Shown in pieces: positions 1-64,000 of a DNA stretch of 64,000 nucleotides. This stretch comes from Rhodanobacter sp. FDAARGOS 1247 (lineage in GTDB: Bacteria; Pseudomonadota; Gammaproteobacteria; Xanthomonadales; Rhodanobacteraceae). A program made the position numbers and the translations under genes. Where the stretch lies: NCBI RefSeq assembly GCF_016889805.1, contig NZ_CP069535.1, forward strand, positions 2,232,001-2,296,000. The letters are read 5' to 3'. The notes beneath the pieces were generated by a model that was given only the letters and a program-made list of their open reading frames with translations, did not search any database and was not told where the DNA came from. Within the stretch, counting starts at the first letter, position 1; every line of letters begins with the position of its first letter.

Positions 1-123
1 CTGATGATGCTGGGCGGCGTGGTCTGCGCCACCGACAAGCGCTTCCGCCTCAAGCGGGCGGCGAAGGCTGAAGGTGTCGTCGATGCCGGCGCCACGCTGC
101 AGGTCGGGGAAAGCCGCGCATGA
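1..123 (+). CDS. ccmF: CcmF heme lyase subunit, C-terminal end (partial)
   Basis: Frame 1 is open from the left edge for 40 codons to a TGA at 121-123. The fragment starts with a short hydrophobic stretch (LMMLGGVVCATDKRFRLK), the pattern expected where the last membrane helix of CcmF meets its cytoplasmic tail. The stop overlaps the start of ccmG (ATGA), which is how ccmF precedes ccmG in the ccmABCDEFGHI order. CcmF is the inner-membrane heme lyase that attaches heme to apocytochrome c with CcmH and CcmI. The assignment rests mainly on this context, because only the tail is visible. Confidence 0.8.
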   Translation: MMMLGGVVCATDKRFRLKRAAKAEGVVDAGATLQVGESRA

Positions 124-662
124 ACCGCCTGCTTCCTTTCATCGGCTTCATGCTGTTGGTCGGCCTGTTCGGCTTCGGCATCTGGTGGAACACCCAGCAC
201 GACCCGAACGCGATCCCCACGCCGCTGCTGAACAAGCCGGCGCCGGAGTTCAACCTGCCCAAGCTGTACGAGCCGGCGCAGAAGGTCAGCAAGGCCGACC
301 TGCTGGGCAAGCCCTACCTGCTCAACGTGTTCGCCAGCTGGTGCATCGAATGCGGCGTGGAGCACCCGGTGCTGAGCGCCGAGGCGCCGACCCTGGGCGT
401 GCAGCTGGTCGGCTACAACTACAAGGACCCGCCGGCGGACGCGAAGAACTGGCTGGCCAAGCACGGCAATCCTTACGCCCTGCTGATCGCCGACGAACCG
501 GGCAACACCGCGATCGACTTCGGCGTGTACGGCGCGCCGGAAAGCTTCCTGATCGATGCGAAGGGCGTGATCCGCTACAAGCACATCGGCCCGATCACGC
601 CCGAGGTGATGGCGAAGGAACTGAAGCCGGCGATCGCGGCGATGCTGAAGGAGGCGCCGTGA
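120..662 (+). CDS. ccmG: thiol:disulfide interchange protein DsbE/CcmG
   Basis: A 180-residue membrane-anchored periplasmic thioredoxin of normal CcmG length. An N-terminal signal anchor (about residues 4-22) is followed by a thioredoxin fold with the redox motif WCIEC (Cys75, Cys78) and a cis-proline region near YGAPESFLID. CcmG reduces the disulfide of apocytochrome c or CcmH so that heme can be attached. The start ATG overlaps the ccmF stop and its own stop overlaps the ccmH start (ATGA), indicating translational coupling in one operon. The CIEC pair differs from the common CPTC/CVAC, which is a minor variation. Confidence 0.95.
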   Translation: MNRLLPFIGFMLLVGLFGFGIWWNTQHDPNAIPTPLLNKPAPEFNLPKLYEPAQKVSKADLLGKPYLLNVFASWCIECGVEHPVLSAEAPTLGVQLVGYNYKDPPADAKNWLAKHGNPYALLIADEPGNTAIDFGVYGAPESFLIDAKGVIRYKHIGPITPEVMAKELKPAIAAMLKEAP

Positions 663-1108
663 TGCGCCGGTTGCTGCGGGTGTTCCTCGTCGCTTCGCTG
701 TTGCTGGGCGGCTTCGCTTACGCGCAGGCGATCGAGCCGATGCCGTTCAAGGATCACGCGCAGGAACTGCGCTTCCAGCACCTCACCCATCAGTTGCGCT
801 GCCCGATGTGCCAGAACGAGACGCTGGCCGACTCCAACGCGCCGATCGCCCGCGACCTGCGCAACCAGATTTTCAGGATGATGCAGGAAGGCAAGAGCGA
901 CGACGAGATCAGGCAATACCTGGTCGCCCGCTACTCCGAGTTCGTGCTGTACGACCCGCCGCTGACCGTCGGCACTTCGCTGCTGTGGTTCGGCCCGCTG
1001 CTGATCCTGCTGGGCGGTGCCGGCGTGGTGCTGGTGCTGATCCGCCAGCGTAGTCGTGCCGCCCGCACCATGGATGAAACACCAACCGATTCCGGGGACG
1101 ACTGGTGA
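662..1108 (+). CDS. ccmH: cytochrome c-type biogenesis protein CcmH
   Basis: A 148-residue protein with a signal peptide ending near AYAQA, the diagnostic LRCPMC heme-lyase thiol motif (Cys47, Cys50) and one C-terminal membrane helix (about residues 104-124). CcmH holds the apocytochrome thiols during heme ligation, working with CcmF and CcmI. The start at 662 was chosen because it makes the ATGA overlap with ccmG and begins a proper signal peptide; the longer upstream reading frame is only a shadow of ccmG. Its stop overlaps the GTG of ccmI. Confidence 0.95.
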   Translation: MRRLLRVFLVASLLLGGFAYAQAIEPMPFKDHAQELRFQHLTHQLRCPMCQNETLADSNAPIARDLRNQIFRMMQEGKSDDEIRQYLVARYSEFVLYDPPLTVGTSLLWFGPLLILLGGAGVVLVLIRQRSRAARTMDETPTDSGDDW

Positions 1109-2157
1109 AGATCGCTTTTGTCGTGATTGCTGCCGCGATGGTCGCGGCGGCACTGGCCTTGTTGCTGTTGCCGCTGCTGCGCCAGGGCCGTGAAGCCGGC
1201 CGCCCGCGCAGCGTGTTCGCGCTGGCCCTGCTGATCGCCCTGGTGTTGCCGCTGGGCACCGGCACGCTGTACCTGCTGGTGGGCACCCCCAACGCGTTGA
1301 ACCCGGCCAGCAAGCAGGCACCGCCCGCGCTGACCATGGACCAGGCGCTGACCGAACTGCGCACCCATCTGCAACAACAGCCGGACGACCTGCAGGGCTG
1401 GATGCTGCTGGCCCAGACCAGCAGCATGCTGCGCCAGCCGGCGGATGCGCGCGACGCCTTCGGACACGCACTGAAACTGGACCCGAACAACGCCGAGGCG
1501 ATGATCGGCTGGGCCGAAAATGATTCGATGACGCGGGCCGACCATCGCATCGAGGGTCGCGCGCGCGAACTTCTCGCGCAGGCGGTGAAGCTGCATCCGG
1601 ACAGCCAGCGCGGCCTGTGGCTGCTCGGCATCAGCGATTTCCAGAACGGCGACTACCGCGACGCCGCCGCCACCTGGCGTTTGCTGCAACCGCAGCTGGA
1701 ACCGGGCTCGAACGTGGCCAAATCCGTCGCCGAACAGATCGCCGTGGCCGATGCCCGCGCCGGCGGCGCACCGGCCGGCGCATCGTCGAGCGCCGCCACC
1801 AGCGCCCCGCAAGGCGCCGCGCTGCAGGTGCAGGTCGCGCTGGCGCCGGCGCTGAAGGGCAAGCTGGCCGCGGGCGACGTGCTGTTCGTCTACGCCCGCT
1901 CGCCGGACGGCCCGCCGATGCCGCTGGCGGTGGCGAAACTCGATCCCGCCAGCCTGCCCGCCACGGTCACGCTGACCGACGCGATGGCGATGACGCCGGC
2001 GTTCAAGCTGTCCTCGGTTGCGCAGGTCTTCGTTGGCGCGCGGATCAGCCACGGCGGCCAGCCCGAGGCCCGGCCCGGCGACCTGGAAGGCGACGCCGGG
2101 GTGGTCGCGGTGGACAGCACGACGCCGATCAAGATCAGCATCGACAAGGTGCATTGA
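1105..2157 (+). CDS. ccmI: cytochrome c biogenesis protein CcmI (TPR)
   Basis: A 350-residue protein starting at a GTG that overlaps the ccmH stop (GTGA). Two hydrophobic segments (about residues 1-20 and 33-53) flank a basic loop. They are followed by a TPR region (about 75-215; the sequence GWMLLAQTSSMLRQPADA is a clear TPR helix pair), an Ala/Gly-rich linker and a C-terminal beta domain of the CcmI type. CcmI chaperones apocytochrome c to the CcmF-CcmH heme lyase. It ends the ccm operon; the next gene begins 3 nt later and may be cotranscribed. Confidence 0.9.
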   Translation: MKIAFVVIAAAMVAAALALLLLPLLRQGREAGRPRSVFALALLIALVLPLGTGTLYLLVGTPNALNPASKQAPPALTMDQALTELRTHLQQQPDDLQGWMLLAQTSSMLRQPADARDAFGHALKLDPNNAEAMIGWAENDSMTRADHRIEGRARELLAQAVKLHPDSQRGLWLLGISDFQNGDYRDAAATWRLLQPQLEPGSNVAKSVAEQIAVADARAGGAPAGASSSAATSAPQGAALQVQVALAPALKGKLAAGDVLFVYARSPDGPPMPLAVAKLDPASLPATVTLTDAMAMTPAFKLSSVAQVFVGARISHGGQPEARPGDLEGDAGVVAVDSTTPIKISIDKVH

Positions 2158-2159
2158 CC

Positions 2160-3284
2160 ATGGGCGACGCGCGCCGTTACCTCGCCCTGTCCTCGCCCTT
2201 CCCGATGAAGCGCGGCGGCGAACTGCACGGCGCGCACGTCGCCTACGAAACCTGGGGCACGCTGAACGCGGCCCGCGACAATGCCGTGCTGGTGCTGACC
2301 GGCCTGTCGCCCAGCGCACACATGACCTCATGCGACGAGGACCCGACGCCCGGCTGGTGGCAGGACATGGCCGGCCCCGGCAAGGCGATCGACACCGGGC
2401 GCTGGTTCGTGATCTGCGTGAACTCGCTGGGCAGCGACAAGGGCTCCACCTGCCCCGCCTCGAACGATCCGGCCACCGGCGAAGCCTATCGGCTGAGCTT
2501 CCCCGAACTGGCGCTGGAAGACGTGGCCAACGCGGCGCACGCCGTGGTCGACAGCCTGGGCATCACGCAACTGGCCTGCCTGATCGGCTGCTCGATGGGC
2601 GGCATGAGCGCGCTGGCCTACATGCTGCTGCACCCGGGCAGCGTGCGCACCCACATCAGCGTGGACACCGCGCCCCAGGCGCAGCCGTTCGCGATCGCGA
2701 TCCGCTCGCTGCAGCGCGAGGCGATCCGGCTCGATCCGCAGTTCAACGACGGCCGCTACGACATCCATGCCACGGAGGGCGGCAGTTATCCCGACCTGGG
2801 CATGAGCATCGCGCGCAAGCTCGGCGTGATCACTTATCGCTCGGCAATGGAGTGGAACGGCCGCTTCGCCCGCATCCGGCTCGATCCGGAGCAGCGCGAG
2901 GACGAACCGTTCGGCCGCGAGTTCCAGGTGGAGTCCTACCTCGAAGGCCACGCCCGGCGCTTCGTGCGCAACTTCGACCCGAACTGCTACCTGTACCTGT
3001 CGCGCGCCAGCGACTGGTTCGACATCGCCGAATACGGCCACGGCAGCGTGCACGAAGGACTCAAGCGCATCCACGTCGAACAGGCCATGGTGATCGGCGT
3101 CAGCACCGACATCCTGTTTCCGCTGCAGCAGCAGGAACAGATCGCCGAAGGCCTGCAAGCCGCTGGTGCCCGGGTCGAGTTCGTGGCGCTGGATTCGCCG
3201 CAAGGCCACGATGCGTTCCTGGTCGACATCGAAAACTACAGCCGCGCCATCGGCGGCTTCCTGAACCGGCTGGCGGCCGGCTGA
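2160..3284 (+). CDS. metX: MetX-family O-acyltransferase, probable serine O-succinyltransferase
   Basis: A 374-residue alpha/beta hydrolase of the MetX family. The nucleophile elbow is GCSMGGM with Ser145; the acid is in the DILFP segment and the histidine in GHDAFL. MetX enzymes transfer an acyl group from CoA to homoserine. In Xanthomonadales, as I recall, this subfamily has the motif PSAH (here residues 51-54) in the specificity loop and instead makes O-succinylserine for cysteine synthesis. The substrate call is therefore family knowledge plus inference. The start lies 2 nt after ccmI. A cysteine dioxygenase follows at 3332, so both neighbours act on sulfur amino acids. Confidence 0.85.
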   Translation: MGDARRYLALSSPFPMKRGGELHGAHVAYETWGTLNAARDNAVLVLTGLSPSAHMTSCDEDPTPGWWQDMAGPGKAIDTGRWFVICVNSLGSDKGSTCPASNDPATGEAYRLSFPELALEDVANAAHAVVDSLGITQLACLIGCSMGGMSALAYMLLHPGSVRTHISVDTAPQAQPFAIAIRSLQREAIRLDPQFNDGRYDIHATEGGSYPDLGMSIARKLGVITYRSAMEWNGRFARIRLDPEQREDEPFGREFQVESYLEGHARRFVRNFDPNCYLYLSRASDWFDIAEYGHGSVHEGLKRIHVEQAMVIGVSTDILFPLQQQEQIAEGLQAAGARVEFVALDSPQGHDAFLVDIENYSRAIGGFLNRLAAG

Positions 3285-3331
3285 TCGCCGCGCTGCTAAG
3301 CTAGACAGCTCCCGCATTCCCCGAGAACGCC

Positions 3332-3913
3332 ATGCTTACCCTGGATTTCCCCGGCAGCCGCACCCTGATCGACGCCATCGACGCTGCCGTGGCCAAGTCG
3401 ACCACCCACGAGCTCACCGACAGCCTGCGCAACAGCCTGTGCAGGATGATCCGCGACAAGTCGGTGACCCTGCCGGAATGCGTGTTCGAGGCGAATGCCG
3501 AACACTACGCGCGGCGCGAACTGTACCGCAGCGAAGAGCACGGCTACTGCGTGGTCGCGATGACCTGGGGGCCGGGCCAGGGCACGCCGATCCACGACCA
3601 CGACGGCATGTGGTGCGTCGAGGGCGTGTGGAACGGTGCGCTGGAGATCGTGCAGTACGAATTGCTGGAACACGACGACAAGCGCTACTGCTTCCAGCCG
3701 GTCGGTTCGATCCAGGCCGGCGCCGGCTCGGCCGGCAGCCTGATCCCGCCGCACGAATACCACAGCATCCGCAACCCCAGCGACGACGCGGTCACCGTCA
3801 GCCTGCACATCTATTCCGGCCCGATGGTCCGCTGTTCGGTGTTCCAGCCCCTGCCCGAGGACCGCTGGTACGGACGCGACGTGCGCCAGCTGGGACTCGA
3901 CCGCGTGCACTGA
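3332..3913 (+). CDS. cysteine dioxygenase family protein (cupin)
   Basis: A 193-residue thiol dioxygenase of the type I cysteine dioxygenase family. Iron ligands are visible as HDH (His88, His90) and a third histidine in PPHEYH (His141 by family alignment). The Ser-His-Tyr motif is present as SLHIY (157-161). These enzymes add O2 to cysteine, or to 3-mercaptopropionate, to give the sulfinic acid. The residue that forms a Cys-Tyr cross-link in mammals is not a cysteine here, as is usual in bacteria. The substrate cannot be decided from sequence alone. The position after the MetX-like gene favours sulfur amino acid metabolism. Confidence 0.85.
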   Translation: MLTLDFPGSRTLIDAIDAAVAKSTTHELTDSLRNSLCRMIRDKSVTLPECVFEANAEHYARRELYRSEEHGYCVVAMTWGPGQGTPIHDHDGMWCVEGVWNGALEIVQYELLEHDDKRYCFQPVGSIQAGAGSAGSLIPPHEYHSIRNPSDDAVTVSLHIYSGPMVRCSVFQPLPEDRWYGRDVRQLGLDRVH

Positions 3914-3925
3914 ACCCGGCATAAT
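3897..3925 (+). promoter_or_regulatory. sigma70-type promoter of tRNA-Leu
   Basis: A -35 box TCGACC (3897-3902) and a -10 box CATAAT (3920-3925) are separated by exactly 17 bp and lie 15 bp upstream of the tRNA. The -35 sits inside the end of the dioxygenase gene. The boxes match consensus at four and five of six positions. Confidence 0.5.
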
Positions 3926-3940
3926 CCCCCACTCACACAT

Positions 3941-4026
3941 GCCGGTGTGGCGGAATGGTAGACGCGGCGGACTCAAAATCCGCTTGTGGTGACACAGTGG
4001 AGGTTCGAGTCCTCTCACCGGTACCA
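3941..4026 (+). tRNA. tRNA-Leu (anticodon CAA)
   Basis: The 7-bp acceptor stem pairs GCCGGTG (3941-3947) with CACCGGT (4016-4022), with one G-U pair at the end, followed by A and an encoded CCA. The anticodon stem GCGGA/TCCGC encloses the loop CTCAAAA, giving anticodon CAA (3974-3976). A long variable arm and the GGTTCGAGTCC T arm confirm a class II leucine tRNA of 86 nt. Confidence 0.97.
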
Positions 4027-4036
4027 GCTCTCGAAG

Positions 4037-4060
4037 AACCCCGCCTCGCGCGGGGTTTTT
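4037..4060 (+). terminator. rho-independent terminator after tRNA-Leu
   Basis: The stem AACCCCGC (4037-4044) pairs perfectly with GCGGGGTT (4050-4057) around a 5-nt loop and runs into a T tract (4056-4060). It sits 10 nt after the tRNA and just before the stop of the convergent SUMF1-like gene, so it may serve both directions. Confidence 0.85.
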
Positions 4061-4065
4061 CATGC

Positions 4066-6003
4066 CTACAGCTCGCGCACCACGCGGAAGCCCACGCGGG
4101 CGCTGCGGGCGTCGCCGTTGGCGCCCTGGCGGTAGGCCGACTCGACCTGTTCGGGCGAACTGCCCCAGGAACCGCCGCGCAGCACGTGGGCGCGGCAGCC
4201 GGGGTTGACCCAGGCACTGCCGTCGGTGGGCGCACGCAGGTAGCTGTCGTGCCAGCAGTCGACCACCCATTCGGAAACGTTGCCGTCGATGTCGAACAGG
4301 CCGAACGGGTTGGCGGCGAAGCTCATCACCGGCGCCGGCCCCCAGTGGCCGTCGCGATAGCCGCGGAAGGCGTTGCTCCAGCGTCGGCCACTGCGTGAGC
4401 GGTCGGCGGAGCCGGTCAGGTTCTCCACCGGGTGCGACGGCACCCCGTCGCCCCACCAGTAACGTGTCTTCGTGCCACCGCGCAGCGCGTACTCGAACTC
4501 CGCTTCGCTGGGCAGTCGATAAGTCTTGCCGGTGCGCTGCTGCAGCCACGCCGCGTAAGCCGTGGCATCGGCCCAGGACACGTTCACCACCGGCAGGTTG
4601 TCGTCGGCCTTGCGACCGGCGTAGTCGTCTTCCCAGGTGGCGGTGCTGTCGTCGCGCAGGACGCCGCTGCGCTCGTCGTACACGCTGGCGCCACCCAGCC
4701 GGATCGAATCGGGCACGTAGCCGCTGGCACGCACGAACTCGCGGAACTGGACCACCGTCACCGCACTGCGCGCCATCGCGAAACCGGTGGCGATGGTCAC
4801 CGCATGTTGCGGTTGCGACGAGGCGAGCCGATCGCTGTCGCCGGCCGGCGCACCCATCATGAAACTGCCGGTGGGAATCACCACCATGGTGGGCGCCTTG
4901 CCCTGCAGGTCGACATAATGGTCGGCAAAGGCCTGGCCGGGCTTGTAGCTGGCGTAGAGGCGCGCGTTGACCAGTTGCTCGTCGAGCGCTGGCAGCCCTG
5001 TCAGGTCCGGATCGATCGCGCGGACCTGCCCGGCCAGCTTGATGGCCAGGGTCACGTTGCCGGCATCCAGCGCGGTATGCGCCTGGGCAAGTATTCCGCG
5101 GGCACGCTGCTCGCGCATGTCGTCCACGCGCTGGTGCACGTCGCGCATCTGCTGGGTGCCGGGACGGATCTGCTGCGCCCTGGCCAGTTCGCCGTCGGCG
5201 CCGGCGAAATCGTTCTGCGCCACCGCCGCCAGCGCCCGGTCCAGCACGGCACGCTGCACCTGCAGGATGCCCTGCTCGGCCACGGCATTCTGCGGGTCCA
5301 GCTTCTGCACGTCGCGATACAGGTCCAGCGCGCTGCCACCGTCGGGGCGGTCGGCCTTGCCCTGTTGCAGCAGGCCCGCTGCCCGGGCCAGCATCGGGCG
5401 CACCTTCTCCAGCGTCTGCAGGCCGGTTTCCAGTTGCGCCACTTCGGCCTCGGCGTTGGGCAGCGTGCGCAAGGCGTCGAGCAGGTCATGCGCGGCGTCC
5501 ACGTCACCCACCGCGATGTCCTGGTCGATCTCCGCCACCAGGCGCGCACGCACGTCGAACAGGCCCTGCACGGCGCGGCGGCTGTCGGGCTTCTGCTTCA
5601 ACGCCTGCTCGAACAGGGCCGCAGCGCTGTCCTCGCCGCCGGCCAGTGCGCCCGCATGCAGCGCCCGGGTGGCCTTGTCGAGCAGGGCCACCACTTCGGG
5701 CGGGTCGGCGCTGAGCTGTTTGGGCAGGTCGGCCTTGGCGCTGTTGCGCGCGGCGATCACCGCGGCCGGCGCCAGGGTCAGCGGCGGCCCGGCGTTGAGT
5801 TCGCTGATCGCCGTTGCGCGCTCCGGCTGCAGGCCGCTGCCCGGCGCCGCGGTGCCCAGCGACATCGAACGTCGCGGCGCCTGGGTCGGATCGACGTGGA
5901 ACAGGCGCGGAAAAAAGTGATAGGTCAGCGCAAACCCCAGCACGATCACCCCCAGCGCACCACCGAGAAAACGCTGACGCTGCAGGTTGGCGTTGTTCGG
6001 CAT
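4066..6003 (-). CDS. membrane-anchored SUMF1/PvdO-type domain protein with TPR-like region
   Basis: A 645-residue protein. The N-terminal membrane helix (about 12-32) is followed by a long helical region with TPR-like repeats (about 90-350) and a C-terminal formylglycine-generating-enzyme-type domain (about 383-645). Diagnostic pieces are IPTGSFMMG, VNVSWADATAYAAWL, YRLPSEAEFEYA, GNVSEWV, LRGGSW and VGFRVV. True sulfatase-activating enzymes carry active-site cysteines just before the final VGFR segment. Here that stretch reads SAYRQGANGDARSARVGFR without cysteine, so formylglycine activity is unlikely. The start at 6003 was chosen because the anchor follows directly; the longer frame lacks a plausible N-terminus. 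The role is unknown, perhaps envelope scaffolding. Confidence 0.75.
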   Translation of the reverse strand: MPNNANLQRQRFLGGALGVIVLGFALTYHFFPRLFHVDPTQAPRRSMSLGTAAPGSGLQPERATAISELNAGPPLTLAPAAVIAARNSAKADLPKQLSADPPEVVALLDKATRALHAGALAGGEDSAAALFEQALKQKPDSRRAVQGLFDVRARLVAEIDQDIAVGDVDAAHDLLDALRTLPNAEAEVAQLETGLQTLEKVRPMLARAAGLLQQGKADRPDGGSALDLYRDVQKLDPQNAVAEQGILQVQRAVLDRALAAVAQNDFAGADGELARAQQIRPGTQQMRDVHQRVDDMREQRARGILAQAHTALDAGNVTLAIKLAGQVRAIDPDLTGLPALDEQLVNARLYASYKPGQAFADHYVDLQGKAPTMVVIPTGSFMMGAPAGDSDRLASSQPQHAVTIATGFAMARSAVTVVQFREFVRASGYVPDSIRLGGASVYDERSGVLRDDSTATWEDDYAGRKADDNLPVVNVSWADATAYAAWLQQRTGKTYRLPSEAEFEYALRGGTKTRYWWGDGVPSHPVENLTGSADRSRSGRRWSNAFRGYRDGHWGPAPVMSFAANPFGLFDIDGNVSEWVVDCWHDSYLRAPTDGSAWVNPGCRAHVLRGGSWGSSPEQVESAYRQGANGDARSARVGFRVVREL

Positions 6004-6112
6004 GGATGGGCGTCCTTGGGCGCGGCCTGTTATCGTGCGCTGCTCACCATAGGCACAAACCGCCGACAGGGCAATCCGCGCGAGTGACTGCGCCGCCTTC
6101 CAAGGAGTACCG

Positions 6113-7228
6113 ATGTCATTGCCCGAAACCCCTGCCGCCGACTGGATCGACACGCTCGACGCGCTGCAGGCATGGCTGGCCACGATACCGGCAGACGCCG
6201 CCGTGGGCCTGGACACCGAGTTCATGCGGCGCAATACGTTCTATCCGCAGCTGGCCCTGCTGCAACTGGGCTGGAACGGTCGCTACGCCCTGGTCGACCC
6301 GCTGGCCTTCGACATCGGCCCGGCGTTGCAGCCGCTGCTGGGCGCCGGTCCGGCCGTCACCATCATGCACAGTGCCAGCGAGGATCTGGAAACCCTCTCG
6401 CCGTTGCTGCCCGATGGCCCGCACACACTGTTCGACACCCAGATCGCCGCCGCCTTTGTCGGCATGGGCCTGGGCATCAGCTATCGGGCGCTGGTGGCCG
6501 AACTGGCCGGCGACGAACTGGACAAGGGCGAGACCCGCTCGGATTGGCTGCAGCGTCCGTTGACTGCGTCGCAGCGCAGCTATGCCGCGCTGGACGTGGT
6601 CTATCTGAAAACCATCCACGAACAATTGAACGAACGCCTGCGCCAGCGCGGCCGCAGCGCGTGGCACGCCGAAGACTGTGCCCGCCTGAAGCAGCGCGCC
6701 AGCCATCGTGACGGCGACCCGCAACCGCAACGTGCGCTGCGTGGCGCTGCCGAATGGGCACCCGAACGCCAGGCCCTGCTGCGCCGCCTGCTGCTGTGGC
6801 GCGACCGCAGCGCGCGTCGACTCGACGTGCCGCGCCCCTGGCTGCTCGACGACAATCTCGCACTGAACCTGGCCGAGTTGCCGCCGACCCATCTGGCGGA
6901 CCTGGAACAGCGCAGCCGCGGCCAGCGCGCCCTGCGCTCGGCGCAACGCAGCGAACTGTTCGAGCTGATTGCGCCCACCGTCAGCGCCGAGGAAATCGCG
7001 GCGACCGCAAAAATCCCGGCGCACCCGCAGGGCGCGGCGAAGAAGGCGCTGGGCGAGATGAAGCAGCTGGTCGACAGCCGCGCCGGCGAACTCGACCTGC
7101 CGCCCGGCCTGCTGTGCCCGCGCAAGGTGCTGGAGGAATACGTGGTCACCGCCGAATGGCCGGACTTCCTCGAAGGCTGGCGCCGCGAGGTGTTGCACGA
7201 CGACCTGCCCGGGCTGCTGCCGGACTGA
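6113..7228 (+). CDS. rnd: ribonuclease D
   Basis: A 371-residue 3'-5' exoribonuclease. The DEDDy exonuclease motifs are visible: VGLDTEF near residue 32, and SYAALDVVYL carrying the final Asp/Tyr, followed by an HRDC domain in the second half. RNase D trims tRNA 3' ends. The length matches E. coli RNase D (about 375). It is divergent from the SUMF1-like gene, with 109 bp between the two starts. SD-like AAGGAG lies 7 nt before the ATG. tRNA-Ala lies downstream but has its own promoter. Confidence 0.95.
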   Translation: MSLPETPAADWIDTLDALQAWLATIPADAAVGLDTEFMRRNTFYPQLALLQLGWNGRYALVDPLAFDIGPALQPLLGAGPAVTIMHSASEDLETLSPLLPDGPHTLFDTQIAAAFVGMGLGISYRALVAELAGDELDKGETRSDWLQRPLTASQRSYAALDVVYLKTIHEQLNERLRQRGRSAWHAEDCARLKQRASHRDGDPQPQRALRGAAEWAPERQALLRRLLLWRDRSARRLDVPRPWLLDDNLALNLAELPPTHLADLEQRSRGQRALRSAQRSELFELIAPTVSAEEIAATAKIPAHPQGAAKKALGEMKQLVDSRAGELDLPPGLLCPRKVLEEYVVTAEWPDFLEGWRREVLHDDLPGLLPD

Positions 7229-7364
7229 GCGTCGCACGTCCTGGTCCGCCGTTCGACCGGGACGCAGGCACGCAGCGCGAAGTCGAAAGGCTCACCCGTC
7301 TGCGCAAGCCCGTCCGGCACAGGGTCGATGGATCGCCGCGCTTCACCATCGGCCAGCCGGGGTC

Positions 7365-7393
7365 TTGGCGAAGCCCACCCACGCTGCTAATAT
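7365..7393 (+). promoter_or_regulatory. promoter of tRNA-Ala
   Basis: TTGGCG (7365-7370) and TAATAT (7388-7393) are spaced by 17 bp and end 13 bp upstream of the tRNA 5' end, an arrangement typical of a strong sigma70 stable-RNA promoter. Confidence 0.65.
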
Positions 7394-7406
7394 TCGCGGC
7401 TTCCGT

Positions 7407-7482
7407 GGGGCGGTAGCTCAGCTGGGAGAGCGCCACGTTCGCATCGTGGAGGTCGTGGGTTCGATCCCCATCCGCTCCACCA
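7407..7482 (+). tRNA. tRNA-Ala (anticodon CGC)
   Basis: The acceptor stem GGGGCGG (7407-7413) pairs with CCGCTCC (7472-7478) with one G-U pair, then A plus encoded CCA. The anticodon loop TTCGCAT gives CGC, reading GCG. The D arm (AGCTCAGCTGGGAGAGC) and T arm (GTGGGTTCGATCCCCAT) are canonical. Length is 76 nt. Confidence 0.97.
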
Positions 7483-7496
7483 CGGATTCACAGAAA

Positions 7497-7522
7497 AGCC
7501 CGCGGCTTCCGCGGGCTTTTTT
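7497..7522 (+). terminator. rho-independent terminator after tRNA-Ala
   Basis: The stem AGCCCGCG (7497-7504) pairs with CGCGGGCT (7510-7517) and is followed by six T. On the opposite strand the preceding A run gives a weaker U tract, so it may also stop the convergent small membrane gene. Confidence 0.9.
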
Positions 7523-7536
7523 CTTGGGCGTTCGCC

Positions 7537-7740
7537 TCACAGGCTGACGAACCGGGGAATCGCGACCAGCACCACGCCGACGATGATCAGCCACGCGGTG
7601 CCGCTGACGAAATACGGAAACACCATCAGGGCGATGCCGCAGACCAGCGGCACGATCGCGCGCTGCTTTCTGCCGTAGACGAAGAAGCCCAGCCCGATCG
7701 AGCCGAACAGCAGACCCCACCACAGCGTCGAGGCGTTCAA
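7537..7740 (-). CDS. small hypothetical membrane protein
   Basis: A 67-residue protein made almost entirely of two hydrophobic segments (about residues 6-24 and 29-64), with a short basic loop YGRKQRA between them. I do not recognise the family. It begins at an ATG 57 bp downstream of the esterase stop on the same strand and ends before the tRNA-Ala terminator. The hydrophobic pattern and clean codon use support a real gene. No functional motif is visible. Confidence 0.6.
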   Translation of the reverse strand: MNASTLWWGLLFGSIGLGFFVYGRKQRAIVPLVCGIALMVFPYFVSGTAWLIIVGVVLVAIPRFVSL

Positions 7741-7797
7741 GGCAGCTCCCCACCGTTCATCCCGTGCCGATGCATCGTACTCCGGCGACCCGTGTAC

Positions 7798-8775
7798 TCA
7801 GCGAATGATCACTGGCAACGCGGCGACGCGCGCTGCGCGGTCGTCCAGCAGACGCGCGACCGCAGGATCGAGGGTGGCCATGAAGCGCTCGACGGCCAGC
7901 GTGTAATCCGAAGGCAGGCCCAGTTGGCGGTTGATCTCGCCATGGGCCAAGTCTTCTTCCAGCACGCTGGCGTGGCTGCCGAACGAGCGCGCCTTGTCGA
8001 CGAAGGCGTGCGACTGCGCGCACGAATCGACCCGCCGGCTGGAGCACACGGCAAGGAACGGCGCGATGCGGCCGTGCAGGCGCTGCAGGGGCGACGCGGC
8101 GCGCCACTCGGCGGGATCGGCACCGAACGCCTCGTCGAACAATGGAAGATGGCGCGACTGCATGGTCTGCACCACGTCCAGGCTGCCGCCATCCAGGGAG
8201 ATCGTGCCCAGCCAGGGTTGCGCACCCTGCGCCCGCACCAGCCCGGGTTCGGCGCTGATCAGGGCGACCAGGTGGGCGCCGGCAGAATGGCCCATCAGGA
8301 TGAAGCGCTGCGCATCGCCGCCCCACTGCGGTGCCTGCCGTTGCGCGCTGGCCAGGGCGCGGGCCACGTCGGTGGCCTGCTGCAGCGGTGCGGTATCCGG
8401 GCGCATGCGGTAGTTCACCGAGATGACGATGAAGCCGCGCGGCAACCAGCGCGCGAGCTTGTTCGCCACCACGTTCGCCATCGCCTTGTCGCCGCGACGC
8501 CAGCCGCCGCCGTGCACCATCAGGATCACCGGTGCGCGCCGGGCATGCGGCGGTGCGTAGACGTCGAAGCGCTGGCGCGAGTCGCTGCCGTAGGCCACGT
8601 CGTGGATCACGCGGGTGCCTGCCGGAACCGCCACCGGGGCGGATGCACTGGCGTTGGCGCGTCGTTGCATCAGCGCATCGCGCAGGCTGCCGGCTGTGGC
8701 CGGCGGGCTGGCGCTGAGCAGGATCAGCGCCGCGGCGGCGATGGCAGGCATCCATCCGAAAGACAGTCGATACAT
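7798..8775 (-). CDS. secreted alpha/beta hydrolase (esterase/lipase family)
   Basis: A 325-residue protein with an N-terminal signal peptide (about 1-28, ending SPPATAG). The mature part shows the carboxylesterase signatures VHGGGWRRGD (oxyanion hole) and MGHSAGAHL (nucleophile serine), and a late DLAHGE segment that carries the probable catalytic histidine. This is the BD-FAE/HSL-like esterase group. The start at 8775 was picked because it begins the signal peptide; the frame extends further upstream without a credible leader. It lies downstream of ppk on the same strand with an 83-bp gap. The substrate is unknown. Confidence 0.8.
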   Translation of the reverse strand: MYRLSFGWMPAIAAAALILLSASPPATAGSLRDALMQRRANASASAPVAVPAGTRVIHDVAYGSDSRQRFDVYAPPHARRAPVILMVHGGGWRRGDKAMANVVANKLARWLPRGFIVISVNYRMRPDTAPLQQATDVARALASAQRQAPQWGGDAQRFILMGHSAGAHLVALISAEPGLVRAQGAQPWLGTISLDGGSLDVVQTMQSRHLPLFDEAFGADPAEWRAASPLQRLHGRIAPFLAVCSSRRVDSCAQSHAFVDKARSFGSHASVLEEDLAHGEINRQLGLPSDYTLAVERFMATLDPAVARLLDDRAARVAALPVIIR

Positions 8776-8858
8776 CGCGCACTCCGCAGCAGGTCGATGA
8801 CGAAACACTCCTGCAACGCGATGGAACGGAAACGGTGGACAAGCCGGCGGTGCGCGCG

Positions 8859-11021
8859 TCACCGGCCGGTGACAACCCCGCAGAGCCTCTCCAGCAACCC
8901 GGCCTGCATGTTGCGCACCGGTTCGCCGGCAGCCGGCAGCGGGCGCAGGTATTCGCCGTCGGCCTGCAACACGGAGGCGCCCACGTTGTCGGCCAGGCAC
9001 AGCTCCAGTGTCTCGTGGATGCGCTGTTGCATCCGCTTGCCCTCGATCGGGAACGCCGTCTCCACGCGGCGATCGAGGTTGCGCTCCATCAGGTCCGCGC
9101 TGGAGAGATACAGTCGCGGCTCGCCGTCGTTGGCAAACCAGTACACGCGGCTGTGTTCGAGGAAGCGGCCGATGATCGAACGCACCCGGATGTTCTCCGA
9201 CACGCCCTCGATGCCCGGCCGCAGGCTGCAGATGCCGCGCACGATCAGGTCGACCTGCACGCCGGCCATGCCAGCCTGGTACAGCGCACGGATGACGTTC
9301 GGTTCGGTCAGCGCGTTGAGCTTGAGGATGATCCGCGCCGGCCGGCCCGCCGCGGCGTGCGCCGCTTCACCGGCGATCATTTCCAGCAGCCGGGGCTTCA
9401 GCGTGAATGGCGCATGCAGCAGCTTCTTCATGTGCAGCACGGTGCCCATGCCGGTCAGTTCGCTGAACAGCTTGTGCACGTCCTCGCACAGCGCCTCGTC
9501 GGAGGTGAGCAGGCTGTAGTCGGTATACAGGCGCGCATTGCCGCTGTGGTAGTTGCCGGTGCCCAGGTGGGCATAGCGCACCAGCTCGCTGCCCTCGCGG
9601 CGCTGGATCAGCATCATCTTCGCATGCGTCTTGATGCCGACCACGCCGTAGATCACCATCGCGCCGGCTTGCTGCAGGCGCGAGGCCAGGCTCAGGTTCG
9701 ACTCCTCGTCGAAGCGCGCGCGCAGCTCGACCACGGCAGTGACTTCCTTGCCCGAGCGGGCCGCGTCGACCAGCGCGTCGACGATTTCGGAATTCGCGTT
9801 GGTGCGGTACAGCGTCTGCTTGATCGTCAGCACCTGCGGGTCGGCCGAGGCCTGGCGCAGCAGGTCCACCACCGGCGCGAAGGATTCGTAAGGGTGCAGC
9901 AGCAGCACGTCCTGCTTGCCGATCACCTGGAACAGGTCGTCGGTGTGGCGCAATTCCTTCGGCAGCGCCGGCGTGAATGGCGGGTACTGCAGGCGCGGGT
10001 AGTTCACGTGGCTGGCGATGCGGAACAGCCGCGCCAGGTTCACCGGGCCATTCACCTCGTACAGCTCCGACTCGGTCAGGCCGAACTGCCTGAGCAGGTG
10101 CTCGGCCAGGTCCCTGGGACAGTTGTCGGCGACTTCCAGCCGCACCGCATCGCCGAAGCGGCGCGAATAGAGTTCGCCGCGCAAGGCCAGCGCCAGGTCC
10201 TCGACGTCCTCCGGGTCCAGCGTGAGGTCGGCGTTGCGGGTCAGCCGGAACTGGTAGCAGCCGAGCACGTCCATGCCGGGGAACAGCTCGTCCACGTGGG
10301 CATGGATGATCGAGGACAGCAGCACGTAGTTGTCGCCGCCCTCGCAGATCTCCGCCGGCATCTGGATCAGCCGCGGCAACACGCGCGGCGCCGGCACCAC
10401 GGCCAGGCCGGAGTCGCGGCCGAACGCATCGACACCGTCCAGCCGCACGATGAAGTTGAGGCTCTTGTTGACCAGCAACGGGAACGGATGGGTCGGGTCC
10501 AGTCCGATCGGCGTCACCAGCGGCGCCACCTCCGCCCGGAAATGGCGACGCACCCACAGCTTCTGCTTCTGCGTCCACTGCTGGCGCCGCACGATGCGGA
10601 TGCCCTGCGCGGCCAGCTCCGGCAGGATGCGCTCGTTGAGGATCGCGTACTGCCGTTCGATCTGCCGGTGCGCGATCTCGCTGATCATCAATAGCGCACG
10701 CTTCGGTGGAATGCCGTCCGGACCGATCAGCTCGTGATCCAGCGCCACCTGGCCCTTCAGCCCGGCCACCCGGATCTCGAAGAACTCGTCCATGTTGCGC
10801 GAGAAGATCAGCAGGAATTTCAGCCGTTCCAGCAGCGGCGTGCGCTCGTCCAGCGCCTGATCCAGCACGCGGATGTTGAACTGCAGCTGCGACAACTCGC
10901 GGTGGATGAACAGCCGGGGATCGCCGAGGTCCACCGCCGGCGCGATCGCCGTCGAGGCATCGTTGGCGGCCGGCGTCGCGGTGCCGGGCGGCGAGCTCTC
11001 GTGGATCAGGCGGCTGTTCAT
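8859..11021 (-). CDS. ppk1: polyphosphate kinase 1
   Basis: About 720 residues, the size of PPK1. The N-terminal domain opens with DPRLFIHRELSQLQFNIRVL, followed by the RNMDEFFEIRVAG segment. The two phospholipase-D-like C-terminal domains contain LHPYESF and KTHAKMMLI, whose histidine is the autophosphorylated residue. PPK1 makes inorganic polyphosphate from ATP at the inner membrane. The start is uncertain between 11021 and an in-frame ATG 21 nt upstream (11042); neither has a good ribosome-binding site. No exopolyphosphatase gene is adjacent, unlike E. coli ppk-ppx. Confidence 0.95.
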   Translation of the reverse strand: MNSRLIHESSPPGTATPAANDASTAIAPAVDLGDPRLFIHRELSQLQFNIRVLDQALDERTPLLERLKFLLIFSRNMDEFFEIRVAGLKGQVALDHELIGPDGIPPKRALLMISEIAHRQIERQYAILNERILPELAAQGIRIVRRQQWTQKQKLWVRRHFRAEVAPLVTPIGLDPTHPFPLLVNKSLNFIVRLDGVDAFGRDSGLAVVPAPRVLPRLIQMPAEICEGGDNYVLLSSIIHAHVDELFPGMDVLGCYQFRLTRNADLTLDPEDVEDLALALRGELYSRRFGDAVRLEVADNCPRDLAEHLLRQFGLTESELYEVNGPVNLARLFRIASHVNYPRLQYPPFTPALPKELRHTDDLFQVIGKQDVLLLHPYESFAPVVDLLRQASADPQVLTIKQTLYRTNANSEIVDALVDAARSGKEVTAVVELRARFDEESNLSLASRLQQAGAMVIYGVVGIKTHAKMMLIQRREGSELVRYAHLGTGNYHSGNARLYTDYSLLTSDEALCEDVHKLFSELTGMGTVLHMKKLLHAPFTLKPRLLEMIAGEAAHAAAGRPARIILKLNALTEPNVIRALYQAGMAGVQVDLIVRGICSLRPGIEGVSENIRVRSIIGRFLEHSRVYWFANDGEPRLYLSSADLMERNLDRRVETAFPIEGKRMQQRIHETLELCLADNVGASVLQADGEYLRPLPAAGEPVRNMQAGLLERLCGVVTGR

Positions 11022-11251
11022 GGTGACACCGGCTTGGCTCATGCAGGAATACGTCGGGACATCGTAGCGCGGCAGGGGCAAGGCCCGGGTGACGACGGCC
11101 GCGACGGGTCATCCCCGGCTCAGTCTGCCGCACGCGCTTGACGGGAAGATGACAGCCACGCGGCACGGTACCCCCGGCACATGCGGGTTCGCCGCCACTG
11201 TCCTAAGGTAGGGCCTCCCCGCGTCGTACCCCACCCAGTCAAACACCGCCC

Positions 11252-12499
11252 ATGCAGACCCGCGTCGAAAGCGCTCCGCTCTCCCCTTCCGCGATCCCCG
11301 CATCCACGACTGCCATCCCCGCCAGCGAACCCACCCAGTTCGCCGTGCTCGGCGGAATCAGCTTCGCGCACATGCTCAACGACATGATCCAGTCGCTGAT
11401 CCTGGCGATCTATCCGTTGTTGAAGGGAAGCTTCCACCTGAGCTTCGCCCAGGTCGGCCTGATCACCCTGACCTTCCAGCTCACCGCCTCGCTGCTGCAG
11501 CCGCTGGTGGGCATGGTCACCGACAAGCGACCGATGCCTTACTCGCTGCCGGTCGGCATGGGCTTCACCCTGTGCGGCCTGCTGTTGCTGGCGGTCGCGC
11601 CGAATTTCCCCGTGCTGCTGCTGGCCGTGGCCCTGGTCGGCACCGGCTCGTCGGTGTTCCATCCGGAATCGTCGCGGGTGGCGCGGATGGCTTCCGGTGG
11701 TCGACATGGCCTGGCGCAGTCGCTGTTCCAGGTCGGCGGCAACACCGGCTCGTCGCTGGGTCCGCTGCTGGCGGCGTGGATCATCGTGCCGCACGGGCGT
11801 GGCAGCGTGGCTTGGTTCTCGCTGGCCGCCCTGCTGGCCATCGTGGTGCTGCTGCAGGTGGGGCGCTGGTACGGCCGCCATCACGTGGCGCGCAGCAAGT
11901 CGCCATCGCGGCACCTGGACGTGATCGCCCTGTCGCGCAACCAGATCATAGGCGCGCTGGCAATCCTGGGCCTGCTGATCTTCTCCAAGTATTTCTACCT
12001 GGCCAGCCTCAGCAGCTATTACACCTTCTACCTGATCCACAAGTTCGGCGTGTCGGTGCAGAGCGCCCAGGTGCACCTATTCGTGTTCCTGTTCGCCGTC
12101 GCCGCCGGTTCGCTGATCGGCGGACCGGTGGGCGACCGCGTGGGGCGCAAGTGGGTGATCTGGGTGTCGATCCTGGGCGTGGCCCCGTTCACCCTGTTGC
12201 TGCCCCACGCAAACCTGATGTGGACGGGTGTGCTCACGGTGGTGATCGGCCTGATCCTGGCCTCGGCGTTCTCGGCGATCCTGGTCTACGCGCAGGAGCT
12301 GATTCCCGGGCGCGTCGGCATGATCTCGGGACTGTTTTTCGGCTTCGCCTTCGGCATGGGCGGCATCGGCGCCGCGATACTCGGTGGCCTGGCCGACGCG
12401 CACGGCATCGAATATGTCTATGGCCTGTGCGCGTATCTGCCGCTGATGGGGCTGATCACGGTGTTTCTGCCGAATATCGAGAAGCGGGTTCGCGATTGA
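11252..12499 (+). CDS. MFS transporter, fosmidomycin-resistance (Fsr) family
   Basis: A 415-residue major facilitator protein with about 12 membrane segments. The opening of TM1, ISFAHMLNDMIQSLILAIYP, and the later VGGNTGSSLGPL are typical of the Fsr group. These proton-driven inner-membrane exporters confer fosmidomycin resistance in E. coli; the natural substrate is unknown. The N-terminus carries a roughly 25-residue Ser/Pro/Ala-rich extension before TM1. The gene is divergent from ppk, with 230 bp between the starts in which I see no convincing promoter. A small hairpin (CGCTTTG/CAAAGCG, 12513-12529) follows the stop. Confidence 0.88.
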   Translation: MQTRVESAPLSPSAIPASTTAIPASEPTQFAVLGGISFAHMLNDMIQSLILAIYPLLKGSFHLSFAQVGLITLTFQLTASLLQPLVGMVTDKRPMPYSLPVGMGFTLCGLLLLAVAPNFPVLLLAVALVGTGSSVFHPESSRVARMASGGRHGLAQSLFQVGGNTGSSLGPLLAAWIIVPHGRGSVAWFSLAALLAIVVLLQVGRWYGRHHVARSKSPSRHLDVIALSRNQIIGALAILGLLIFSKYFYLASLSSYYTFYLIHKFGVSVQSAQVHLFVFLFAVAAGSLIGGPVGDRVGRKWVIWVSILGVAPFTLLLPHANLMWTGVLTVVIGLILASAFSAILVYAQELIPGRVGMISGLFFGFAFGMGGIGAAILGGLADAHGIEYVYGLCAYLPLMGLITVFLPNIEKRVRD

Positions 12500-12565
12500 T
12501 GCGCGCGCGGGGCGCTTTGGCTCAAAGCGGGAGAACTGAATTCAAGTGCAGAGCGGTCGATCGCC

Positions 12566-13150
12566 TTCGGCGACCGAGTCACTTTCTCTTTGAGTGGCCA
12601 AAGAGAAAGTAACCCAAGAGAAAGGCCACCCCGATGGCGCGCCCTCCGGGCATCCTGCCCTGCGGGTGCGCGGGCGGGCTACGGGGTTCGCCGACAGTCC
12701 ATCCATGGACTGACGTCGAACTGGCCGGCATCCCTGCCGGCCACCCCTGCGGGGCCTTTCCTCCGCCCGCCCGCCGCGCCATAGGGGCCCCGGGTAGAGC
12801 AGCGCGCTCCCAGCGCGCACTCGATGATGAAGCTGAAAAGCAAAAGCAAAAAAGCCAGAGCAAAGCTCCGGGTTGCCGCAGCTCTGCTCTTGATCCGGCT
12901 TTTCTGAAAAGTACGCGCAGGATGCGCGTCGCTCTACCCGGGGCCCCTCTGCAGCGGCGAGGCGGGGTCGACAGGCCGCGTAGCGGGAGCCGACAGGGAT
13001 GTCGGCTCCTTTTCGCCAGGGCAGGATGCCCTGTCGAAAAGCCCGACCCCGACTCGCGGACTTTCCGGGCAGGAAGCCCGGAAAGCGCGGAAGCGGGGTG
13101 GCCTCTCTTTGGGCCACGTTTCTCTGGCCACACAAAGAAAGGTGGCTCGG
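12566..13150. repeat. composite intergenic inverted-repeat element built of short hairpins
   Basis: The 737 bp between the Fsr-like gene and murB hold no credible gene. The outer arms are related inversely: AGAGAAAGGCCACCCC at 12618 on and GGGGTGGCCTCTCTTT at 13095 on. An inner pair is exact: GGGGCCCCGGGTAGAGC (12784-12800) against GCTCTACCCGGGGCCCC (12931-12947). Between them lie perfect hairpins: ACTTTCTCTTT/AAAGAGAAAGT (12581-12610), GGGCA-TCC-TGCCC (12648-12660), TGGCCGGCA/TGCCGGCCA (12722-12743), GAGCCGACA/TGTCGGCTC (12987-13008) and CTTTCCGGGC/GCCCGGAAAG (13061-13085). Left-half hairpins have CATCC in or next to the loop and right-half ones GGATG or GGAAG, so the two halves are inverted copies of one design. 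I recall similar DNA between genes in Xanthomonadales. Its function is unknown. Confidence 0.8.
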
Positions 13151-13202
13151 CTGCCGCAGGCAGACGAAAGCTTCTCGCTCTGATGCACAAGAACAGGCAA
13201 AA

Positions 13203-13222
13203 GCATCGCGCACAGGGTGCGC
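13203..13222. repeat. dispersed 20-bp hairpin repeat, copy 1
   Basis: GCATCGCGCACAGGGTGCGC matches the sequence at 41625-41644 at 19 of 20 positions. Each copy folds as GCGCAC/GTGCGC with a 3-nt loop. This copy lies 15 bp from the end of murB. Confidence 0.6.
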
Positions 13223-13236
13223 GCCGACACAACCGC

Positions 13237-14265
13237 TCAGCGCGCGCCGATCACCACCGGCTCAGGTTCCAGCTCCACGCCGAACCTGGCGTGCACGCCG
13301 TGCATCACCTGCTGCGCCAGCGCCCACAGTTGGGGGCCGGTGGCGTGGCCGTGGTTGACCAGCACCAGCGCGTGCCGGTTCGAGATGCCGGCATCGCCTT
13401 CGCGGAAACCCTTGAAGCCGGCGGCTTCGATCAGCCACGCGGCGGAGAGTTTGCAGCGGCCGTCGGCCTGCGGCCAGGCGGCCAGTTCGGGATGCTCGCG
13501 TTTCAGCGCATCGGCCAGCGCGGCGTCGACGATGGGGTTCTTGAAGAAGCTGCCGGCGTTGCCGATCACGGCCGGGTCGGGCAGCTTTCTCGTGCGCAGG
13601 TGCACGACGGCTTCGGCGACGTGGAAAGGTGCGGGCTTGTCGATGCCCATCCGCGCCAGCTGCTCGTCGATGCCCGCGTAGTCGGTGCGCAGTGCGCGGT
13701 GGCGGGGCAGCACGAAGCGCACGGCGGTGACGATGTAGCGACCTGGCTCGTGCTTGAACAGCGAGTCGCGATAGGCGAATGCGCAGGTGGCGTGGTCCAG
13801 CGTCACCACGCGGTGCTGGCGGGTATCCCACGCTTCCACGCTTTCGACGAATTCGGCCACTTCGCAGCCGTAGGCGCCGATGTTCTGGATCGGCGCGGCG
13901 CCCACGGTGCCGGGGATCAGGATCAGGTTTTCCAGGCCGGCGTAGCCCTGGCCCAGCGTCCAGCGCACGAAGTCGTCCCAGCGTTCGCCCGCGGCCACCG
14001 CGATGCGTGCGCTGTCGCCGTCGCTTTCCACCTGCACGCCGCGTGTTTCCATCGCCAGCACGGTGCCGTCGAAGTCGCCGGTGAACAGCATGTTGCTGCC
14101 CTCGCCCAGCACCAGCAGGCGGCCGTTGCGCACGGCAGGAAAGTCGAGCAGTTCGGGCAGTTTGCTGGCGTCGCGGATTTCCGCCAGCAACGTGGCGCGC
14201 GCATCGACGCGCAGCGTGTTGCGTGTCGCCAGCGAGGCATTTTCGATCAGCGTGTAACCACCCAT
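13237..14265 (-). CDS. murB: UDP-N-acetylenolpyruvoylglucosamine reductase
   Basis: 342 residues, exactly the length of the E. coli type I enzyme. FAD-binding signatures are GEGSNMLF and IPGTVGAAPIQNIGAYG; the catalytic YRDSLFK and GNAGSFFKNP motifs are present, with the proton-donating serine in the latter. MurB reduces UDP-GlcNAc-enolpyruvate to UDP-MurNAc for peptidoglycan. I chose the ATG at 14265, 10 nt past the pyrD stop; an ATG at 14286 that overlaps pyrD by 11 nt is an alternative. pyrD and murB form a same-strand pair. Confidence 0.95.
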   Translation of the reverse strand: MGGYTLIENASLATRNTLRVDARATLLAEIRDASKLPELLDFPAVRNGRLLVLGEGSNMLFTGDFDGTVLAMETRGVQVESDGDSARIAVAAGERWDDFVRWTLGQGYAGLENLILIPGTVGAAPIQNIGAYGCEVAEFVESVEAWDTRQHRVVTLDHATCAFAYRDSLFKHEPGRYIVTAVRFVLPRHRALRTDYAGIDEQLARMGIDKPAPFHVAEAVVHLRTRKLPDPAVIGNAGSFFKNPIVDAALADALKREHPELAAWPQADGRCKLSAAWLIEAAGFKGFREGDAGISNRHALVLVNHGHATGPQLWALAQQVMHGVHARFGVELEPEPVVIGAR

Positions 14266-14275
14266 GTCGGTGCGC

Positions 14276-15313
14276 TCAGACGGCATGGGCGGCCTCGCGC
14301 TGGCGACGGATTTCGTTGACGCATTCGCCGACCAGGTGCGGGCCGCGATAGACCAGGCCCGAGTAGACCTGCACCAGCGAGGCGCCGGCGTCGAGTTTTT
14401 CGGCGGCGTCGCTGCCTTCAAGGATGCCGCCCACGCCAATCAGCGCAATGCGTCCCTGCAGGCGCTTGTGCATGCCTGCCAGCACCGCGGTGGAACGCGC
14501 GAACAGCGGCTTGCCGGACAGGCCGCCCGCCTCGCCGCCGCGCGGGTCATCCGCCACCGACTCGTGATCGATCGTGGTGTTGCTGCAGATCACCCCGTCG
14601 ATGCCGGTGCGCAGCAGCACCTCGGCAATGGCATCCAGCTCCGCTTCGGACAGATCCGGGGCGATCTTCAGCAGCATCGGCTTGCGCTTGCCGGCTTGCG
14701 AGCCCAGCCGCTCCTGCGCCGCCCGCAGCACGGAAATGAACTTGTACAGCGTGGCTTCCTGCTGCAGGTCGCGCAGTCCGGCTGTGTTCGGCGAGGAGAT
14801 GTTCACCGTGACGTAGCTGGCGTGTTCGTAGACCTTGTGCAGGCAGGTCAGGTAATCGTTGACCGCCTTCTCGTTCGACGTGTCCTTGTTCTTGCCGATG
14901 TTGATGCCGAGCACGCCGTGGTAGCTGGACTGCTGCACGTTGCGCACCAGCGCATCGACGCCGCCATTGTTGAAGCCGAGCCGGTTGATGATCGCCTCGT
15001 GCCCTGGCAGGCGGAACATGCGGGGCTTGTCGTTGCCCGGCTGCGGCAGCGGCGTGACCGTGCCGACTTCGATGAAGCCGAAGCCCAGCGCATCGAGCGC
15101 GTCCAGGTATTCGGCGTTCTTGTCCAGGCCGGCCGCCAGGCCGACCGGGTTCGGAAAGGTGATGCCGAACACCGTGGTGGGCAGGTCCGCCGGCGGCTTG
15201 GCGATCCAGCGGGCGAAGCCGCTGCGCTGGGCCACGCCCAGCCCGTACAGGGTGAGGTGATGTGCCTTCTCGGCGTCGAGCTGGAACAGCAGCGGGCGCA
15301 GGATGTCGTACAT
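14276..15313 (-). CDS. pyrD: dihydroorotate dehydrogenase (quinone), class 2
   Basis: 345 residues with the class 2 features. An N-terminal amphipathic helix (MYDILRPLLFQLDAEKAHHL) docks to the membrane. The barrel contains GLAAGLDKN, the active-site loop VNISSPNTAGLR with the catalytic serine, and GVGGILEGSDA for FMN phosphate binding. It oxidises dihydroorotate to orotate in pyrimidine synthesis and passes electrons to ubiquinone. It lies 3 nt downstream of the methyltransferase gene and is followed by murB. Confidence 0.96.
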   Translation of the reverse strand: MYDILRPLLFQLDAEKAHHLTLYGLGVAQRSGFARWIAKPPADLPTTVFGITFPNPVGLAAGLDKNAEYLDALDALGFGFIEVGTVTPLPQPGNDKPRMFRLPGHEAIINRLGFNNGGVDALVRNVQQSSYHGVLGINIGKNKDTSNEKAVNDYLTCLHKVYEHASYVTVNISSPNTAGLRDLQQEATLYKFISVLRAAQERLGSQAGKRKPMLLKIAPDLSEAELDAIAEVLLRTGIDGVICSNTTIDHESVADDPRGGEAGGLSGKPLFARSTAVLAGMHKRLQGRIALIGVGGILEGSDAAEKLDAGASLVQVYSGLVYRGPHLVGECVNEIRRQREAAHAV

Positions 15314-15316
15314 GGA

Positions 15317-16084
15317 TCAGACCGGTTGGCCCGCGAAGATGCGGGTGTCGTAATCGAAGCTTACCGTGCCGTCTTCGGCGCAGTTGTCGAACAGTTCGCG
15401 CAGCGCCTGCAGCATCGGTTCATGCTGCGGATGCCCCGCCTGCGGCGCATACGAGGACGACATCAGGCGCCCGCGCAGCGCGTCGAAATCCAGCCGCTGG
15501 CCGTGCCCGAAACTGGCGCTGCCGCGGTAGCCGGCACCGAACCAGCCGCGCATGTGAGCATCGTCGGCGTAACGCTCGGCCACGCTGGTGTAGTCGGTGC
15601 CGAAGCGCAGCAGCAAGGCCTCGTAGCCTTCGAGGAAGCGCGTGCCGGTGAGCCGGCGCGAATTCCACCAGATCGCCACCAGCCCTTGCGGGCGCAGGAT
15701 GCGCGCGAACTCGCGCCGTGCCGCTGCCTCGTCGAACCAGTGGAATGCCTGCGCCACGGTGACCAGATCCACGCTGGCATCGGCCAGCTTGGTGGCGTCG
15801 GCGCGGCCGTCGACGGCATCGAAGCCGTCGTACCCGCGCAACCATTGTTCGGCGGCGGCACGCATCGGCGCATTCGGCTCCACCGCCGTCACACGGTAAC
15901 CCGCATCGAGAAACATCTTCGAGGAGATGCCGGTGCCCGCACCCACGTCGGCCACGCGCCAGTGGCGGTCCACGCCCTGCTCGCGCTGCAGCCAGTCGAG
16001 CAGCGCCACGGGATAGTCGGGGCGATAGCGCACGTAGTCGTCGACGCGATCGCTGAAGCGCGTGGTGGACTGGAAGTCAGCCAC
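15317..16084 (-). CDS. class I SAM-dependent methyltransferase
   Basis: About 255 residues. SAM-binding motif I is VADVGAGTGISS, followed by the acidic residue in VTAVEPN; DLVTVAQAFHWFD is the typical post-motif of the methyltransferase-11/UbiE-like group. The first in-frame start that keeps the fold is a GTG at 16084, which overlaps the end of the upstream SDR gene by 8 nt, a sign of coupling. The substrate cannot be read from sequence. The nearest described relatives are small-molecule methyltransferases. Confidence 0.8.
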   Translation of the reverse strand: MADFQSTTRFSDRVDDYVRYRPDYPVALLDWLQREQGVDRHWRVADVGAGTGISSKMFLDAGYRVTAVEPNAPMRAAAEQWLRGYDGFDAVDGRADATKLADASVDLVTVAQAFHWFDEAAARREFARILRPQGLVAIWWNSRRLTGTRFLEGYEALLLRFGTDYTSVAERYADDAHMRGWFGAGYRGSASFGHGQRLDFDALRGRLMSSSYAPQAGHPQHEPMLQALRELFDNCAEDGTVSFDYDTRIFAGQPV

Positions 16085-16850
16085 TGAGCATCTGCCCGCC
16101 GTCGACGACCAGGGTCTGGCCGGTGATCCAGCCCGCGAACGGGGAAGCGAGGAACAGCGCCGCGTGGGCGATTTCCTCCGGCGTGCCGAAGCGGCCGAAC
16201 GGAATCTTCGCCAGCGTGGCGCGGTACAACTCCGGCTGCTCCACCCGGCGCCGCTCCCACAGGCCATCGGCAAACGCGATCGAGCCGGGCGCGATCGCGT
16301 TGACGCGGATGCGCTCGCCGGCCAGCGCCAGCGCCTGCGAGGTGGTGTACTGGCTCAGCGCCGCCTTCACCGCGGCATAGGCCGCGCCGTTCGCACGCGG
16401 GCGGAAGGCCGCGATCGAACTGGTGTGCAGGATGCAGCCGCGAGCCGACGCCTTGAGATGCGGCAGCGCCGCGCGCGAGGCGCGCACCGCGGCCATCAGG
16501 TCGACGTTGAAGCCGGCCAGCCAGCTCTCGTCGCCCTCGTCGAAGCCGTAACCGCTGGCGTTGTTGACCAGCACGTCGATGCCGCCGAGCGCGTCGGCGG
16601 CATTCGCCACATAAGCTTCGATCGCCTTCGCATCGGCCAGGTCACAGCCTTGCGCGTGCGCGACCACGCCGTGGGCCGCGATGGCCTGGCGAGTTTCCTC
16701 GAGAGCTGTTGCGCCACGGGCGCAGATGGAGACCCCGGCGCCAGCGGCGGCAAAACCCAGCGCGATGCTGCGGCCGATGCCACGGCTGCCACCGGCCACG
16801 ACGACGCGAAAGCCGCGGAAATCGAACGGAGCCGGCAGCGCCTTGTTCAT
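16077..16850 (-). CDS. short-chain dehydrogenase/reductase
   Basis: 257 residues of classical SDR fold. The nucleotide-binding motif is AGGSRGIGRS, then NNASG, the catalytic serine region HTSSIAAF and the YAAVK Tyr-Lys pair, ending with ITGQTLVVDGG. It should be an NAD(P)-dependent oxidoreductase of the FabG-like group with an unknown substrate. The start ATG is 6 nt after the DUF4190 gene stop and the end overlaps the methyltransferase gene, so the three same-strand genes are probably cotranscribed. Confidence 0.88.
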   Translation of the reverse strand: MNKALPAPFDFRGFRVVVAGGSRGIGRSIALGFAAAGAGVSICARGATALEETRQAIAAHGVVAHAQGCDLADAKAIEAYVANAADALGGIDVLVNNASGYGFDEGDESWLAGFNVDLMAAVRASRAALPHLKASARGCILHTSSIAAFRPRANGAAYAAVKAALSQYTTSQALALAGERIRVNAIAPGSIAFADGLWERRRVEQPELYRATLAKIPFGRFGTPEEIAHAALFLASPFAGWITGQTLVVDGGQMLSG

Positions 16851-16856
16851 GCGCCG

Positions 16857-17159
16857 TCAGTGCCAGCCGGCAAACGCGAAACCGAAGATCAGCACCGCCA
16901 TCAGCAGGAAGATGCCCAGCACGCACAAGGCCAGCTGGACGTAGCCGAGCACCAGCCCGGCCACCGCCATGCCGTCACCTTCCATGCGGTTGTCGATCGG
17001 GCTGCGGCGGATCTCGCCGCGTGCCAGGTGACCGCAGACGATCGCCACCAGCGCACCGATGAACGGCAGCAAGATCCACGTCAGGATGCCGAACACCAGG
17101 CTCACCACCGCCAGCGAACTGGTCGTGTTGCCCGGTCGATAAGACGGTTGATAGCTCAT
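16857..17159 (-). CDS. DUF4190-type membrane protein
   Basis: A 100-residue protein with two strongly hydrophobic segments (about 16-44 and 64-98) joined by CGHLARGEIRRSP, the loop pattern typical of DUF4190 proteins. No catalytic motif is present and the function is unknown. It begins upstream of the SDR gene on the same strand with a 6-nt gap, so it probably heads that operon. The 84-bp space to the aldehyde dehydrogenase stop shows nothing notable. Confidence 0.7.
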   Translation of the reverse strand: MSYQPSYRPGNTTSSLAVVSLVFGILTWILLPFIGALVAIVCGHLARGEIRRSPIDNRMEGDGMAVAGLVLGYVQLALCVLGIFLLMAVLIFGFAFAGWH

Positions 17160-17243
17160 CGTTCGCTCACTCGTGAGGGAGGTGGCACAACGCCTTCGCG
17201 CATCGGACGGCCACGGACGACGAACGCCCGTGGCCGACTTTCG

Positions 17244-18779
17244 TCACACCGTGAACTTGATGCCCTGCGCCAGCGGCAGCGCGTCGGAGTAGTTGATGGT
17301 GTTGGTCTGGCGGCGCATGTAGACCTTCCACGCATCCGAACCGGACTCGCGGCCGCCGCCGGTTTCCTTCTCGCCGCCGAACGCGCCGCCGATTTCCGCA
17401 CCCGAGGTGCCGATGTTGACGTTGGCGATGCCGCAGTCCGAACCGGCCGCCGACAGGAACTGCTCGCCCGCGCGCAGGTTGTTGGTGAAGATCGACGAGG
17501 ACAGGCCCTGCGGCACGTCGTTCTGCATGTCGATCGCTTCGTCCAGCGTCTTGAACGGCATCACGTAGAGGATCGGCGCGAACGTCTCGGTCTGCACCAC
17601 GTCGTCGGAATTCTTCACGCCGGTGACGATGGTCGGCAGCACGAAGTTGCCCTTGCGGTCGGTCAGCGCCTTGCCGCCGGTGCGCACGGTGCCGCCGGCG
17701 GCCTTGGCGTTCTCCACGGCCTTCAGGTAGCCCTGCACCGCTTCCTGGCTGTTCAGCGGACCCATCAGCGTGGTGGCCAGGGTCGGGTCGCCGATCTTGC
17801 CCTCGACCTGCTGGTAGGCCTTGACCAGGGTGTCGAGCACGCCGTCGAAGATCGACTCGTGCACGAACAGGCGGCGCGTGGTGGTGCAGCGCTGGCCGGC
17901 GGTGCCGACGGCGCCGAACACGATGCCCGGGATCGCCAGCTTCAGGTCGGCGGTTTCATCGAGGATGATCGCGTTGTTGCCGCCCAGTTCCAGCAGTGAG
18001 CGGCCCATGCGCTGCGCCACGCGCTCGCCGACCATGCGGCCGACCTTGGTCGAGCCGGTGAAGCTGATCAGCGGGATGCGCTTGTCGTCGACGAAGGCCT
18101 GCGCCAGGTCGCTGCCGGCATCGTTGAACAGGAAGAACAGGTCGGGGAAGCCGGCGTCGTTCAGCGCCTCGTTGCAGATCTTCATCGTGGCGATCGCCGA
18201 CAGCGGCGTCTTCGGCGACGGCTTCCAGATGCAGATGTCGCCGGCGATGGTGGCCAGCATCGCGTTCCACGCCCACACCGCGACCGGGAAGTTGAACGCG
18301 CTGATGATGCCGACCAGGCCCAGCGGATGGTACTGGTCGTACATGCGGTGGCCGGGACGCTCCGAATGCATGGTCGAGCCGTACATCATGCGGCTCTGGC
18401 CCACCGCGAAGTCGGCGATGTCGATCATCTCCTGCACTTCGCCGTCGCCCTCGGGCTTGATCTTGCCCATCTCCAGCGCAACCAGCGAACCGAGCGCGTC
18501 CTTGTGCTTGCGCAGCGCCTCACCGCACAGGCGCACCGCTTCGCCACGCTGCGGCGCGGGCGTGGTGCGCCACACCTTGAACGCGGCCTGGGCACGCTGG
18601 ACGATCACCTCGTAATCGGCGGCGCTGGACGCATGCACGGTGCCGAGCACTTCGCCGGTGGCCGGGTTCACCGGCTGCAGCGCGCCGGCGTCGGTGGTCC
18701 TGGACCACTCGCCCTGGCCGAGGTAACTGCCGGACTGCTCGCCGTGGAGGCCGAGCGCGCTGAGGATTGCATGGGACAT
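17244..18779 (-). CDS. amaB: aldehyde dehydrogenase family 7 (aminoadipate-semialdehyde/P6C dehydrogenase type)
   Basis: 511 residues. The catalytic glutamate is in LELGGNN, the catalytic cysteine in [17 protein letters not shown], and the cofactor region reads [14 protein letters not shown] and SFTGSTKVG. The variants GGNN and RCTTTRRL mark the ALDH7/antiquitin group, which oxidises alpha-aminoadipate semialdehyde in lysine breakdown. The start at 18779 has a good Shine-Dalgarno AGGAGA 6 nt upstream. No other lysine catabolic genes are adjacent, so the pathway assignment is by family only. Confidence 0.88.
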
Positions 18780-18860
18780 GGATGTCTCCTGGACATGCGG
18801 CGCCTGCCGGCACCGTGGATGAAATCGGTAATTCGCCATTCTAGCAGGGGCGACCGCCTT

Positions 18861-18888
18861 GCTCCCTCCCTCTGGCGGCAGGGGGAGC
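18861..18888. repeat. intergenic G/C hairpin upstream of tRNA-Arg
   Basis: GCTCCC (18861-18866) pairs with GGGAGC (18883-18888), with further imperfect pairing inside. This is one of several dispersed G/C-rich hairpins in gaps of this window. Confidence 0.4.
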
Positions 18889-18925
18889 AGCAGAACCGCG
18901 CAATCCATGCGAAAATCCCGGCGCT

Positions 18926-19002
<77 letters not shown>

Positions 19003-19011
19003 TTTTCCGAT

Positions 19012-19044
19012 CACGAAGGCCGGCATCGCCGGCCTTCGTGTTTT
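19012..19044 (+). terminator. rho-independent terminator after tRNA-Arg
   Basis: A perfect 13-bp stem, CACGAAGGCCGGC (19012-19024) with GCCGGCCTTCGTG (19028-19040), around a 3-nt loop is followed by TTTT. It also lies immediately after the convergent selO stop. Confidence 0.9.
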
Positions 19045-19049
19045 CCGGC

Positions 19050-20609
19050 TCAGGAGCTGCACGACAGCATCGAGCAGCCGGCCTTGTGCCGCGCCCAGTC
19101 CGGGCGCTTTTGCGCGAACGCCTCGCGGCCGGGCTGGTCGTCGTACGGGTGGCGCAACACGTCGAGCAGCTCGGTGATGCCGTCGAGGTCGCCCTGCTCG
19201 GCGCGGTCGATCGCCTGCTGCGCCAGGTAATTGCGCAGCACGTAACGGGGGTTGGCCAGACGCATCCGCTCGCGACGCTGTCCGGCCGGCAACGAATCGT
19301 CGGCCAGCCGCGCCGCGTAACGGCGCAGCCAGTCGTCGAGCGCCGGCTCGACCTCGCGACGTTTCGCCTCGTCGTAGAAAGCCTCGGCGAATGGCGCCAG
19401 CGTGGGCGCTCGCATGTCGAGGTCAGCCAGTGCGCGAAACCACAGCGTCATGTCGATCTCGGCCTGCTGCAGCAGGGACTGCAACGACTGCATCAGGGCC
19501 ACGTCGTCATCGCGGCATTCGGCGAACCCGAGTTTCGCGGCGATATTCGCCCGATCGGCAGCGGCATGAGCGGCCGCGTAGCGATCCAGCCCCGCCTGCA
19601 GCGGCGCCACGTCGGCGAACAGCGGCGCCAGCGCGCCGGCCAGCCGGCTCAGGTTCCACCAGGCCACGTTCGGCTGCTGGCCGAAGCGGTAGTGGCGACG
19701 CTGCGCGTCGGTGGTGTTCGGCGTCCAGTCCGGATCATAGTTGTCGACCCAGCCGTAAGGGCCGTAGTCGATGGTGAGGCCCAGGATCGACATGTTGTCG
19801 GTGTTCATCACGCCGTGCACGAAACCCACCCGCATCCAGTGCGCGATCATCGCGGCGGTGCGCTCGCCGACCTGGGCAAACCACTCCGCATACAGCGCCT
19901 CGCCCTGCCCCTGCAGTTCGGGAAAATCACGCCGGATGGCGAAGTCGACCAGTTGCCGCAGCAACCCGATGTCGCCGCGCGACGCCGGCAGTTCGAAGTT
20001 GCCGAAGCGGAGGAACGAAGGCGCCGCGCGGCAGACGATGGCGCCCGGCTCGGTGGCCGCGTTGCCGTCGTAGAACATGTCGCGCAGCACCGGCTCGCCG
20101 GTGCCGACCAGGCTAAGCGCCCGCGTGGTGGGCACGCCCAGGTGATGCATCGCCTCGCTGCACAGGAACTCACGCACCGACGAGCGCAGCACCGCGCGGC
20201 CATCCGCGCCGCGCGAATACGGTGTCAGGCCCGCGCCTTTCAACTGCAACTCCCAGCGCTCGCCGGCGGCATTGATCACTTCGCCCAGCGAGATCGCCCG
20301 GCCATCGCCGAGCTGCCCGGCCCACTGGCCGAACTGGTGGCCACCGTAGTTCGCCGCATACGGCTGCATGCCGTCGAGCAGCGCGTTGCCGCCGAACAGT
20401 TGCGCGAACTCCGGCGCAGCGACCTCGGCTTCGCTGAAGCCCAGCGTGGCGGCCATCTCCGCCGAATGCGCCAGCAGCCGCGGCGCAGCCACGGGCGTGG
20501 GATCGATCCGCGAATACAGCGCGCCTTCGACCTGGCGCAGACCTGCGCCCTGCTGCGGATCACCGGGCAGGTCGCGGACGAAGGCGTTGTCGAAGCGCAG
20601 CTGGAACAT
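19050..20609 (-). CDS. selO: protein adenylyltransferase SelO (YdiU)
   Basis: 519 residues. It is a pseudokinase-fold enzyme that transfers AMP from ATP to protein hydroxyl groups. Family signatures are [60 protein letters not shown] and NYDPDW. The C-terminus ends CSMLSCSS. In the animal protein the position before SS is selenocysteine; here it is cysteine, as usual in bacteria. The gene is convergent with tRNA-Arg and alone on its strand. It is linked to oxidative stress and S-glutathionylation in other bacteria. Confidence 0.95.
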
Positions 20610-20691
20610 GCTGATGGTGACCGCGGGAGGTGCTGCCTATATCCGGGCGACCGCCCCGCGATGCAAGGCGCTCGCCTGCAACCGGAGGAAT

Positions 20692-21795
20692 CTAGCGCGC
20701 CACCGGCCCCTGCCTGGCCGACTTGCGATGCTGCGCCTTCAGCCGGTCGTAGACGGTCAGCACGGCCGTGCCGTAACCCCTGGCCAGGCTGGGTGTGCGG
20801 CTGTGGTAATAGCCCACGCCCATCACGCGATCGCGGGTGCGGCGCATGCCGTCACGGAGGATTTTTGCCCCGACGGTGATGTTGGTGCGCGGATCGAGCA
20901 GGGTCAGCGGGTCGCGCACCGCGTCGCGGTGCATCGGGTAATAGACCTGCATGATGCCCACGTCCTGCACCGCCGAACCGAACTGGCTGGCCGCGGCCAT
21001 CTGTAGTTGCACGTGCTGGCGATCGCCCCGCACCAGATGGTCGTCGACGCGGAACAGCCACGGCGTTGGCGCCACCCGGCCGTCCGGATACAGCGACTTC
21101 GACTCCACCAGCGCCACGCTGTACAGCAACAGCGGGTCGATGCCGTAGGTCTTGCCCACCTGGGCCCACAGGCTGTGGCGCGAACGGATGTCCAGGTCGG
21201 GCTCGGCAATCGGCATCATCAGGTCCATCGTGCTGACTTCGCTGAGCAGGCGGTCGGCGGACGGCGCGGGAGGCGTCCGCTGTTCCGCGGCATACGGCGG
21301 AATCGCCGGAGCCGCCGCTGGAGCGGTCACCTCCCTGGGTGGCACGGCCGTGACCAGGGCTGGCGCTCCGGGCGCCGGTTGCGCCGTCGCGCGAGTCGTC
21401 GCATGCCCGGGATGGCGCCCACCGCCAAAGCCGATCGCTATCGCAAGACACGCCGCGGCCAGCAGCGCCGGTGCAAGATAGCGCGGCGCCGATGGCATGG
21501 AGGCGGTGACCAGGGCCGGCACGCGCGCCGCAAAGTGACGCCAGGCGGCGAACGCTGCCGTCCATCGTCCACGACGACCCGGCACTTCGCGTGGCGTCGA
21601 TTCGCGGCGCCGACGCACCAGCGCATGCCGCGCCGGAACGGGCGTGGCAGGCCTGGCCCGGGGATCGGGGCGGCGCTGGGGTCCGCGGAAACGACTGGCC
21701 GTCGGCGCGCACGCGGTCGCCGCCGCGGCGCGCGCCACGGCGGGGCGAGGAGCTTCCGGCTTTTCGCCGGGCGCCAGGTGGGTCGCACCTGTCAT
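20692..21795 (-). CDS. lytic transglycosylase (SLT domain)
   Basis: About 367 residues from the ATG at 21795. An Arg/Ala/Pro-rich cytoplasmic start is followed by one membrane segment (APALLAAACLAIAIGFGGG), an Ala/Pro-rich linker and a C-terminal SLT domain. The catalytic glutamate is in LLYSVALVESKSLYPDG; GIMQVYYP and MGVGYYHSRTP match the GxMQ and Y-N/H motifs. It should cleave peptidoglycan in the periplasm. The start is doubtful: the frame is open to 21888 upstream, and an ATG just before the membrane segment is also possible. Confidence 0.8.
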   Translation of the reverse strand: MTGATHLAPGEKPEAPRPAVARAAAATACAPTASRFRGPQRRPDPRARPATPVPARHALVRRRRESTPREVPGRRGRWTAAFAAWRHFAARVPALVTASMPSAPRYLAPALLAAACLAIAIGFGGGRHPGHATTRATAQPAPGAPALVTAVPPREVTAPAAAPAIPPYAAEQRTPPAPSADRLLSEVSTMDLMMPIAEPDLDIRSRHSLWAQVGKTYGIDPLLLYSVALVESKSLYPDGRVAPTPWLFRVDDHLVRGDRQHVQLQMAAASQFGSAVQDVGIMQVYYPMHRDAVRDPLTLLDPRTNITVGAKILRDGMRRTRDRVMGVGYYHSRTPSLARGYGTAVLTVYDRLKAQHRKSARQGPVAR

Positions 21796-22010
21796 CCGGC
21801 CGCTCGAACCATCCACGAATCCATCCTCACCATGCGACCGGGCAACGCCGCGTTCAGCGGTGGCCGGCGAAGGGAAACCTTCACCCAAGCAAGCCGCGTG
21901 CCCGGAATGCGTCGGACATCATCGCACGTCACCTGCGCGCCGCAGCCAGTCCGTGCCGGTGACCCGCCCGCAACGGCTATAGTCGGGCTCGTCCCCGAAC
22001 CGGAAATCGC

Positions 22011-22601
22011 ATGATCCCGTCCCCCGCCAACGAGCTGAACGCCGACGCCCTGCCCGGGGACGCGCCCTACCTGGCGGCCACCACGCGCTGGCTGGAACGG
22101 GCGGTGATCGGGCTGAACCTGTGTCCGTTCGCCCGCGCGCCCCACGTGCAGGGCAAGCTGCGCATGCGGGTGAGCCAGGCGCGCGACACCGACGCGCTGC
22201 TGGACGACCTCTGCGGCGAGCTGCAGTCGCTCAACGCGCTGACGCCGGAGGAATGCGAGACCGGCCTGCTGATCCATCCGTTTGTACTCGGCGATTTCCT
22301 CGACTACAACGACTTCCTCGACGTGGCCGACGCGGCCGTGCAGACGCTGGGACTGGAAGGCGAATGGCAGGTGGCCAGCTTCCATCCGCAGTACCAGTTC
22401 GCCGACAGCGAAGCGGACGACGTGGAGAACTTCAGCAACCGCTCACCCTTCCCCACCCTGCACCTGTTGCGCGAAGCCAGCGTCGAACGCGCGATGGAAC
22501 AGATGAGCGACACCGACGCGATCTACCGCCGCAACCAGGAAACCCTGCGCCGGCTGGGTGCGGATGGCTGGCAGGCGTTGTGGGACGACAAGGCGGACTG
22601 A
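22011..22601 (+). CDS. DUF1415 family protein
   Basis: 196 residues matching the DUF1415 pattern: an N-terminal WLERAVIGLNLCPFA, a central FHPQYQFAD and a NRSPFPTLHLLREASVERA block. The function of the family is unknown. A -10-like TATAGT (21978-21983) lies 27 bp before the ATG with no clear -35. The 215-bp space to the transglycosylase start contains nothing else I can identify. The YkgJ-like gene starts 46 bp downstream on the same strand. Confidence 0.85.
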   Translation: MIPSPANELNADALPGDAPYLAATTRWLERAVIGLNLCPFARAPHVQGKLRMRVSQARDTDALLDDLCGELQSLNALTPEECETGLLIHPFVLGDFLDYNDFLDVADAAVQTLGLEGEWQVASFHPQYQFADSEADDVENFSNRSPFPTLHLLREASVERAMEQMSDTDAIYRRNQETLRRLGADGWQALWDDKAD

Positions 22602-22647
22602 TCGTCGCCTCAACATCCTGTTCATCGCGGCAGTGCCAAGCTGGCGC

Positions 22648-22992
22648 ATGAATCTCTCCCGCGCACAGCCCGTCGACCGTTACGCCGAAAGCATCGACCC
22701 CGGCGTCCACTGCAATACCTGCGAAGCCGTGTGCTGTCGCCTCACCGTGGTGCTGATGCCCGACGACCACGTGCCCACGTGGCTGATCGATCGCGACGAA
22801 CACGGCATGGAAACCCTGGCCAAGGGCGAGGATGGCTGGTGCGCGGCGGTCGATCCGAACACTTCGGGCTGCACCATCTACGACGAACGCCCGGGCATCT
22901 GCCGCAAGTTCGCGATGGGCAGCCCCAGCTGCCGCGACGAGCGGCACAAGTGGTTCGGCGCCACGATCCCCACCGCGGTGCACATGCTGTAG
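22648..22992 (+). CDS. YkgJ-family cysteine-cluster protein
   Basis: 114 residues. Cysteines occur in the family pattern: CNTCEAVCC near the N-terminus, then CTIYDERPGICRKF and a late SPSC. These cysteines are thought to bind zinc or an iron-sulfur cluster; the biochemical role is not established. The start at 22648 was chosen as the ATG directly before the conserved region; upstream sequence in this frame overlaps the DUF1415 gene. It is convergent with rsuA, 3 nt apart. Confidence 0.82.
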   Translation: MNLSRAQPVDRYAESIDPGVHCNTCEAVCCRLTVVLMPDDHVPTWLIDRDEHGMETLAKGEDGWCAAVDPNTSGCTIYDERPGICRKFAMGSPSCRDERHKWFGATIPTAVHML

Positions 22993-22995
22993 GTG

Positions 22996-23697
22996 CTAGG
23001 GCGCGAAGATCAGCGCGACCTCGTCGGCATCCAGCGCACGCCATTCGCCCAGCGGCAGCTCGCCCAACGCGAGCCTGCCCACCGAGATCCGCTGCAGGGT
23101 CTCGACATGGTTGCCGGTGGCGGCAAACATTCGCCGCACCTGGTGGTAGCGGCCCTCGGTGACGCTGAGCCGGGCATGGCGCGGGCCCAGCACTTCAAGG
23201 TTCGCCGGCGCCAGCGGCTCCTTCTCCGATTCCAGCATCAGGCTTCCGCTGGCGAACAGCGCGCCTTCGTCGCCGCGCAGATCCTGCGCCAGCGTCGCCT
23301 CGTAGACCTTGGTCACCTGCGCCTTGGGCGAAATGATCCGGTGCAGCAGCGCACCGTCGTCGGTGAACAGCAGCAGGCCGGAGGTATCCCGATCGAGCCG
23401 GCCCACGCTGGACAGCGCCGGCGAGCGCACGCTGTAGCGCGGCGGCAGCAGGTCGTAGACCACCCGTCCCGGGTCCTTGCGCGAGCAGGTGACGCCCAGC
23501 GGCTTGTTCAGCATCAGCACCAGGCCGGGCGGCGGATCGAGCGGCTCGTCGTCGACGCGGATGGTCTCGTACGGCACCACGTCGTCGGCGTACAGCACTT
23601 CGCCCTCGGCATCGGTGATGCGGCCGGAACGGAACAGCGCCGTGACGTCCTTGCGGCTGCCATAACCCAGGTTGGCGATCAGCTTGACCAGTTTCAT
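22996..23697 (-). CDS. rsuA: 16S rRNA pseudouridine synthase RsuA-type
   Basis: 233 residues with an N-terminal S4 RNA-binding domain (MKLVKLIANLGYGSRKDVTA) and the catalytic motif VGRLDRDTSGLLLFTDDG, whose Asp is the nucleophile. KPLGVTCS and EGRYHQVRRMFAATGNHV are also family hallmarks. RsuA converts U516 of 16S rRNA. The start overlaps the stop of the upstream RsmC-like gene by 4 nt, so two rRNA modification genes are translationally coupled. Confidence 0.88.
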   Translation of the reverse strand: MKLVKLIANLGYGSRKDVTALFRSGRITDAEGEVLYADDVVPYETIRVDDEPLDPPPGLVLMLNKPLGVTCSRKDPGRVVYDLLPPRYSVRSPALSSVGRLDRDTSGLLLFTDDGALLHRIISPKAQVTKVYEATLAQDLRGDEGALFASGSLMLESEKEPLAPANLEVLGPRHARLSVTEGRYHQVRRMFAATGNHVETLQRISVGRLALGELPLGEWRALDADEVALIFAP

Positions 23698-24764
23698 CCC
23701 CGCACTCCCACCGCTTCGATCACCTTGAATCCTTCCTGCACGACCAGCGTGCGCACTTCATGAAAACGCGAGGCCAGCACGGCCTCGTAGGGCAGATGGC
23801 GATTGGCCACCAGCAACAGGCGGCCGTCCGGCTGCAGCGCCTCGGCCGCGCTGACGATGAACGCGCGGCCCAGCTCGGGCAGGTCGGCGCGGCCCTGGTG
23901 GAACGGCGGATTGCTGACGATGGCGTCGTAGCGCCGCGCCAGGCCGCGGGTGACGTCATGCCAGTACACCGCCACCGCGAGTTCCCTGCCGGCTGCGCGC
24001 TTCGCCCGGGCCAGGTTGAGTCGCGCCGGCTCCAGCGCGCGCGCCTCGGCCTCGTACAGGTCAACCGCCTGCACCCGCGGGCAGCGCGCGATGACCTGCG
24101 CGGAAAGATAACCGTAGCCGCCGCCGAGATCGGCCACGCTGCCGCGCAGATCCGCCGACAGATGCGCGGCCAGCAGCGCCGAGGCACGATCGACGCGATC
24201 CCAGGCGAACAGGCCGGGGCGGCTGATGTAGCCGTCCATGATTTCGCGGGGCGCATCCAGCGCCAGCCATTCCGCCAGCAAGGCGTGGTCCACCGTGTCG
24301 GCAGACGGCGTGCTCCAGAACACCCGGCACTTGTGCTTGGACTGGTGCTGCACGGCGCCGGCCAGCTTCGCCAGGTCCGCCTCGCCCGACTTCGCGCCCT
24401 CGGCATTCGGCATCGCCGCCAGCAGCACGCCGCCGGCCGCCACGTGCTGCAACGCGCGGGCGAACAGCGCGCGGGCTTCGTCGCGCTGGCGCGGCGGCAG
24501 CAGCAACACCAGCGAAAATTTCTCCCCGGCCGCCGGCTCGCCCACGCGCAGGCCGTTGCGCGCCAGTTCGTCGGCAAACGGCAGGAAGCCCTGCTCGCAC
24601 AGCCACCCCGGCTGCGCCATCTCGCGCAGGCGCACGCCCGCGCGGGCGCGCAGGAACAGCACGCGACCGTCCGCCGGCAAGGACAACTCGCCGGACTCGA
24701 ACGGCACGAACAGGGCCGCCAGCGCCGCATCCGGCGCGGCAGCGGAAACTCCGGCAACCGTCAC
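23694..24764 (-). CDS. RsmC/RlmG-like rRNA (guanine-N2) methyltransferase
   Basis: 356 residues with two related halves, as in RsmC: a degenerate N-terminal methyltransferase-like domain and a catalytic C-terminal domain. The latter shows VADLGGGYGYLSAQV (SAM motif I) and SNPPFHQG (the NPPF motif for base N-methylation). RsmC modifies G1207 of 16S rRNA. Pairing with rsuA by a 4-nt overlap supports an rRNA role. Whether it is RsmC or RlmG type cannot be settled here. Confidence 0.82.
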   Translation of the reverse strand: MTVAGVSAAAPDAALAALFVPFESGELSLPADGRVLFLRARAGVRLREMAQPGWLCEQGFLPFADELARNGLRVGEPAAGEKFSLVLLLPPRQRDEARALFARALQHVAAGGVLLAAMPNAEGAKSGEADLAKLAGAVQHQSKHKCRVFWSTPSADTVDHALLAEWLALDAPREIMDGYISRPGLFAWDRVDRASALLAAHLSADLRGSVADLGGGYGYLSAQVIARCPRVQAVDLYEAEARALEPARLNLARAKRAAGRELAVAVYWHDVTRGLARRYDAIVSNPPFHQGRADLPELGRAFIVSAAEALQPDGRLLLVANRHLPYEAVLASRFHEVRTLVVQEGFKVIEAVGVRG

Positions 24765-24836
24765 GTCATCCCTCGACCATCAAAACGATGGCGGCATTGT
24801 ACGTGGCGGCGCCTTGCGTCCGCGCCGATTGCCGAC

Positions 24837-25178
24837 TCAACCGCCGCTGTGCGCGCTGACCGCATCCATCGCGCGGGCGGAATACACCAGGGCGGCGCCG
24901 GCGTTCATCGCCACCGCGACACCGAGTGCTTCGGCAATTTCCTCGCGACTGGCGCCATGCTTCAGCGCCTCGCCCACGTGCACCGTGATGCAGCCGTCGC
25001 AGCGGGTGGTCACCGCCACCGCCAGCGAGATCAGCTCGCGCGTCTTCGCATCCAGGTGACCGGTCTTTTCGCCGGCGGCGGACAGCGTCTGGTAGCCCTT
25101 CAGGGTATCCGGGCTCAGCTTGCCGATCTCGCCGATCCGGCCCAGCAGTTCCTTGCGGTATTGCAACCAATCCAGCAT
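24837..25178 (-). CDS. carboxymuconolactone decarboxylase/AhpD-like protein
   Basis: 113 residues with the AhpD-like signature CDGCITVH (Cys60, Cys63, His67) inside a helical carboxymuconolactone decarboxylase fold. Small proteins of this type usually act in peroxide or redox handling rather than aromatic degradation. The start at 25178 gives the usual N-terminus. It lies 91 nt downstream of the OPT transporter stop on the same strand, and the intervening DNA shows no clear terminator. Confidence 0.85.
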   Translation of the reverse strand: MLDWLQYRKELLGRIGEIGKLSPDTLKGYQTLSAAGEKTGHLDAKTRELISLAVAVTTRCDGCITVHVGEALKHGASREEIAEALGVAVAMNAGAALVYSARAMDAVSAHSGG

Positions 25179-25269
25179 GGCGGTCACCTCGTTGTCGTGG
25201 CAGCCGGGCGATCTGCCCCGCCGCAGCGCGATCATGCGCCACGGCGCGGACAAACGCCCGTCAAACCCC

Positions 25270-27273
25270 TCAACCGGCTGCGGGTGTACGGCCCAGTCGG
25301 GCCACCCAGCGATACAGCGCCACGTTGACCGCGATGAAGGCGATCCCGCCGATCCAGATCGCCGCATTGGCGAAGCCGCCGCCGACCAGGGCCAGCGGCG
25401 CCTCCTTGCCGGAGAACACCACGATCGCGGCGATCACCACGCCGATGATGCTCTCGCCCACGATCATGCCCGAGGCCAGCAGCACGCCCAGCTGCTTGGT
25501 CGCCTCCGGGTCGCGCGCGCGGTCGGCGCGCTTGTCGAAATACCAGCCCACGATCGCGCCGACCACCACCATCAGCGTGGTCGAGGTCGGCAGGTAGATG
25601 CCCAGGCCCACCGCCAGCGGCGGCAGCGAGGCGGACTTACTGGCGCGTCCCAGCACCGCGTCGATGATGATCAGCACCACGCCGATCGCGCCGCCCAGGA
25701 TGATCAGGCTCCAGTCGATGTTGCCCTGGATCACGCCCTGCGCCAGCGCGGAGATCAGTCCGGCCTGGGGCGCCGCCAGCGCGCGCGCCGGGTCGACGCC
25801 CGGCATGCCGGCGAAACCGTAGGCCTGGTTGACCAGGTCCAGCACCGGCGGGATCACCGCCGCGCCCACCAGCACGCCGGCGACCAGCGCCACCTGCTGC
25901 TTCCACGGCGTGGCGTCGACCAGCTGGCCAGTCTTCAGGTCCTGCAGGTTGTTGTTGGCGATGGTCGCCACCGAAAACACGATCGAGGTGGCGAACAGCG
26001 CGAACGCCACCAGCCCCTTGCCCGCGCTGGCCGGCAGTTGCGACTGCACGCCGGCGACCAGCAACAGCGCCGCCACGATCACCACCAGGATGCCCACGCC
26101 CGACAGCGGGCTGTTGGACGAGCCGATCAGGCCGGCCATGTAGCCGCACACCGCCGAAACCAGGAAACCCATCACCACCACGAACACCAGGCCGCCGACC
26201 AGCAGCAGGCCCAGGTGGTCGCCCAGGCCGGTATCGCCGGCGAAATCACCCAGCAGCCAGGCGATCGGCAGCAGGCACAGCAGGCTGACCAGGCCGACGA
26301 TGCCGATCGGCATGTCCAACTCGGTACGTGGCAGGCTGGCGCCCTGGCCGGACTTGCGCGCCCGCGACGAGGCCATCGCCGCGGCGAGTCCGCCGATCAC
26401 CGGCTTGACCAGCTTGGCCAGCGTCCAGATCGCCGCCACGCCGATCGTGCCGGCGCCGATGAAGCGCACCTTGCTGCTCCACGCCGCCTGCGCCACGTCC
26501 GCCGCGGCACCGGTGACGCCAACAAGCAACCCGGTGTAATGCGGCACCGCCCAGCCCCACGCGATCACCGCGCCGAACAACATGGCAAGGCCGACCCACA
26601 GCCCCACCAGGTGTCCGACCGCCAGCAGCGCGAAGGAAAGGTTGAAGTCGTAGCCGGTCGCCGAACCGCGATCGTCGAGGCGGAAATACTGCGCCACGTT
26701 GCTGCCGAACACGCGGGTGGCCACCACGATGGCGAACAGCGCCGAGACCACCGAGCCGCCCATCACGGCGAGCAGGCCGGCGCGGCTGCTCTCTTCCGTG
26801 GTGGATTCCGAATCGTCGCCGCCGCCCACCTTCAGCACCTCGGCGCAGGCCACGCCTTCCGGATACGGCAGGTCGGAATCGGTGACCAGCGCGCGGCGCA
26901 GCGGGATCGTGTACATCACGCCCAGGACGCCGCCGGTGGCGCAGATGCCGAAGGTGATCCAGAACGGGAAGCCGGTCCACCAGCCGACCATGACCAGGCC
27001 GGGCAGCACGAAGATGATCGCCGACAAGGTGCCTGCCGACGAGGCGATCGTCTGCACGATGTTGTTTTCCTGGATGGTCGAGTTCCTGAAGTTGCGCAGG
27101 ATCGCCATCGAGATCACCGCCGCCGGAATCGAGGTGGCGAAGGTCAGGCCGGCCTTGAGGCCGAAGAACACGTTGGCCGCGGTGAACACCAGGGTGATCA
27201 CGATGCCGATGATCAGGCCACGCACGGTCAACTCGGTGCGTGGCGCGCTGATGGAAGCTGGTTTTGCACTCAC
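25270..27273 (-). CDS. OPT family oligopeptide transporter
   Basis: 667 residues with about 14-16 membrane helices. It opens ELTVRGLIIGIVITLVFTAANVFFGLK and contains NNIVQTIASSAGT and DLPYPEGVACAEVLK, both typical of the bacterial OPT group. These are proton-coupled importers of oligopeptides or metal chelates. I chose a GTG start at 27273 because GGGGGAG lies 8 nt upstream and the product then begins MSAKPASIS, the usual short leader. An ATG 54 nt further upstream is possible but lacks a ribosome-binding site. Confidence 0.9.
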   Translation of the reverse strand: MSAKPASISAPRTELTVRGLIIGIVITLVFTAANVFFGLKAGLTFATSIPAAVISMAILRNFRNSTIQENNIVQTIASSAGTLSAIIFVLPGLVMVGWWTGFPFWITFGICATGGVLGVMYTIPLRRALVTDSDLPYPEGVACAEVLKVGGGDDSESTTEESSRAGLLAVMGGSVVSALFAIVVATRVFGSNVAQYFRLDDRGSATGYDFNLSFALLAVGHLVGLWVGLAMLFGAVIAWGWAVPHYTGLLVGVTGAAADVAQAAWSSKVRFIGAGTIGVAAIWTLAKLVKPVIGGLAAAMASSRARKSGQGASLPRTELDMPIGIVGLVSLLCLLPIAWLLGDFAGDTGLGDHLGLLLVGGLVFVVVMGFLVSAVCGYMAGLIGSSNSPLSGVGILVVIVAALLLVAGVQSQLPASAGKGLVAFALFATSIVFSVATIANNNLQDLKTGQLVDATPWKQQVALVAGVLVGAAVIPPVLDLVNQAYGFAGMPGVDPARALAAPQAGLISALAQGVIQGNIDWSLIILGGAIGVVLIIIDAVLGRASKSASLPPLAVGLGIYLPTSTTLMVVVGAIVGWYFDKRADRARDPEATKQLGVLLASGMIVGESIIGVVIAAIVVFSGKEAPLALVGGGFANAAIWIGGIAFIAVNVALYRWVARLGRTPAAG

Positions 27274-27375
27274 TGACGACTCTCCCCCGGATGGATGCTG
27301 CGGTGGAAGATAGCGTGGAATGGCCACGGGTGGTTACCGATGGCGCGAAACGGCGAGCCCGCAGGTGCCGCCCGC

Positions 27376-28263
27376 CTACAGCGTCAGGGCGCTCGCGAAG
27401 TGCCGCGGTTGTCCGGACAACGGATCGACGAACGCCAGCTCCTTCGCCAGCAATTTCAGCGGCCGAAGGTGATCGTCGGCGGCCGGCTCGGCCAGCGCCG
27501 GATACAGGGGATCGCCGCTGATCGGTGCCCCCAGCGCGGCCATGTGCAGGCGCAACTGGTGCTTCCTTCCGGTCCGCGGGAACAGCGCATAACGCCAGTC
27601 ACCGGCGCCCTGTTCGATCACCTCGATGCGCGTCTCGCTGTTCGCCTCGCCTGCCGCCTCGCGCATCCGGAAGAACGGCTCGCCGGCAACGATGCGCGAG
27701 CGCCGCAGGTGCGGAAACACCAGCCCGGGCAAGGCCGGCGCCAGTGCCTCGTAACGCTTGTCGATGCGCCGCTCGCGGAACAGCGCCTGATACGCGGCGC
27801 GGCTGGCCGGGCTGGCCGAGAACAGCACCAGGCCCGCGGTGAGCCGGTCGATCCGGTGCAGCGGCACCAGCGCGGGGTTGCCCAGTCGCAGGACCAGCCG
27901 GCGCAGCAGGGTCTGTTCGACGAAGCCGCCGGCCGGCGTCACCGGCAGGAAGTGCGGCTTGTCGGCCACCACCAAATGTTCGTCCACATGCAGCACGGTT
28001 TCGCCGAACGGGATCACCGGCTCATCCGCCACCTCGCGGTAGTAGTGGATGCGCAGCCCCGCCCGGTACGGCGTCTGCGGCGTGATCGCGCCGCCCTGCC
28101 CATCCAGCACGCGTCCGCGTTCGATGCGGTCCAGCCATTGCGCGCGGCTGATCGCGGCGAAGTGCGCACACAGCGCGTCGAGCACGGTCGCCCAGTGGCC
28201 CGGCGGCAGGTGCACCGTGCTGGCGCGGGCGTCACGGGTGAAGCTGGGCGTGGGCGACTTCAT
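27376..28263 (-). CDS. RluA-family pseudouridine synthase
   Basis: 295 residues. The catalytic motif is HRIDRLTAGLVLFS with the nucleophile Asp. VADKPHFLPVTPAGGF and RTGRKHQLRLHMAALGAPI are also RluA-family signatures. The enzyme isomerises a uridine in rRNA or tRNA; the exact site cannot be deduced. The ATG at 28263 was chosen because upstream sequence in frame overlaps the yaeQ promoter region. It is divergent from yaeQ, with 64 bp between the starts. Confidence 0.88.
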   Translation of the reverse strand: MKSPTPSFTRDARASTVHLPPGHWATVLDALCAHFAAISRAQWLDRIERGRVLDGQGGAITPQTPYRAGLRIHYYREVADEPVIPFGETVLHVDEHLVVADKPHFLPVTPAGGFVEQTLLRRLVLRLGNPALVPLHRIDRLTAGLVLFSASPASRAAYQALFRERRIDKRYEALAPALPGLVFPHLRRSRIVAGEPFFRMREAAGEANSETRIEVIEQGAGDWRYALFPRTGRKHQLRLHMAALGAPISGDPLYPALAEPAADDHLRPLKLLAKELAFVDPLSGQPRHFASALTL

Positions 28264-28327
28264 GTGCGCACAGTGTAGGTGCTGCCCGGCGCGTACAATG
28301 GTCGGCTTGTTGTCTCCAGGTACGCCC

Positions 28328-28885
28328 ATGGCACTGAACTCCACCATCTACAAAGTCGAACTGCAGGTCAGCGACATGGACCGGCATTACTACGCCACCC
28401 ATGCGTTGACCCTGGCGCGGCATCCGTCGGAAACCGAAGAGCGCCTGATGGTGCGCCTGCTCGCGTTCGCGCTGTATGCCGAGGATCGCCTGGAATTCGG
28501 CAAGGGCATCAGCGACGAGGACGAACCGGCGCTGTGGCGCAAGGCGTATACCGACGAGATCGAGCTGTGGATCGAGGTCGGCCAGCCCGACGAGACGCGC
28601 ATCCGCAAGGCCTGCGGTCGTTCGCGCCAGGTGGTGGTGATCAACTACGGCGGCAACGCGGCGGAGATCTGGTGGAACAAGAACGCCAGTGCGCTGGCCC
28701 GCAACAAGAACCTCACCGTGCTGGACATTCCCGTCGCCACGGTGGCCGAACTGGTGGCACTGCTGCAGCGTGGCATGCGCCTGCAGGCGCTGATCCAGGA
28801 CGGCCAGTTGCAGTTGATGAACGATGCCGATGCGGTGGCCGTCGAGCCGTTCAAGCGCATGGTCGCCGCCGAACTGGTGAGCTGA
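28328..28885 (+). CDS. yaeQ: YaeQ family protein
   Basis: 185 residues, the normal YaeQ length. It begins MALNSTIYKVELQVSDMDR and contains HPSETEERLMVRLLAF and DEDEPALWRK, the conserved blocks of the family. YaeQ has a PD-(D/E)XK-like fold and has been linked to suppression of transcription-antitermination defects, but its role is unclear. A TACAAT -10-like element (28294-28299) lies 28 bp before the ATG. Confidence 0.9.
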   Translation: MALNSTIYKVELQVSDMDRHYYATHALTLARHPSETEERLMVRLLAFALYAEDRLEFGKGISDEDEPALWRKAYTDEIELWIEVGQPDETRIRKACGRSRQVVVINYGGNAAEIWWNKNASALARNKNLTVLDIPVATVAELVALLQRGMRLQALIQDGQLQLMNDADAVAVEPFKRMVAAELVS

Positions 28886-28918
28886 GCGTCTGCCACAAAG
28901 CCGAAAAACGCCGGAATT

Positions 28919-28943
28919 CCCTCCCCTGCTCGGCAGGGGAGGG
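28919..28943. repeat. G/C-rich dispersed hairpin element
   Basis: CCCTCCCCTG (28919-28928) pairs perfectly with CAGGGGAGGG (28934-28943) around CTCGG and is followed by CTGGGGTGGGGT. There is no T tract. This is a recurrent style of intergenic element in high-GC proteobacteria, as I recall; here it separates yaeQ from the FKBP gene. Confidence 0.6.
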
Positions 28944-29024
28944 CTGGGGTGGGGTCCACGCCGCCACAAAGCTTGCGGACACGTAATACCCTGTCCCTTT
29001 CCATCCACCTTCCCGGAGTCACCC

Positions 29025-29459
29025 ATGCGCTGGTTGCTGCCCCTGCTCACCGTGTTCGCCCTCGCCGCCTGCAGTACGCCACCTCCGGCGCACGCCAGCG
29101 GCAAGGTCGACAAGCTCACCATCATCGACACCCGGGTCGGCACCGGTGCCGAGGCCAAGCCCGGCATGGACGTGCTGGTGCAGTACACCGGCTGGCTCTA
29201 CGACGACAGCGCCAAGGACAAGCACGGCGCCAAGTTCGACAGCTCGTACGACCACGGCGCGCCGTTCAACTTCCCGCTGGGCGCTGGCCGCGTGATCGAC
29301 GGCTGGGACCAGGGCGTGGCCGGCATGAAGGTGGGCGGCAAGCGCACCCTGCTGATTCCCGCCGAGCTCGGCTACGGCGCGCGCGGCGCCGGTGGCGACA
29401 TCCCGCCGAACGCCTCGCTGGTGTTCGACGTGGAACTGGTCGACGTCAGCACGCACTGA
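29025..29459 (+). CDS. FKBP-type peptidyl-prolyl isomerase lipoprotein
   Basis: 144 residues. A lipoprotein signal ends LAAC, so the mature chain starts at Cys16. The rest is one FKBP domain: VQYTGWLYD, FDSSYDHGAPFNFPLGAGRVI, GWDQGVAGMKVGGKR and IPAELGYGARGAGG, with the aromatic active-site residues in place. It should catalyse proline isomerisation in the periplasm, probably anchored to a membrane by lipid. It is a single gene flanked by two intergenic repeats. Confidence 0.92.
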   Translation: MRWLLPLLTVFALAACSTPPPAHASGKVDKLTIIDTRVGTGAEAKPGMDVLVQYTGWLYDDSAKDKHGAKFDSSYDHGAPFNFPLGAGRVIDGWDQGVAGMKVGGKRTLLIPAELGYGARGAGGDIPPNASLVFDVELVDVSTH

Positions 29460-29474
29460 CGCGCCCCCACAGGC

Positions 29475-29551
29475 GTAGGGCGGGCACTGCCCGCCAGCTT
29501 TTTGCTTGCGTCATGCGCGGAATGAAGAGCGGCGGGCAGTGCCCGCCCTAC
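29475..29551. repeat. REP doublet (BIME-like), copy 1
   Basis: GTAG followed by the palindrome GGCGGGC-ACT-GCCCGCC occupies 29475-29495. Its inverse, ending CCCTAC, occupies 29531-29551, with 35 bp between them. GTAG plus a short palindrome is the form of REP elements handled by RAYT transposases. The same unit occurs at 41542-41608. It fills the gap between the convergent FKBP and RIO genes. Confidence 0.75.
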
Positions 29552-29561
29552 GCCGCGAAGC

Positions 29562-30419
29562 TCAGTCTTCCTGCGCCGCGGCCTCGCGCCCCTGCTGGCG
29601 GATGATCGCTTCCTCGCGCGCGTCGATGATCGACTGCATCACGCTGTCCACGTCGGCGATGGTCTCGTCGAACTCGAAGTGGCCGGTGAGTTCGCTGTCC
29701 GGGTGCAGTTCACCCAGTTCGTACAGCGCCCACATCTCCTCGCCATAGTGGGTGTCCAGCAGCTCCGGCGCGAAGCGCGACAGGCTGATGCTGATGTTGC
29801 CCACGTCGCGCCGCAGCATGGTGCGGGCGTTGTTGTTGCCCGAGGCGCTGACCGCCTGCGGCAGGTCGATGATCACCGGACCGTCCGGTCCCACCAGCAC
29901 GTTGTATTCGGAAAGGTCGCCGTGGATCAGGCCCACGCACAGCATCCGCGCCACCTGCTGCATCAGGAAGCGGTGGTACTCGCGGGCGGTGTCGGCTGAC
30001 AGTTCCACCTCGCCCAGCCGCGGCGCCGAGTAGCCCTCCGCGTCGGTGACCAACTCCATCACCAGCACGCCGCTGAAATAACCGTAGGGTTTGGGCACGC
30101 GCACGCCGGCGGCGGTGAGCTGGTAGAGCGCGTCGACCTCGGCATTCTTCCAGGCGGCCTCGGCCTCCTTGCGGCCGAATTTGGTGGCCTTGCCCATCGC
30201 GCGCATCTGCCGGCTGCCGCGCACCTTGCGGCCTTCCTGGTATTGCACGCGCGCCTGGAAACTGCGCTGCGCCATGTCCTTGTAGACCTTGGCGCAACGG
30301 ATGTCCTCGCCCGAGCGGACGACGTAGACGGAGGCTTCCTTGCCGCTCTTCAGCGGTCGCAGCACCTGATCGATCACGCCTTCGTCGATCAGGTCCTGCA
30401 GGCCCTTGGGGGTTTTCAT
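29562..30419 (-). CDS. RIO-family serine protein kinase
   Basis: 285 residues of the RIO kinase fold. SVYVVRSGEDIRCAKVYKDM is the ATP-binding region with its lysine. GLIHGDLSEYNVLV is the catalytic loop. VIIDLPQAV replaces the DFG metal motif with IDxPQ, as is normal for RIO proteins. The start at 30419 gives MKTPKGLQDLIDEG. Bacterial RIO kinases are poorly understood; a role in ribosome assembly is known only for archaeal and eukaryotic relatives. Confidence 0.88.
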   Translation of the reverse strand: MKTPKGLQDLIDEGVIDQVLRPLKSGKEASVYVVRSGEDIRCAKVYKDMAQRSFQARVQYQEGRKVRGSRQMRAMGKATKFGRKEAEAAWKNAEVDALYQLTAAGVRVPKPYGYFSGVLVMELVTDAEGYSAPRLGEVELSADTAREYHRFLMQQVARMLCVGLIHGDLSEYNVLVGPDGPVIIDLPQAVSASGNNNARTMLRRDVGNISISLSRFAPELLDTHYGEEMWALYELGELHPDSELTGHFEFDETIADVDSVMQSIIDAREEAIIRQQGREAAAQED

Positions 30420-30480
30420 GCGTGGAAGAGCTTCGCGATGGGAGAACAACGCCCATTATGGCCGATTGGCGCCCCGGGAC

Positions 30481-31476
<996 letters not shown>

Positions 31477-31598
31477 GTCGTGACTCGTGCCAAAACGGAT
31501 GACTTCGATGTGGGGACATCCGGCGCCGATTGCCAGCCGCCGATTTCCCGCGCCGAAGCCGGCCTACAATGGCCCACCCTCACCCGCTGGCATGCCCG

Positions 31599-32321
31599 AT
31601 GACCGAATCCCTCCGCCTGGCCAAGCGCGTCGTCGCGCTGGCGCAATGTTCGCGCCGCGAGGCCGAGCAGTACATCGAGGGCGGCTGGGTGCGGGTCGAC
31701 GGCATCGTGGTGGAAGAGCCGCAGTTCATGGTCGACACGCAGACCGTCGAGATCGACCCGGCCGCCAAACTGGCGCCGCTGGAGGCAGTCACCCTGGTGC
31801 TGCACAAGCCGGCCGGCTACGACGCGGGCGACGGCCCGAACCCGGCCCGCGCGCTGGTCACGCCGGCCACGCGATGGGCCGACGACGCTTCCGGCGTGCG
31901 GCCGCTGCAGCGGCACATGCACGGCCTCGGCGCGCCGCTGGCCTTGCCCACCGCTGCCAGCGGCCTGCTGGTGTTCACCCAGGACTGGCGGGTCAGCCGC
32001 AAGCTCACCGAGGACATCGACCGGATCGAGCAGGAGTTCGTGGTCGAGGTCAGCGGCACGCTGAAGGAGAACGGCCTGGCCCTGCTCAACCACGGCCTGA
32101 GCTTCAACAACTACGCGATGCCGCCGATCAAGGTCAGCTGGCAGAGCGAGCAGCGCCTGCGCTTCGCCTTCAAGCGGATGTCGGCGAGCCGGATCGAGCC
32201 GATGTGCCACGCGGTCGGCCTCAAGGTGCTGGCGATGAAGTGCCTGCGGGTGGGGCGCATTCCGCTGTCGAAACTGCCGCCGGGGCAATGGCGCTACCTG
32301 GCCCCCGACGATCGCATCTGA
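31599..32321 (+). CDS. RluF-like pseudouridine synthase homologue lacking the catalytic Asp motif
   Basis: 240 residues. An N-terminal S4 domain (RLAKRVVALAQCSRREAEQYI) is followed by a pseudouridine-synthase fold with HKPAGYD and VGLKVLAMKCLRVGRI. At the catalytic site, where active members have GRLDxxTSGLLLFT, this protein reads APLALPTAASGLLVFT, so the Leu-Asp pair becomes Leu-Pro. I recall Pseudomonas homologues with the same change (TLPLETEASGL), which would make it a subfamily trait. It may therefore bind RNA without isomerising it, or use another residue. A TACAAT element lies 29 bp before the ATG. Confidence 0.8.
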   Translation: MTESLRLAKRVVALAQCSRREAEQYIEGGWVRVDGIVVEEPQFMVDTQTVEIDPAAKLAPLEAVTLVLHKPAGYDAGDGPNPARALVTPATRWADDASGVRPLQRHMHGLGAPLALPTAASGLLVFTQDWRVSRKLTEDIDRIEQEFVVEVSGTLKENGLALLNHGLSFNNYAMPPIKVSWQSEQRLRFAFKRMSASRIEPMCHAVGLKVLAMKCLRVGRIPLSKLPPGQWRYLAPDDRI

Positions 32322-32399
32322 GCACCCTGCCCGGAACCGGCAGAACGGCTTAGACTTGCCCATGCGTCACTGCCAACCATCCACATCGCGGAGAGCCAC

Positions 32400-32504
32400 A
32401 TGAGCAAGGGCATGGATTCAAAGAAGGACGAGAAGAAGAAACCGGCCAAGACCATGAAGGAAAAGAAGGCGGCCAAGCAGGAAAAGAAGAAGAACAGCAA
32501 GTAA
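32400..32504 (+). CDS. small lysine-rich basic protein
   Basis: A 34-codon ORF starting MSKGMDSKKDEKKKPAKT. About half the residues are lysine, there is no hydrophobic segment, and the product would be strongly basic. GGAG lies about 8 nt before the ATG, a good ribosome-binding site. Small basic proteins with a similar MSKGMD start occur in other proteobacteria as I recall, but no function is known to me. It sits between the RluF-like gene and a hairpin (32514-32551) before the convergent channel gene. Confidence 0.6.
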   Translation: MSKGMDSKKDEKKKPAKTMKEKKAAKQEKKKNSK

Positions 32505-32574
32505 GCGCCCGCTGCCCCGGCGAACCGCGAGTCACTGCGGTTGCGCCGGGACACCTCGCCCGGCGCACCTGTCG

Positions 32575-33288
32575 CTACTCGCCCTTGCGCAACAGGGTCA
32601 GTCCGATCAGTCGCGACACCACCAGCGCCATGTACATCACCCCCACGAACATCTCCAGGCTGGCCACCGCACGGGCGTGCACGGTGACCGGAATGACGTC
32701 GCCGATGCCGGTGCTGGACATCAGGGCAAAGCTCAGGAACAGCAGCTCGGTCCAGCTGCGCGGCGCATCCGGATTCACCGCCGCCGCGAAACAGCCCGGC
32801 TGCAGGGTCTGGCACAGCACGAACAGATAGGTGAACGCCCAGACCAGCAGGGTGAACGTGGCGCCGGCCGCGAACAGCTCGTCGCTGGTGGCGCGCCGGT
32901 CCGCCAGCATGTAGCGGATCAGGCAGATCGCCGCGTAGAAATAGAACAGCGACTCCAGCGCCGCCCACCAGGGTTTCAGCCCCGGCAGGCCGAGTGTCAG
33001 GTCGAGCACGTTGAACAGCACCGCCGGCACCGCGATGGCGGCACTGACCCATGCCCGCCCCGGCGTACGCTGCACCATCGCGATCGCCAGGCACAGCACC
33101 AGCACGCCGAACGCGCCGAACAGCGCGCGGGCCGGACGGGTGTGTTCGATGAACGGGTACAGCAGCAGCCCGATCAGCTGCACCAGCAACAGCACCGCCG
33201 AAGGGTGCCGCAGGATGCGCACCAGCCAGCGCAGGTGCGCGTAGCGGATCAGCTTGCCGGTGGTCCCGGTTGCGTCGATGTCACTCAT
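32575..33288 (-). CDS. ion channel family protein (two-TM K+ channel-like)
   Basis: 237 residues with about six hydrophobic segments. Before the last segment is a pore-loop-like sequence ELLFLSFALMSSTGIGDVIP, in which STGIGD resembles the K+ selectivity filter TxGxGD. Upstream helices resemble a reduced sensor region. The start at 33288 is preceded by GAGGG. There is no ligand-binding domain, so gating is unknown. A hairpin separates it from the metallohydrolase gene upstream on the same strand. Confidence 0.78.
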   Translation of the reverse strand: MSDIDATGTTGKLIRYAHLRWLVRILRHPSAVLLLVQLIGLLLYPFIEHTRPARALFGAFGVLVLCLAIAMVQRTPGRAWVSAAIAVPAVLFNVLDLTLGLPGLKPWWAALESLFYFYAAICLIRYMLADRRATSDELFAAGATFTLLVWAFTYLFVLCQTLQPGCFAAAVNPDAPRSWTELLFLSFALMSSTGIGDVIPVTVHARAVASLEMFVGVMYMALVVSRLIGLTLLRKGE

Positions 33289-33340
33289 CCCTCGTTCCCT
33301 GCACGGCGTCGACCCGACGCAGTGTAGCCGCAGCCGCGAG

Positions 33341-33370
33341 CATGGCGGGAAGCTTGTGCTTCCCGCCATG
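33341..33370 (-). terminator. hairpin downstream of the PHP metallohydrolase gene
   Basis: CATGGCGGGAAGC (33341-33353) pairs perfectly over 13 bp with GCTTCCCGCCATG (33358-33370) around TTGT, 7 nt after the stop of the minus-strand gene. There is no U tract, so termination strength is uncertain. Confidence 0.5.
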
Positions 33371-33377
33371 TGCACAC

Positions 33378-36098
33378 TCACTGTGCCTCGACGCCCACGT
33401 CATCCAGCACGAACGAAGTTGCCAGGCTGGCGTCTTCCTTGCCGTAGAAATTGATCTGCACGGTCTGCCCCTTGTACGCATCCAGGCTGATCGTGTGTTG
33501 CTGGTAGCCGCTGGCGGCGTTGGTGTTGGAGAAGCTGGCCAGGTTGATGTACTTGCCGGTCGAGGTGATCAGCTGCACCTGCAGCGTGTCGTACGCGGTG
33601 CTGCCCGACTCGGCGGTGTCCACGTGCAGGAAGAACTTCAGCGTGGCATGGGCAACGGTGACGGGAATGCTGACCTGCTGGCGCACGTAGTCGGTGTGGC
33701 TGCTGCCGTAGCCGTCCAGCCACGCCTTCCAGCTGCCGGCATGCGCGGGCTCGCTGCTGTCACTGGTGATCACGCCGCTGGTTTGCGTCCATCCCGTCGT
33801 GCCGCTTTCAAAGCCGCCGTTGGCGATCAGTTGCGCGGGCGTGCTGGTGGCATTGGACACGCTGAAGGCCACGGCCGTGCTGCTGCCGATGTTGCCGGCG
33901 GCGTCGTACGCTCTGGCGATCAGCGCATGCGCGCCGTCGCCCAGCGTGGTCGAGTCCAGCGTCGCGCTGTACGGCGAGCTGGCGTCGGTGGCCTTGAGCG
34001 TGCCATCTACGTAGAACTCGACCCGTGCCACGCCGATGTTGTCACTGGCGGTGGCATTGAACGTGATGCTGCCACTGCTGCCGCTTTCGGAGGCGTTCAC
34101 CGTGGGGGCCGTGCTGTCGCCACTGCTGCCGTTGGACACGCTGAAGCTGACCGGACTGCTGCTGCCGACGTTGCCGGCCGCGTCATACGCCCTGGCGATC
34201 AGCGCGTGCGTGCCGTCGCCCAGCGTGGTCGAGTCCAGCGTGGCGCTGTACGGCGAGCTGGCGTCGGTGGCCTTGAGCGCGCCGTCCACGTAGAACTCCA
34301 CCCGCGTCACGCCGACGTTGTCGCTGGCGCTGGCAGTGAAGCTGATGCTGCCGCTGCTGCCGTTCTCGCTGGCGGTCGCGGTCGGCGCCGTGGTGTCGCC
34401 GCCACCACCGGAACCCTCGATCACCCATACCGGCGCCGACCACAGCCGCAGGCCGTTGGCCTGGGTGATCCTGGCGTAATAGAAATGCTCGCCCGCCGCC
34501 GGCGTGAACGTGGTCGTGGCCGTCTCGGACAGGCTGGTGACGCTGCCATTGCTGCCGGGCACGCCCTCGAACAGCTCCACGTGCTGCGCCGTCTGGCCGG
34601 AAGTGCTGGCGTAGTTCACGTCGAGCGTCAGCGGACCGCTGTTGGCGAAGCGCTCGCCCATCACGTGGCCGTTCGCGGTCAGCACGATCTGCGCGGTCTT
34701 GTCCTCGGTGGCGAACACGCGCCTGGCGCGCAGCGCGTCGAGGAAGCTGTCCAGGCTCAACGCGGTGCCGGTCGGGATCAGCACGCCGGTGCGGTTGCTG
34801 AAGCTGGCGCCCCAGTTGGCGCAGTGGTTGTCCTGGTCCGAACTCGGCGCCACGTGGTAACCGCGTTCGAGGATCGTGTTGAAGGCGATCTCGTAATTGG
34901 GCCGCACGGTTTCCGATTCGGTGGTGTTCACCGAGAACGCCGAGCTGTTCAGCACCTCGGCCAGCACCATCACCTGGTCACCGTCGGCGGTATAGCCGAA
35001 GTCGGTGCCGCCGACCTTGAACTGACCGCTCTGCGCGGGATGGTTGAACTGGCCGATCCAGCCCTTGCCGCGCATCAGCGTGTACAGCGAGCCGTAGTCG
35101 CCCTTGGCGATCTCGTAGTCGCCGATCAGCTGGCCGGCGCTGTTCTTCTCCCACTCGATCAGGCCGTCGGCGTTGAAGATGTTCATGTGGCCGCCGTTGC
35201 TGATCACGCCCCATTCCTGGCCGTAGATCGCCAGGAAGTTCGGGTGCGCGGCACGGAACGCGGCGGCGGCCTGCAGGCCCGAGGCGAACAGGTTGTGCGC
35301 GGTGGCCGGGTTGGCCGACGTGTTGGTGCCGGTGGAGCCGTCGTACATGTGGTTGTGCTCGGACGTCATCAGCATGTCCAGGCCGCGACCCATCGCGTAC
35401 TGGTAGGCATCGGTCGGGCCGTAGGCACTGCTCTGCGGATTCTGCTCGCCGTGGCAGGTGGCCAGCGCGCCGCCACCGTCGCTGTGGTTGGTCTGGCTGT
35501 GCAAATCGCCGTACCAGACCGTGTAGGGCAGCCCGCCGGTGCTGGCCGCGAAGCTCTGCGGAGCAGCATGCTGCGCCAGCGCGGTGAAGTGCGGCATGAC
35601 CGCCGCTGGCACATGGCCGATCTGGATTTCCTGGCGTTGCTCGGTGATCGCCTCGGGCGCGAGGCGTTCTGCCAGCGTCAGCGCACGACTGGCCAGGCCG
35701 CTGCCGATGCGGCGCGCGTTGTCATCGTCCAGCGCGATCGCGCGCAGACGCAGGCTGTAGTAGCCGGCGGGCAGCGGCTGGTGGCGCGCATCGAGGCCGT
35801 CCCAGTGGATGCTGGCCTGCGCCTGGCGCGTGTGCAGCACGGAGCCGCCATTCCATTCGCGCAGCGACTGGCCATCGTGATCGAGCAGCGCGACCTGCCA
35901 CGCCACCGGCGTGCCCGGGTTGGCCCCGGGGTATTCGAAGTGCATCACGATGTCCCGCCCTGCCGTCGCCTGGAACGGCACCTGCAGTGCGGCGTCGAAT
36001 TCCTGGTGATCCGGCAGCAGCGGAGCGGCCAGCGTCGGCCAACAGGCCACGCATCCCGCGAGCACCAGGCTGCGGACGATTTTGTTGTTCCACGACAT
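33378..36098 (-). CDS. secreted PHP-type (CehA/McbA-like) metallohydrolase with two Ig-like domains
   Basis: 906 residues. The N-terminus is an export signal; LVLAGC also fits a lipobox (Cys16). The central part carries the metal-binding motifs of the PHP/CehA-McbA group: YGDLHSQTNHSDGG, SEHNHMYDG, NGGHMNIFN, QFNHPAQSG and SSDQDNH. Two adjacent bacterial Ig-like domains of about 88 residues follow (TRVEFYVDG and ARVEFYVDG copies), then a C-terminal beta domain resembling a carbohydrate-binding module. The gene looks like an extracellular hydrolase with adhesive modules; the substrate is unknown. AGGGA lies about 8 nt before the ATG, and a TATAAA element lies in the leader. Confidence 0.8.
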   Translation of the reverse strand: MSWNNKIVRSLVLAGCVACWPTLAAPLLPDHQEFDAALQVPFQATAGRDIVMHFEYPGANPGTPVAWQVALLDHDGQSLREWNGGSVLHTRQAQASIHWDGLDARHQPLPAGYYSLRLRAIALDDDNARRIGSGLASRALTLAERLAPEAITEQRQEIQIGHVPAAVMPHFTALAQHAAPQSFAASTGGLPYTVWYGDLHSQTNHSDGGGALATCHGEQNPQSSAYGPTDAYQYAMGRGLDMLMTSEHNHMYDGSTGTNTSANPATAHNLFASGLQAAAAFRAAHPNFLAIYGQEWGVISNGGHMNIFNADGLIEWEKNSAGQLIGDYEIAKGDYGSLYTLMRGKGWIGQFNHPAQSGQFKVGGTDFGYTADGDQVMVLAEVLNSSAFSVNTTESETVRPNYEIAFNTILERGYHVAPSSDQDNHCANWGASFSNRTGVLIPTGTALSLDSFLDALRARRVFATEDKTAQIVLTANGHVMGERFANSGPLTLDVNYASTSGQTAQHVELFEGVPGSNGSVTSLSETATTTFTPAAGEHFYYARITQANGLRLWSAPVWVIEGSGGGGDTTAPTATASENGSSGSISFTASASDNVGVTRVEFYVDGALKATDASSPYSATLDSTTLGDGTHALIARAYDAAGNVGSSSPVSFSVSNGSSGDSTAPTVNASESGSSGSITFNATASDNIGVARVEFYVDGTLKATDASSPYSATLDSTTLGDGAHALIARAYDAAGNIGSSTAVAFSVSNATSTPAQLIANGGFESGTTGWTQTSGVITSDSSEPAHAGSWKAWLDGYGSSHTDYVRQQVSIPVTVAHATLKFFLHVDTAESGSTAYDTLQVQLITSTGKYINLASFSNTNAASGYQQHTISLDAYKGQTVQINFYGKEDASLATSFVLDDVGVEAQ
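33853..34400. repeat. internal tandem duplication encoding two Ig-like domains
   Basis: Two stretches of about 265 bp (about 33853-34117 and 34133-34400) are nearly identical over long runs, for example the segment coding DASSPYSATLDSTTLGDG. High identity at DNA level suggests recent duplication or gene conversion within the metallohydrolase gene. Confidence 0.75.
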
Positions 36099-36240
36099 TG
36101 ATAAATCCCTACGCGTTGGCAAGGATTCCCCCGGCGCGTTTTATATGCGACCGGCGCTTGCCGCGGTATGACCAAAATTCGTAGTTGCGGTGACGTTCAA
36201 CGCAAGAACTCGCGGATCGCCGCGGGTCAGGGTGCCGGCT

Positions 36241-36711
36241 TCACGGCCGATCCAGATGCATCGGCTGGGTCACCAGGCCGTTGTCGCTGATCTTCAGCGG
36301 CCCGCTGCAGACGAAACCCAGATGCCGGTAGACCGGCACCGCCATCGCCGAGGAATTCAGCGTGAAGTGGCGCGTGCCGGCACGGCGGAACGCATCGTCC
36401 ATCGCGCGTTGCCACAGTCGGCGGGCGATGCCGTGGCCGTGCAGGCGCGTGCTGACGAAGAACTGGAACAGGTGCGATTCGTCGCGCATCGCCGCCACGC
36501 CGGCCAGGCGTCCGTCGTCCTGCCACGCCAGCTGGAAGCGCTGGCCGGCCAGGATCTTGCGCCGGATCACCCGGGCGCCCATGCCGTAGAGCAGCGACGC
36601 TGCCGCGCTGGCCGGTTGCTCCGGCAGGATCCAGCGCCGGGTCACCCGCCGCGCCAGTACGCCGATCGCGCGGGCGTCCTGCGGGCGGGCCAGGCGGTAA
36701 CGGATGAGCAC
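36241..36711 (-). CDS. GNAT family N-acetyltransferase
   Basis: 156 residues with a GTG start at 36711, 3 nt after the DDAH stop. The acetyl-CoA loop is present as STRLHGHGIARRLWQRA, matching the R/Q-x-x-G-x-G/A pattern, followed by TLNSSAMAVPVYRHLGF. The substrate is unknown. Tight spacing to the DDAH gene indicates one operon. Confidence 0.82.
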   Translation of the reverse strand: MLIRYRLARPQDARAIGVLARRVTRRWILPEQPASAAASLLYGMGARVIRRKILAGQRFQLAWQDDGRLAGVAAMRDESHLFQFFVSTRLHGHGIARRLWQRAMDDAFRRAGTRHFTLNSSAMAVPVYRHLGFVCSGPLKISDNGLVTQPMHLDRP

Positions 36712-36714
36712 GGT

Positions 36715-37485
36715 TCAGTCCGTGGCGCGAAAGATCAGGCTGCAGCAGGTCACCGCGCCTTCGGCCTTCTGCAATTCGGAGACGTCAACGGCAGTCACGG
36801 CGAAACCTGCATCAAGCAGGCGTTGCCGCGTGCGCGGAAAGCTGGCCGGCATCAGCAAGGCATCGCCGATGCGCACCACGTTCGCCGCATGCGGCTCGGC
36901 CGGGTCGACTTCGATCACCCGGAAACCGGCGAAGCGTGCGCGGTCCACCCAGGCCGGCTGCAACAGCACGGTGTGGTCGTCGAGCTGGGTCACCGCCGAT
37001 TTCAGATGCAGGCAGCCGTGCGTGGGCACGGCTTCGACGGCGTAGCCGTGTCCGGCCAGCAGTTCGCGCAGCTGCGCGATGCCTGCGGCATTGCTGCGCG
37101 CCGACTCGCCGACGTGCAGCGTGCGGCCCAGTCGCAGCACGTCGCCGCCGTCGATGGTGCCCGGCGCCTCGATCGCCAGCAGCGGTCGCCACTCGGCCAG
37201 CGCCGCGGCGATGCTGGCCACCTCGTCGCGTCTGGACGCGGCGCCGGGGCGGGTCAGCACGGCCACCTCGTCCAGCACGATCGCGGTGTCCTCGACGAAC
37301 ACCGAGTCGGGCAAATCGACTTCGGCCGGCAGCGCGATCACCCGGCAGCCCAGCGTTTCCAGCGCGCGCTGGTAGGCGTGATGCTGCGCGCTGGCCTGAG
37401 CCACGTCGATCGCGGCGCGTTCGACGAACGACAGCTCGCAATCGCCGAGTGCCGGGCTGACCTCACGCGTCATGGCGATCCACAT
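36715..37485 (-). CDS. dimethylarginine dimethylaminohydrolase (DDAH)
   Basis: 256 residues of the amidinotransferase fold. FVEDTAIV is the substrate-binding loop, GGDVLRLG the central block, PTHGCLHLKSAV carries the catalytic histidine and AVTCCSLIF the C-terminal nucleophile cysteine. DDAH hydrolyses N-methylated arginines to citrulline and methylamines. ATG at 37485 overlaps the upstream gene by 16 nt; an internal ATG 12 nt later is the alternative. It is part of a three-gene cluster with the oxidoreductase-like and GNAT genes. Confidence 0.88.
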   Translation of the reverse strand: MWIAMTREVSPALGDCELSFVERAAIDVAQASAQHHAYQRALETLGCRVIALPAEVDLPDSVFVEDTAIVLDEVAVLTRPGAASRRDEVASIAAALAEWRPLLAIEAPGTIDGGDVLRLGRTLHVGESARSNAAGIAQLRELLAGHGYAVEAVPTHGCLHLKSAVTQLDDHTVLLQPAWVDRARFAGFRVIEVDPAEPHAANVVRIGDALLMPASFPRTRQRLLDAGFAVTAVDVSELQKAEGAVTCCSLIFRATD

Positions 37486-37691
37486 GGTTCGATGCCCCTT
37501 GCTTGTCCCGGATGGCGCGCATGCCATGCCGCCAGCGCGCGCTCGTAACGCTCCAGCGCCTCGTCGTACACGTCGTACACGCAGCGCACGCAACCCTCGC
37601 CGCAACAATCGGCGGCATCGGGCTCGGGCGGACGCACCGGTGGCGGATCGTGCGGATCGGCCACCGGTGCGACGGGTTCATCGGAATTCAC
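37470..37691 (-). CDS. oxidoreductase-like domain protein (small Cys-rich)
   Basis: 73 residues from a GTG at 37691. The core reads CCGEGCVRCVYDVYDEALERY, which matches the oxidoreductase-like domain found in small bacterial proteins and plant/mitochondrial proteins. The clustered cysteines may bind metal. A proline/aspartate-rich N-terminal tail precedes it. The end overlaps the DDAH start by 16 nt, implying coupling. No enzymatic activity is established. Confidence 0.75.
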   Translation of the reverse strand: MNSDEPVAPVADPHDPPPVRPPEPDAADCCGEGCVRCVYDVYDEALERYERALAAWHARHPGQARGIEPCGSP

Positions 37692-37780
37692 GGCGCTCCT
37701 GCGGGCATCGGCGAATGGGCGTGTCGCCCTGATGGTGCCGCCAGACACCGCCGCAACTCAAGCAGGTCGCGTTGCGCCAA

Positions 37781-38578
37781 TCACTTCGCGGGTTTGCGGA
37801 AGCGGAAGATGAACTGGTCGGTGTGGCCGCGTATCGACTTGTCGAACACCTTGATGTCGTGCGGATCGGCGGCGTTGTGCAGCGCCTTGCTTTCGCCGTC
37901 GAAGACGAAGCCGGCTGCCTCCACTTCCTGCTTCACCGAGGCCGGGTCGATCCGGTGCAAGGTGTTCGTATCGGCGAGTCCCGAACCGGCCGGAGCGACG
38001 TGGTCGATGATCACGAACAGGCCGCCGGGCTTGAGCGCATCGAACACCTGACGATTGAAGGCCGCGATGTCCATCGGCCCCATGAACGGATCATGGAAGT
38101 CGTGGTAGTTCTGCGCGGTGAACACCAGGTCCACCGGCGCCGGCGCCTGCAACTTCGCCGCCGGCTGCTGCAGGATGCCCACGTTGGCGTAGTGCGGCGT
38201 GGCCGTCAGCTTCTGCCAGTTGGCCAGGCTTTCGGTGTCGAACTTGCCCATCTCGTTCGGCCACACCGTGTAGACGTGACCCTGCGGCCCCACCACGGCG
38301 CTGAACACGCGGGTCCAGTAGCCGCTGCCGGGGACCAGTTCCAGCACGCTCTGGCCCGGCCTGACCTGGGCGAACAGCATCACCTGTTCGATCTTGCGGC
38401 GGGTGTCGTCGCCCTTGTCGGCGGCGCGGGCGGGGTCGTTCAAGGCCTTCTCTACAGCGGCCTTCTCGACACCGGTCTTCCCGGCCTTTTGCGAGGCCGT
38501 GTGCGGGTTTGGCGCGTGGGCCGAAACGGCAAGGGGAACTGCGAGGCAAAACAGGGCTGCAAGCACGGTCGGTCGCAT
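37781..38578 (-). CDS. exported class I SAM-dependent methyltransferase-like protein
   Basis: 265 residues. A clear signal peptide (MRPTVLAALFCLAVPLAVSA) precedes a class I methyltransferase domain with VLELVPGSGYWTRVFS (motif I), VDLVFTAQNYHDF and LKPGGLFVIIDH. SAM is not expected in the periplasm, so an exported methyltransferase fold is puzzling, although I recall similar signal-bearing proteins in other proteobacteria. ATG at 38578 starts the signal. It is divergent from the M14 peptidase gene, which is also secreted. Confidence 0.8.
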   Translation of the reverse strand: MRPTVLAALFCLAVPLAVSAHAPNPHTASQKAGKTGVEKAAVEKALNDPARAADKGDDTRRKIEQVMLFAQVRPGQSVLELVPGSGYWTRVFSAVVGPQGHVYTVWPNEMGKFDTESLANWQKLTATPHYANVGILQQPAAKLQAPAPVDLVFTAQNYHDFHDPFMGPMDIAAFNRQVFDALKPGGLFVIIDHVAPAGSGLADTNTLHRIDPASVKQEVEAAGFVFDGESKALHNAADPHDIKVFDKSIRGHTDQFIFRFRKPAK

Positions 38579-38756
38579 GGCGCTGCTCCATGGCAAGAGG
38601 TCTGCCGATTGTGCACCCGAATCGCGCCGCGAACCCGTGCCGACCGGCACGGTGCATGCGGGCCGAATCCCTACCTGACTGATGGCCTATCCGCAGTCCG
38701 GCGCGCTCTGGCAAAGTGGGGAAATCGGCCGGCCACGGCCACGGGGGAAGCTGATC

Positions 38757-41519
38757 ATGCGTACGACCATCCGGTTCTCATGCGGCGTGCTGTTCTCGAT
38801 CGGTGTGTTCGCCGCCCAGGCCGCCAGCACCGTCGTGGCCAACGACTACGCCCGCGCGCCGGGTCAGCCGGTCGACCAGGCCTATACCGATCAGATCCTG
38901 AAATTCACCACCGACCCGTCGTTCAACACGCCGCTGACCAGCTACCTGCCCGCCTCCGCCAGCGTCCCCACGCCGGAGAAGGTGCTGGGCCATGTCGCCG
39001 GCGCGCCGAACTACCTGCCGTACAGCGCCGACGTCCATCGCTACTTCCGGGCGCTGGCCGCCGCCAGTCCGCGGGTCAAGGTGTTCACCATCGGCAAGAG
39101 CGAGGAAGGCCGCGAGATGATCGCGGTGGCGATCGCCGACGAGAGCCTGCTGGCCGGGCTGGACGCGAACCGGGCGCGGCTGGCCCAGCTGGCCGACCCG
39201 CGCACGATAGCCATGGACGATGCGAAGGCCGACCAGCTGGTCGCCCAGTCCACCCCGGTCTACTACATCACCGGCGCCATCCACTCCACCGAGACAGGCT
39301 CGCCCACCGCGTTGATGGAACTGGCCTACCGCCTGGCGGTGGACGAGGCGCCGTACATCCGCCACATCCGCTCGCACGTGATCACCCTGATCACGCCGGT
39401 GGTCGAGGTGGATGGCCGCGACCGCATGGTCGACCTGTACAACTGGCACCTGGCCCACCCCGGCCAGAACTACCCGCGACTGATGTACTGGGGCCACTAC
39501 GTGGCGCACGACAACAACCGCGATGCGATGGGCATGTCGCTGGCGCTCACCCGCAACGTGGCCGACACCTTCGTGGGCTGGCATGCCCAGGTGCTGCACG
39601 ACCTGCATGAATCCGTGCCGTTCCTGTACGACAACACGGTGGGCGACGGCCCGTACAACGCGTGGATCGACCCGATCCTCACCGGTGAATGGCAGCAGCT
39701 GGGCTGGGACAACGTGCAGCAGATGACCCGGCTGGGCATGCCCGGCGTGTTCACCCACGGCGACTTCGACACCTGGAGCCCGGGCTACCTGATGTTCATC
39801 GCGGCCATGCACAACGGCATCAGCCGGCTCTACGAAACCTTCGGCAACGGCGGCGCCGACACCGTGCAGCGTATCCTTGAACCGTCCGAGTACGAGCGCA
39901 CCTGGTACCGGCCCAACCCGCCGCTGCCCACCGTGCTGTGGTCGCAGCGCAACAACAACAATTACCAGCAGACCGGCCTGCTCACCGCGCTGAACTATTT
40001 CGCCGGCAACGGCCAGCAGTTCCTGAAGAACTTCTACCTGAAGGCCAAACGCTCGATCGAGAAGCCGCAGCAGGCCGGGCCCGCCGCCTACGTGTTCAGC
40101 GCCAGCGATCCGCGCGCCGGCTCGCGCGCCCAGTTGCTGCGCGTGCTGCAGCGCCAGCATGTGGAGATCAGCCGCACCAGCGCGCCGGTCACCGTGAGCC
40201 TGCCCGCCCCGGCCGACAAGCCAAAGAAGCCGGCCACGCAGACATTCCCCGCCGGCAGCTACGTGGTGCGCATGGACCAGCCCTACTCGCGCATCGCCGA
40301 CACCTTGCTGGATCGCCAGTACTGGTCGCCGAAAGACCCCCAGCAGCATCCCTACGACGACACCGGCTGGTCGATGGGCGATTTGTTCGACGTGCAGGTG
40401 GCGCGGATCACCGACCCGGCGATCCTGCAGGCGCCGATGAGCCTGGTCGGCCAGCCGGTCGACGTGCCGACGGGCCTGGCCGCGATCGACCTGCCCAACG
40501 GAAAGCTGCCCCGCATCGCGCTGATGCACACCTGGCTGGGCACCCAGACCGAAGGCTGGTGGCGCATCGCGCTGGATAACCTCCAGGTGCCGTACGACTA
40601 CATCAGCACCCAGGATGTGGCGAGGATCGGCGACCTGCACGCGAAGTACGACGTGATCCTGTTCGCCCCGATCGGCGACGCCAGCGCGCGGGAAATCGTC
40701 GACGGCATGCCGATGTGGGGCAACCCGCTGCCGTGGAAGACCACGGCGCTGACGCCGAACCTGGGTCGCATCGATGCCACCGACGACACCCGTCCCGGTC
40801 TGGGCAACACGGGTCTGGCCAGCCTCAAGCGCTTCGTGCGCGACGGCGGGCTGCTGGTCGCCGCCGAGGACACTGCGAAGTTCGCCATCGACACCGGCAT
40901 GGCGCCGGGCGTGTCGATCGTTCCCACCAGCCGGCTGAAGGTCGTCGGCAGCGTGCTGCAGGCGAAGTTCGTCGACCAGCACAGTCCGATCGCCGCCAGC
41001 TACACGCGCGACGACCTGGCCCTGTACAGTGCGGCCGGGCAGTCGTTCAGCGTATCCAGCCTGCTTACCGGCGACCGCGGCCTGCCCAGCGCGAAGAACT
41101 TCCAGCGCCCGACCGGACGGGGCGGCCCGCACGACACCGACACGCCGGAAGGCCGCGCCGCGACCGCCGCGCCGGCGCTGCCCGACGTCAAACCATGGCA
41201 GCCGATGCCGTTGAACGCCGAGCAGATGCGCAACAACCCGTGGGTGATCCCGCCCGACCAGCGACCGCAGGTGATCCTGCGCTACGCCGCGGCGAAGGAC
41301 CTCTTGATCGCCGGCCTGCTCGATGGTGGCGACGAGATCGCCGAACGCGCCGCCGTGGTCGACGCCCGCTACGGCAAGGGCCACGTGCTGCTGTTCGCCA
41401 GCAACCCGATCTGGCGCGGCGAAACCATCGGCAGCTACCCGCTGGTGTTCAACGCCATCCTCCATTTCAACCGGCTGGATGCGCCGAAGGCGAAGGCGCA
41501 AGACACGGCGTCACCATGA
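38757..41519 (+). CDS. secreted M14-family zinc carboxypeptidase
   Basis: 920 residues with a signal peptide ending near FAAQAA. The M14 zinc site reads GAIHSTETGS (His-x-x-Glu), with HDLHESVPFLYDN in the second half of the catalytic domain. A long C-terminal part (about 560-920) includes a glutamine-amidotransferase-like region around DVILFAPIGD and RDGGLLVAAED. The start has GGGGGAAG 6 nt upstream. The family is often annotated as a peptidase in Xanthomonadales; the actual substrate is unknown. A REP doublet follows the stop. Confidence 0.88.
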   Translation: MRTTIRFSCGVLFSIGVFAAQAASTVVANDYARAPGQPVDQAYTDQILKFTTDPSFNTPLTSYLPASASVPTPEKVLGHVAGAPNYLPYSADVHRYFRALAAASPRVKVFTIGKSEEGREMIAVAIADESLLAGLDANRARLAQLADPRTIAMDDAKADQLVAQSTPVYYITGAIHSTETGSPTALMELAYRLAVDEAPYIRHIRSHVITLITPVVEVDGRDRMVDLYNWHLAHPGQNYPRLMYWGHYVAHDNNRDAMGMSLALTRNVADTFVGWHAQVLHDLHESVPFLYDNTVGDGPYNAWIDPILTGEWQQLGWDNVQQMTRLGMPGVFTHGDFDTWSPGYLMFIAAMHNGISRLYETFGNGGADTVQRILEPSEYERTWYRPNPPLPTVLWSQRNNNNYQQTGLLTALNYFAGNGQQFLKNFYLKAKRSIEKPQQAGPAAYVFSASDPRAGSRAQLLRVLQRQHVEISRTSAPVTVSLPAPADKPKKPATQTFPAGSYVVRMDQPYSRIADTLLDRQYWSPKDPQQHPYDDTGWSMGDLFDVQVARITDPAILQAPMSLVGQPVDVPTGLAAIDLPNGKLPRIALMHTWLGTQTEGWWRIALDNLQVPYDYISTQDVARIGDLHAKYDVILFAPIGDASAREIVDGMPMWGNPLPWKTTALTPNLGRIDATDDTRPGLGNTGLASLKRFVRDGGLLVAAEDTAKFAIDTGMAPGVSIVPTSRLKVVGSVLQAKFVDQHSPIAASYTRDDLALYSAAGQSFSVSSLLTGDRGLPSAKNFQRPTGRGGPHDTDTPEGRAATAAPALPDVKPWQPMPLNAEQMRNNPWVIPPDQRPQVILRYAAAKDLLIAGLLDGGDEIAERAAVVDARYGKGHVLLFASNPIWRGETIGSYPLVFNAILHFNRLDAPKAKAQDTASP

Positions 41520-41541
41520 GCGACCCCGACCAACCCCAGGC

Positions 41542-41608
41542 GTAGGGCGGGCACTGCCCGCGCTTCTGCACAATGTGACGGAAAGCCGACGGACGGTGTC
41601 CGCCCTAC
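41542..41608. repeat. REP doublet (BIME-like), copy 2
   Basis: GTAG plus the palindrome GGCGGGC-ACT-GCCCGC (41542-41561) is followed 29 bp later by an inverted, less perfect copy, GGACGGTGTCCGCCCTAC (41591-41608). The first unit is identical to that at 29475. It lies between convergent M14 and GGDEF genes. Confidence 0.75.
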
Positions 41609-41624
41609 GAGGGCGTGCCGAAGC

Positions 41625-41644
41625 GCATCGCGCACCGGGTGCGC
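41625..41644. repeat. dispersed 20-bp hairpin repeat, copy 2
   Basis: GCATCGCGCACCGGGTGCGC differs at one base from 13203-13222. It follows directly after the REP doublet and ends 10 bp before the GGDEF gene stop. Confidence 0.6.
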
Positions 41645-41653
41645 CAGATCGGC

Positions 41654-43477
41654 TTACGCGTTTTCGACCGCCACGCCGGCGACACGCTCGCGTGGCTGCG
41701 CGTCATCGCAGACGCGAACGCGGTTGCGGCCCTCGCGCTTGGCGCGGTACAGGCCGTCGTCCGCATCGATCAGCAGCTTCCTGAGGTCGTAACCCGAACG
41801 CTCGATGGTGGCCACGCCGAAGCTGGCCGACACCGCCACCGCCAGCGAATCGTCGCTGCCGGCCGCGTCGGCGATCGCCGCACGGATCTGTTCGGCGCGG
41901 CCCAGGGCCTGTTCCAGCGTGCATTCGGGCAACACGATGCCGAACTCCTCGCCACCGAGCCGACCGAAGATGTCGGTGGAGCGCAGGTGTTTCTGGCACG
42001 CCGCCACGGCGCGTTTCAGCACGCGATCGCCCACCGCATGCCCGTGCGTGTCGTTGACCACCTTGAAGTGGTCAAGATCGATCAGCACCAGGCAGGCCTG
42101 CCGCGACGACTTGCGGCAATACTGCAACTGCAGTTCGGCCGAACTGACGAAATGCTGCCGGTTGAAGATCCCGGTAAGCCCGTCGCGCCGCGCCAGCTTC
42201 ATGAAGCGCAGTTGCGAGCGCTTGATGCGGTAGGTCCAGAACGCGATGAAGCCGAGCACGGTCAGCAGCAGGATGATGTACAGCCGGTTGGTTTCCGACG
42301 CGCTGCGATCGAGCGACTGCTGCAACTGGAGGATCCGGTTCTGCTTGTTCAGCGTGTCGATCTGCAGCTTCTTCGCCGCCACCTGCTGCTGCACGGTCTG
42401 GAACGCCAGCGCCTTCGCGCTGAGCTCGTCCAGATAGCCCTTGTCCGCGATCATGTATTTTTCGTGATACGCCAGCGCAGAGGCCACGTCACCTTGCTGC
42501 TTGGCGCCCAGATACAGGATCCGATACGCCGTGCTGATGGATTCGGCGTAATGGTTGTGCGTGCCGTGCGTGATCGCCGCCAGCGCCGACTCCCGCGCCA
42601 GCTGCAGTTGCCCGGTTTCGTAGTAAGCGGCAGCCAGCAAGGCGTTGAACTGGGCCAGCTGGGGAGCGTAGCCGTCGCGTTCCGCCGCCGGGTAGTTCTT
42701 CCGCAGCAGGGCGATCGCCTGCTCCGGATGCCCGCGACTGACATCCAGCTTGGCCGCGAAATAGCGAATGCCATTGGCGTAGAGGCTGTTGCCCTCCTTG
42801 ATGCAGACCTCGATGCCCTGCGCCATCAACGATTCGATGCCCTCCCACTGGCCACTGCCGAACAGAGCCGCGATGCGGGCATGGTCGTCCACGCACGTAT
42901 AGCCGTCGCTCGCCAGTCCCCGCTTGAAAATTTCTCCAGCATAATAGGACGCCAGCTCATACTGGCCAGCGTCCGCGTACAGGGATGAGGCCACCACGAA
43001 GCCATGTTCCCGCATGCGTGGAGTGATACCCACGCCATCCTGCAGGGAAATGACCAACTGGCTCAGCTGGTAGAAGGCTTCTTCGAAACGGGACTGTTCC
43101 GACAGCGAGTTCACCCGGAATATCGAAGCCTTGAGACGAAGATTTTCATCCCGCGACTCGTCCATGATGCCGTCAATCAGTGCATCCGCCTTTTGGTAAT
43201 CGCCACCAAAAGCAGACTGCCACGCCTGCAGGTAACGCAGATGCTGCCGCTGTTCCGGCGCCAACTGATCAGCTACTTGGCCGAGTCGATACAACAGGGC
43301 CACGCACTCCTCGGAAAGCGAGGTCGCACAAACCTGTGTTTCAGCCCGTTCCAACATTGCGGTGCCGTCGCCACTGTTGCCAGCAGATGCGGGTGCACCA
43401 GCCACGCTGACAAACGACACAACGCTGCCGATCATGCTGACCAGCACTCCCCGACACCAAGCGCTGCGGCAAGACAT
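41654..43477 (-). CDS. membrane GGDEF diguanylate cyclase with periplasmic TPR-like sensor
   Basis: 607 residues. A signal peptide (about 1-32) is followed by a long helical TPR-like region (about 40-370), a coiled segment (QLQIDTLNKQNRILQLQQSL type), a membrane helix around LYIILLLTVLGFIAFW, and a C-terminal GGDEF domain. The active-site motif is GGEEF, with DGLTGIFNRQHF at the start and LIDLDHFKVVND as substrate-binding block, so it should make c-di-GMP. There is no RxxD inhibitory site directly before GGEEF. The start is 3 nt past the borosin precursor stop on the same strand, so both are probably one transcript. Its 5' half is less GC-rich than neighbours. Confidence 0.88.
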   Translation of the reverse strand: MSCRSAWCRGVLVSMIGSVVSFVSVAGAPASAGNSGDGTAMLERAETQVCATSLSEECVALLYRLGQVADQLAPEQRQHLRYLQAWQSAFGGDYQKADALIDGIMDESRDENLRLKASIFRVNSLSEQSRFEEAFYQLSQLVISLQDGVGITPRMREHGFVVASSLYADAGQYELASYYAGEIFKRGLASDGYTCVDDHARIAALFGSGQWEGIESLMAQGIEVCIKEGNSLYANGIRYFAAKLDVSRGHPEQAIALLRKNYPAAERDGYAPQLAQFNALLAAAYYETGQLQLARESALAAITHGTHNHYAESISTAYRILYLGAKQQGDVASALAYHEKYMIADKGYLDELSAKALAFQTVQQQVAAKKLQIDTLNKQNRILQLQQSLDRSASETNRLYIILLLTVLGFIAFWTYRIKRSQLRFMKLARRDGLTGIFNRQHFVSSAELQLQYCRKSSRQACLVLIDLDHFKVVNDTHGHAVGDRVLKRAVAACQKHLRSTDIFGRLGGEEFGIVLPECTLEQALGRAEQIRAAIADAAGSDDSLAVAVSASFGVATIERSGYDLRKLLIDADDGLYRAKREGRNRVRVCDDAQPRERVAGVAVENA

Positions 43478-43480
43478 CTG

Positions 43481-43831
43481 CTAGACCCGTTGCGATCCAC
43501 GCCGATGCACAGGCTTGTCGGCACTGTCGCCAGACTCGAAGACATCCTTGACCTCTTCAGTCTCCTCAGTCTCTTCCGGAGGTGGTGGAGGTGTCGCCGG
43601 TTGCATGGGGCTGGGACCAGTACCTGGTGGGCCCGGCGGTGCAAGCAAAAGGCATTCCGGCGCCGCACCCAACAACGTCCCTAGTCGTTGTGCATCCCTG
43701 GCAAGCATTGCCAACTGCAGCTCAGGCGCCATATCGCTGGCGGACAAGGACGCAGCAAACTCCTCCGCCGAGGCCTGCGACAACTGCGCATCGCTGCCCA
43801 CCCTTTCCATGAAATCGATAACGTCCAACAT
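43481..43831 (-). CDS. probable split-borosin RiPP precursor peptide
   Basis: 116 residues, starting at an ATG with GGGGGAAG 6 nt upstream. Residues 1-56 form a helical leader, MLDVIDFMERVGSDAQL at the start and ARDAQRLGTLLGA at the end. This resembles the borosin-binding domain of Shewanella SonA as I recall it (DFxxxxGxDAQL, then AVMxxDxxxLxxLxG). The next part, ECLLLAPPGPPG (59-70), is the likely methylated core, followed by a proline run (81-85), an acidic stretch (EETEETEEV) and a basic tail. The cognate methyltransferase is the next gene upstream on the strand. A diguanylate cyclase gene follows 3 nt after the stop. It could alternatively be an uncharacterised small protein, but the pairing argues against that. 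Confidence 0.82.
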   Translation of the reverse strand: MLDVIDFMERVGSDAQLSQASAEEFAASLSASDMAPELQLAMLARDAQRLGTLLGAAPECLLLAPPGPPGTGPSPMQPATPPPPPEETEETEEVKDVFESGDSADKPVHRRGSQRV

Positions 43832-43981
43832 GATCTGCTTCCCCCTGATAATCCAGTAATCTGTGCACGCATGCATCGTTGCCATTGGCAGCAATGCGAC
43901 GCCTCAAATTATTCTTGAATCCCCAATGTGACATCTTAGCGCGGTAATTGCCCGCGATGCGAGCAGATGGCATCGGCCCTG

Positions 43982-44791
43982 TCAGGACGGTGTGGCAACC
44001 ACACGATCCAGTGCATCCAGCCGCGCCAGGATCTCGGGATCGGCCTGCATCGGACGTGCCGGCGGAATCACCACCGTTTCGGCCATGCCGATGGCGGCCC
44101 GGGGCAAGGCGCCCAGCGTGGTCCGCTCCATCCGCGGCCGGTCGATCGGCAGGGTCGCCGCGCGGTAGATGATCACTTCATGGGTCAGCGGGTAATCACG
44201 CACCAGCACGTCCACCAATACCTGGCGATAGGCGGCGTTGGTCGAGAAGCGCGCCATCGACTGGTCGCCCACCACGCCTACCTGCCACAGGATCAGGTAG
44301 GCGGTGGGGTCGATGCGGCGCTGGTAGAACAGCAGCTGGCTGGCTTCGTAGTGCTGGCAGCCATACGCACCCGGGTCGATGCCCAGATCGGCGTACAGGC
44401 AGTCCTCGGCGGACACGCCCGGCTCCATGTGCGCGCGGTAACCTTCGTCGCGGGCCAGTTCGATTGCCTTGTGCGGCACCCAGGCGAACACGCCGGGATG
44501 GCCGTAGAACACCCCGCAGACCCGCTTGCCCGCGCGCACTTCGACCAGCATGGCCTCGACCATCTGCCAGTAGGTGTTCATGCGCGAGCTGCCTTCCTGG
44601 TAGAACGTCTGCAGGCTGCGCACGTCGGCATGCATGCGCCGCAGCCACAACTCCACGATGCCATCGGACAGCGCGAAGAACACCACGTCGGCCTGTTCGA
44701 TATGGCTGCGCGCCAGCGGCCCCAGGTGCGAACCCAGGGTCATGCCCAGACCGACGCAGACCAGGCTTCCGGTCGAAGGCGTTGCTTGCAT
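43982..44791 (-). CDS. borosin-type peptide backbone N-methyltransferase (SonM-like)
   Basis: 269 residues of tetrapyrrole-methylase fold. The SAM loop is LVCVGLGMTLGSH (10-22). YGHPG (96-100), EPGVSAEDCLYADLG (123-137) and ILWQVG follow. Tyr64, Arg70 and Tyr74 reproduce the Y-x5-R-x3-Y catalytic spacing of borosin methyltransferases such as OphMA. SRSHIEQADVVF-like and SDGIVE segments match Shewanella SonM as I recall it, rather than porphyrin or cobalamin enzymes. The enzyme should iteratively methylate backbone amides of the separate precursor encoded 150 bp downstream. ATG at 44791 gives normal length; upstream sequence in frame is arginine-rich and not conserved-looking. No tetrapyrrole genes are nearby. 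Confidence 0.88.
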   Translation of the reverse strand: MQATPSTGSLVCVGLGMTLGSHLGPLARSHIEQADVVFFALSDGIVELWLRRMHADVRSLQTFYQEGSSRMNTYWQMVEAMLVEVRAGKRVCGVFYGHPGVFAWVPHKAIELARDEGYRAHMEPGVSAEDCLYADLGIDPGAYGCQHYEASQLLFYQRRIDPTAYLILWQVGVVGDQSMARFSTNAAYRQVLVDVLVRDYPLTHEVIIYRAATLPIDRPRMERTTLGALPRAAIGMAETVVIPPARPMQADPEILARLDALDRVVATPS

Positions 44792-44864
44792 CTTGTTGCT
44801 CGCTTGAGATGGATCGGTCCGTTGTACCCGAATCCCGCGTCGACGGAAACGCCTCCCCCCCGGC

Positions 44865-44878
44865 GACCTGATCAGGTC
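44865..44878. promoter_or_regulatory. 14-bp palindrome upstream of the borosin operon
   Basis: GACCTGATCAGGTC is a perfect palindrome 74 bp before the methyltransferase ATG. On the minus strand a TACAAC -10-like box (44821-44826) lies between it and the gene. It may be an operator; the protein that would bind is unknown. Confidence 0.35.
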
Positions 44879-45035
44879 CGACGGCAACGGCGGCCCTGTG
44901 GTCGAGAACCCGCCGCGATCGCCGCGCGCGAAGCTGGCCTGCTCACGCCCGCAACAACGACGAGGACAAAACGGCCGTCCATCCGGATACCGCACCCGCT
45001 GCGACGACGCCACTACAGCGATATCACCGGGCGCG

Positions 45036-45632
45036 CTAACGCAGCGACCAGTCCGCCAGCACCTGATAGTCCTGCTGGCCCATGACGCTGTGGATCAGCC
45101 CGACCCGGGTGACCGGCCAGACCAACGACTCGACCAGTGCCGTTTCCGGCAGCATGCCCTGGCCATAGGCGAGCGTGACGTGCGGCGTGAAGCTGCGCTC
45201 GACGTGCCGCCCCTGCCCGGCCAGGACGAGGGCGTGGCGCAAGTCCTGCCACAACTGCTGCAACGGCTCGGGCACGTGGATGCTGCGCAGGACGCAGGGC
45301 GGCTGCCGGCCGCGGAAGCTGGTGGCGTGATCGAGCGCCCATTCGAACGCGGGCACGCCGACGAGCCGGCCTGCCGCCGCCATGGCGGCATCGACCAGGT
45401 CCTGCCGCAGCATCGGGTGGTCGCCCAGGAAATGCAGCGTGGCGTGGTAGCGCGCCGGATTCACCCAGCGTGCGCGCAGGCCGGGATGGTCGGCCTTGAG
45501 GGATGCCGCGACCTGCGCCAGGCGCGTGCGGGTCGCGGCGTCCGGCAGCAGCGCCAGGAACAGCCGGTGGACTTCGGCAGGACGCGCATCGACAGCACCA
45601 AGCAGGTCGAGCTGCGGATGATCAGCGGGCAC
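45036..45632 (-). CDS. thpR: RNA 2',3'-cyclic phosphodiesterase (LigT/ThpR)
   Basis: About 198 residues from a GTG at 45632. It opens HRLFLALLPDAATR and carries both family motifs, HATLHF and HVTLAY, which hold the two catalytic histidines. The enzyme opens 2',3'-cyclic phosphates on RNA. The start lies 18 nt after the DUF3014 gene on the same strand. The 5' end is uncertain because the GTG lacks a good ribosome-binding site. A second LigT-family gene is present at 59.8 kb. Confidence 0.87.
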   Translation of the reverse strand: MPADHPQLDLLGAVDARPAEVHRLFLALLPDAATRTRLAQVAASLKADHPGLRARWVNPARYHATLHFLGDHPMLRQDLVDAAMAAAGRLVGVPAFEWALDHATSFRGRQPPCVLRSIHVPEPLQQLWQDLRHALVLAGQGRHVERSFTPHVTLAYGQGMLPETALVESLVWPVTRVGLIHSVMGQQDYQVLADWSLR

Positions 45633-45650
45633 GGGAGCGACCGGGCATGG

Positions 45651-46508
45651 TCATGGTTGCCTTCCGCCGACCGCCGCCGGCGTGGCCGGCAAATGCTGCC
45701 CGATCAGCCCGGCGCGGATCGCACGCAGTTTCGCCTTGATCCTGGCCTCGTTGGCGGAGCCGACGCGCAGCAGCAGCTTCTGTCCGGTCGAGAGCGACTC
45801 CAGTGCGGGATCGGCATGGACGTAGAACGTCTTCGAGCGCACCACCGCGGGCGGTTGGGCCGGTTCCGGCGCCGCCAGCAGGTCGTCGATCACCACGATC
45901 AGGCGATCGTTGAAATAGCCCTTCGGATAGCCCAGCTGCCGGTAGGCCTGCTGGAACAGCGGATAGGCATGCACGTACCAGGCCACCAGCGCCTGCGGGT
46001 CGGTCGCGTCCACGACCTGCATGTAGGGCGCGTAGCGGGCGCTGTTGCCGGCGCCGATCACCGTCGCGCCGTCGACCTCGTCGACCGCAAACGCGCCTTT
46101 GGGCACATGCACCGGCAGCGTGAACGTACCCAGCCCGTCGTGCCGGGGCAGCGCGTCGATGGTGGTCACGATGCGGGTGATCAGTTGCTGGCTCACCAGC
46201 AGCGACGACAGGTCGCTGCCGCCGGCCAGTGCAGCCAGTGCCGAAGCCACGCCGGCATCGCTGTCATCCAGTGCGGGCAGCGCGGCGGTCGAGGCGGCTG
46301 CCGGACCGGCCTGTGCCTGTTCGATCGGATGCTGGATCGGCGTGCTGGCCGGAGCAGTTCCGGCCGACGCCGAAGCGGCCGGCGTGGTCGGTTCCGGTGC
46401 GCCCGGGTGCATGGCCTTGCGCGCCATATAGATGCCTCCCGCCACGATGGCCAGGACCACGACCACCGCCCCGATCCAGCTGCCTGTCGATGCTTGTTGC
46501 TTGCCCAC
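45651..46508 (-). CDS. DUF3014 family membrane-anchored protein
   Basis: 285 residues with a GTG start preceded by GGGAGAG. One N-terminal membrane helix (about 12-29) is followed by an Ala/Pro/Thr-rich linker and a C-terminal domain matching DUF3014 (YAPYMQVVDATDPQALVAWY, FNDRLIVVIDDLLAAP). The function is unknown, probably periplasmic. It is upstream of thpR with an 18-nt gap. The 285 bp before the next plus-strand gene hold only a 7-bp-stem hairpin near 46697-46714. Confidence 0.78.
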   Translation of the reverse strand: MGKQQASTGSWIGAVVVVLAIVAGGIYMARKAMHPGAPEPTTPAASASAGTAPASTPIQHPIEQAQAGPAAASTAALPALDDSDAGVASALAALAGGSDLSSLLVSQQLITRIVTTIDALPRHDGLGTFTLPVHVPKGAFAVDEVDGATVIGAGNSARYAPYMQVVDATDPQALVAWYVHAYPLFQQAYRQLGYPKGYFNDRLIVVIDDLLAAPEPAQPPAVVRSKTFYVHADPALESLSTGQKLLLRVGSANEARIKAKLRAIRAGLIGQHLPATPAAVGGRQP

Positions 46509-46793
46509 GATCTCTCCCGTCGTACCGTCGTATATCCCGGTTGGACTTGCATGCGCGCCATTCGTTCATCGCGCTCGTCCGAACCTGCGAGGGCACACCG
46601 TACAGGCATGCGGATGGGGCGACCGTGCTCCCGTTCCCCTTCGGCGCATGAAAGACGCGCCGACGCAGCCCATCGTTTCTGATAACAAGGGGGTCACGCA
46701 ACGATGACGTTGCGACGACAAAGATGGGCGCGGCAAACCCGCCTTGCCCGTGCCGTCCGCAGGGGCGCCATGCCGGAAGTGGAGGGACACTCC

Positions 46794-47291
46794 ATGAAAA
46801 CCCGATGCGTATTCAGCACCCCCGACCTGCTGGCAGCGCGTGCCGCGATGGCCGCGGCGCGACAAGCCGGCGTGGACGACCACGACATCTCGCTGGTCGC
46901 CCGCGAAGACATCGAGCTGGAAAAGATCCCCGATCACCTGATGCAGGGGCGCAACGACTTCTACCCCGCCGCCGTGCGCGGCGGCGTCTGCGGCGGCGGC
47001 ACCGGCCTGCTGCTCGGACTCGTCGCGGTCGCCGTGCCGCCGCTGGGCGTGACGCTCGCCGGCGCCGCGGCGATGACGATTGCCGGCGCCGCGTTCGGCA
47101 CCTGCATCGGCGAGATGGTCGGCTTCGAGGTGCCCGATGCGGTCAGTCGCAAGTTCAAGGACGAGATCGCGGCCGGGCGCATCCTGGTGGTGATCGACGC
47201 CAGCAAGGAGCAACTGGGCGCCGCCGAACCGGCCGTGGCCCGTACCGGCGCCACGCTGCTGCCGTTCCATGCGCATACCGCGCTGAGCTGA
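46794..47291 (+). CDS. hypothetical glycine-zipper membrane protein
   Basis: About 165 residues. GGAGGGA lies 6 nt before the ATG at 46794. The central part is a glycine-rich hydrophobic stretch (GGVCGGGTGLLLGLV, then TLAGAAAMTIAGAAFGTCIG) between hydrophilic ends. The layout recalls DUF1269-type stress proteins, but I cannot assign a family firmly. ATGs at 46704 and 46770 are alternative starts without a better site. It is convergent with the ABC permease, 4 nt apart. Confidence 0.65.
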   Translation: MKTRCVFSTPDLLAARAAMAAARQAGVDDHDISLVAREDIELEKIPDHLMQGRNDFYPAAVRGGVCGGGTGLLLGLVAVAVPPLGVTLAGAAAMTIAGAAFGTCIGEMVGFEVPDAVSRKFKDEIAAGRILVVIDASKEQLGAAEPAVARTGATLLPFHAHTALS

Positions 47292-47295
47292 ACCG

Positions 47296-48057
47296 TCAGG
47301 CCTTCAGCCGGTAGCCGCTGCGGAAGATCCACCACACCGCGGCCAGACAGATCGCGAGAAACACCAGGGTCATGCCCACGCTGACACCCACGCTCACGTC
47401 GGACACGCCGTAGAAGCTCCAGCGGAAACCGCTGATCAGGTAGACCACCGGATTGAACAGGGTGACCTTCTGCCAGAACGGCGGCAGCATGTGGATCGAG
47501 TAGAAGCTGCCGCCGAGGAAGGTCAGCGGCGTCACGATCAGCAGCGGCACCAGTTGCAGCTTCTCGAAATTGTCCGCCCAGATGCCGATGATGAAGCCGA
47601 ACAGGCTGAAGGTGAGCGCGGTGAGCAGCAGGAACGCCAGCATCCACAGCGGATGTTCGATCTGGAACGGCACGAACAGCCGCGCGGTGACCAGGATGAT
47701 CAGCCCGAGGATGATTGACTTGCTCGCTGCCGCGCCCACATAACCGGCCACGATCTCGAACGCGGACACCGGCGCCGACAGGATCTCGTAGATCGTGCCC
47801 ACGAACTTCGGGAAGTAGATGCCGAACGAGGCGTTCGAGATGCTCTGCGTCAGCAGCGACAGCATGATCAGTCCCGGCACAATGAAGGCCCCGTAGCTGA
47901 CCCCGTCGATCCCGTTCATGTGCGAGCCGATCGCCGCGCCGAACACCACGAAGTACAGCGAGGTGGAGATCACCGGCGAGACGATGCTCTGCAGCAGCGT
48001 GCGCCAGGTACGCGCCATTTCGAACAGGTAGATCGCACGGATGGCGTAGATGTTCAT
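47296..48057 (-). CDS. ABC-2 type transporter permease (YadH-like)
   Basis: 253 residues with six membrane helices. [36 protein letters not shown] is split here between positions about 185-220 and is the conserved ABC-2 exporter block. It should pair with the ATPase encoded just upstream, whose stop overlaps its start by 4 nt. E. coli YadGH is the closest described pair; the substrate is unknown. Confidence 0.88.
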
Positions 48058-48986
48058 GCGCGCTCCCTCACCAGGTTCACGAAAATGTCCTCCAGCGAAC
48101 TCTGGCTGGTCTTGAGGTCCTTGAAGTCGATGCCCGCCTCGCCGAGCCGCCGCAGCAGCACGTCGATGCCGGTGTGCTCGCCTTGCGCGTCGAAGGTGTA
48201 GACCAGCTGGCTGCCGTCGGCCGACAGCTCCAGCGCATAGCCGGACAGCGAGGCCGGCACGCTGTCCAGCGGGCTCTGCAACTGCAGGGTCAGCTGCCTG
48301 CGGCCGAGCTTGTTCATCAGCTCGGCCTTGTCCTCGACCAGGATCAGCTCGCCCTTGTTGATCACCCCGATGCGGTCGGCCATCTCCTCGGCCTCATCGA
48401 TGTAGTGCGTGGTCAGGATGATGGTGACGCCGGTGTCGCGCAGCGCGCGCACCATCGCCCACATGTCGCGGCGCAGCTCCACGTCGACACCGGCGGTGGG
48501 TTCGTCCAGGAACAGGATCTGCGGCTCGTGCGACAGCGCCTTGGCGATCATCACGCGGCGCTTCATGCCGCCGGACAGGGTCATCAGCCGGCTGTCCTTC
48601 TTGTTCCACAGCGAGAGCTCCTTCAGCACCTTCTCGATGTGCGCCGGGTTCGCGCTCCTGCCGAACAGGCCGCGGCTGAAGCTGACCGTGTTCCATACCG
48701 TCTCGAACGCGTCGGTGGTCAGCTCCTGCGGTACCAGGCCGATCTTCGAGCGCGCCGCGCGATAGTCGCGCACCACGTCGTGACCATCGGCCAGCACCGT
48801 GCCCTCGCCGGGATTGACGATGCCGCAGATGATGCTGATCAGGGTGGTCTTGCCGGCACCGTTGGGTCCGAGCAGGGCGAAGATCTCGCCCTGACGGATT
48901 TCCAGGTTGATGTCGTTCAGTGCCTTGAAACCGGAGGCGTAGGTCTTGCTGAGTTGCTTTACGGCGATGATCGGCGGCACGCACAT
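48054..48986 (-). CDS. ABC transporter ATP-binding protein (YadG-like)
   Basis: 310 residues. Walker A is [11 protein letters not shown], the signature is LSGGMKRR, Walker B is [12 protein letters not shown], and the H-loop is in [12 protein letters not shown]. About 80 C-terminal residues form the accessory domain usual in this exporter group. The start at 48986 gives [16 protein letters not shown]; upstream sequence in frame is not family-like. It overlaps the permease gene by 4 nt. A divergent FAD oxidase gene lies 145 bp away. Confidence 0.9.
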
Positions 48987-49131
48987 GTCCTGGCAACGAT
49001 CGGGGAACGCGCATGGTATGCCGGTGGCGATGGCCAAGGCCAGCCCGCCAGTCCGGCAGTTCCGCTCACGAGCCGAAGACATCGGACACCCGACGCTGCG
49101 CCATCGAATCGGCGCGCCAGGGTCAACGGGT

Positions 49132-50352
49132 ATGGATCTCAAAAGCGGCTATCCGTTCTGGGCGATCAGCAACGGCCTGATGCATGCGTTCCCACCGTTG
49201 CGGCAGGACACGCGCTGCGACGTGGTAGTGATCGGCGGCGGCATCACCGGCGCCCTGATCGCCCATGAACTGGTCGCGGCGGGACACGACGTTGTCGTGG
49301 TGGAACAGCGCGACATTGGCTGGGGCAGTTCCGCGGCAAGCACGGCACTGTTGCAGTACGAAATCGACACGCCGATGAGCGAGCTGGCGCGGCGTTACGG
49401 CGAGGCCGATGCGGTACTTGCCTACACCGCCTGCGCCGAGGCGATCCCGCGCCTGGGCACGCTGGCCCGTGAGGTGCGCGACGTCGGCTTCGCGAAGATG
49501 CACAGCCTCTACTACGCCAGCCGCCGCCGCGATGTCCCGGCGATGCAGGACGAACTCGCGCTGCGTCGCAAGCACGGCCTGGCCGTGGAATGGTTGTCGA
49601 CCGACGCGCTCCGTGGCGACTACGGCATCGAGGCGCCAGGCGCGATCCTCAGCCGGCTGGCCGCCCGCATGGACCCGTACCGGATGGCCAACCGGCTGTT
49701 CGCCCGGCTCGAACGCCGCGGCACGGCCGTGTTCGATCGCAGCACGATCCATTCCATCGAAGCGGGCAGCCAGGGAGTCACCCTGCGCAGCAGCGACGGC
49801 ATCCGCCTGCGCGCGAAACACGTGGTGGTCGCCGCCGGCTACGCCAGCCAGCAATGGTTGAAGACACCGGTGGCACGAAACCGCAGCAGCTACGCCTTCG
49901 TCACCGATCCGCTCGATCCGGACGCGTTGCATGGCCTCGCCGACACCATGGCCTGGGAAACCGCCCGCCCCTACCTGTATCTGCGCAGCACCGCCGACCA
50001 CCGCCTGCTGGTCGGCGGCGAAGATGACGCTATCGACGTGCCGGCCCTGCGCGATGCACGGGTCGACCGCAAGGCGCGCAAACTAGTGGGCAAGGTGGCC
50101 AGGGCCATTCCCGGCCTCCGGCTGACCCCCACCTTCGCCTGGGGCGGCACCTTCGCCGAAACCGATGACGGCCTGCCGTTCTTCGGGCCGCATGCGCAAT
50201 ACGGGCCGCGCGTGCATTTCGCGATGGCCTATGGCGGCAATGGCATCACTTACAGCATGCTGGGCGCGGAGCTGATCCGCGCACTGATCGAACGGCGCAG
50301 GCACCGGTTGGCATCGCTTTTCTCGTTCGCCCGGCTGGAGCGCAAGCCATGA
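49132..50352 (+). CDS. FAD-dependent oxidoreductase (DAO/glycine oxidase family)
   Basis: 406 residues. The dinucleotide-binding motif is [21 protein letters not shown]; the C-terminal FAD block reads [13 protein letters not shown]. The DAO fold includes amine and amino acid oxidases and dehydrogenases. The N-terminal SGYPFW start and the aromatic YPxW context resemble gamma-glutamylputrescine oxidase relatives, but the substrate is not clear. The stop overlaps the start of the lipocalin gene by 4 nt. Confidence 0.85.
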
Positions 50353-50993
50353 CGTACCCGCCAGCCGACGAGGCGACCCTGGCCATTCCTGCCCGATACC
50401 CGCATCCAGTGGCACTTCCGACACGCAGCATGCTCTGTCGCACCTTGCCGGCATCCGCCATGCCCTTCCTGCTTCTGTTTCTCGCATCGCTGGCCTTCGC
50501 CGCACCCGTCGCGGCGGCCACCTTGCCGAACGAGCCGGTGCGCTCGCTCGACCTCAACCACTACGCCGGCCAATGGCACGAGATCGCCCGGTTGCCGATG
50601 TATTTCGAGCGCAAGTGCCTGGACGGCGTGACCGCCAAGTACACGCCGAACGCCGACGGGACCGTGCGCGTGGACAACACCTGTCGCACCCGCAAGGGCC
50701 GGATGTCGGTCACCGGCGTGGCCCGGATCAAGGACGGCCAGCCCGGGGCGCTGGAGGTGCGCTTCGCCCCGGGCTGGCTGAGCTGGCTGCCGGTGACCTG
50801 GGCCGACTACTGGGTGATCGAGGTGGACCCGGACTACCAATGGGCGGTGATCGGCAGTCCCGGCCGGAAACATCTGTGGATCCTCGCCCGCAAGGCGTCG
50901 ATGGACCATGCGCTGTTCCGGACGCTGAAGGAACACTCGCGCCAGCGCGGCTACGACGTCGACCAGCTGATGATCACCGCGCCGCTGGAGTGA
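50349..50993 (+). CDS. blc: lipocalin family protein (Blc-like)
   Basis: 214 residues if started at 50349, where ATG overlaps the FAD gene stop and GGAG is 8 nt upstream. The lipocalin core begins YAGQWHEIARLPMYFERKC and includes YTPNADGTVRVDNTC and ADYWVIEVDPDYQWAVIG, all Blc-type. A signal peptide (AMPFLLLFLASLAFAAPVAA) begins around residue 37, so an internal ATG (50430 or 50460) may be the true start. Blc binds lipids at the outer membrane; here no lipobox cysteine is visible, so it is probably soluble periplasmic. Confidence 0.82.
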   Translation: MTYPPADEATLAIPARYPHPVALPTRSMLCRTLPASAMPFLLLFLASLAFAAPVAAATLPNEPVRSLDLNHYAGQWHEIARLPMYFERKCLDGVTAKYTPNADGTVRVDNTCRTRKGRMSVTGVARIKDGQPGALEVRFAPGWLSWLPVTWADYWVIEVDPDYQWAVIGSPGRKHLWILARKASMDHALFRTLKEHSRQRGYDVDQLMITAPLE

Positions 50994-51005
50994 CCTGCCA
51001 CGCCT

Positions 51006-51506
51006 TCATTGCGGGTGCACGGCACCCAGCGGGCTCGGCGCGCAACCGACCTTCTGCACCGTGTAGCTGATGCCGGCGATGCGCCAGCCATCGGCGGTTC
51101 GCGCCAGGCTGAAACTGTCGATGCCGCAATGGGACAGCTTGCCATCCAGATGGAAGTCGTACGGCGCCCAGACCTGGGCAAGATTCCCCTGCACGGTGAC
51201 CTGCGCATCCCAGATGCGCTCGAGGAAGGCTTCCTTGCGCTTGGACAGCGTGTCGAGATAACCGGTATCGGCCTCGATCCGCAGCTTGCCGTCGGGCAGC
51301 AGCACCACGAAGTTGGCACCGGGCAGGATCAGCCGGCGCGAAGCTTCCACGTCATGCCGGGCCATGGCCACAAACAGCGCATCGACCGCGCCCAGGGCCT
51401 CGCGCTGGGCCGCGCTGTACGTTTCCCCGGCGTGGACACTGGCTCCACCCAGCGCCACGGAGGCGGCAACCGCGAGTGTCGCGAACCTGCTGATCCGGAA
51501 GTCCAT
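51006..51506 (-). CDS. secreted NTF2-like/DUF4440 domain protein
   Basis: 166 residues. A signal peptide ends near SVHAGE, followed by a compact alpha+beta domain (SAAQREALGAVDALFVAMAR, ANFVVLLPDGKLR, WAPYDFHLDGKLSHCGIDSF) of the DUF4440/SnoaL-like type. Such domains bind small ligands or act as isomerases; no catalytic set can be read here. It is convergent with the lipocalin gene and divergent from ohrR, with 147 bp between the two starts. Confidence 0.75.
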   Translation of the reverse strand: MDFRISRFATLAVAASVALGGASVHAGETYSAAQREALGAVDALFVAMARHDVEASRRLILPGANFVVLLPDGKLRIEADTGYLDTLSKRKEAFLERIWDAQVTVQGNLAQVWAPYDFHLDGKLSHCGIDSFSLARTADGWRIAGISYTVQKVGCAPSPLGAVHPQ

Positions 51507-51625
51507 GCGTAGTCCCCTGGGCTGCTGCGTGGATGCCGGAACCTCTGGCGGCACCGGCGGGGCCACAACTCTACTCCAGCCGCGCGATGCGGCTGCAACT
51601 TCGCGAACAAGATCGCTTGCAAACG

Positions 51626-51638
51626 AATAGTACGCTAT
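51626..51638. promoter_or_regulatory. OhrR operator-like site upstream of ohrR
   Basis: AATAGTACGCTAT resembles the half-sites of the palindrome before ohr (AATAG...CTAT), 15 bp upstream of the ohrR ATG. It suggests autoregulation. Confidence 0.4.
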
Positions 51639-51653
51639 GTAATATGCGCAGCC

Positions 51654-52121
<468 letters not shown>

Positions 52122-52143
52122 TCGCCATTCGCTTTTCATCATT

Positions 52144-52161
52144 CAAATAGCGCGCTATTTG
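52144..52161. promoter_or_regulatory. OhrR operator upstream of ohr
   Basis: CAAATAGCGCGCTATTTG is a perfect 18-bp palindrome 42 bp before the ohr ATG. TTTTCA and TATTTG, spaced 17 bp and overlapping it, could be the promoter. Confidence 0.65.
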
Positions 52162-52203
52162 ATAGCACACAAACATTACTCCACCCCAACCAAGGAATCC
52201 CCC

Positions 52204-52629
52204 ATGTCCATCGAAAAAGTCCTGTATCGCTCCAAGGCCACCGCCACCGGCGGTCGCGACGGCCGCGCCACCTCCTCCGACAACGTGCTCGACGTCAAGC
52301 TGACCACCCCGAAGGAACTGGGTGGAGCCGGGGGTGACGGCACCAATCCGGAACAGTTGTTCGCCGCCGGCTACTCGGCCTGCTTCCTGGGCGCGATGAA
52401 GTTCGTGGCTGGCCAGCAGAAGCTGCAGCTGCCAGCCGACACCCGGGTCACCGGCCAGGTCGGCATCGGCCCGATTCCCACCGGCTTCGGCATTGAGGTC
52501 GAGCTGACCATCACGATCCCCGGCATGCCGCGCGCCGAGGCCGAGGCATTGGTGCAGAAGGCGCATATCGTCTGCCCCTACTCGAACGCCACCCGCAACA
52601 ACATCGACGTGACGCTGACCATCGCCTGA
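52204..52629 (+). CDS. ohr: organic hydroperoxide resistance protein Ohr
   Basis: 141 residues of the Ohr/OsmC family. The two redox cysteines are in [10 protein letters not shown] (Cys60) and [11 protein letters not shown] (Cys124). Ohr reduces organic hydroperoxides using lipoylated partners. The ATG at 52204 follows an AAGGAA ribosome-binding site. It is regulated by the adjacent OhrR through the palindrome in the leader. Confidence 0.95.
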
Positions 52630-52639
52630 GTCACCGGCC

Positions 52640-52666
52640 GCGGCAGGCCGTATTCCAGCCTGCCGC
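52640..52666. terminator. hairpin between ohr and the PepSY gene
   Basis: GCGGCAGGC (52640-52648) pairs over 9 bp with GCCTGCCGC (52658-52666) between two convergent genes. There is no T tract. Confidence 0.5.
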
Positions 52667-52675
52667 GCCGACGGG

Positions 52676-53152
52676 TCAGAACAACAGCAGCAACAACGGC
52701 ACCACGACTCCGGCGCCGAGCACCGCACCGAATACCGCGGGGCGGCGGGTGAAGCGCCACGCCATGTACAGCCCGCTCGACACCGACACCAGCAGGCCCA
52801 GGGCGACCAGCGCAAAGAACACCTTCATCGGCCACAGGTTCTTCTTCGCTGGCCGAGCCGCCTCGTCGCGCACCCGCGGTTGCGCGACCGGCGTCGGTTG
52901 CGCCGTGTTGCCGGCTGCCGTGGCCGGGGGACGCCGCCGCTGCGGCATTTCCAGGGTCTGCTTCTTGTGCAGTTGCGCCGCACTGGCCAGCCATGCCGGT
53001 GGCGCGTAACTGCTGCCGCGCGAGCTCTCGTGCAGGCCGAACACCTGCAGCCCGCCCGTGATGGCGAGAAACAGCAGCATCGGCGCGGTGAACACGCCCA
53101 GATGCAGATGGATCGAACGGAAGGTACGCAGGAGTCGGTGAGCAGGCGACAT
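52676..53152 (-). CDS. PepSY-associated transmembrane protein
   Basis: 158 residues with membrane segments near residues 16-38 and 108-158, the first resembling HLHLGVFTAPMLLFLAITGGLQ of PepSY-TM proteins. Between them lies a basic Pro/Ala-rich linker, so the periplasmic PepSY domain itself is very short or absent. It may be a cut-down relative of iron-reductase or peptidase-regulator proteins. No partner gene is adjacent. ATG at 53152 begins the conserved region. Confidence 0.72.
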   Translation of the reverse strand: MSPAHRLLRTFRSIHLHLGVFTAPMLLFLAITGGLQVFGLHESSRGSSYAPPAWLASAAQLHKKQTLEMPQRRRPPATAAGNTAQPTPVAQPRVRDEAARPAKKNLWPMKVFFALVALGLLVSVSSGLYMAWRFTRRPAVFGAVLGAGVVVPLLLLLF

Positions 53153-53394
53153 ACGGGCACGAGGGTTCTGGACAAGGAGTTGCACTGTAGTGGCGACACT
53201 CGGCCAGGCCAATGGTCGATCGACGCACGCATGACCACTCCGCATCCACGCATCCTGCGCGACATGCCTCATTGGCATCCGCACGCAATCCCCTGCTAGG
53301 CTGCCGGGTGTTGCAGGAGGCGGAAAGTCTGCCGCCGGGCCATTCGGCCAGACCATCGGCTCGCCCCATTCCAGCCAGCCCATCGGGACCATGC

Positions 53395-54609
53395 GTGGCC
53401 TTTGAGATCGAAGAACAGCGCATGGACGTCCACGCCCTCCGGCTTGGCATGTACGTGTGCCGGCTCGACCGGCCGTGGGAAGAAACCTCTTTTCCCCTGC
53501 AGGGAGTGGGGTTGGCCAGCCCCGAGGATCTCGCCGCCGTCCGCGCGGTTTGCGAATACGTCTACATCGACCTTCGCCGCCAGGTGCCGATAGCGCCGCG
53601 ACCGGCACTGACCCGCACCAGCCTCTCGGGGACCCGCTTCAAGGACACCGTCCAGTACGCCGACAGGACTCCGGTCGAGGAGGAAGCGCCGCGGGCGCAC
53701 GCCGCGCTGGACAACGCCGGCGAGATGGTCGACCGGATCTACGAAGACATCGCCAGCGGCCGCGAGCTCTCGGTGGAGCGCGTGGAGCAGGCAGTGCGAC
53801 CGCTGGTGGCCAGCGTGCTGCGCAGCGCCGATGCATTTTTCCTGGTCGAGGGCTTGCGCCGGCATGACAACTATTCGTACAGCCATTCGATCGGTTGCAG
53901 CGCGCTTGCCGCCGCGTTCGGACGGCACATGGGCTTCGCCGAGGAAACCATTCTCAGCCTGGCCGCCGGCGGCCTGCTGATGGACGTGGGCAAGACCCGC
54001 GTTCCCGAAAGCCTGTTGCGCTACCCCGGCTCGCTCTCGCCCGCCGAAGTGGACGTGGTGCGCTCGCACGTCGCGGCCGGGCTGGCGATCGTCTCCGAGT
54101 CGGACATCACCGACCAGGACGTGCTCGACATCCTGCGCAGCCATCACGAGCGCCATGATGGCAGCGGCTATCCCGACGGCCTGGCCGGCAACATGATCCC
54201 GATCACCGGACGCATGCTCGGCATCATCGACACCTACGACGCGATGATCAGTCCGCGCCCCTATCGTCCGGCCATTTCCCGCCACCATGCGCTGCGGCAG
54301 ATCTACGCCACCCGCAACACGCTGTTCCAGGCCGAGATGATCGAGCGCTTCCAGGTCTGCCTCGGCGTCTACCCGACCGGGTCGCTGGTGGAGCTGAGCA
54401 CCGGCGAGGTCGCCGTGGTGATGGCGCAGAACCAGGTGCGCCGGCTGCGCCCCAAGGTCGTCGTGCTGACCCGGCCGAACAAGCAGCCGCTGGAGGATTT
54501 CCATCAGGTCGACCTGATGCAGCAGGGCCATGACGCCGCGGTGGACATCGTGCGCAGCCTGGTCGCCGGCGACTATGGCATCGACGCCGCCGGCCTGTTC
54601 CTGAAATGA
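53395..54609 (+). CDS. DUF3391 plus HD-GYP domain protein, HD dyad altered
   Basis: About 404 residues from a GTG at 53395 (ATG 53422 is the alternative). The N-terminal DUF3391 region contains LRLGMYVCRLDRPW; the C-terminal HD-GYP domain contains HHERHDGSGYPDGLAG. The metal-binding dyad, usually HDxGK, reads LLMDVGKTRVP, so the His is Met while the Asp is kept. Other ligands (SHS, RSHV, HHERHD) remain. It may therefore have reduced or altered c-di-GMP phosphodiesterase activity. A GGDEF-EAL gene follows 78 bp downstream. Confidence 0.83.
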   Translation: MAFEIEEQRMDVHALRLGMYVCRLDRPWEETSFPLQGVGLASPEDLAAVRAVCEYVYIDLRRQVPIAPRPALTRTSLSGTRFKDTVQYADRTPVEEEAPRAHAALDNAGEMVDRIYEDIASGRELSVERVEQAVRPLVASVLRSADAFFLVEGLRRHDNYSYSHSIGCSALAAAFGRHMGFAEETILSLAAGGLLMDVGKTRVPESLLRYPGSLSPAEVDVVRSHVAAGLAIVSESDITDQDVLDILRSHHERHDGSGYPDGLAGNMIPITGRMLGIIDTYDAMISPRPYRPAISRHHALRQIYATRNTLFQAEMIERFQVCLGVYPTGSLVELSTGEVAVVMAQNQVRRLRPKVVVLTRPNKQPLEDFHQVDLMQQGHDAAVDIVRSLVAGDYGIDAAGLFLK

Positions 54610-54687
54610 CGCAGCTGCGATGATTCGTCCGTGCCACGGGTTCGCGCTCCACCCGTCCCCAAGTTTCCAGGCCGCGTTGCCATCGAC

Positions 54688-55932
54688 ATGCTGAATCGGG
54701 ATGCCCTGTTTGCCGCGATCGAGGAACAGATCGCCGCCTGCGCCGAAACGGGCGGGCGTTTCGCCGTGCTGATGCTGCGTGCCCGCGGCTTGCGCCAGAT
54801 CGCGTTGCGCTTCGGTTACGCGCAGGGCGAGCACGCCGGCGAGGTCGCCCATGAACTGATCGTGCGGTCGCTGCGCCCCGCCGACCGGGTCTTCCGCGCC
54901 GGCGACGACAGCTACGCCGTGCTGTTGCCCGACATGCTGAGCCGCAACCACGTGCTGCTGGCCAGCGCGCGACTCAGCCAGGCCTTCGAGCAGCCGCTGC
55001 ACGGCGTGGAATCGCCGTGGCAGTTGCGCGCGGTGATGGGCATCGCGCTCTACCCCGAACACGGGCAGGACGCGGACCTGCTGTGCCGCCGCGCCGCGAT
55101 GGCGCTGGACGAAGCGCAGCGCCGACGCGAGTCCTGCCAGATCTACCAGCCGCACGACACCCAGGTGGAGATTTTCTACGAGGAACTGCGCGACGCCATC
55201 GAGGCAAACCGGCTGCAGGTGTATTTCCAGCCGGTATGCGAACTGCAGGCACGACGCCTAGTGGCCGTCGAATCGCTGGCACGCTGGACCAGCCCCCGCC
55301 ACGGCGCGGTGTCGCCGGCCAGCTTCGTGCCGTTTTCCGAACAGAGCGACCTGATCTCGATGCTGACCCGCTGGAGCATCAACGCCACCCTGCGCCACGC
55401 CGCGCCGCTGTGCGCGAAGGGTGGACTGGACTTTGCCATCAACCTCTCGCCGCAGGCCTTCTCGCGGCCCGGCATGGTCGAGCAGTTCCGGGGCGCACTC
55501 GACATCTGGGGCGTGGCGCCCACCTCGGTGATCGCGGAAGTCACCGAGACCGCGCTGGCCGCGGACCTGGAGTCCAGCGTGCAGGTGCTGCGCCGGCTGC
55601 GTGACATGGGCGTGCGCATCGCCATCGACGATTTCGGCACCGGCTACGCCTCGATCTCCTACCTGCGCCGCTTCCCCGCCACCGAACTGAAGATCGACCA
55701 GTCACTGATCGGCTCCATGCAGGACGATCCGCACACGACCCGACTGGTCAGCGCGATCATCAACATGGCCCACCACCTCGACCTCGCCACGATTGCCGAA
55801 GGCATCGAGAACCAGGCCACCGAGGACCTGCTGGCCGGCATGGGCTGCGATTTTGGCCAGGGCTACCATCTCGGCATGCCGGAAGCGGCAGCCGATTTCG
55901 TGCAGCGCTTCCAGGCCTCGCCCCCGGACTGA
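54688..55932 (+). CDS. GGDEF-EAL protein with degenerate GGDEF, probable c-di-GMP phosphodiesterase
   Basis: About 414 residues. The GGDEF-like N-terminal part reads AGDDS at the active-site position, so it is not a cyclase. The EAL part keeps VESLARW (EAL as ESL), NLSPQAF, EVTETA, IDDFGTGY, LKIDQSLI, AEGIEN and GQGYHLGMP, nearly all catalytic residues. It should hydrolyse c-di-GMP. The start is uncertain: ATG 54688 or a GTG at 54631. It is paired with the HD-GYP gene upstream. Confidence 0.85.
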   Translation: MLNRDALFAAIEEQIAACAETGGRFAVLMLRARGLRQIALRFGYAQGEHAGEVAHELIVRSLRPADRVFRAGDDSYAVLLPDMLSRNHVLLASARLSQAFEQPLHGVESPWQLRAVMGIALYPEHGQDADLLCRRAAMALDEAQRRRESCQIYQPHDTQVEIFYEELRDAIEANRLQVYFQPVCELQARRLVAVESLARWTSPRHGAVSPASFVPFSEQSDLISMLTRWSINATLRHAAPLCAKGGLDFAINLSPQAFSRPGMVEQFRGALDIWGVAPTSVIAEVTETALAADLESSVQVLRRLRDMGVRIAIDDFGTGYASISYLRRFPATELKIDQSLIGSMQDDPHTTRLVSAIINMAHHLDLATIAEGIENQATEDLLAGMGCDFGQGYHLGMPEAAADFVQRFQASPPD

Positions 55933-55947
55933 CAGCGGGCAGCGACC

Positions 55948-56292
55948 TCAGGCCTTCTTCAGGAAGCACACCTTCAGCACCAGTCCCTTGATCTTGTCCG
56001 AGCTGCCTTCGATGTGCTCGTCGTCGCCATCGACCAGACGGATGTTGCGGATCACCGTGCCCTGCTTCAGCGGGATCGATGAACCCTTCACCTTGAGATC
56101 CTTGATCACCGTCACGGTGTCGCCGCTGTTGAGCACGTTGCCGTTGACGTCGCGCACCACCAGCGCATCGCCACCCTCCCCGTTACCCGACGCGATCGGC
56201 CACTCGTGGCCGCAATCGGCACAGATGTAGTTGTCGCCGTCGGGATAGGTGTTCTCCATCGCGCAGGACGGACAGGCGGGAATATCGGACAC
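55948..56292 (-). CDS. yjdM: zinc-ribbon protein YjdM/PhnA
   Basis: 114 residues with a GTG start. The N-terminal zinc ribbon has CPSC and CADC pairs, followed by the PhnA domain (VVRDVNGNVLNSGDTV, IKDLKVKGSS, KGLVLKVCFLKK). Despite the PhnA name, the protein is not shown to act in phosphonate use. It is convergent with the GGDEF-EAL gene. Confidence 0.92.
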   Translation of the reverse strand: MSDIPACPSCAMENTYPDGDNYICADCGHEWPIASGNGEGGDALVVRDVNGNVLNSGDTVTVIKDLKVKGSSIPLKQGTVIRNIRLVDGDDEHIEGSSDKIKGLVLKVCFLKKA

Positions 56293-56407
56293 GGAACGCC
56301 CCTGAATCAGGTAATCGGGCCGCGATTATAGAGGCATCGGGCGAGCCTTCACGCTGTCGACATGGACAAGGCGCTAAATCTTGCGCCAACACCCGCGGAG
56401 AAACATC

Positions 56408-56773
56408 ATGACTTCCCACCAGGTTCTCGCCACTGTTGCCGTGAGCGATTTCGCTGCATCCAGCGCCTGGTATGCCCGCCTGTTCGGACGGGGCCCGGAC
56501 GACACACCCAATGCATCCTGCGCCGAGTGGCAGATCGCCAGGCGCACGCGCATCCAGCTGCTGTCGAGGAACGAGCTGACCGAAGCGCCCTGCCACGCCG
56601 GCGCAACGTCGGTCGGCATCATGGTCGAGGACCTGGACGAAATCCTGCATGACCTGCAGGATCGCCACATCGACGTGCCCGCCCCGCAACTGGCCACGCA
56701 CTTCGTGCGTTTCGCGCCGGTGTGCGATCCGGACGGCAACATGGTCACCTTCGTCGAATCGGCGACGTCCTGA
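56408..56773 (+). CDS. VOC (glyoxalase/bleomycin-resistance) family protein
   Basis: 121 residues forming the two beta-alpha-beta repeats of the VOC fold (VLATVAVSDFAASSAWYARLFG; FVRFAPVCDPDGNMVTFVE). GGAGAAAC precedes the ATG. Such proteins bind metal and small ligands; the substrate is unknown. A strong hairpin (56775-56809) follows. Confidence 0.82.
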   Translation: MTSHQVLATVAVSDFAASSAWYARLFGRGPDDTPNASCAEWQIARRTRIQLLSRNELTEAPCHAGATSVGIMVEDLDEILHDLQDRHIDVPAPQLATHFVRFAPVCDPDGNMVTFVESATS

Positions 56774-56774
56774 A

Positions 56775-56809
56775 AGCTGGCGGACCGGCATCCGGCCGGT
56801 CCGCCAGCT
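56775..56809. terminator. long hairpin between VOC and chitinase genes
   Basis: A perfect 15-bp stem, AGCTGGCGGACCGGC (56775-56789) with its complement (56795-56809), around ATCCG between two convergent genes. There is no T tract. Confidence 0.55.
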
Positions 56810-56816
56810 CCTGTGG

Positions 56817-58358
56817 CTACTTGCCCAGGTCCTGCAGGAACCGCTTGCTGTACTGCAGCGGCGTGGTGCCGTTCACCGAATTGCAGATCGGCGATGCCGT
56901 GCCACCACCGCCCGCGCACGGCGTGTCGCGATCCAGCGACCAGAAGTGCACGCCGGCCATGCCCTGGTTCACCGCGTAATTGACCACGGTGTCCACGTCG
57001 GAAATCCGGAACACTTCGCTGCTGACGTCATTCACGCCGATCATCGGGGTCAGCTCGATGCGACTGGCGGGAATGCCGTAGGTGTGCTGCAGGTTCAGCG
57101 CCGCCTGGATCGCCGACTGGCCCATGTCGCACTGCCCGTTCGACACCACGCACACGCCGGGGCTCGCCGAACCGAAGTCCATCACCATCAGGTTGATCGT
57201 GTAGTTCGGCAGGTTGGCCGCCTTCACCGCGCGCACCACCATGTCGCCGACGCCGTTCAACCCGCCGTAGCTGCCGTCCGATGCAGCCAGCGTGGCCAGC
57301 GTGAACGAGAAGCGCAGGCTCGGATACAAGGTGTGCGCGTACGCGGCGTTGGCGATCAGGTTGTTGATCTGCGCCTGTGACTGGGCGCCTTCGATATCGA
57401 AGTCCAGGCCAACCATGTACGGCGAGGCGTAGCGAGAAAGGAACTGCGCCATGCCTGCCGCCGAACCGCAGGTGAAGCTGCCCGCCTGGCCGCCGGTGGA
57501 AACCACATAGCTGATGCCCGCGTCGACCAGCGGCTGGATGTTGGCGCTGGCGAAGCTCGCCGCCGGGATGCCGCCCCAGCTTTCGCTGCCGCATTCGCCG
57601 GAAGCGAACGCGAGGGTGACCGCACCCAGATTCGGCAACGCGGTGGACACCAGGCTGCCGCTGCCCACCAGCGGAATCGCCGTGCCGGTGACCGCGGTGC
57701 GCATCACGTTGGTATTCCAGTTGAGGTTGATGGTGACGTCCTTGTACGGACTGAACAAAAAGCCCTCGGCGGGCGGGTTCGGCGTGCCCGGATCGCCAGG
57801 GTCCCCCGGATCACCGGGATCGCCCGGGTCCGTGGTGCCATCGCAACTGCCCTGGGCAGTCCACGGCTGGCCGGTACCGGTCGGTCCGCTGTGCGTGGCC
57901 GGGTCATCGCCCTGGGTCCACCAGTTGGCCTTGTAGTTCACCCCGTTCTCGCTGGCCAGGCTGCCGCCGCCATAAGCGGTCGCCGCATTCCATGCCGCGT
58001 CGCAACCACCCGACGCGGGCGGGTCGGTGGGCGGCGGATCGGTCGGCGGAGTGCTGCCGCCGCAACTGCCCTGCGAGGTCCATGGCTGACCCGAACCGCC
58101 GGGCCCGCTGCTGGTCGCCGGGTCGTTGCCCTGGGTCCACCAGTTGGCCAGGTAGTTGTTGCCGTTCTCGCTGACCACGCTGCCGCCGCCATAGGCGGTC
58201 GCCGCATTCCACGCCGCGGCACAGGCGGGCGCGGATTGCGCGTGTGTCGCCCGCAGCGGCACTGCCGCCAGCAGGGCCACCGAAAAGCACGTGCCCATGG
58301 CACTGCCCAATGCACTCAAAGCCAAGCCGGACCACACAGCCGATCGTTTCGCAAACAT
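56817..58358 (-). CDS. GH18 chitinase with two chitin-binding (CBM5/12) domains
   Basis: 513 residues. A signal peptide (to about 40) is followed by two copies of a CBM5/12-like module (AAAWNAATAYGGGSV, NNYLANWWTQG and again AAWNAATAYGGGSL, NYKANWWTQG), joined by Pro/Thr/Asp linkers; one linker is a DPG repeat. The GH18 barrel has the catalytic motif GLDFDIEG, matching DxxDxDxE. The enzyme should be secreted and hydrolyse chitin. Its promoter overlaps a LacI-type operator. Confidence 0.92.
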   Translation of the reverse strand: MFAKRSAVWSGLALSALGSAMGTCFSVALLAAVPLRATHAQSAPACAAAWNAATAYGGGSVVSENGNNYLANWWTQGNDPATSSGPGGSGQPWTSQGSCGGSTPPTDPPPTDPPASGGCDAAWNAATAYGGGSLASENGVNYKANWWTQGDDPATHSGPTGTGQPWTAQGSCDGTTDPGDPGDPGDPGDPGTPNPPAEGFLFSPYKDVTINLNWNTNVMRTAVTGTAIPLVGSGSLVSTALPNLGAVTLAFASGECGSESWGGIPAASFASANIQPLVDAGISYVVSTGGQAGSFTCGSAAGMAQFLSRYASPYMVGLDFDIEGAQSQAQINNLIANAAYAHTLYPSLRFSFTLATLAASDGSYGGLNGVGDMVVRAVKAANLPNYTINLMVMDFGSASPGVCVVSNGQCDMGQSAIQAALNLQHTYGIPASRIELTPMIGVNDVSSEVFRISDVDTVVNYAVNQGMAGVHFWSLDRDTPCAGGGGTASPICNSVNGTTPLQYSKRFLQDLGK

Positions 58359-58499
58359 GAGATGTCTCCTGTCGGGACTACATCGCTACGGGTGGGTTGT
58401 CAGGACAGGCCTGGCGACGCTCCGGTCAGCCATGGGCGGGGGAACCCGGTGTCCTGCTGCCTCCTTGCTCGCTACCGCTTCTTATGGACGTGCTGTCCC

Positions 58500-58528
58500 G
58501 TCATAGACTCGAATGACAACGTTGTCTA
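58500..58528 (-). promoter_or_regulatory. chitinase promoter
   Basis: On the minus strand a -35 TAGACA (58523-58528) and a -10 TATGAC (58500-58505) are 17 bp apart. The operator palindrome covers the -35 and spacer, which suits repression. Confidence 0.55.
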
Positions 58529-58529
58529 T
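58512..58529. promoter_or_regulatory. LacI-family (NagR-like) operator O1
   Basis: AATGACAACGTTGTCTAT contains the perfect palindrome GACAACGTTGTC. It closely matches the NagR box of chitin/GlcNAc regulons in gammaproteobacteria (AATGACARCGYTGTCATT, from memory). Confidence 0.65.
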
Positions 58530-58648
58530 CAGACTTTTTCCAAACTGTGACGGGGAACCGCCCGCAGTGATCCGGCCTTGGCCCCAGCCATCATCAGGCC
58601 GTGAGCTTGCCTCACGTCGCGAGGAGGTGATGAAACCTCATGTGGATT

Positions 58649-58660
58649 GACAACGTTGTC
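58649..58660. promoter_or_regulatory. LacI-family operator O2
   Basis: A second copy of GACAACGTTGTC, centred 134 bp from O1, without a clear promoter of its own. Spacing near 13 helical turns would allow looping with O1. Confidence 0.5.
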
Positions 58661-58835
58661 CACCAAGCGCCGAGGAATCATGAAACGCCCTCGCCGACGT
58701 CGGGACTGCTTAGCGGCAGCGGCCTCCGGCGCGATCGCACGTCGGCACCACCTCACCGATCGCTGCAAGGCCGAGTCCGGGTGCTGCGCCATGACTGCGG
58801 GACATCCGGCAACACGCCATGGCACGGCGACTGCG

Positions 58836-59834
58836 ATGCGAAGCCGGTCGGAACTTGCAGTACCATGCGCGCCACTCTTCGCTTCCTGCGGCACGCTCCT
58901 GGAAACGACACCCACCCCGTCATCCCCCGTCACGGCGCTGCCATTGCGCGCCGTCATGCTGATGCTGGGCAGCGCCAGCCTGTTTGCGCTGATGGCGGTC
59001 TGCATCCGCCTGGCCTCGGCCCAGCTGCATCCGTTCCAGATCACCTTCTTCCGCAGCGGCTTCGGCGCCCTGTTCGCGCTGCCCCTGCTGCACGGCCACG
59101 GCTGGCAGCTGCTGCGCACCCCGCGACTGGGTTTCTACATCGTGCGCTGCGTGCTGGGCATGGGCGGGATGCTGGCCGGGTTCTGGGCGATCGTGAACCT
59201 GCCGCTGGCCGAGGCCGTGGCGCTGTCCTATTCGTCACCGCTGTTCGTCACCATCGGCGCCGTGCTGTTTCTGGGCGAAGTGGTGCGCATGCGGCGCTGG
59301 AGCGCGGTGGTCGCCGGCTTCATCGGCGTGCTGGTGATCGTGCGGCCGGGCAGCGATGCGTTCACCAGCGGCAGCCTGGTCGCCCTGCTGGCGGCCGCGC
59401 TGACCGGCGCGGTGACGATCAGCATCAAGTCGCTGACCGGCAGCGAACCGGCCGACCGCATCGTGCTGCTGACCACCCTGCTGTGGATTCCGCTGTCGCT
59501 GCCCGCCGCGCTGTCGGTATGGCAATGGCCGCACGCGGGGATCTGGCCATGGCTGGTGCTGTCCGGCGCGCTGGGCACCGGCGGCCACTTCTGCTGGACG
59601 CGTGCGCTGCGCCTGGCCGACGCGTCGCTGCTGGCTCCGTTCAGTTACCTGCAGTTGTTGATCGTGGCGGTGCTGGCCTGGTGGATCTTCGGCGAGGCGG
59701 TGGATCGCTACACCGCGGCAGGCGCCGCCATCATCATCGCGGCCAGTCTGTACATTGCCTGGCGCGAACATCGCCTGGCGCGCGAACGGCGCCAGCAGGT
59801 GGCACCGGTGACGAGCGCCGAGCCGTCGATCTGA
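58836..59834 (+). CDS. EamA/DMT-family transporter
   Basis: About 332 residues from ATG 58836, with ten membrane helices in two EamA repeats. TM1 is LMLGSASLFALMAVCIRLAS; SGALGTGGHFCWTRALRLADAS and PFSYLQLLIVAVLAWWIFGEAVD are typical of the second repeat. The start is uncertain: ATG 58956 gives a 292-residue protein of usual length, while an ATG at 58680 with GAGGAAT in front would add a non-conserved Arg-rich leader. The substrate is unknown. Confidence 0.78.
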   Translation: MRSRSELAVPCAPLFASCGTLLETTPTPSSPVTALPLRAVMLMLGSASLFALMAVCIRLASAQLHPFQITFFRSGFGALFALPLLHGHGWQLLRTPRLGFYIVRCVLGMGGMLAGFWAIVNLPLAEAVALSYSSPLFVTIGAVLFLGEVVRMRRWSAVVAGFIGVLVIVRPGSDAFTSGSLVALLAAALTGAVTISIKSLTGSEPADRIVLLTTLLWIPLSLPAALSVWQWPHAGIWPWLVLSGALGTGGHFCWTRALRLADASLLAPFSYLQLLIVAVLAWWIFGEAVDRYTAAGAAIIIAASLYIAWREHRLARERRQQVAPVTSAEPSI

Positions 59835-59848
59835 CCGGGGCCGCGCGG

Positions 59849-60505
59849 TCAGTAGGCGTCAGGCAACTCGGGTAGGTCCGGCATGTTGGCCAGCTCGTCC
59901 AGCAGATTGATCGACGGCTGTCCCGACGCCTCGGCCAGCGGCCAGCGCCCCACCACCTCGAAGCGTGATTCGCCGAAGAAGCTGCGGATCAGCACGAACT
60001 CGCAGGCGCGCCACTGGATCGGCACCACCGATTCCTCGATCGCCTCGATGGCGGCGCCATGCAGCAGGCTGACATGCGGCAGGAAGCTGGACACCCCGCT
60101 GACCTGCAGGCCCGCGCGGGCCTGCCCCGCCGCAATCGCCTTGCGCAGGCCCAGCGCCGCCTCGGCGGTGGCGCTGTCCGCGCACAGCACGAACGGAAAC
60201 TGGCCGTCGCGGGCGGTGAACCGCATCGCCGCGTCTAAGGTGGCCAGGAACCCTTGCTCGTGCACTTCGTCGCCGGCGGCAAGCAGGGCCTGCTCCAGCG
60301 GTTGCCGCAGTCGCTCGGGCTTGCCCATCGGGCACAGGGTCAGGTGCAGGCTGTCGACGCCCACCGGCGTGCCGCCCATGCGGTGGGTCTTGCGAAAACG
60401 CTCGCCCACGCCAGCCATCGCGGTTCGCGCGCACTCGTCCGGCAGCAGGGCAAAAAAATAGTTGATGCCAGCTGCAAGTCCGCAAGGATTCGACGGATTG
60501 GAAAT
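59849..60505 (-). CDS. 2'-5' RNA ligase/LigT-family phosphoesterase, probable ATT start
   Basis: 218 residues if started at ATT 60505. The two catalytic motifs are LHLTLCPM and PHVSLLHG. The N-terminal strand NYFFALLPDECARTA aligns with HRLFLALLPDAATRT of the thpR product at 45 kb, yet no ATG, GTG, TTG or CTG occurs between the upstream in-frame stop and this strand; the first ATG (60418) would remove it. AGGGGGA lies about 8 nt before the ATT, so a rare ATT (or ATC) start is proposed. Translation is uninterrupted through the A7 tract at 60452-60458. Confidence 0.65.
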   Translation of the reverse strand: MSNPSNPCGLAAGINYFFALLPDECARTAMAGVGERFRKTHRMGGTPVGVDSLHLTLCPMGKPERLRQPLEQALLAAGDEVHEQGFLATLDAAMRFTARDGQFPFVLCADSATAEAALGLRKAIAAGQARAGLQVSGVSSFLPHVSLLHGAAIEAIEESVVPIQWRACEFVLIRSFFGESRFEVVGRWPLAEASGQPSINLLDELANMPDLPELPDAY

Positions 60506-60687
60506 GATGGTGTCCCCCTGGTCACGCCGGCAGCGCTTCGAACGCTGTCGCCAAGCTTACCCAAACTGGCGGCTGCAATCAGGTCGACCCGTCGTCAGTC
60601 CGGCAACCTGCGGAGCTTGCCCCGCGCCGGGCAGTCGCACAAGCGTCTTCCGTCGCGATGGCCCGTAGCCCGCCACCACCCAGGCAG

Positions 60688-60954
60688 CTAGCGCAACTGG
60701 CTGTCCTTGCTGCCCCGGCGATTGTACGGGCCGCTGCTGCGCTGTTCCGCGTCCTGCGCCTGCTGGCAGGTCACGCACAGGCGCACGCCGGGCACGGCCT
60801 GGCGCCGCGCTTCGGGAATCGGCGCCTCGCACTCCTCGCAGTGACTCAGCCCCGGGCCTCGCCGCAGCTGCTGGCGCGCCCGTTCCACCGCGTCGCTGAC
60901 GGTGGCGTCGATCTGATCCTGCACGGCGCCGTCGCCGGCCCAACCGGTTGCCAT
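60688..60954 (-). CDS. TraR/DksA-type zinc-finger protein
   Basis: 88 residues. A short helical N-terminus is followed by a C4 zinc finger, CEECEAPIPEARRQAVPGVR then LCVTCQ. The size matches YbiI/TraR-like proteins rather than DksA (about 150). Such proteins can bind RNA polymerase at the secondary channel, though this is not shown for all members. It has ATG at 60954 and lies 39 bp downstream of the TPR lipoprotein gene. Confidence 0.85.
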   Translation of the reverse strand: MATGWAGDGAVQDQIDATVSDAVERARQQLRRGPGLSHCEECEAPIPEARRQAVPGVRLCVTCQQAQDAEQRSSGPYNRRGSKDSQLR

Positions 60955-60993
60955 GGCTTGCCTCCGCGAGACTTCAGGGCGGGCACCGGCAGC

Positions 60994-61758
60994 TCAGTGC
61001 GCCTTCGCCCGCAAACCCTGGATATATCCCAGTTCCCCCAATGACTTGGGTTCGCCGGGGACCAGTTTCAAGCAGCCCTGGTAGGCCTTGGTCGCCTCGT
61101 CGAGGCGGTGCAGCTCGACCAGGGCATAACCCTGGCCACGCAGCGCCACGCACTTCAGCTCGGTGGTCGCTTCCGGGGTGGTGCCGCTGATCTCCGCAGT
61201 CCCCTCGGCTTCCTGATACAGGGCCAGCATCCGGTTCCAGTCCCCGCTGCGCTGATAGGTGAACGCCAGCTCGTTCTTGTACTGGCTGTCCATCGGCGAC
61301 AGGGCTAGCGCCTTTTCCAGCTCGGCCCGCGCATCCGCGTAGCGGGCCATTTCACTGTACGCATAGCCACGCGCCCAGTAGGCCAGCGCCCAGGCCGAAC
61401 TGATCACCTCTACGGGTACATCCGCCTTGCCATTGACCGTCTTGCTGCCGAGGGTGGCGTAGATCAGCGCATCGCCCAGGCCGCGGGCGCAGAACACCAT
61501 GCCCGCCCTGCCCTTGTAGAGCGCCTCGTACTTGTCGATCACCTCGTTCAGGGGGCCATCGATGGCCAGCTGGATGCGGCCAGCCTGGATCATCTCCAGG
61601 GCGCCCAGCACCTTCTTCATGTCCGCATCGGCCCCCGGCTTGCCCGCGGCATCGACGTTCAAGGTGATGGTGCTGGCCGGCTTGACCGCGGCGTGCGGCG
61701 CGCAGCCGGCCAGCATGGAAGCCGCGACCAGCGCGGCGAAGATGACGAAACGTTGCAT
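60994..61758 (-). CDS. TPR-containing lipoprotein
   Basis: 254 residues. The lipoprotein signal ends MLAGC (lipobox LAGC), and GGGGAAG precedes the ATG. The mature protein has TPR repeats, visible as AWALAYWARGYAYSEMARYADARAELEKAL split over about residues 130-160 and AYQGCLKLVPGEPKSLGELG at the end. It is likely tethered to a membrane and serves as a protein-binding scaffold. No partner can be inferred from neighbours. Confidence 0.78.
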   Translation of the reverse strand: MQRFVIFAALVAASMLAGCAPHAAVKPASTITLNVDAAGKPGADADMKKVLGALEMIQAGRIQLAIDGPLNEVIDKYEALYKGRAGMVFCARGLGDALIYATLGSKTVNGKADVPVEVISSAWALAYWARGYAYSEMARYADARAELEKALALSPMDSQYKNELAFTYQRSGDWNRMLALYQEAEGTAEISGTTPEATTELKCVALRGQGYALVELHRLDEATKAYQGCLKLVPGEPKSLGELGYIQGLRAKAH

Positions 61759-61889
61759 GGACTTCCCCTGTTCAGATGCACGGCCAGCATAACCCGTCGG
61801 CTTGCGTGATCGGCCTGCGGCGATTGGCGTCATGGTCAGGCGCGCCACAGGTGCCAGAATGCCGCTTCAGCCCCAGCCCGGAGAACGCC

Positions 61890-63650
61890 GTGAACACGCC
61901 CTTGCCCGCCACCCCCGCCTTGCGCAGCGAGCACAGCGTCGCCAAGCAGCTGTTCCTGGGCAACATCCTCGAAGAGAACCTGTTCCCGTATCCGGAAATC
62001 CGCGCCCGCGACCGGGAAATGCTGGGCGCGATGACCGACGCGATCGACCAGTTCCTCGCCGACAAGACCGCCGAGCTGAAACAGTACGACCGCGACGCCG
62101 AGCAGCCGGCCGAATTCATCCAGGCGCTGCGCGAGATGGGCCTGTTCGGCCTGATCATTCCCGAGGAGTTCGGCGGGCTGGAACTTTCCAACGGCGCCTA
62201 TGCCCGGGTGCTGGGCCAGACCTCCAGCCACGACAGTTCGGTCTCGCTGACCATCGGCGCGCACAGCTCGATCGGCATGAAGGGTCTGCTGCTGTTCGGC
62301 AGCGACGAACAGAAGCAGCGCTACCTGCCGAAGCTGGCCACCGGCGAGATGATCGCCGCGTTCTGCCTCACCGAATCCGGCGCCGGTTCCGACGCCGCCT
62401 CGATCCGCACCAGGGCCGTGCGCAACGACGACGGCAGCTGGACGCTCTCGGGCGAGAAGATCTGGATCACCAACGGCGGCATCGCGGACTTCTATACCGT
62501 GTTCGCCCGCACCGACACGCCCGAGGGCAGGATCACCGCCTTCATCGTGGAAGCGGCATGGCCCGGCGTCAGCCACGGTCCGCACGAGGACAAGATGGGC
62601 ATCCGCGCATCAAGCACCACCACGGTGGCGTTCGCCGACGTGCAGGTGCCGGCGCAGAACGTGCTGGGCCCGGTCGGCAAGGGCTTCAAGGTGGCGATGA
62701 GCATTCTCAACTCGGGCCGCACCGGCCTGGGCGGCGGCGCGGTGGGCGGCATGCGCTCGCTGATCCGCCTGGCATGCGCCCAGGCCAAGGAACGCAAGCA
62801 GTTCGGCCAGCCGATCGCCGAGTTCGGCCTGGTGCGCGAGAAGATCGCCCAGATGACGATGGACTGCTTCGCCGCCGAAAGCGCGGTGTGGATGGTGGCG
62901 CACCTGATCGACGCCGGCGGCAGCGACTATTCGGTCGAGGCGGCGATGAGCAAGGTGTTCGCCAGCGAAGCGGTGCAGCGCGCGTCCTACGAAGCGCTGC
63001 AGATCGCCGCCGGCAACGGCTTCATGCGCGAGTTCCCGTACGAGCAGATCACCCGCGACACGCGCATCCTGTCGATCTTCGAAGGCACCAACGAGATCCT
63101 GCACCTGTACATCGCACTGTCCGGGCTGAAGGACGTGGGCACCGGGCTGAGCGAGCTGAAATCCGCCGTGGGCGAGATCTTCAACGACCCGATCAAGGGC
63201 TTCGGCGTGCTCGGCAGCTACACCGGCCGGCGCATGCGTGAAGCCACCGGCTACGGCATCGATCGCATCGCCCACGAACTGTCGCCGCGGTTGCGCAAGG
63301 TCGCGGCGACCTACGAGAAGTACACGGTCGAGCTGTCCAAATCGTCGGACCAGTTGCTGCGTCGCCATGGCAAGAAGGCCACCGACATGCAGCACGCGCA
63401 GAAACGCCTGGCCGACATCGCGATCGACCTGTTCGTGGGCCTGTGCGTGCTGTCGCGTGCCGACAGCCTGGAAAAGAAATCGCACCCCGCCGCGGCGCAG
63501 GCCGTCAGCATCGCCGAGATGTTCGCCAGGCAGGCGCGCCGGCGGATGGCGCGCAACGTGCGCGGGCTGGAGCGCAACGAGGACGCCGCCGTAGAGCAAC
63601 TGGCCGGCGCCGTGCTGGCCAACGATGGCTACATGTGGGACGTGATCTGA
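61890..63650 (+). CDS. acyl-CoA dehydrogenase (long-chain type)
   Basis: 586 residues from a GTG preceded by [26 protein letters not shown] and [17 protein letters not shown] are the FAD/substrate blocks; the catalytic glutamate is in [12 protein letters not shown]. About 170 C-terminal residues extend beyond the usual short-chain enzymes, as in VLCAD-like proteins. It catalyses the first step of fatty-acid beta-oxidation with electron transfer flavoprotein as acceptor. No other beta-oxidation gene is in the window. ATG starts upstream in frame would give an atypical leader. Confidence 0.92.
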
Positions 63651-63688
63651 GTGCGCCCGCCAAGCTTGCCTTCCCTGCCGCAGGAACC

Positions 63689-64000
63689 ATGCCGATGACC
63701 ATCTACTCCGTCCACGCCGTCACCGGACAAACGCCGTACACGGTGAGTTTCACCGACGACCAGGGCAATGCCTGGCTGGCCGACGAACCGGTCGAGGATG
63801 GCGGTGCCAATGCCGGGCCGGCGCCGCACCGCCTGCTGCTGTCGGCGCTGGGCGCCTGCACCGCGATCACCCTGCAGATGTATGCCGCGCGCAAGCAATG
63901 GCCGCTGCGCCGGGTCGGCGTGGACCTGCAGTTCAATCCCGAAGGCACGCCGGCCAGCGGCAACGACATCACCCGCGTGATCACCCTGCAGGGCGACCTC
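63689..64000 (+). CDS. OsmC family protein (partial, runs off right edge)
   Basis: The first 104 codons of an OsmC/Ohr-fold protein. [20 protein letters not shown] contains the first redox cysteine of the family; the second would lie beyond the window. OsmC proteins reduce organic peroxides. ATG 63689 has AGGAA closely upstream; ATG 63695 is the alternative start. It is 38 nt downstream of the acyl-CoA dehydrogenase gene on the same strand. Confidence 0.85.

Follow-up and report, generated by a model that had tools for sequence, protein, structure and literature searches.

The window analysed in this study, a stretch of 64,000 nt from the soil bacterium Rhodanobacter sp. FDAARGOS 1247, harbours a locus which, judged from its sequence, is a three-gene module in which a borosin-type methyltransferase (MT) and its separate precursor peptide are accompanied by a putative membrane diguanylate cyclase with a TPR sensor. 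The MT and the precursor almost certainly form a borosin pair, and it is very likely that they constitute, together with the TPR receptor, a dedicated functional module. That this is a peptide-signal module, in which the peptide acts as a ligand and thereby sets c-di-GMP synthesis, is the most likely reading, with roughly even chances of being correct. The following features were assigned:

44791-43982, minus strand: SonM-type borosin alpha-N-methyltransferase, 269 aa, with Y64, R70 and Y74 (PDB SonM 7ltc, E=1e-76)
43840-43846, minus strand: AGGGGGA, resembling a Shine-Dalgarno sequence, ahead of the precursor ATG (sequence)
43831-43481, minus strand: borosin precursor, 116 aa, with a leader consisting of a borosin-binding domain (BBD), core and follower (profile to SonA, 6.8e-6; five-helix model)
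43831-43667, minus strand: BBD, residues 1-55, with predicted helices 2-13, 15-18, 22-31, 36-43 and 47-53
43657-43634, minus strand: candidate core, residues 59-66 (ECLLLAPP), from the sequence and a pattern recurrent in related precursors; the site is putative
43621-43484, minus strand: Pro-rich, then acidic follower, residues 71-116, without predicted secondary structure
43477-41654, minus strand: predicted membrane diguanylate cyclase receptor, 607 aa (GGDEF Pfam 2.7e-41; mean pLDDT 85.5)
43375-42497, minus strand: predicted periplasmic TPR-type superhelix, residues 35-327, with two cysteines (C195, C225) that do not vary among 32 aligned receptors
42283-42230, minus strand: membrane-spanning segment at approximately residues 399-416, embedded in an uninterrupted helix 331-430 (sequence; model)
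42190-41720, minus strand: GGDEF domain, residues 430-586, with GGEEF at 508-512 and the I-site RSTD at 499-502 (Pfam, alignment, model)

The three genes are co-directional, with 150 nt between the MT stop and the precursor ATG and only 3 nt between the precursor stop and the ATG of the receptor gene. The original prediction had described a split borosin locus in a Xanthomonadales-type host. Both of its open reading frames lie on the minus strand at the coordinates that it gave, and the host is indeed a Rhodanobacter, with Rhodanobacter spathiphylli B39 being the nearest named record (97% MT identity). The MT/precursor pair as such is supported by the present analysis, but the description was incomplete, as it did not include the TPR-GGDEF gene that follows on the same strand after 3 nt. 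Upstream of the MT and on the same strand lie genes for a LigT/2'-5' RNA ligase family protein (45036-45632) and a DUF3014 protein (45651-46508), and each of these families occurs in 11 of the mapped Rhodanobacteraceae windows.

In a search against PDB sequences, the MT matched SonM over nearly its full length, with 125 of 251 aligned residues being identical (50%), and OphMA chains with an E-value of about 1e-51; the Pfam family TP_methylase was recognised at 2.3e-16. Matches to NCBIfam models of tetrapyrrole enzymes were weak (0.002 for the best cobalamin model, 1.4e-8 for YabN) and all far under the cut-offs, and the protein thereby sides with SonM and OphMA and not with the cobalamin or siroheme enzymes, a grouping with the latter having been named in advance as evidence against a borosin MT. 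All three predicted residues (Tyr64, Arg70, Tyr74) were found; they align with Y58, R67 and Y71 of SonM and are at least 90% conserved across 11 aligned MTs. The Y-x5-R-x3-Y motif which had been formulated for them is likewise found, but it is three residues shorter than the Y-x8-R-x3-Y of SonM; the x5 spacing is that of OphMA. Among the three TP_methylase matches in the 3.92-Mb genome (G000), only the one at the window locus was matched by the MT sequence with an E-value of 1e-5 or lower. According to the description of SonM in PMC8429565, mutants in Y58, R67 and Y71 lose activity.

For the precursor, a single-sequence phmmer search gave a weak result, with SonA at E=0.37 behind a low-complexity match at 0.088. 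A profile built from ten Rhodanobacteraceae precursors reached SonA at 6.8e-6, the sole significant PDB chain, and the five-helix BBD is also backed by another profile, which itself contains SonA-like rows. The AlphaFold model of the precursor exhibits five helices within residues 2-53 and a tail without structure; its pLDDT is 86-92 in residues 1-50. Of the 22 rows of a Foldseek search with this model, 18 were SonA chains, with target-based TM values reaching 0.77 and every E above 1. A BBD of five helices is also described for SonA in PMC8429565. The idea that the first 56 residues are SonA-like is thus borne out by the family profile, the model and the fold ranking, and the lack of any BBD match, which would have spoken against it, was not observed. 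Furthermore, a BBD match adjoins every split MT in the listed Rhodanobacteraceae windows.

After its BBD, the window precursor continues with GAAPECLLLAPPGPPG. As prolines 65, 66, 68 and 69 offer no backbone NH, methylation in the core would likely be confined to C60-A64. Many relatives contain at this position a short hydrophobic, often Cys-bearing run followed by proline and acidic residues, for example NVCCMLMPSKEEDD or DVVCVLFPAEEEE; a second group of Rhodanobacteraceae has PGHEE instead, and SonA-like cores occur in family f187. With loose patterns, which may overlap, 60 of 93 precursors paired with a receptor were assigned to the first type (hydrophobic/Cys-Pro-acidic) and 33 to the second. 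The acidic follower, which had been considered unusually long, turned out to be ordinary in this family: the median D/E content of the 93 receptor-paired precursors is 37%, and their tails after the BBD match comprise 13-83 residues (median 40; 58 in the window precursor). A run of five prolines was found in five of the 93, namely in the window precursor, in three close relatives and in L071.

Three close relatives of the window locus (L034, L035, L036) each encode two tandem precursors, and the window encodes one. The latter resembles precursor 1 of these relatives at its upstream end and precursor 2 in its body and tail, as if recombination between tandem copies had removed the first. L076 resembles a similar fusion of precursors with the switch near PPGPPG, and in a precursor of L048 (10335-10731) part of a BBD occurs for a second time, as does a core-like segment (LCCAFMAPETEDE ... 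HFCCMFFADDGDEE).

The 607-aa protein encoded downstream of the precursor begins, by sequence and model, with a signal-like helix or signal peptide ahead of the TPR array. No Pfam TPR match was obtained for this protein, though such matches were obtained for its relatives. GGDEF chains head both structure-search lists for the receptor model. Rap proteins are also among the structure matches, but rows of human APC score equally high; as TPR arrays resemble one another, the Rap rows are no proof of peptide binding. A hydrophobic segment between the TPR part and the GGDEF domain is present in all 121 receptor ORFs of the TPR-GGDEF type, an N-terminal hydrophobic segment in 114 and an I-site in 94, and the active-site motif reads GGEEF in 115, GGDEF in five and neither in one. 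By these motifs the receptors look like active cyclases.

The conserved linkage of MT and receptor is apparent from the genomic windows. Altogether 117 MT ORFs were counted, 87 of them with a GGDEF receptor. After a fragment beside a fused protein (L127; 47.5 bits) had been set aside, 116 MT genes remained, of which 101 have a TPR receptor on the same strand within 3 kb (86 GGDEF, 13 histidine kinase, two TPR-only). The remaining 15 comprise one with a receptor on the opposite strand, six that are part of a fused TPR-GGDEF-MT protein and eight without any receptor. Counted per window (n=110), this corresponds to 97 with a separate receptor, five with a fused one and eight with none, with closely related genomes not being independent in these counts. 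In one of the two TPR-only cases (L174) the GGDEF part is located in the next same-strand ORF, and L175, with merely a 98-aa GGDEF piece nearby, was scored as having none. The receptor link extends over ten families (f1, f140, f176, f187, f188, f193, f194, f195, f196, f200); no receptor was found in seven families represented by one window each (f18, f42, f104, f130, f153, f162, f198). The receptor-less MTs are L130, L132-L136, L175 and L205, of which L132-L136 are the remotest of their match list (29-38% identity); L130 shows 43% identity, and L175 is, with 59%, not remote. Five TPR-sensor ORFs in MT-bearing windows are separated from an MT by over 4 kb, and three of these (L043, L044, L052) directly follow a precursor of their own in the same arrays. 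The output domain of the receptors varies (GGDEF, hybrid histidine kinase) and the TPR part is constant.

The windows were chosen from match lists and cover 50 of the 162 MT-bearing Rhodanobacteraceae genomes, the named records L077 and L081-L084, and genomes from three other MT match lists (10 of 10, two of them among the 50; 33 of 70, counting G580; 3 of 4). Repeats (L074, L075, L078, L079, L085), the short L076 and all loci below 7 kb were dropped from the linkage count. At the level of whole genomes, two match lists for 233 Rhodanobacteraceae, which report presence in a genome and not adjacency, place the MT in 162 and the sensor part of the receptor in 158: 157 genomes contain both, five only the MT, one only the sensor (G081, 86% complete) and 70 neither. 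As the five MT-only genomes carry the fused form, all 162 MT-bearing genomes possess a TPR-sensor protein, either separate or fused. The recurrence of the trio in many related bacteria suggests that these peptides may be signals.

In the mechanism that we propose, the MT would dock the BBD of the precursor and, in a SonM/SonA-like manner, methylate the short hydrophobic core (ECLLLA) at backbone amides ahead of the first prolines in the host cell. The core would then be released and reach the periplasm via a route which is not encoded in the cluster, and it might be captured there by the TPR superhelix of its dedicated receptor, the membrane diguanylate cyclase whose gene follows 3 nt downstream. 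Occupancy of the TPR part would alter, in one direction or the other, the synthesis of c-di-GMP by the cytoplasmic GGEEF domain. The chances that the peptide is indeed the ligand of the TPR receptor appear about equal either way. Neither an exporter nor a leader peptidase was found as a constant neighbour in the mapped Rhodanobacteraceae windows (those of other orders were scanned for MT, BBD, TPR, GGDEF and kinase alone); with the precursor being cytoplasmic and the sensor periplasmic, this counts against the mechanism. The eight MT genes lacking a receptor and the four windows (L086, L087, L100, L102) in which a receptor but neither precursor nor MT was detected count against it as well.

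The arrangement of the genes bears on which of the three proteins belong together most closely. The distance from precursor stop to receptor start, measurable in 91 of 93 pairs, has a median of 8 nt and does not exceed 30 nt in 82 of these 91. One MT is common to two precursor-receptor pairs in ten windows (L041, L042, L043, L044, L045, L049, L052, L053, L082, L093), and the whole triad is doubled in L071 and L073. Six windows (L089, L094, L096, L098, L104, L105) include a precursor-receptor pair with no MT within the fetched 16-19 kb. Four of the six genomes contain an MT elsewhere, which is located about 1.35 Mb from the pair on a single 5.36-Mb contig in G056, about 150 kb away in G088 and on another contig in G085 and G050; of the other two, G146 has one MT match and G081 none. 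The tight gaps, the shared MTs and the pairs lacking an MT favour a functional pairing of precursor and receptor, for which the MT would be a shared maturation enzyme.

The same arrangements argue against the MT itself being the output of the receptor. According to this decidedly improbable explanation, the TPR part senses a cue, and dimerisation of the GGDEF domain or c-di-GMP controls whether the precursor is methylated. It would account for the fused proteins, which are found in a single genus (g5; L123-L127) that comprises the five MT-only genomes and in which six MT domains are fused C-terminally to TPR, membrane helix and GGDEF (ORFs of 829-893 residues from stop to stop; Pfam on the L123 protein). 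Upstream of these fused ORFs lies a gene for a BBD precursor whose core differs, for example TNSTIIAYDK. As they join the MT, and not the precursor, to the receptor, they also fit a control of the MT, and the description of SonM as an active homodimer (PMC8429565) points in the same direction. Besides the six windows without an MT and the ten with one MT for two pairs, the replacement of GGDEF by histidine-kinase outputs in some loci speaks against it.

It is also conceivable, albeit rather unlikely, that the peptide is an ordinary secreted natural product acting on other cells, and that the TPR cyclase ties its production to lifestyle via an unrelated cue. Genes for M28 and M14 peptidases, each present in 11 of the mapped Rhodanobacteraceae windows, would suit such a product, as would the existence of receptors for which no precursor was detected (L086, L087, L100, L102; no MT was detected in these four windows either), and the sections consulted in PMC8429565 assign the product of SonA no biological function. 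However, the mapped windows contain no constant exporter or immunity gene, and the receptor gene is closely linked to that of the precursor and accompanies it even where no MT is nearby. One of these receptors without precursor is encoded in the same genome as the window locus, about 39 kb from it and outside the window (L086 8734-10515; G000:C1 about 2314734-2316515): its sensor is 36% identical to that of the window receptor, and neither a precursor nor an MT was detected beside it. A similar orphan receptor (L087) is present in G190.

The co-variation of cores and receptors lends modest support to the reading of the peptide as a ligand of the TPR part. With the MT distance controlled, the partial rank correlation between core distance and TPR distance is 0.19, versus 0.07 for the GGDEF distance (n=87); among the 67 pairs from the Rhodanobacteraceae windows and the Steroidobacter-labelled L084, the values are 0.36 and 0.15. 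A permutation test gave 0 of 500. These correlations are small to modest, and faster evolution of the TPR part or shared ancestry could yield them. They nevertheless count, as a modest effect, against the whole precursor being a small regulatory protein, the methylated tail of which alters binding on the cytoplasmic side of the receptor without any free peptide, since the core co-varies best with the predicted periplasmic TPR part and not with GGDEF. Although the nearly contiguous genes of precursor and receptor, the widespread acidic tails and the lack of a constant peptidase in the mapped clusters would agree with such a regulatory protein, we regard it as very unlikely.

Compared with known systems, the window locus is most similar to the type IV split borosin SonM/SonA of Shewanella oneidensis as described in PMC8429565, with which it shares the MT including the catalytic Tyr/Arg/Tyr and a separate precursor whose five-helix BBD is followed by a short C-terminal core. 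It differs from SonM/SonA in its core ECLLLAPPGPPG with the Pro-rich acidic follower and in the gene order MT, precursor, TPR-GGDEF; a TPR-GGDEF gene is also present in the SonA-like loci of f187 (L172, L176, L177, L178). A GGDEF-bearing borosin architecture is drawn in Figure 1 of PMC11395268 and may, by comparison with its legend, be the fused form of genus g5, so that the fusion is probably not new; this legend names no TPR receptor, signalling role or separate receptor gene. A literature search, which did not include three papers defining or surveying borosin types, yielded no paper joining borosins and a diguanylate cyclase. The MT and the precursor add new members to an established class, and what appears to be new is the rule that the precursor is accompanied by a TPR receptor, together with the two outputs of this receptor and the independence of the pairing from the MT.

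RRNPP receptors such as RapF-Phr are cytoplasmic regulators. Unlike these, the window receptor has a signal peptide and a membrane helix as well as a GGDEF domain (a kinase in relatives), and membership in the RRNPP group as a cytoplasmic TPR regulator was rejected, as the N-terminal signal-like helix and the membrane segment precede GGDEF. Proteobacterial split borosins might be peptide pheromones, each precursor having a transmembrane TPR receptor of its own with a cyclase or histidine kinase as output, and thus be a Gram-negative counterpart of RRNPP systems which uses backbone-N-methylated peptides and in which one genus has fused receptor, cyclase and methyltransferase; the case for this generalisation is evenly balanced. 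To our knowledge, only few dedicated peptide pheromones exist in Gram-negative bacteria. If true, the idea would mean one more system of peptide signalling in this group and would explain why some genomes have several precursor-receptor pairs for one methyltransferase. In any case, the receptor beside the precursor offers a handle on borosin function, as a binding partner, through a c-di-GMP read-out and by deletion tests in laboratory strains. A candidate model for leader removal is Shewasin A, which, as Lee et al. reportedly found in 2024, processes a Shewanella borosin precursor. A search of the genome for the pepsin-like family PF00026 gave no match, but neither did the control, so that this result does not amount to an absence of the family.

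Some related loci contain additional genes or deviating forms. A GNAT acetyltransferase gene, possibly encoding a tailoring enzyme, lies inside the borosin cluster in two families, namely in the interval between MT and precursor (L040, L043, L048), before the second pair (L042, L045) or between two MTs (L190). L209 encodes three TPR proteins of 362-375 aa with signal-peptide-like N termini beside MT and precursor (8886-12407), in which no membrane or output domain was recognised by sequence (Pfam run on one of them). A 643-aa ORF of L205 (584-2513), in which the MT domain occupies the middle and a segment resembling a BBD was seen by eye near the C terminus, appears to be a fused borosin that lacks a TPR neighbour. 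In one order, some MT copies exhibit internal stop codons (G688, G781, G802, G832, G861), and stop-free copies are present in the same genomes.
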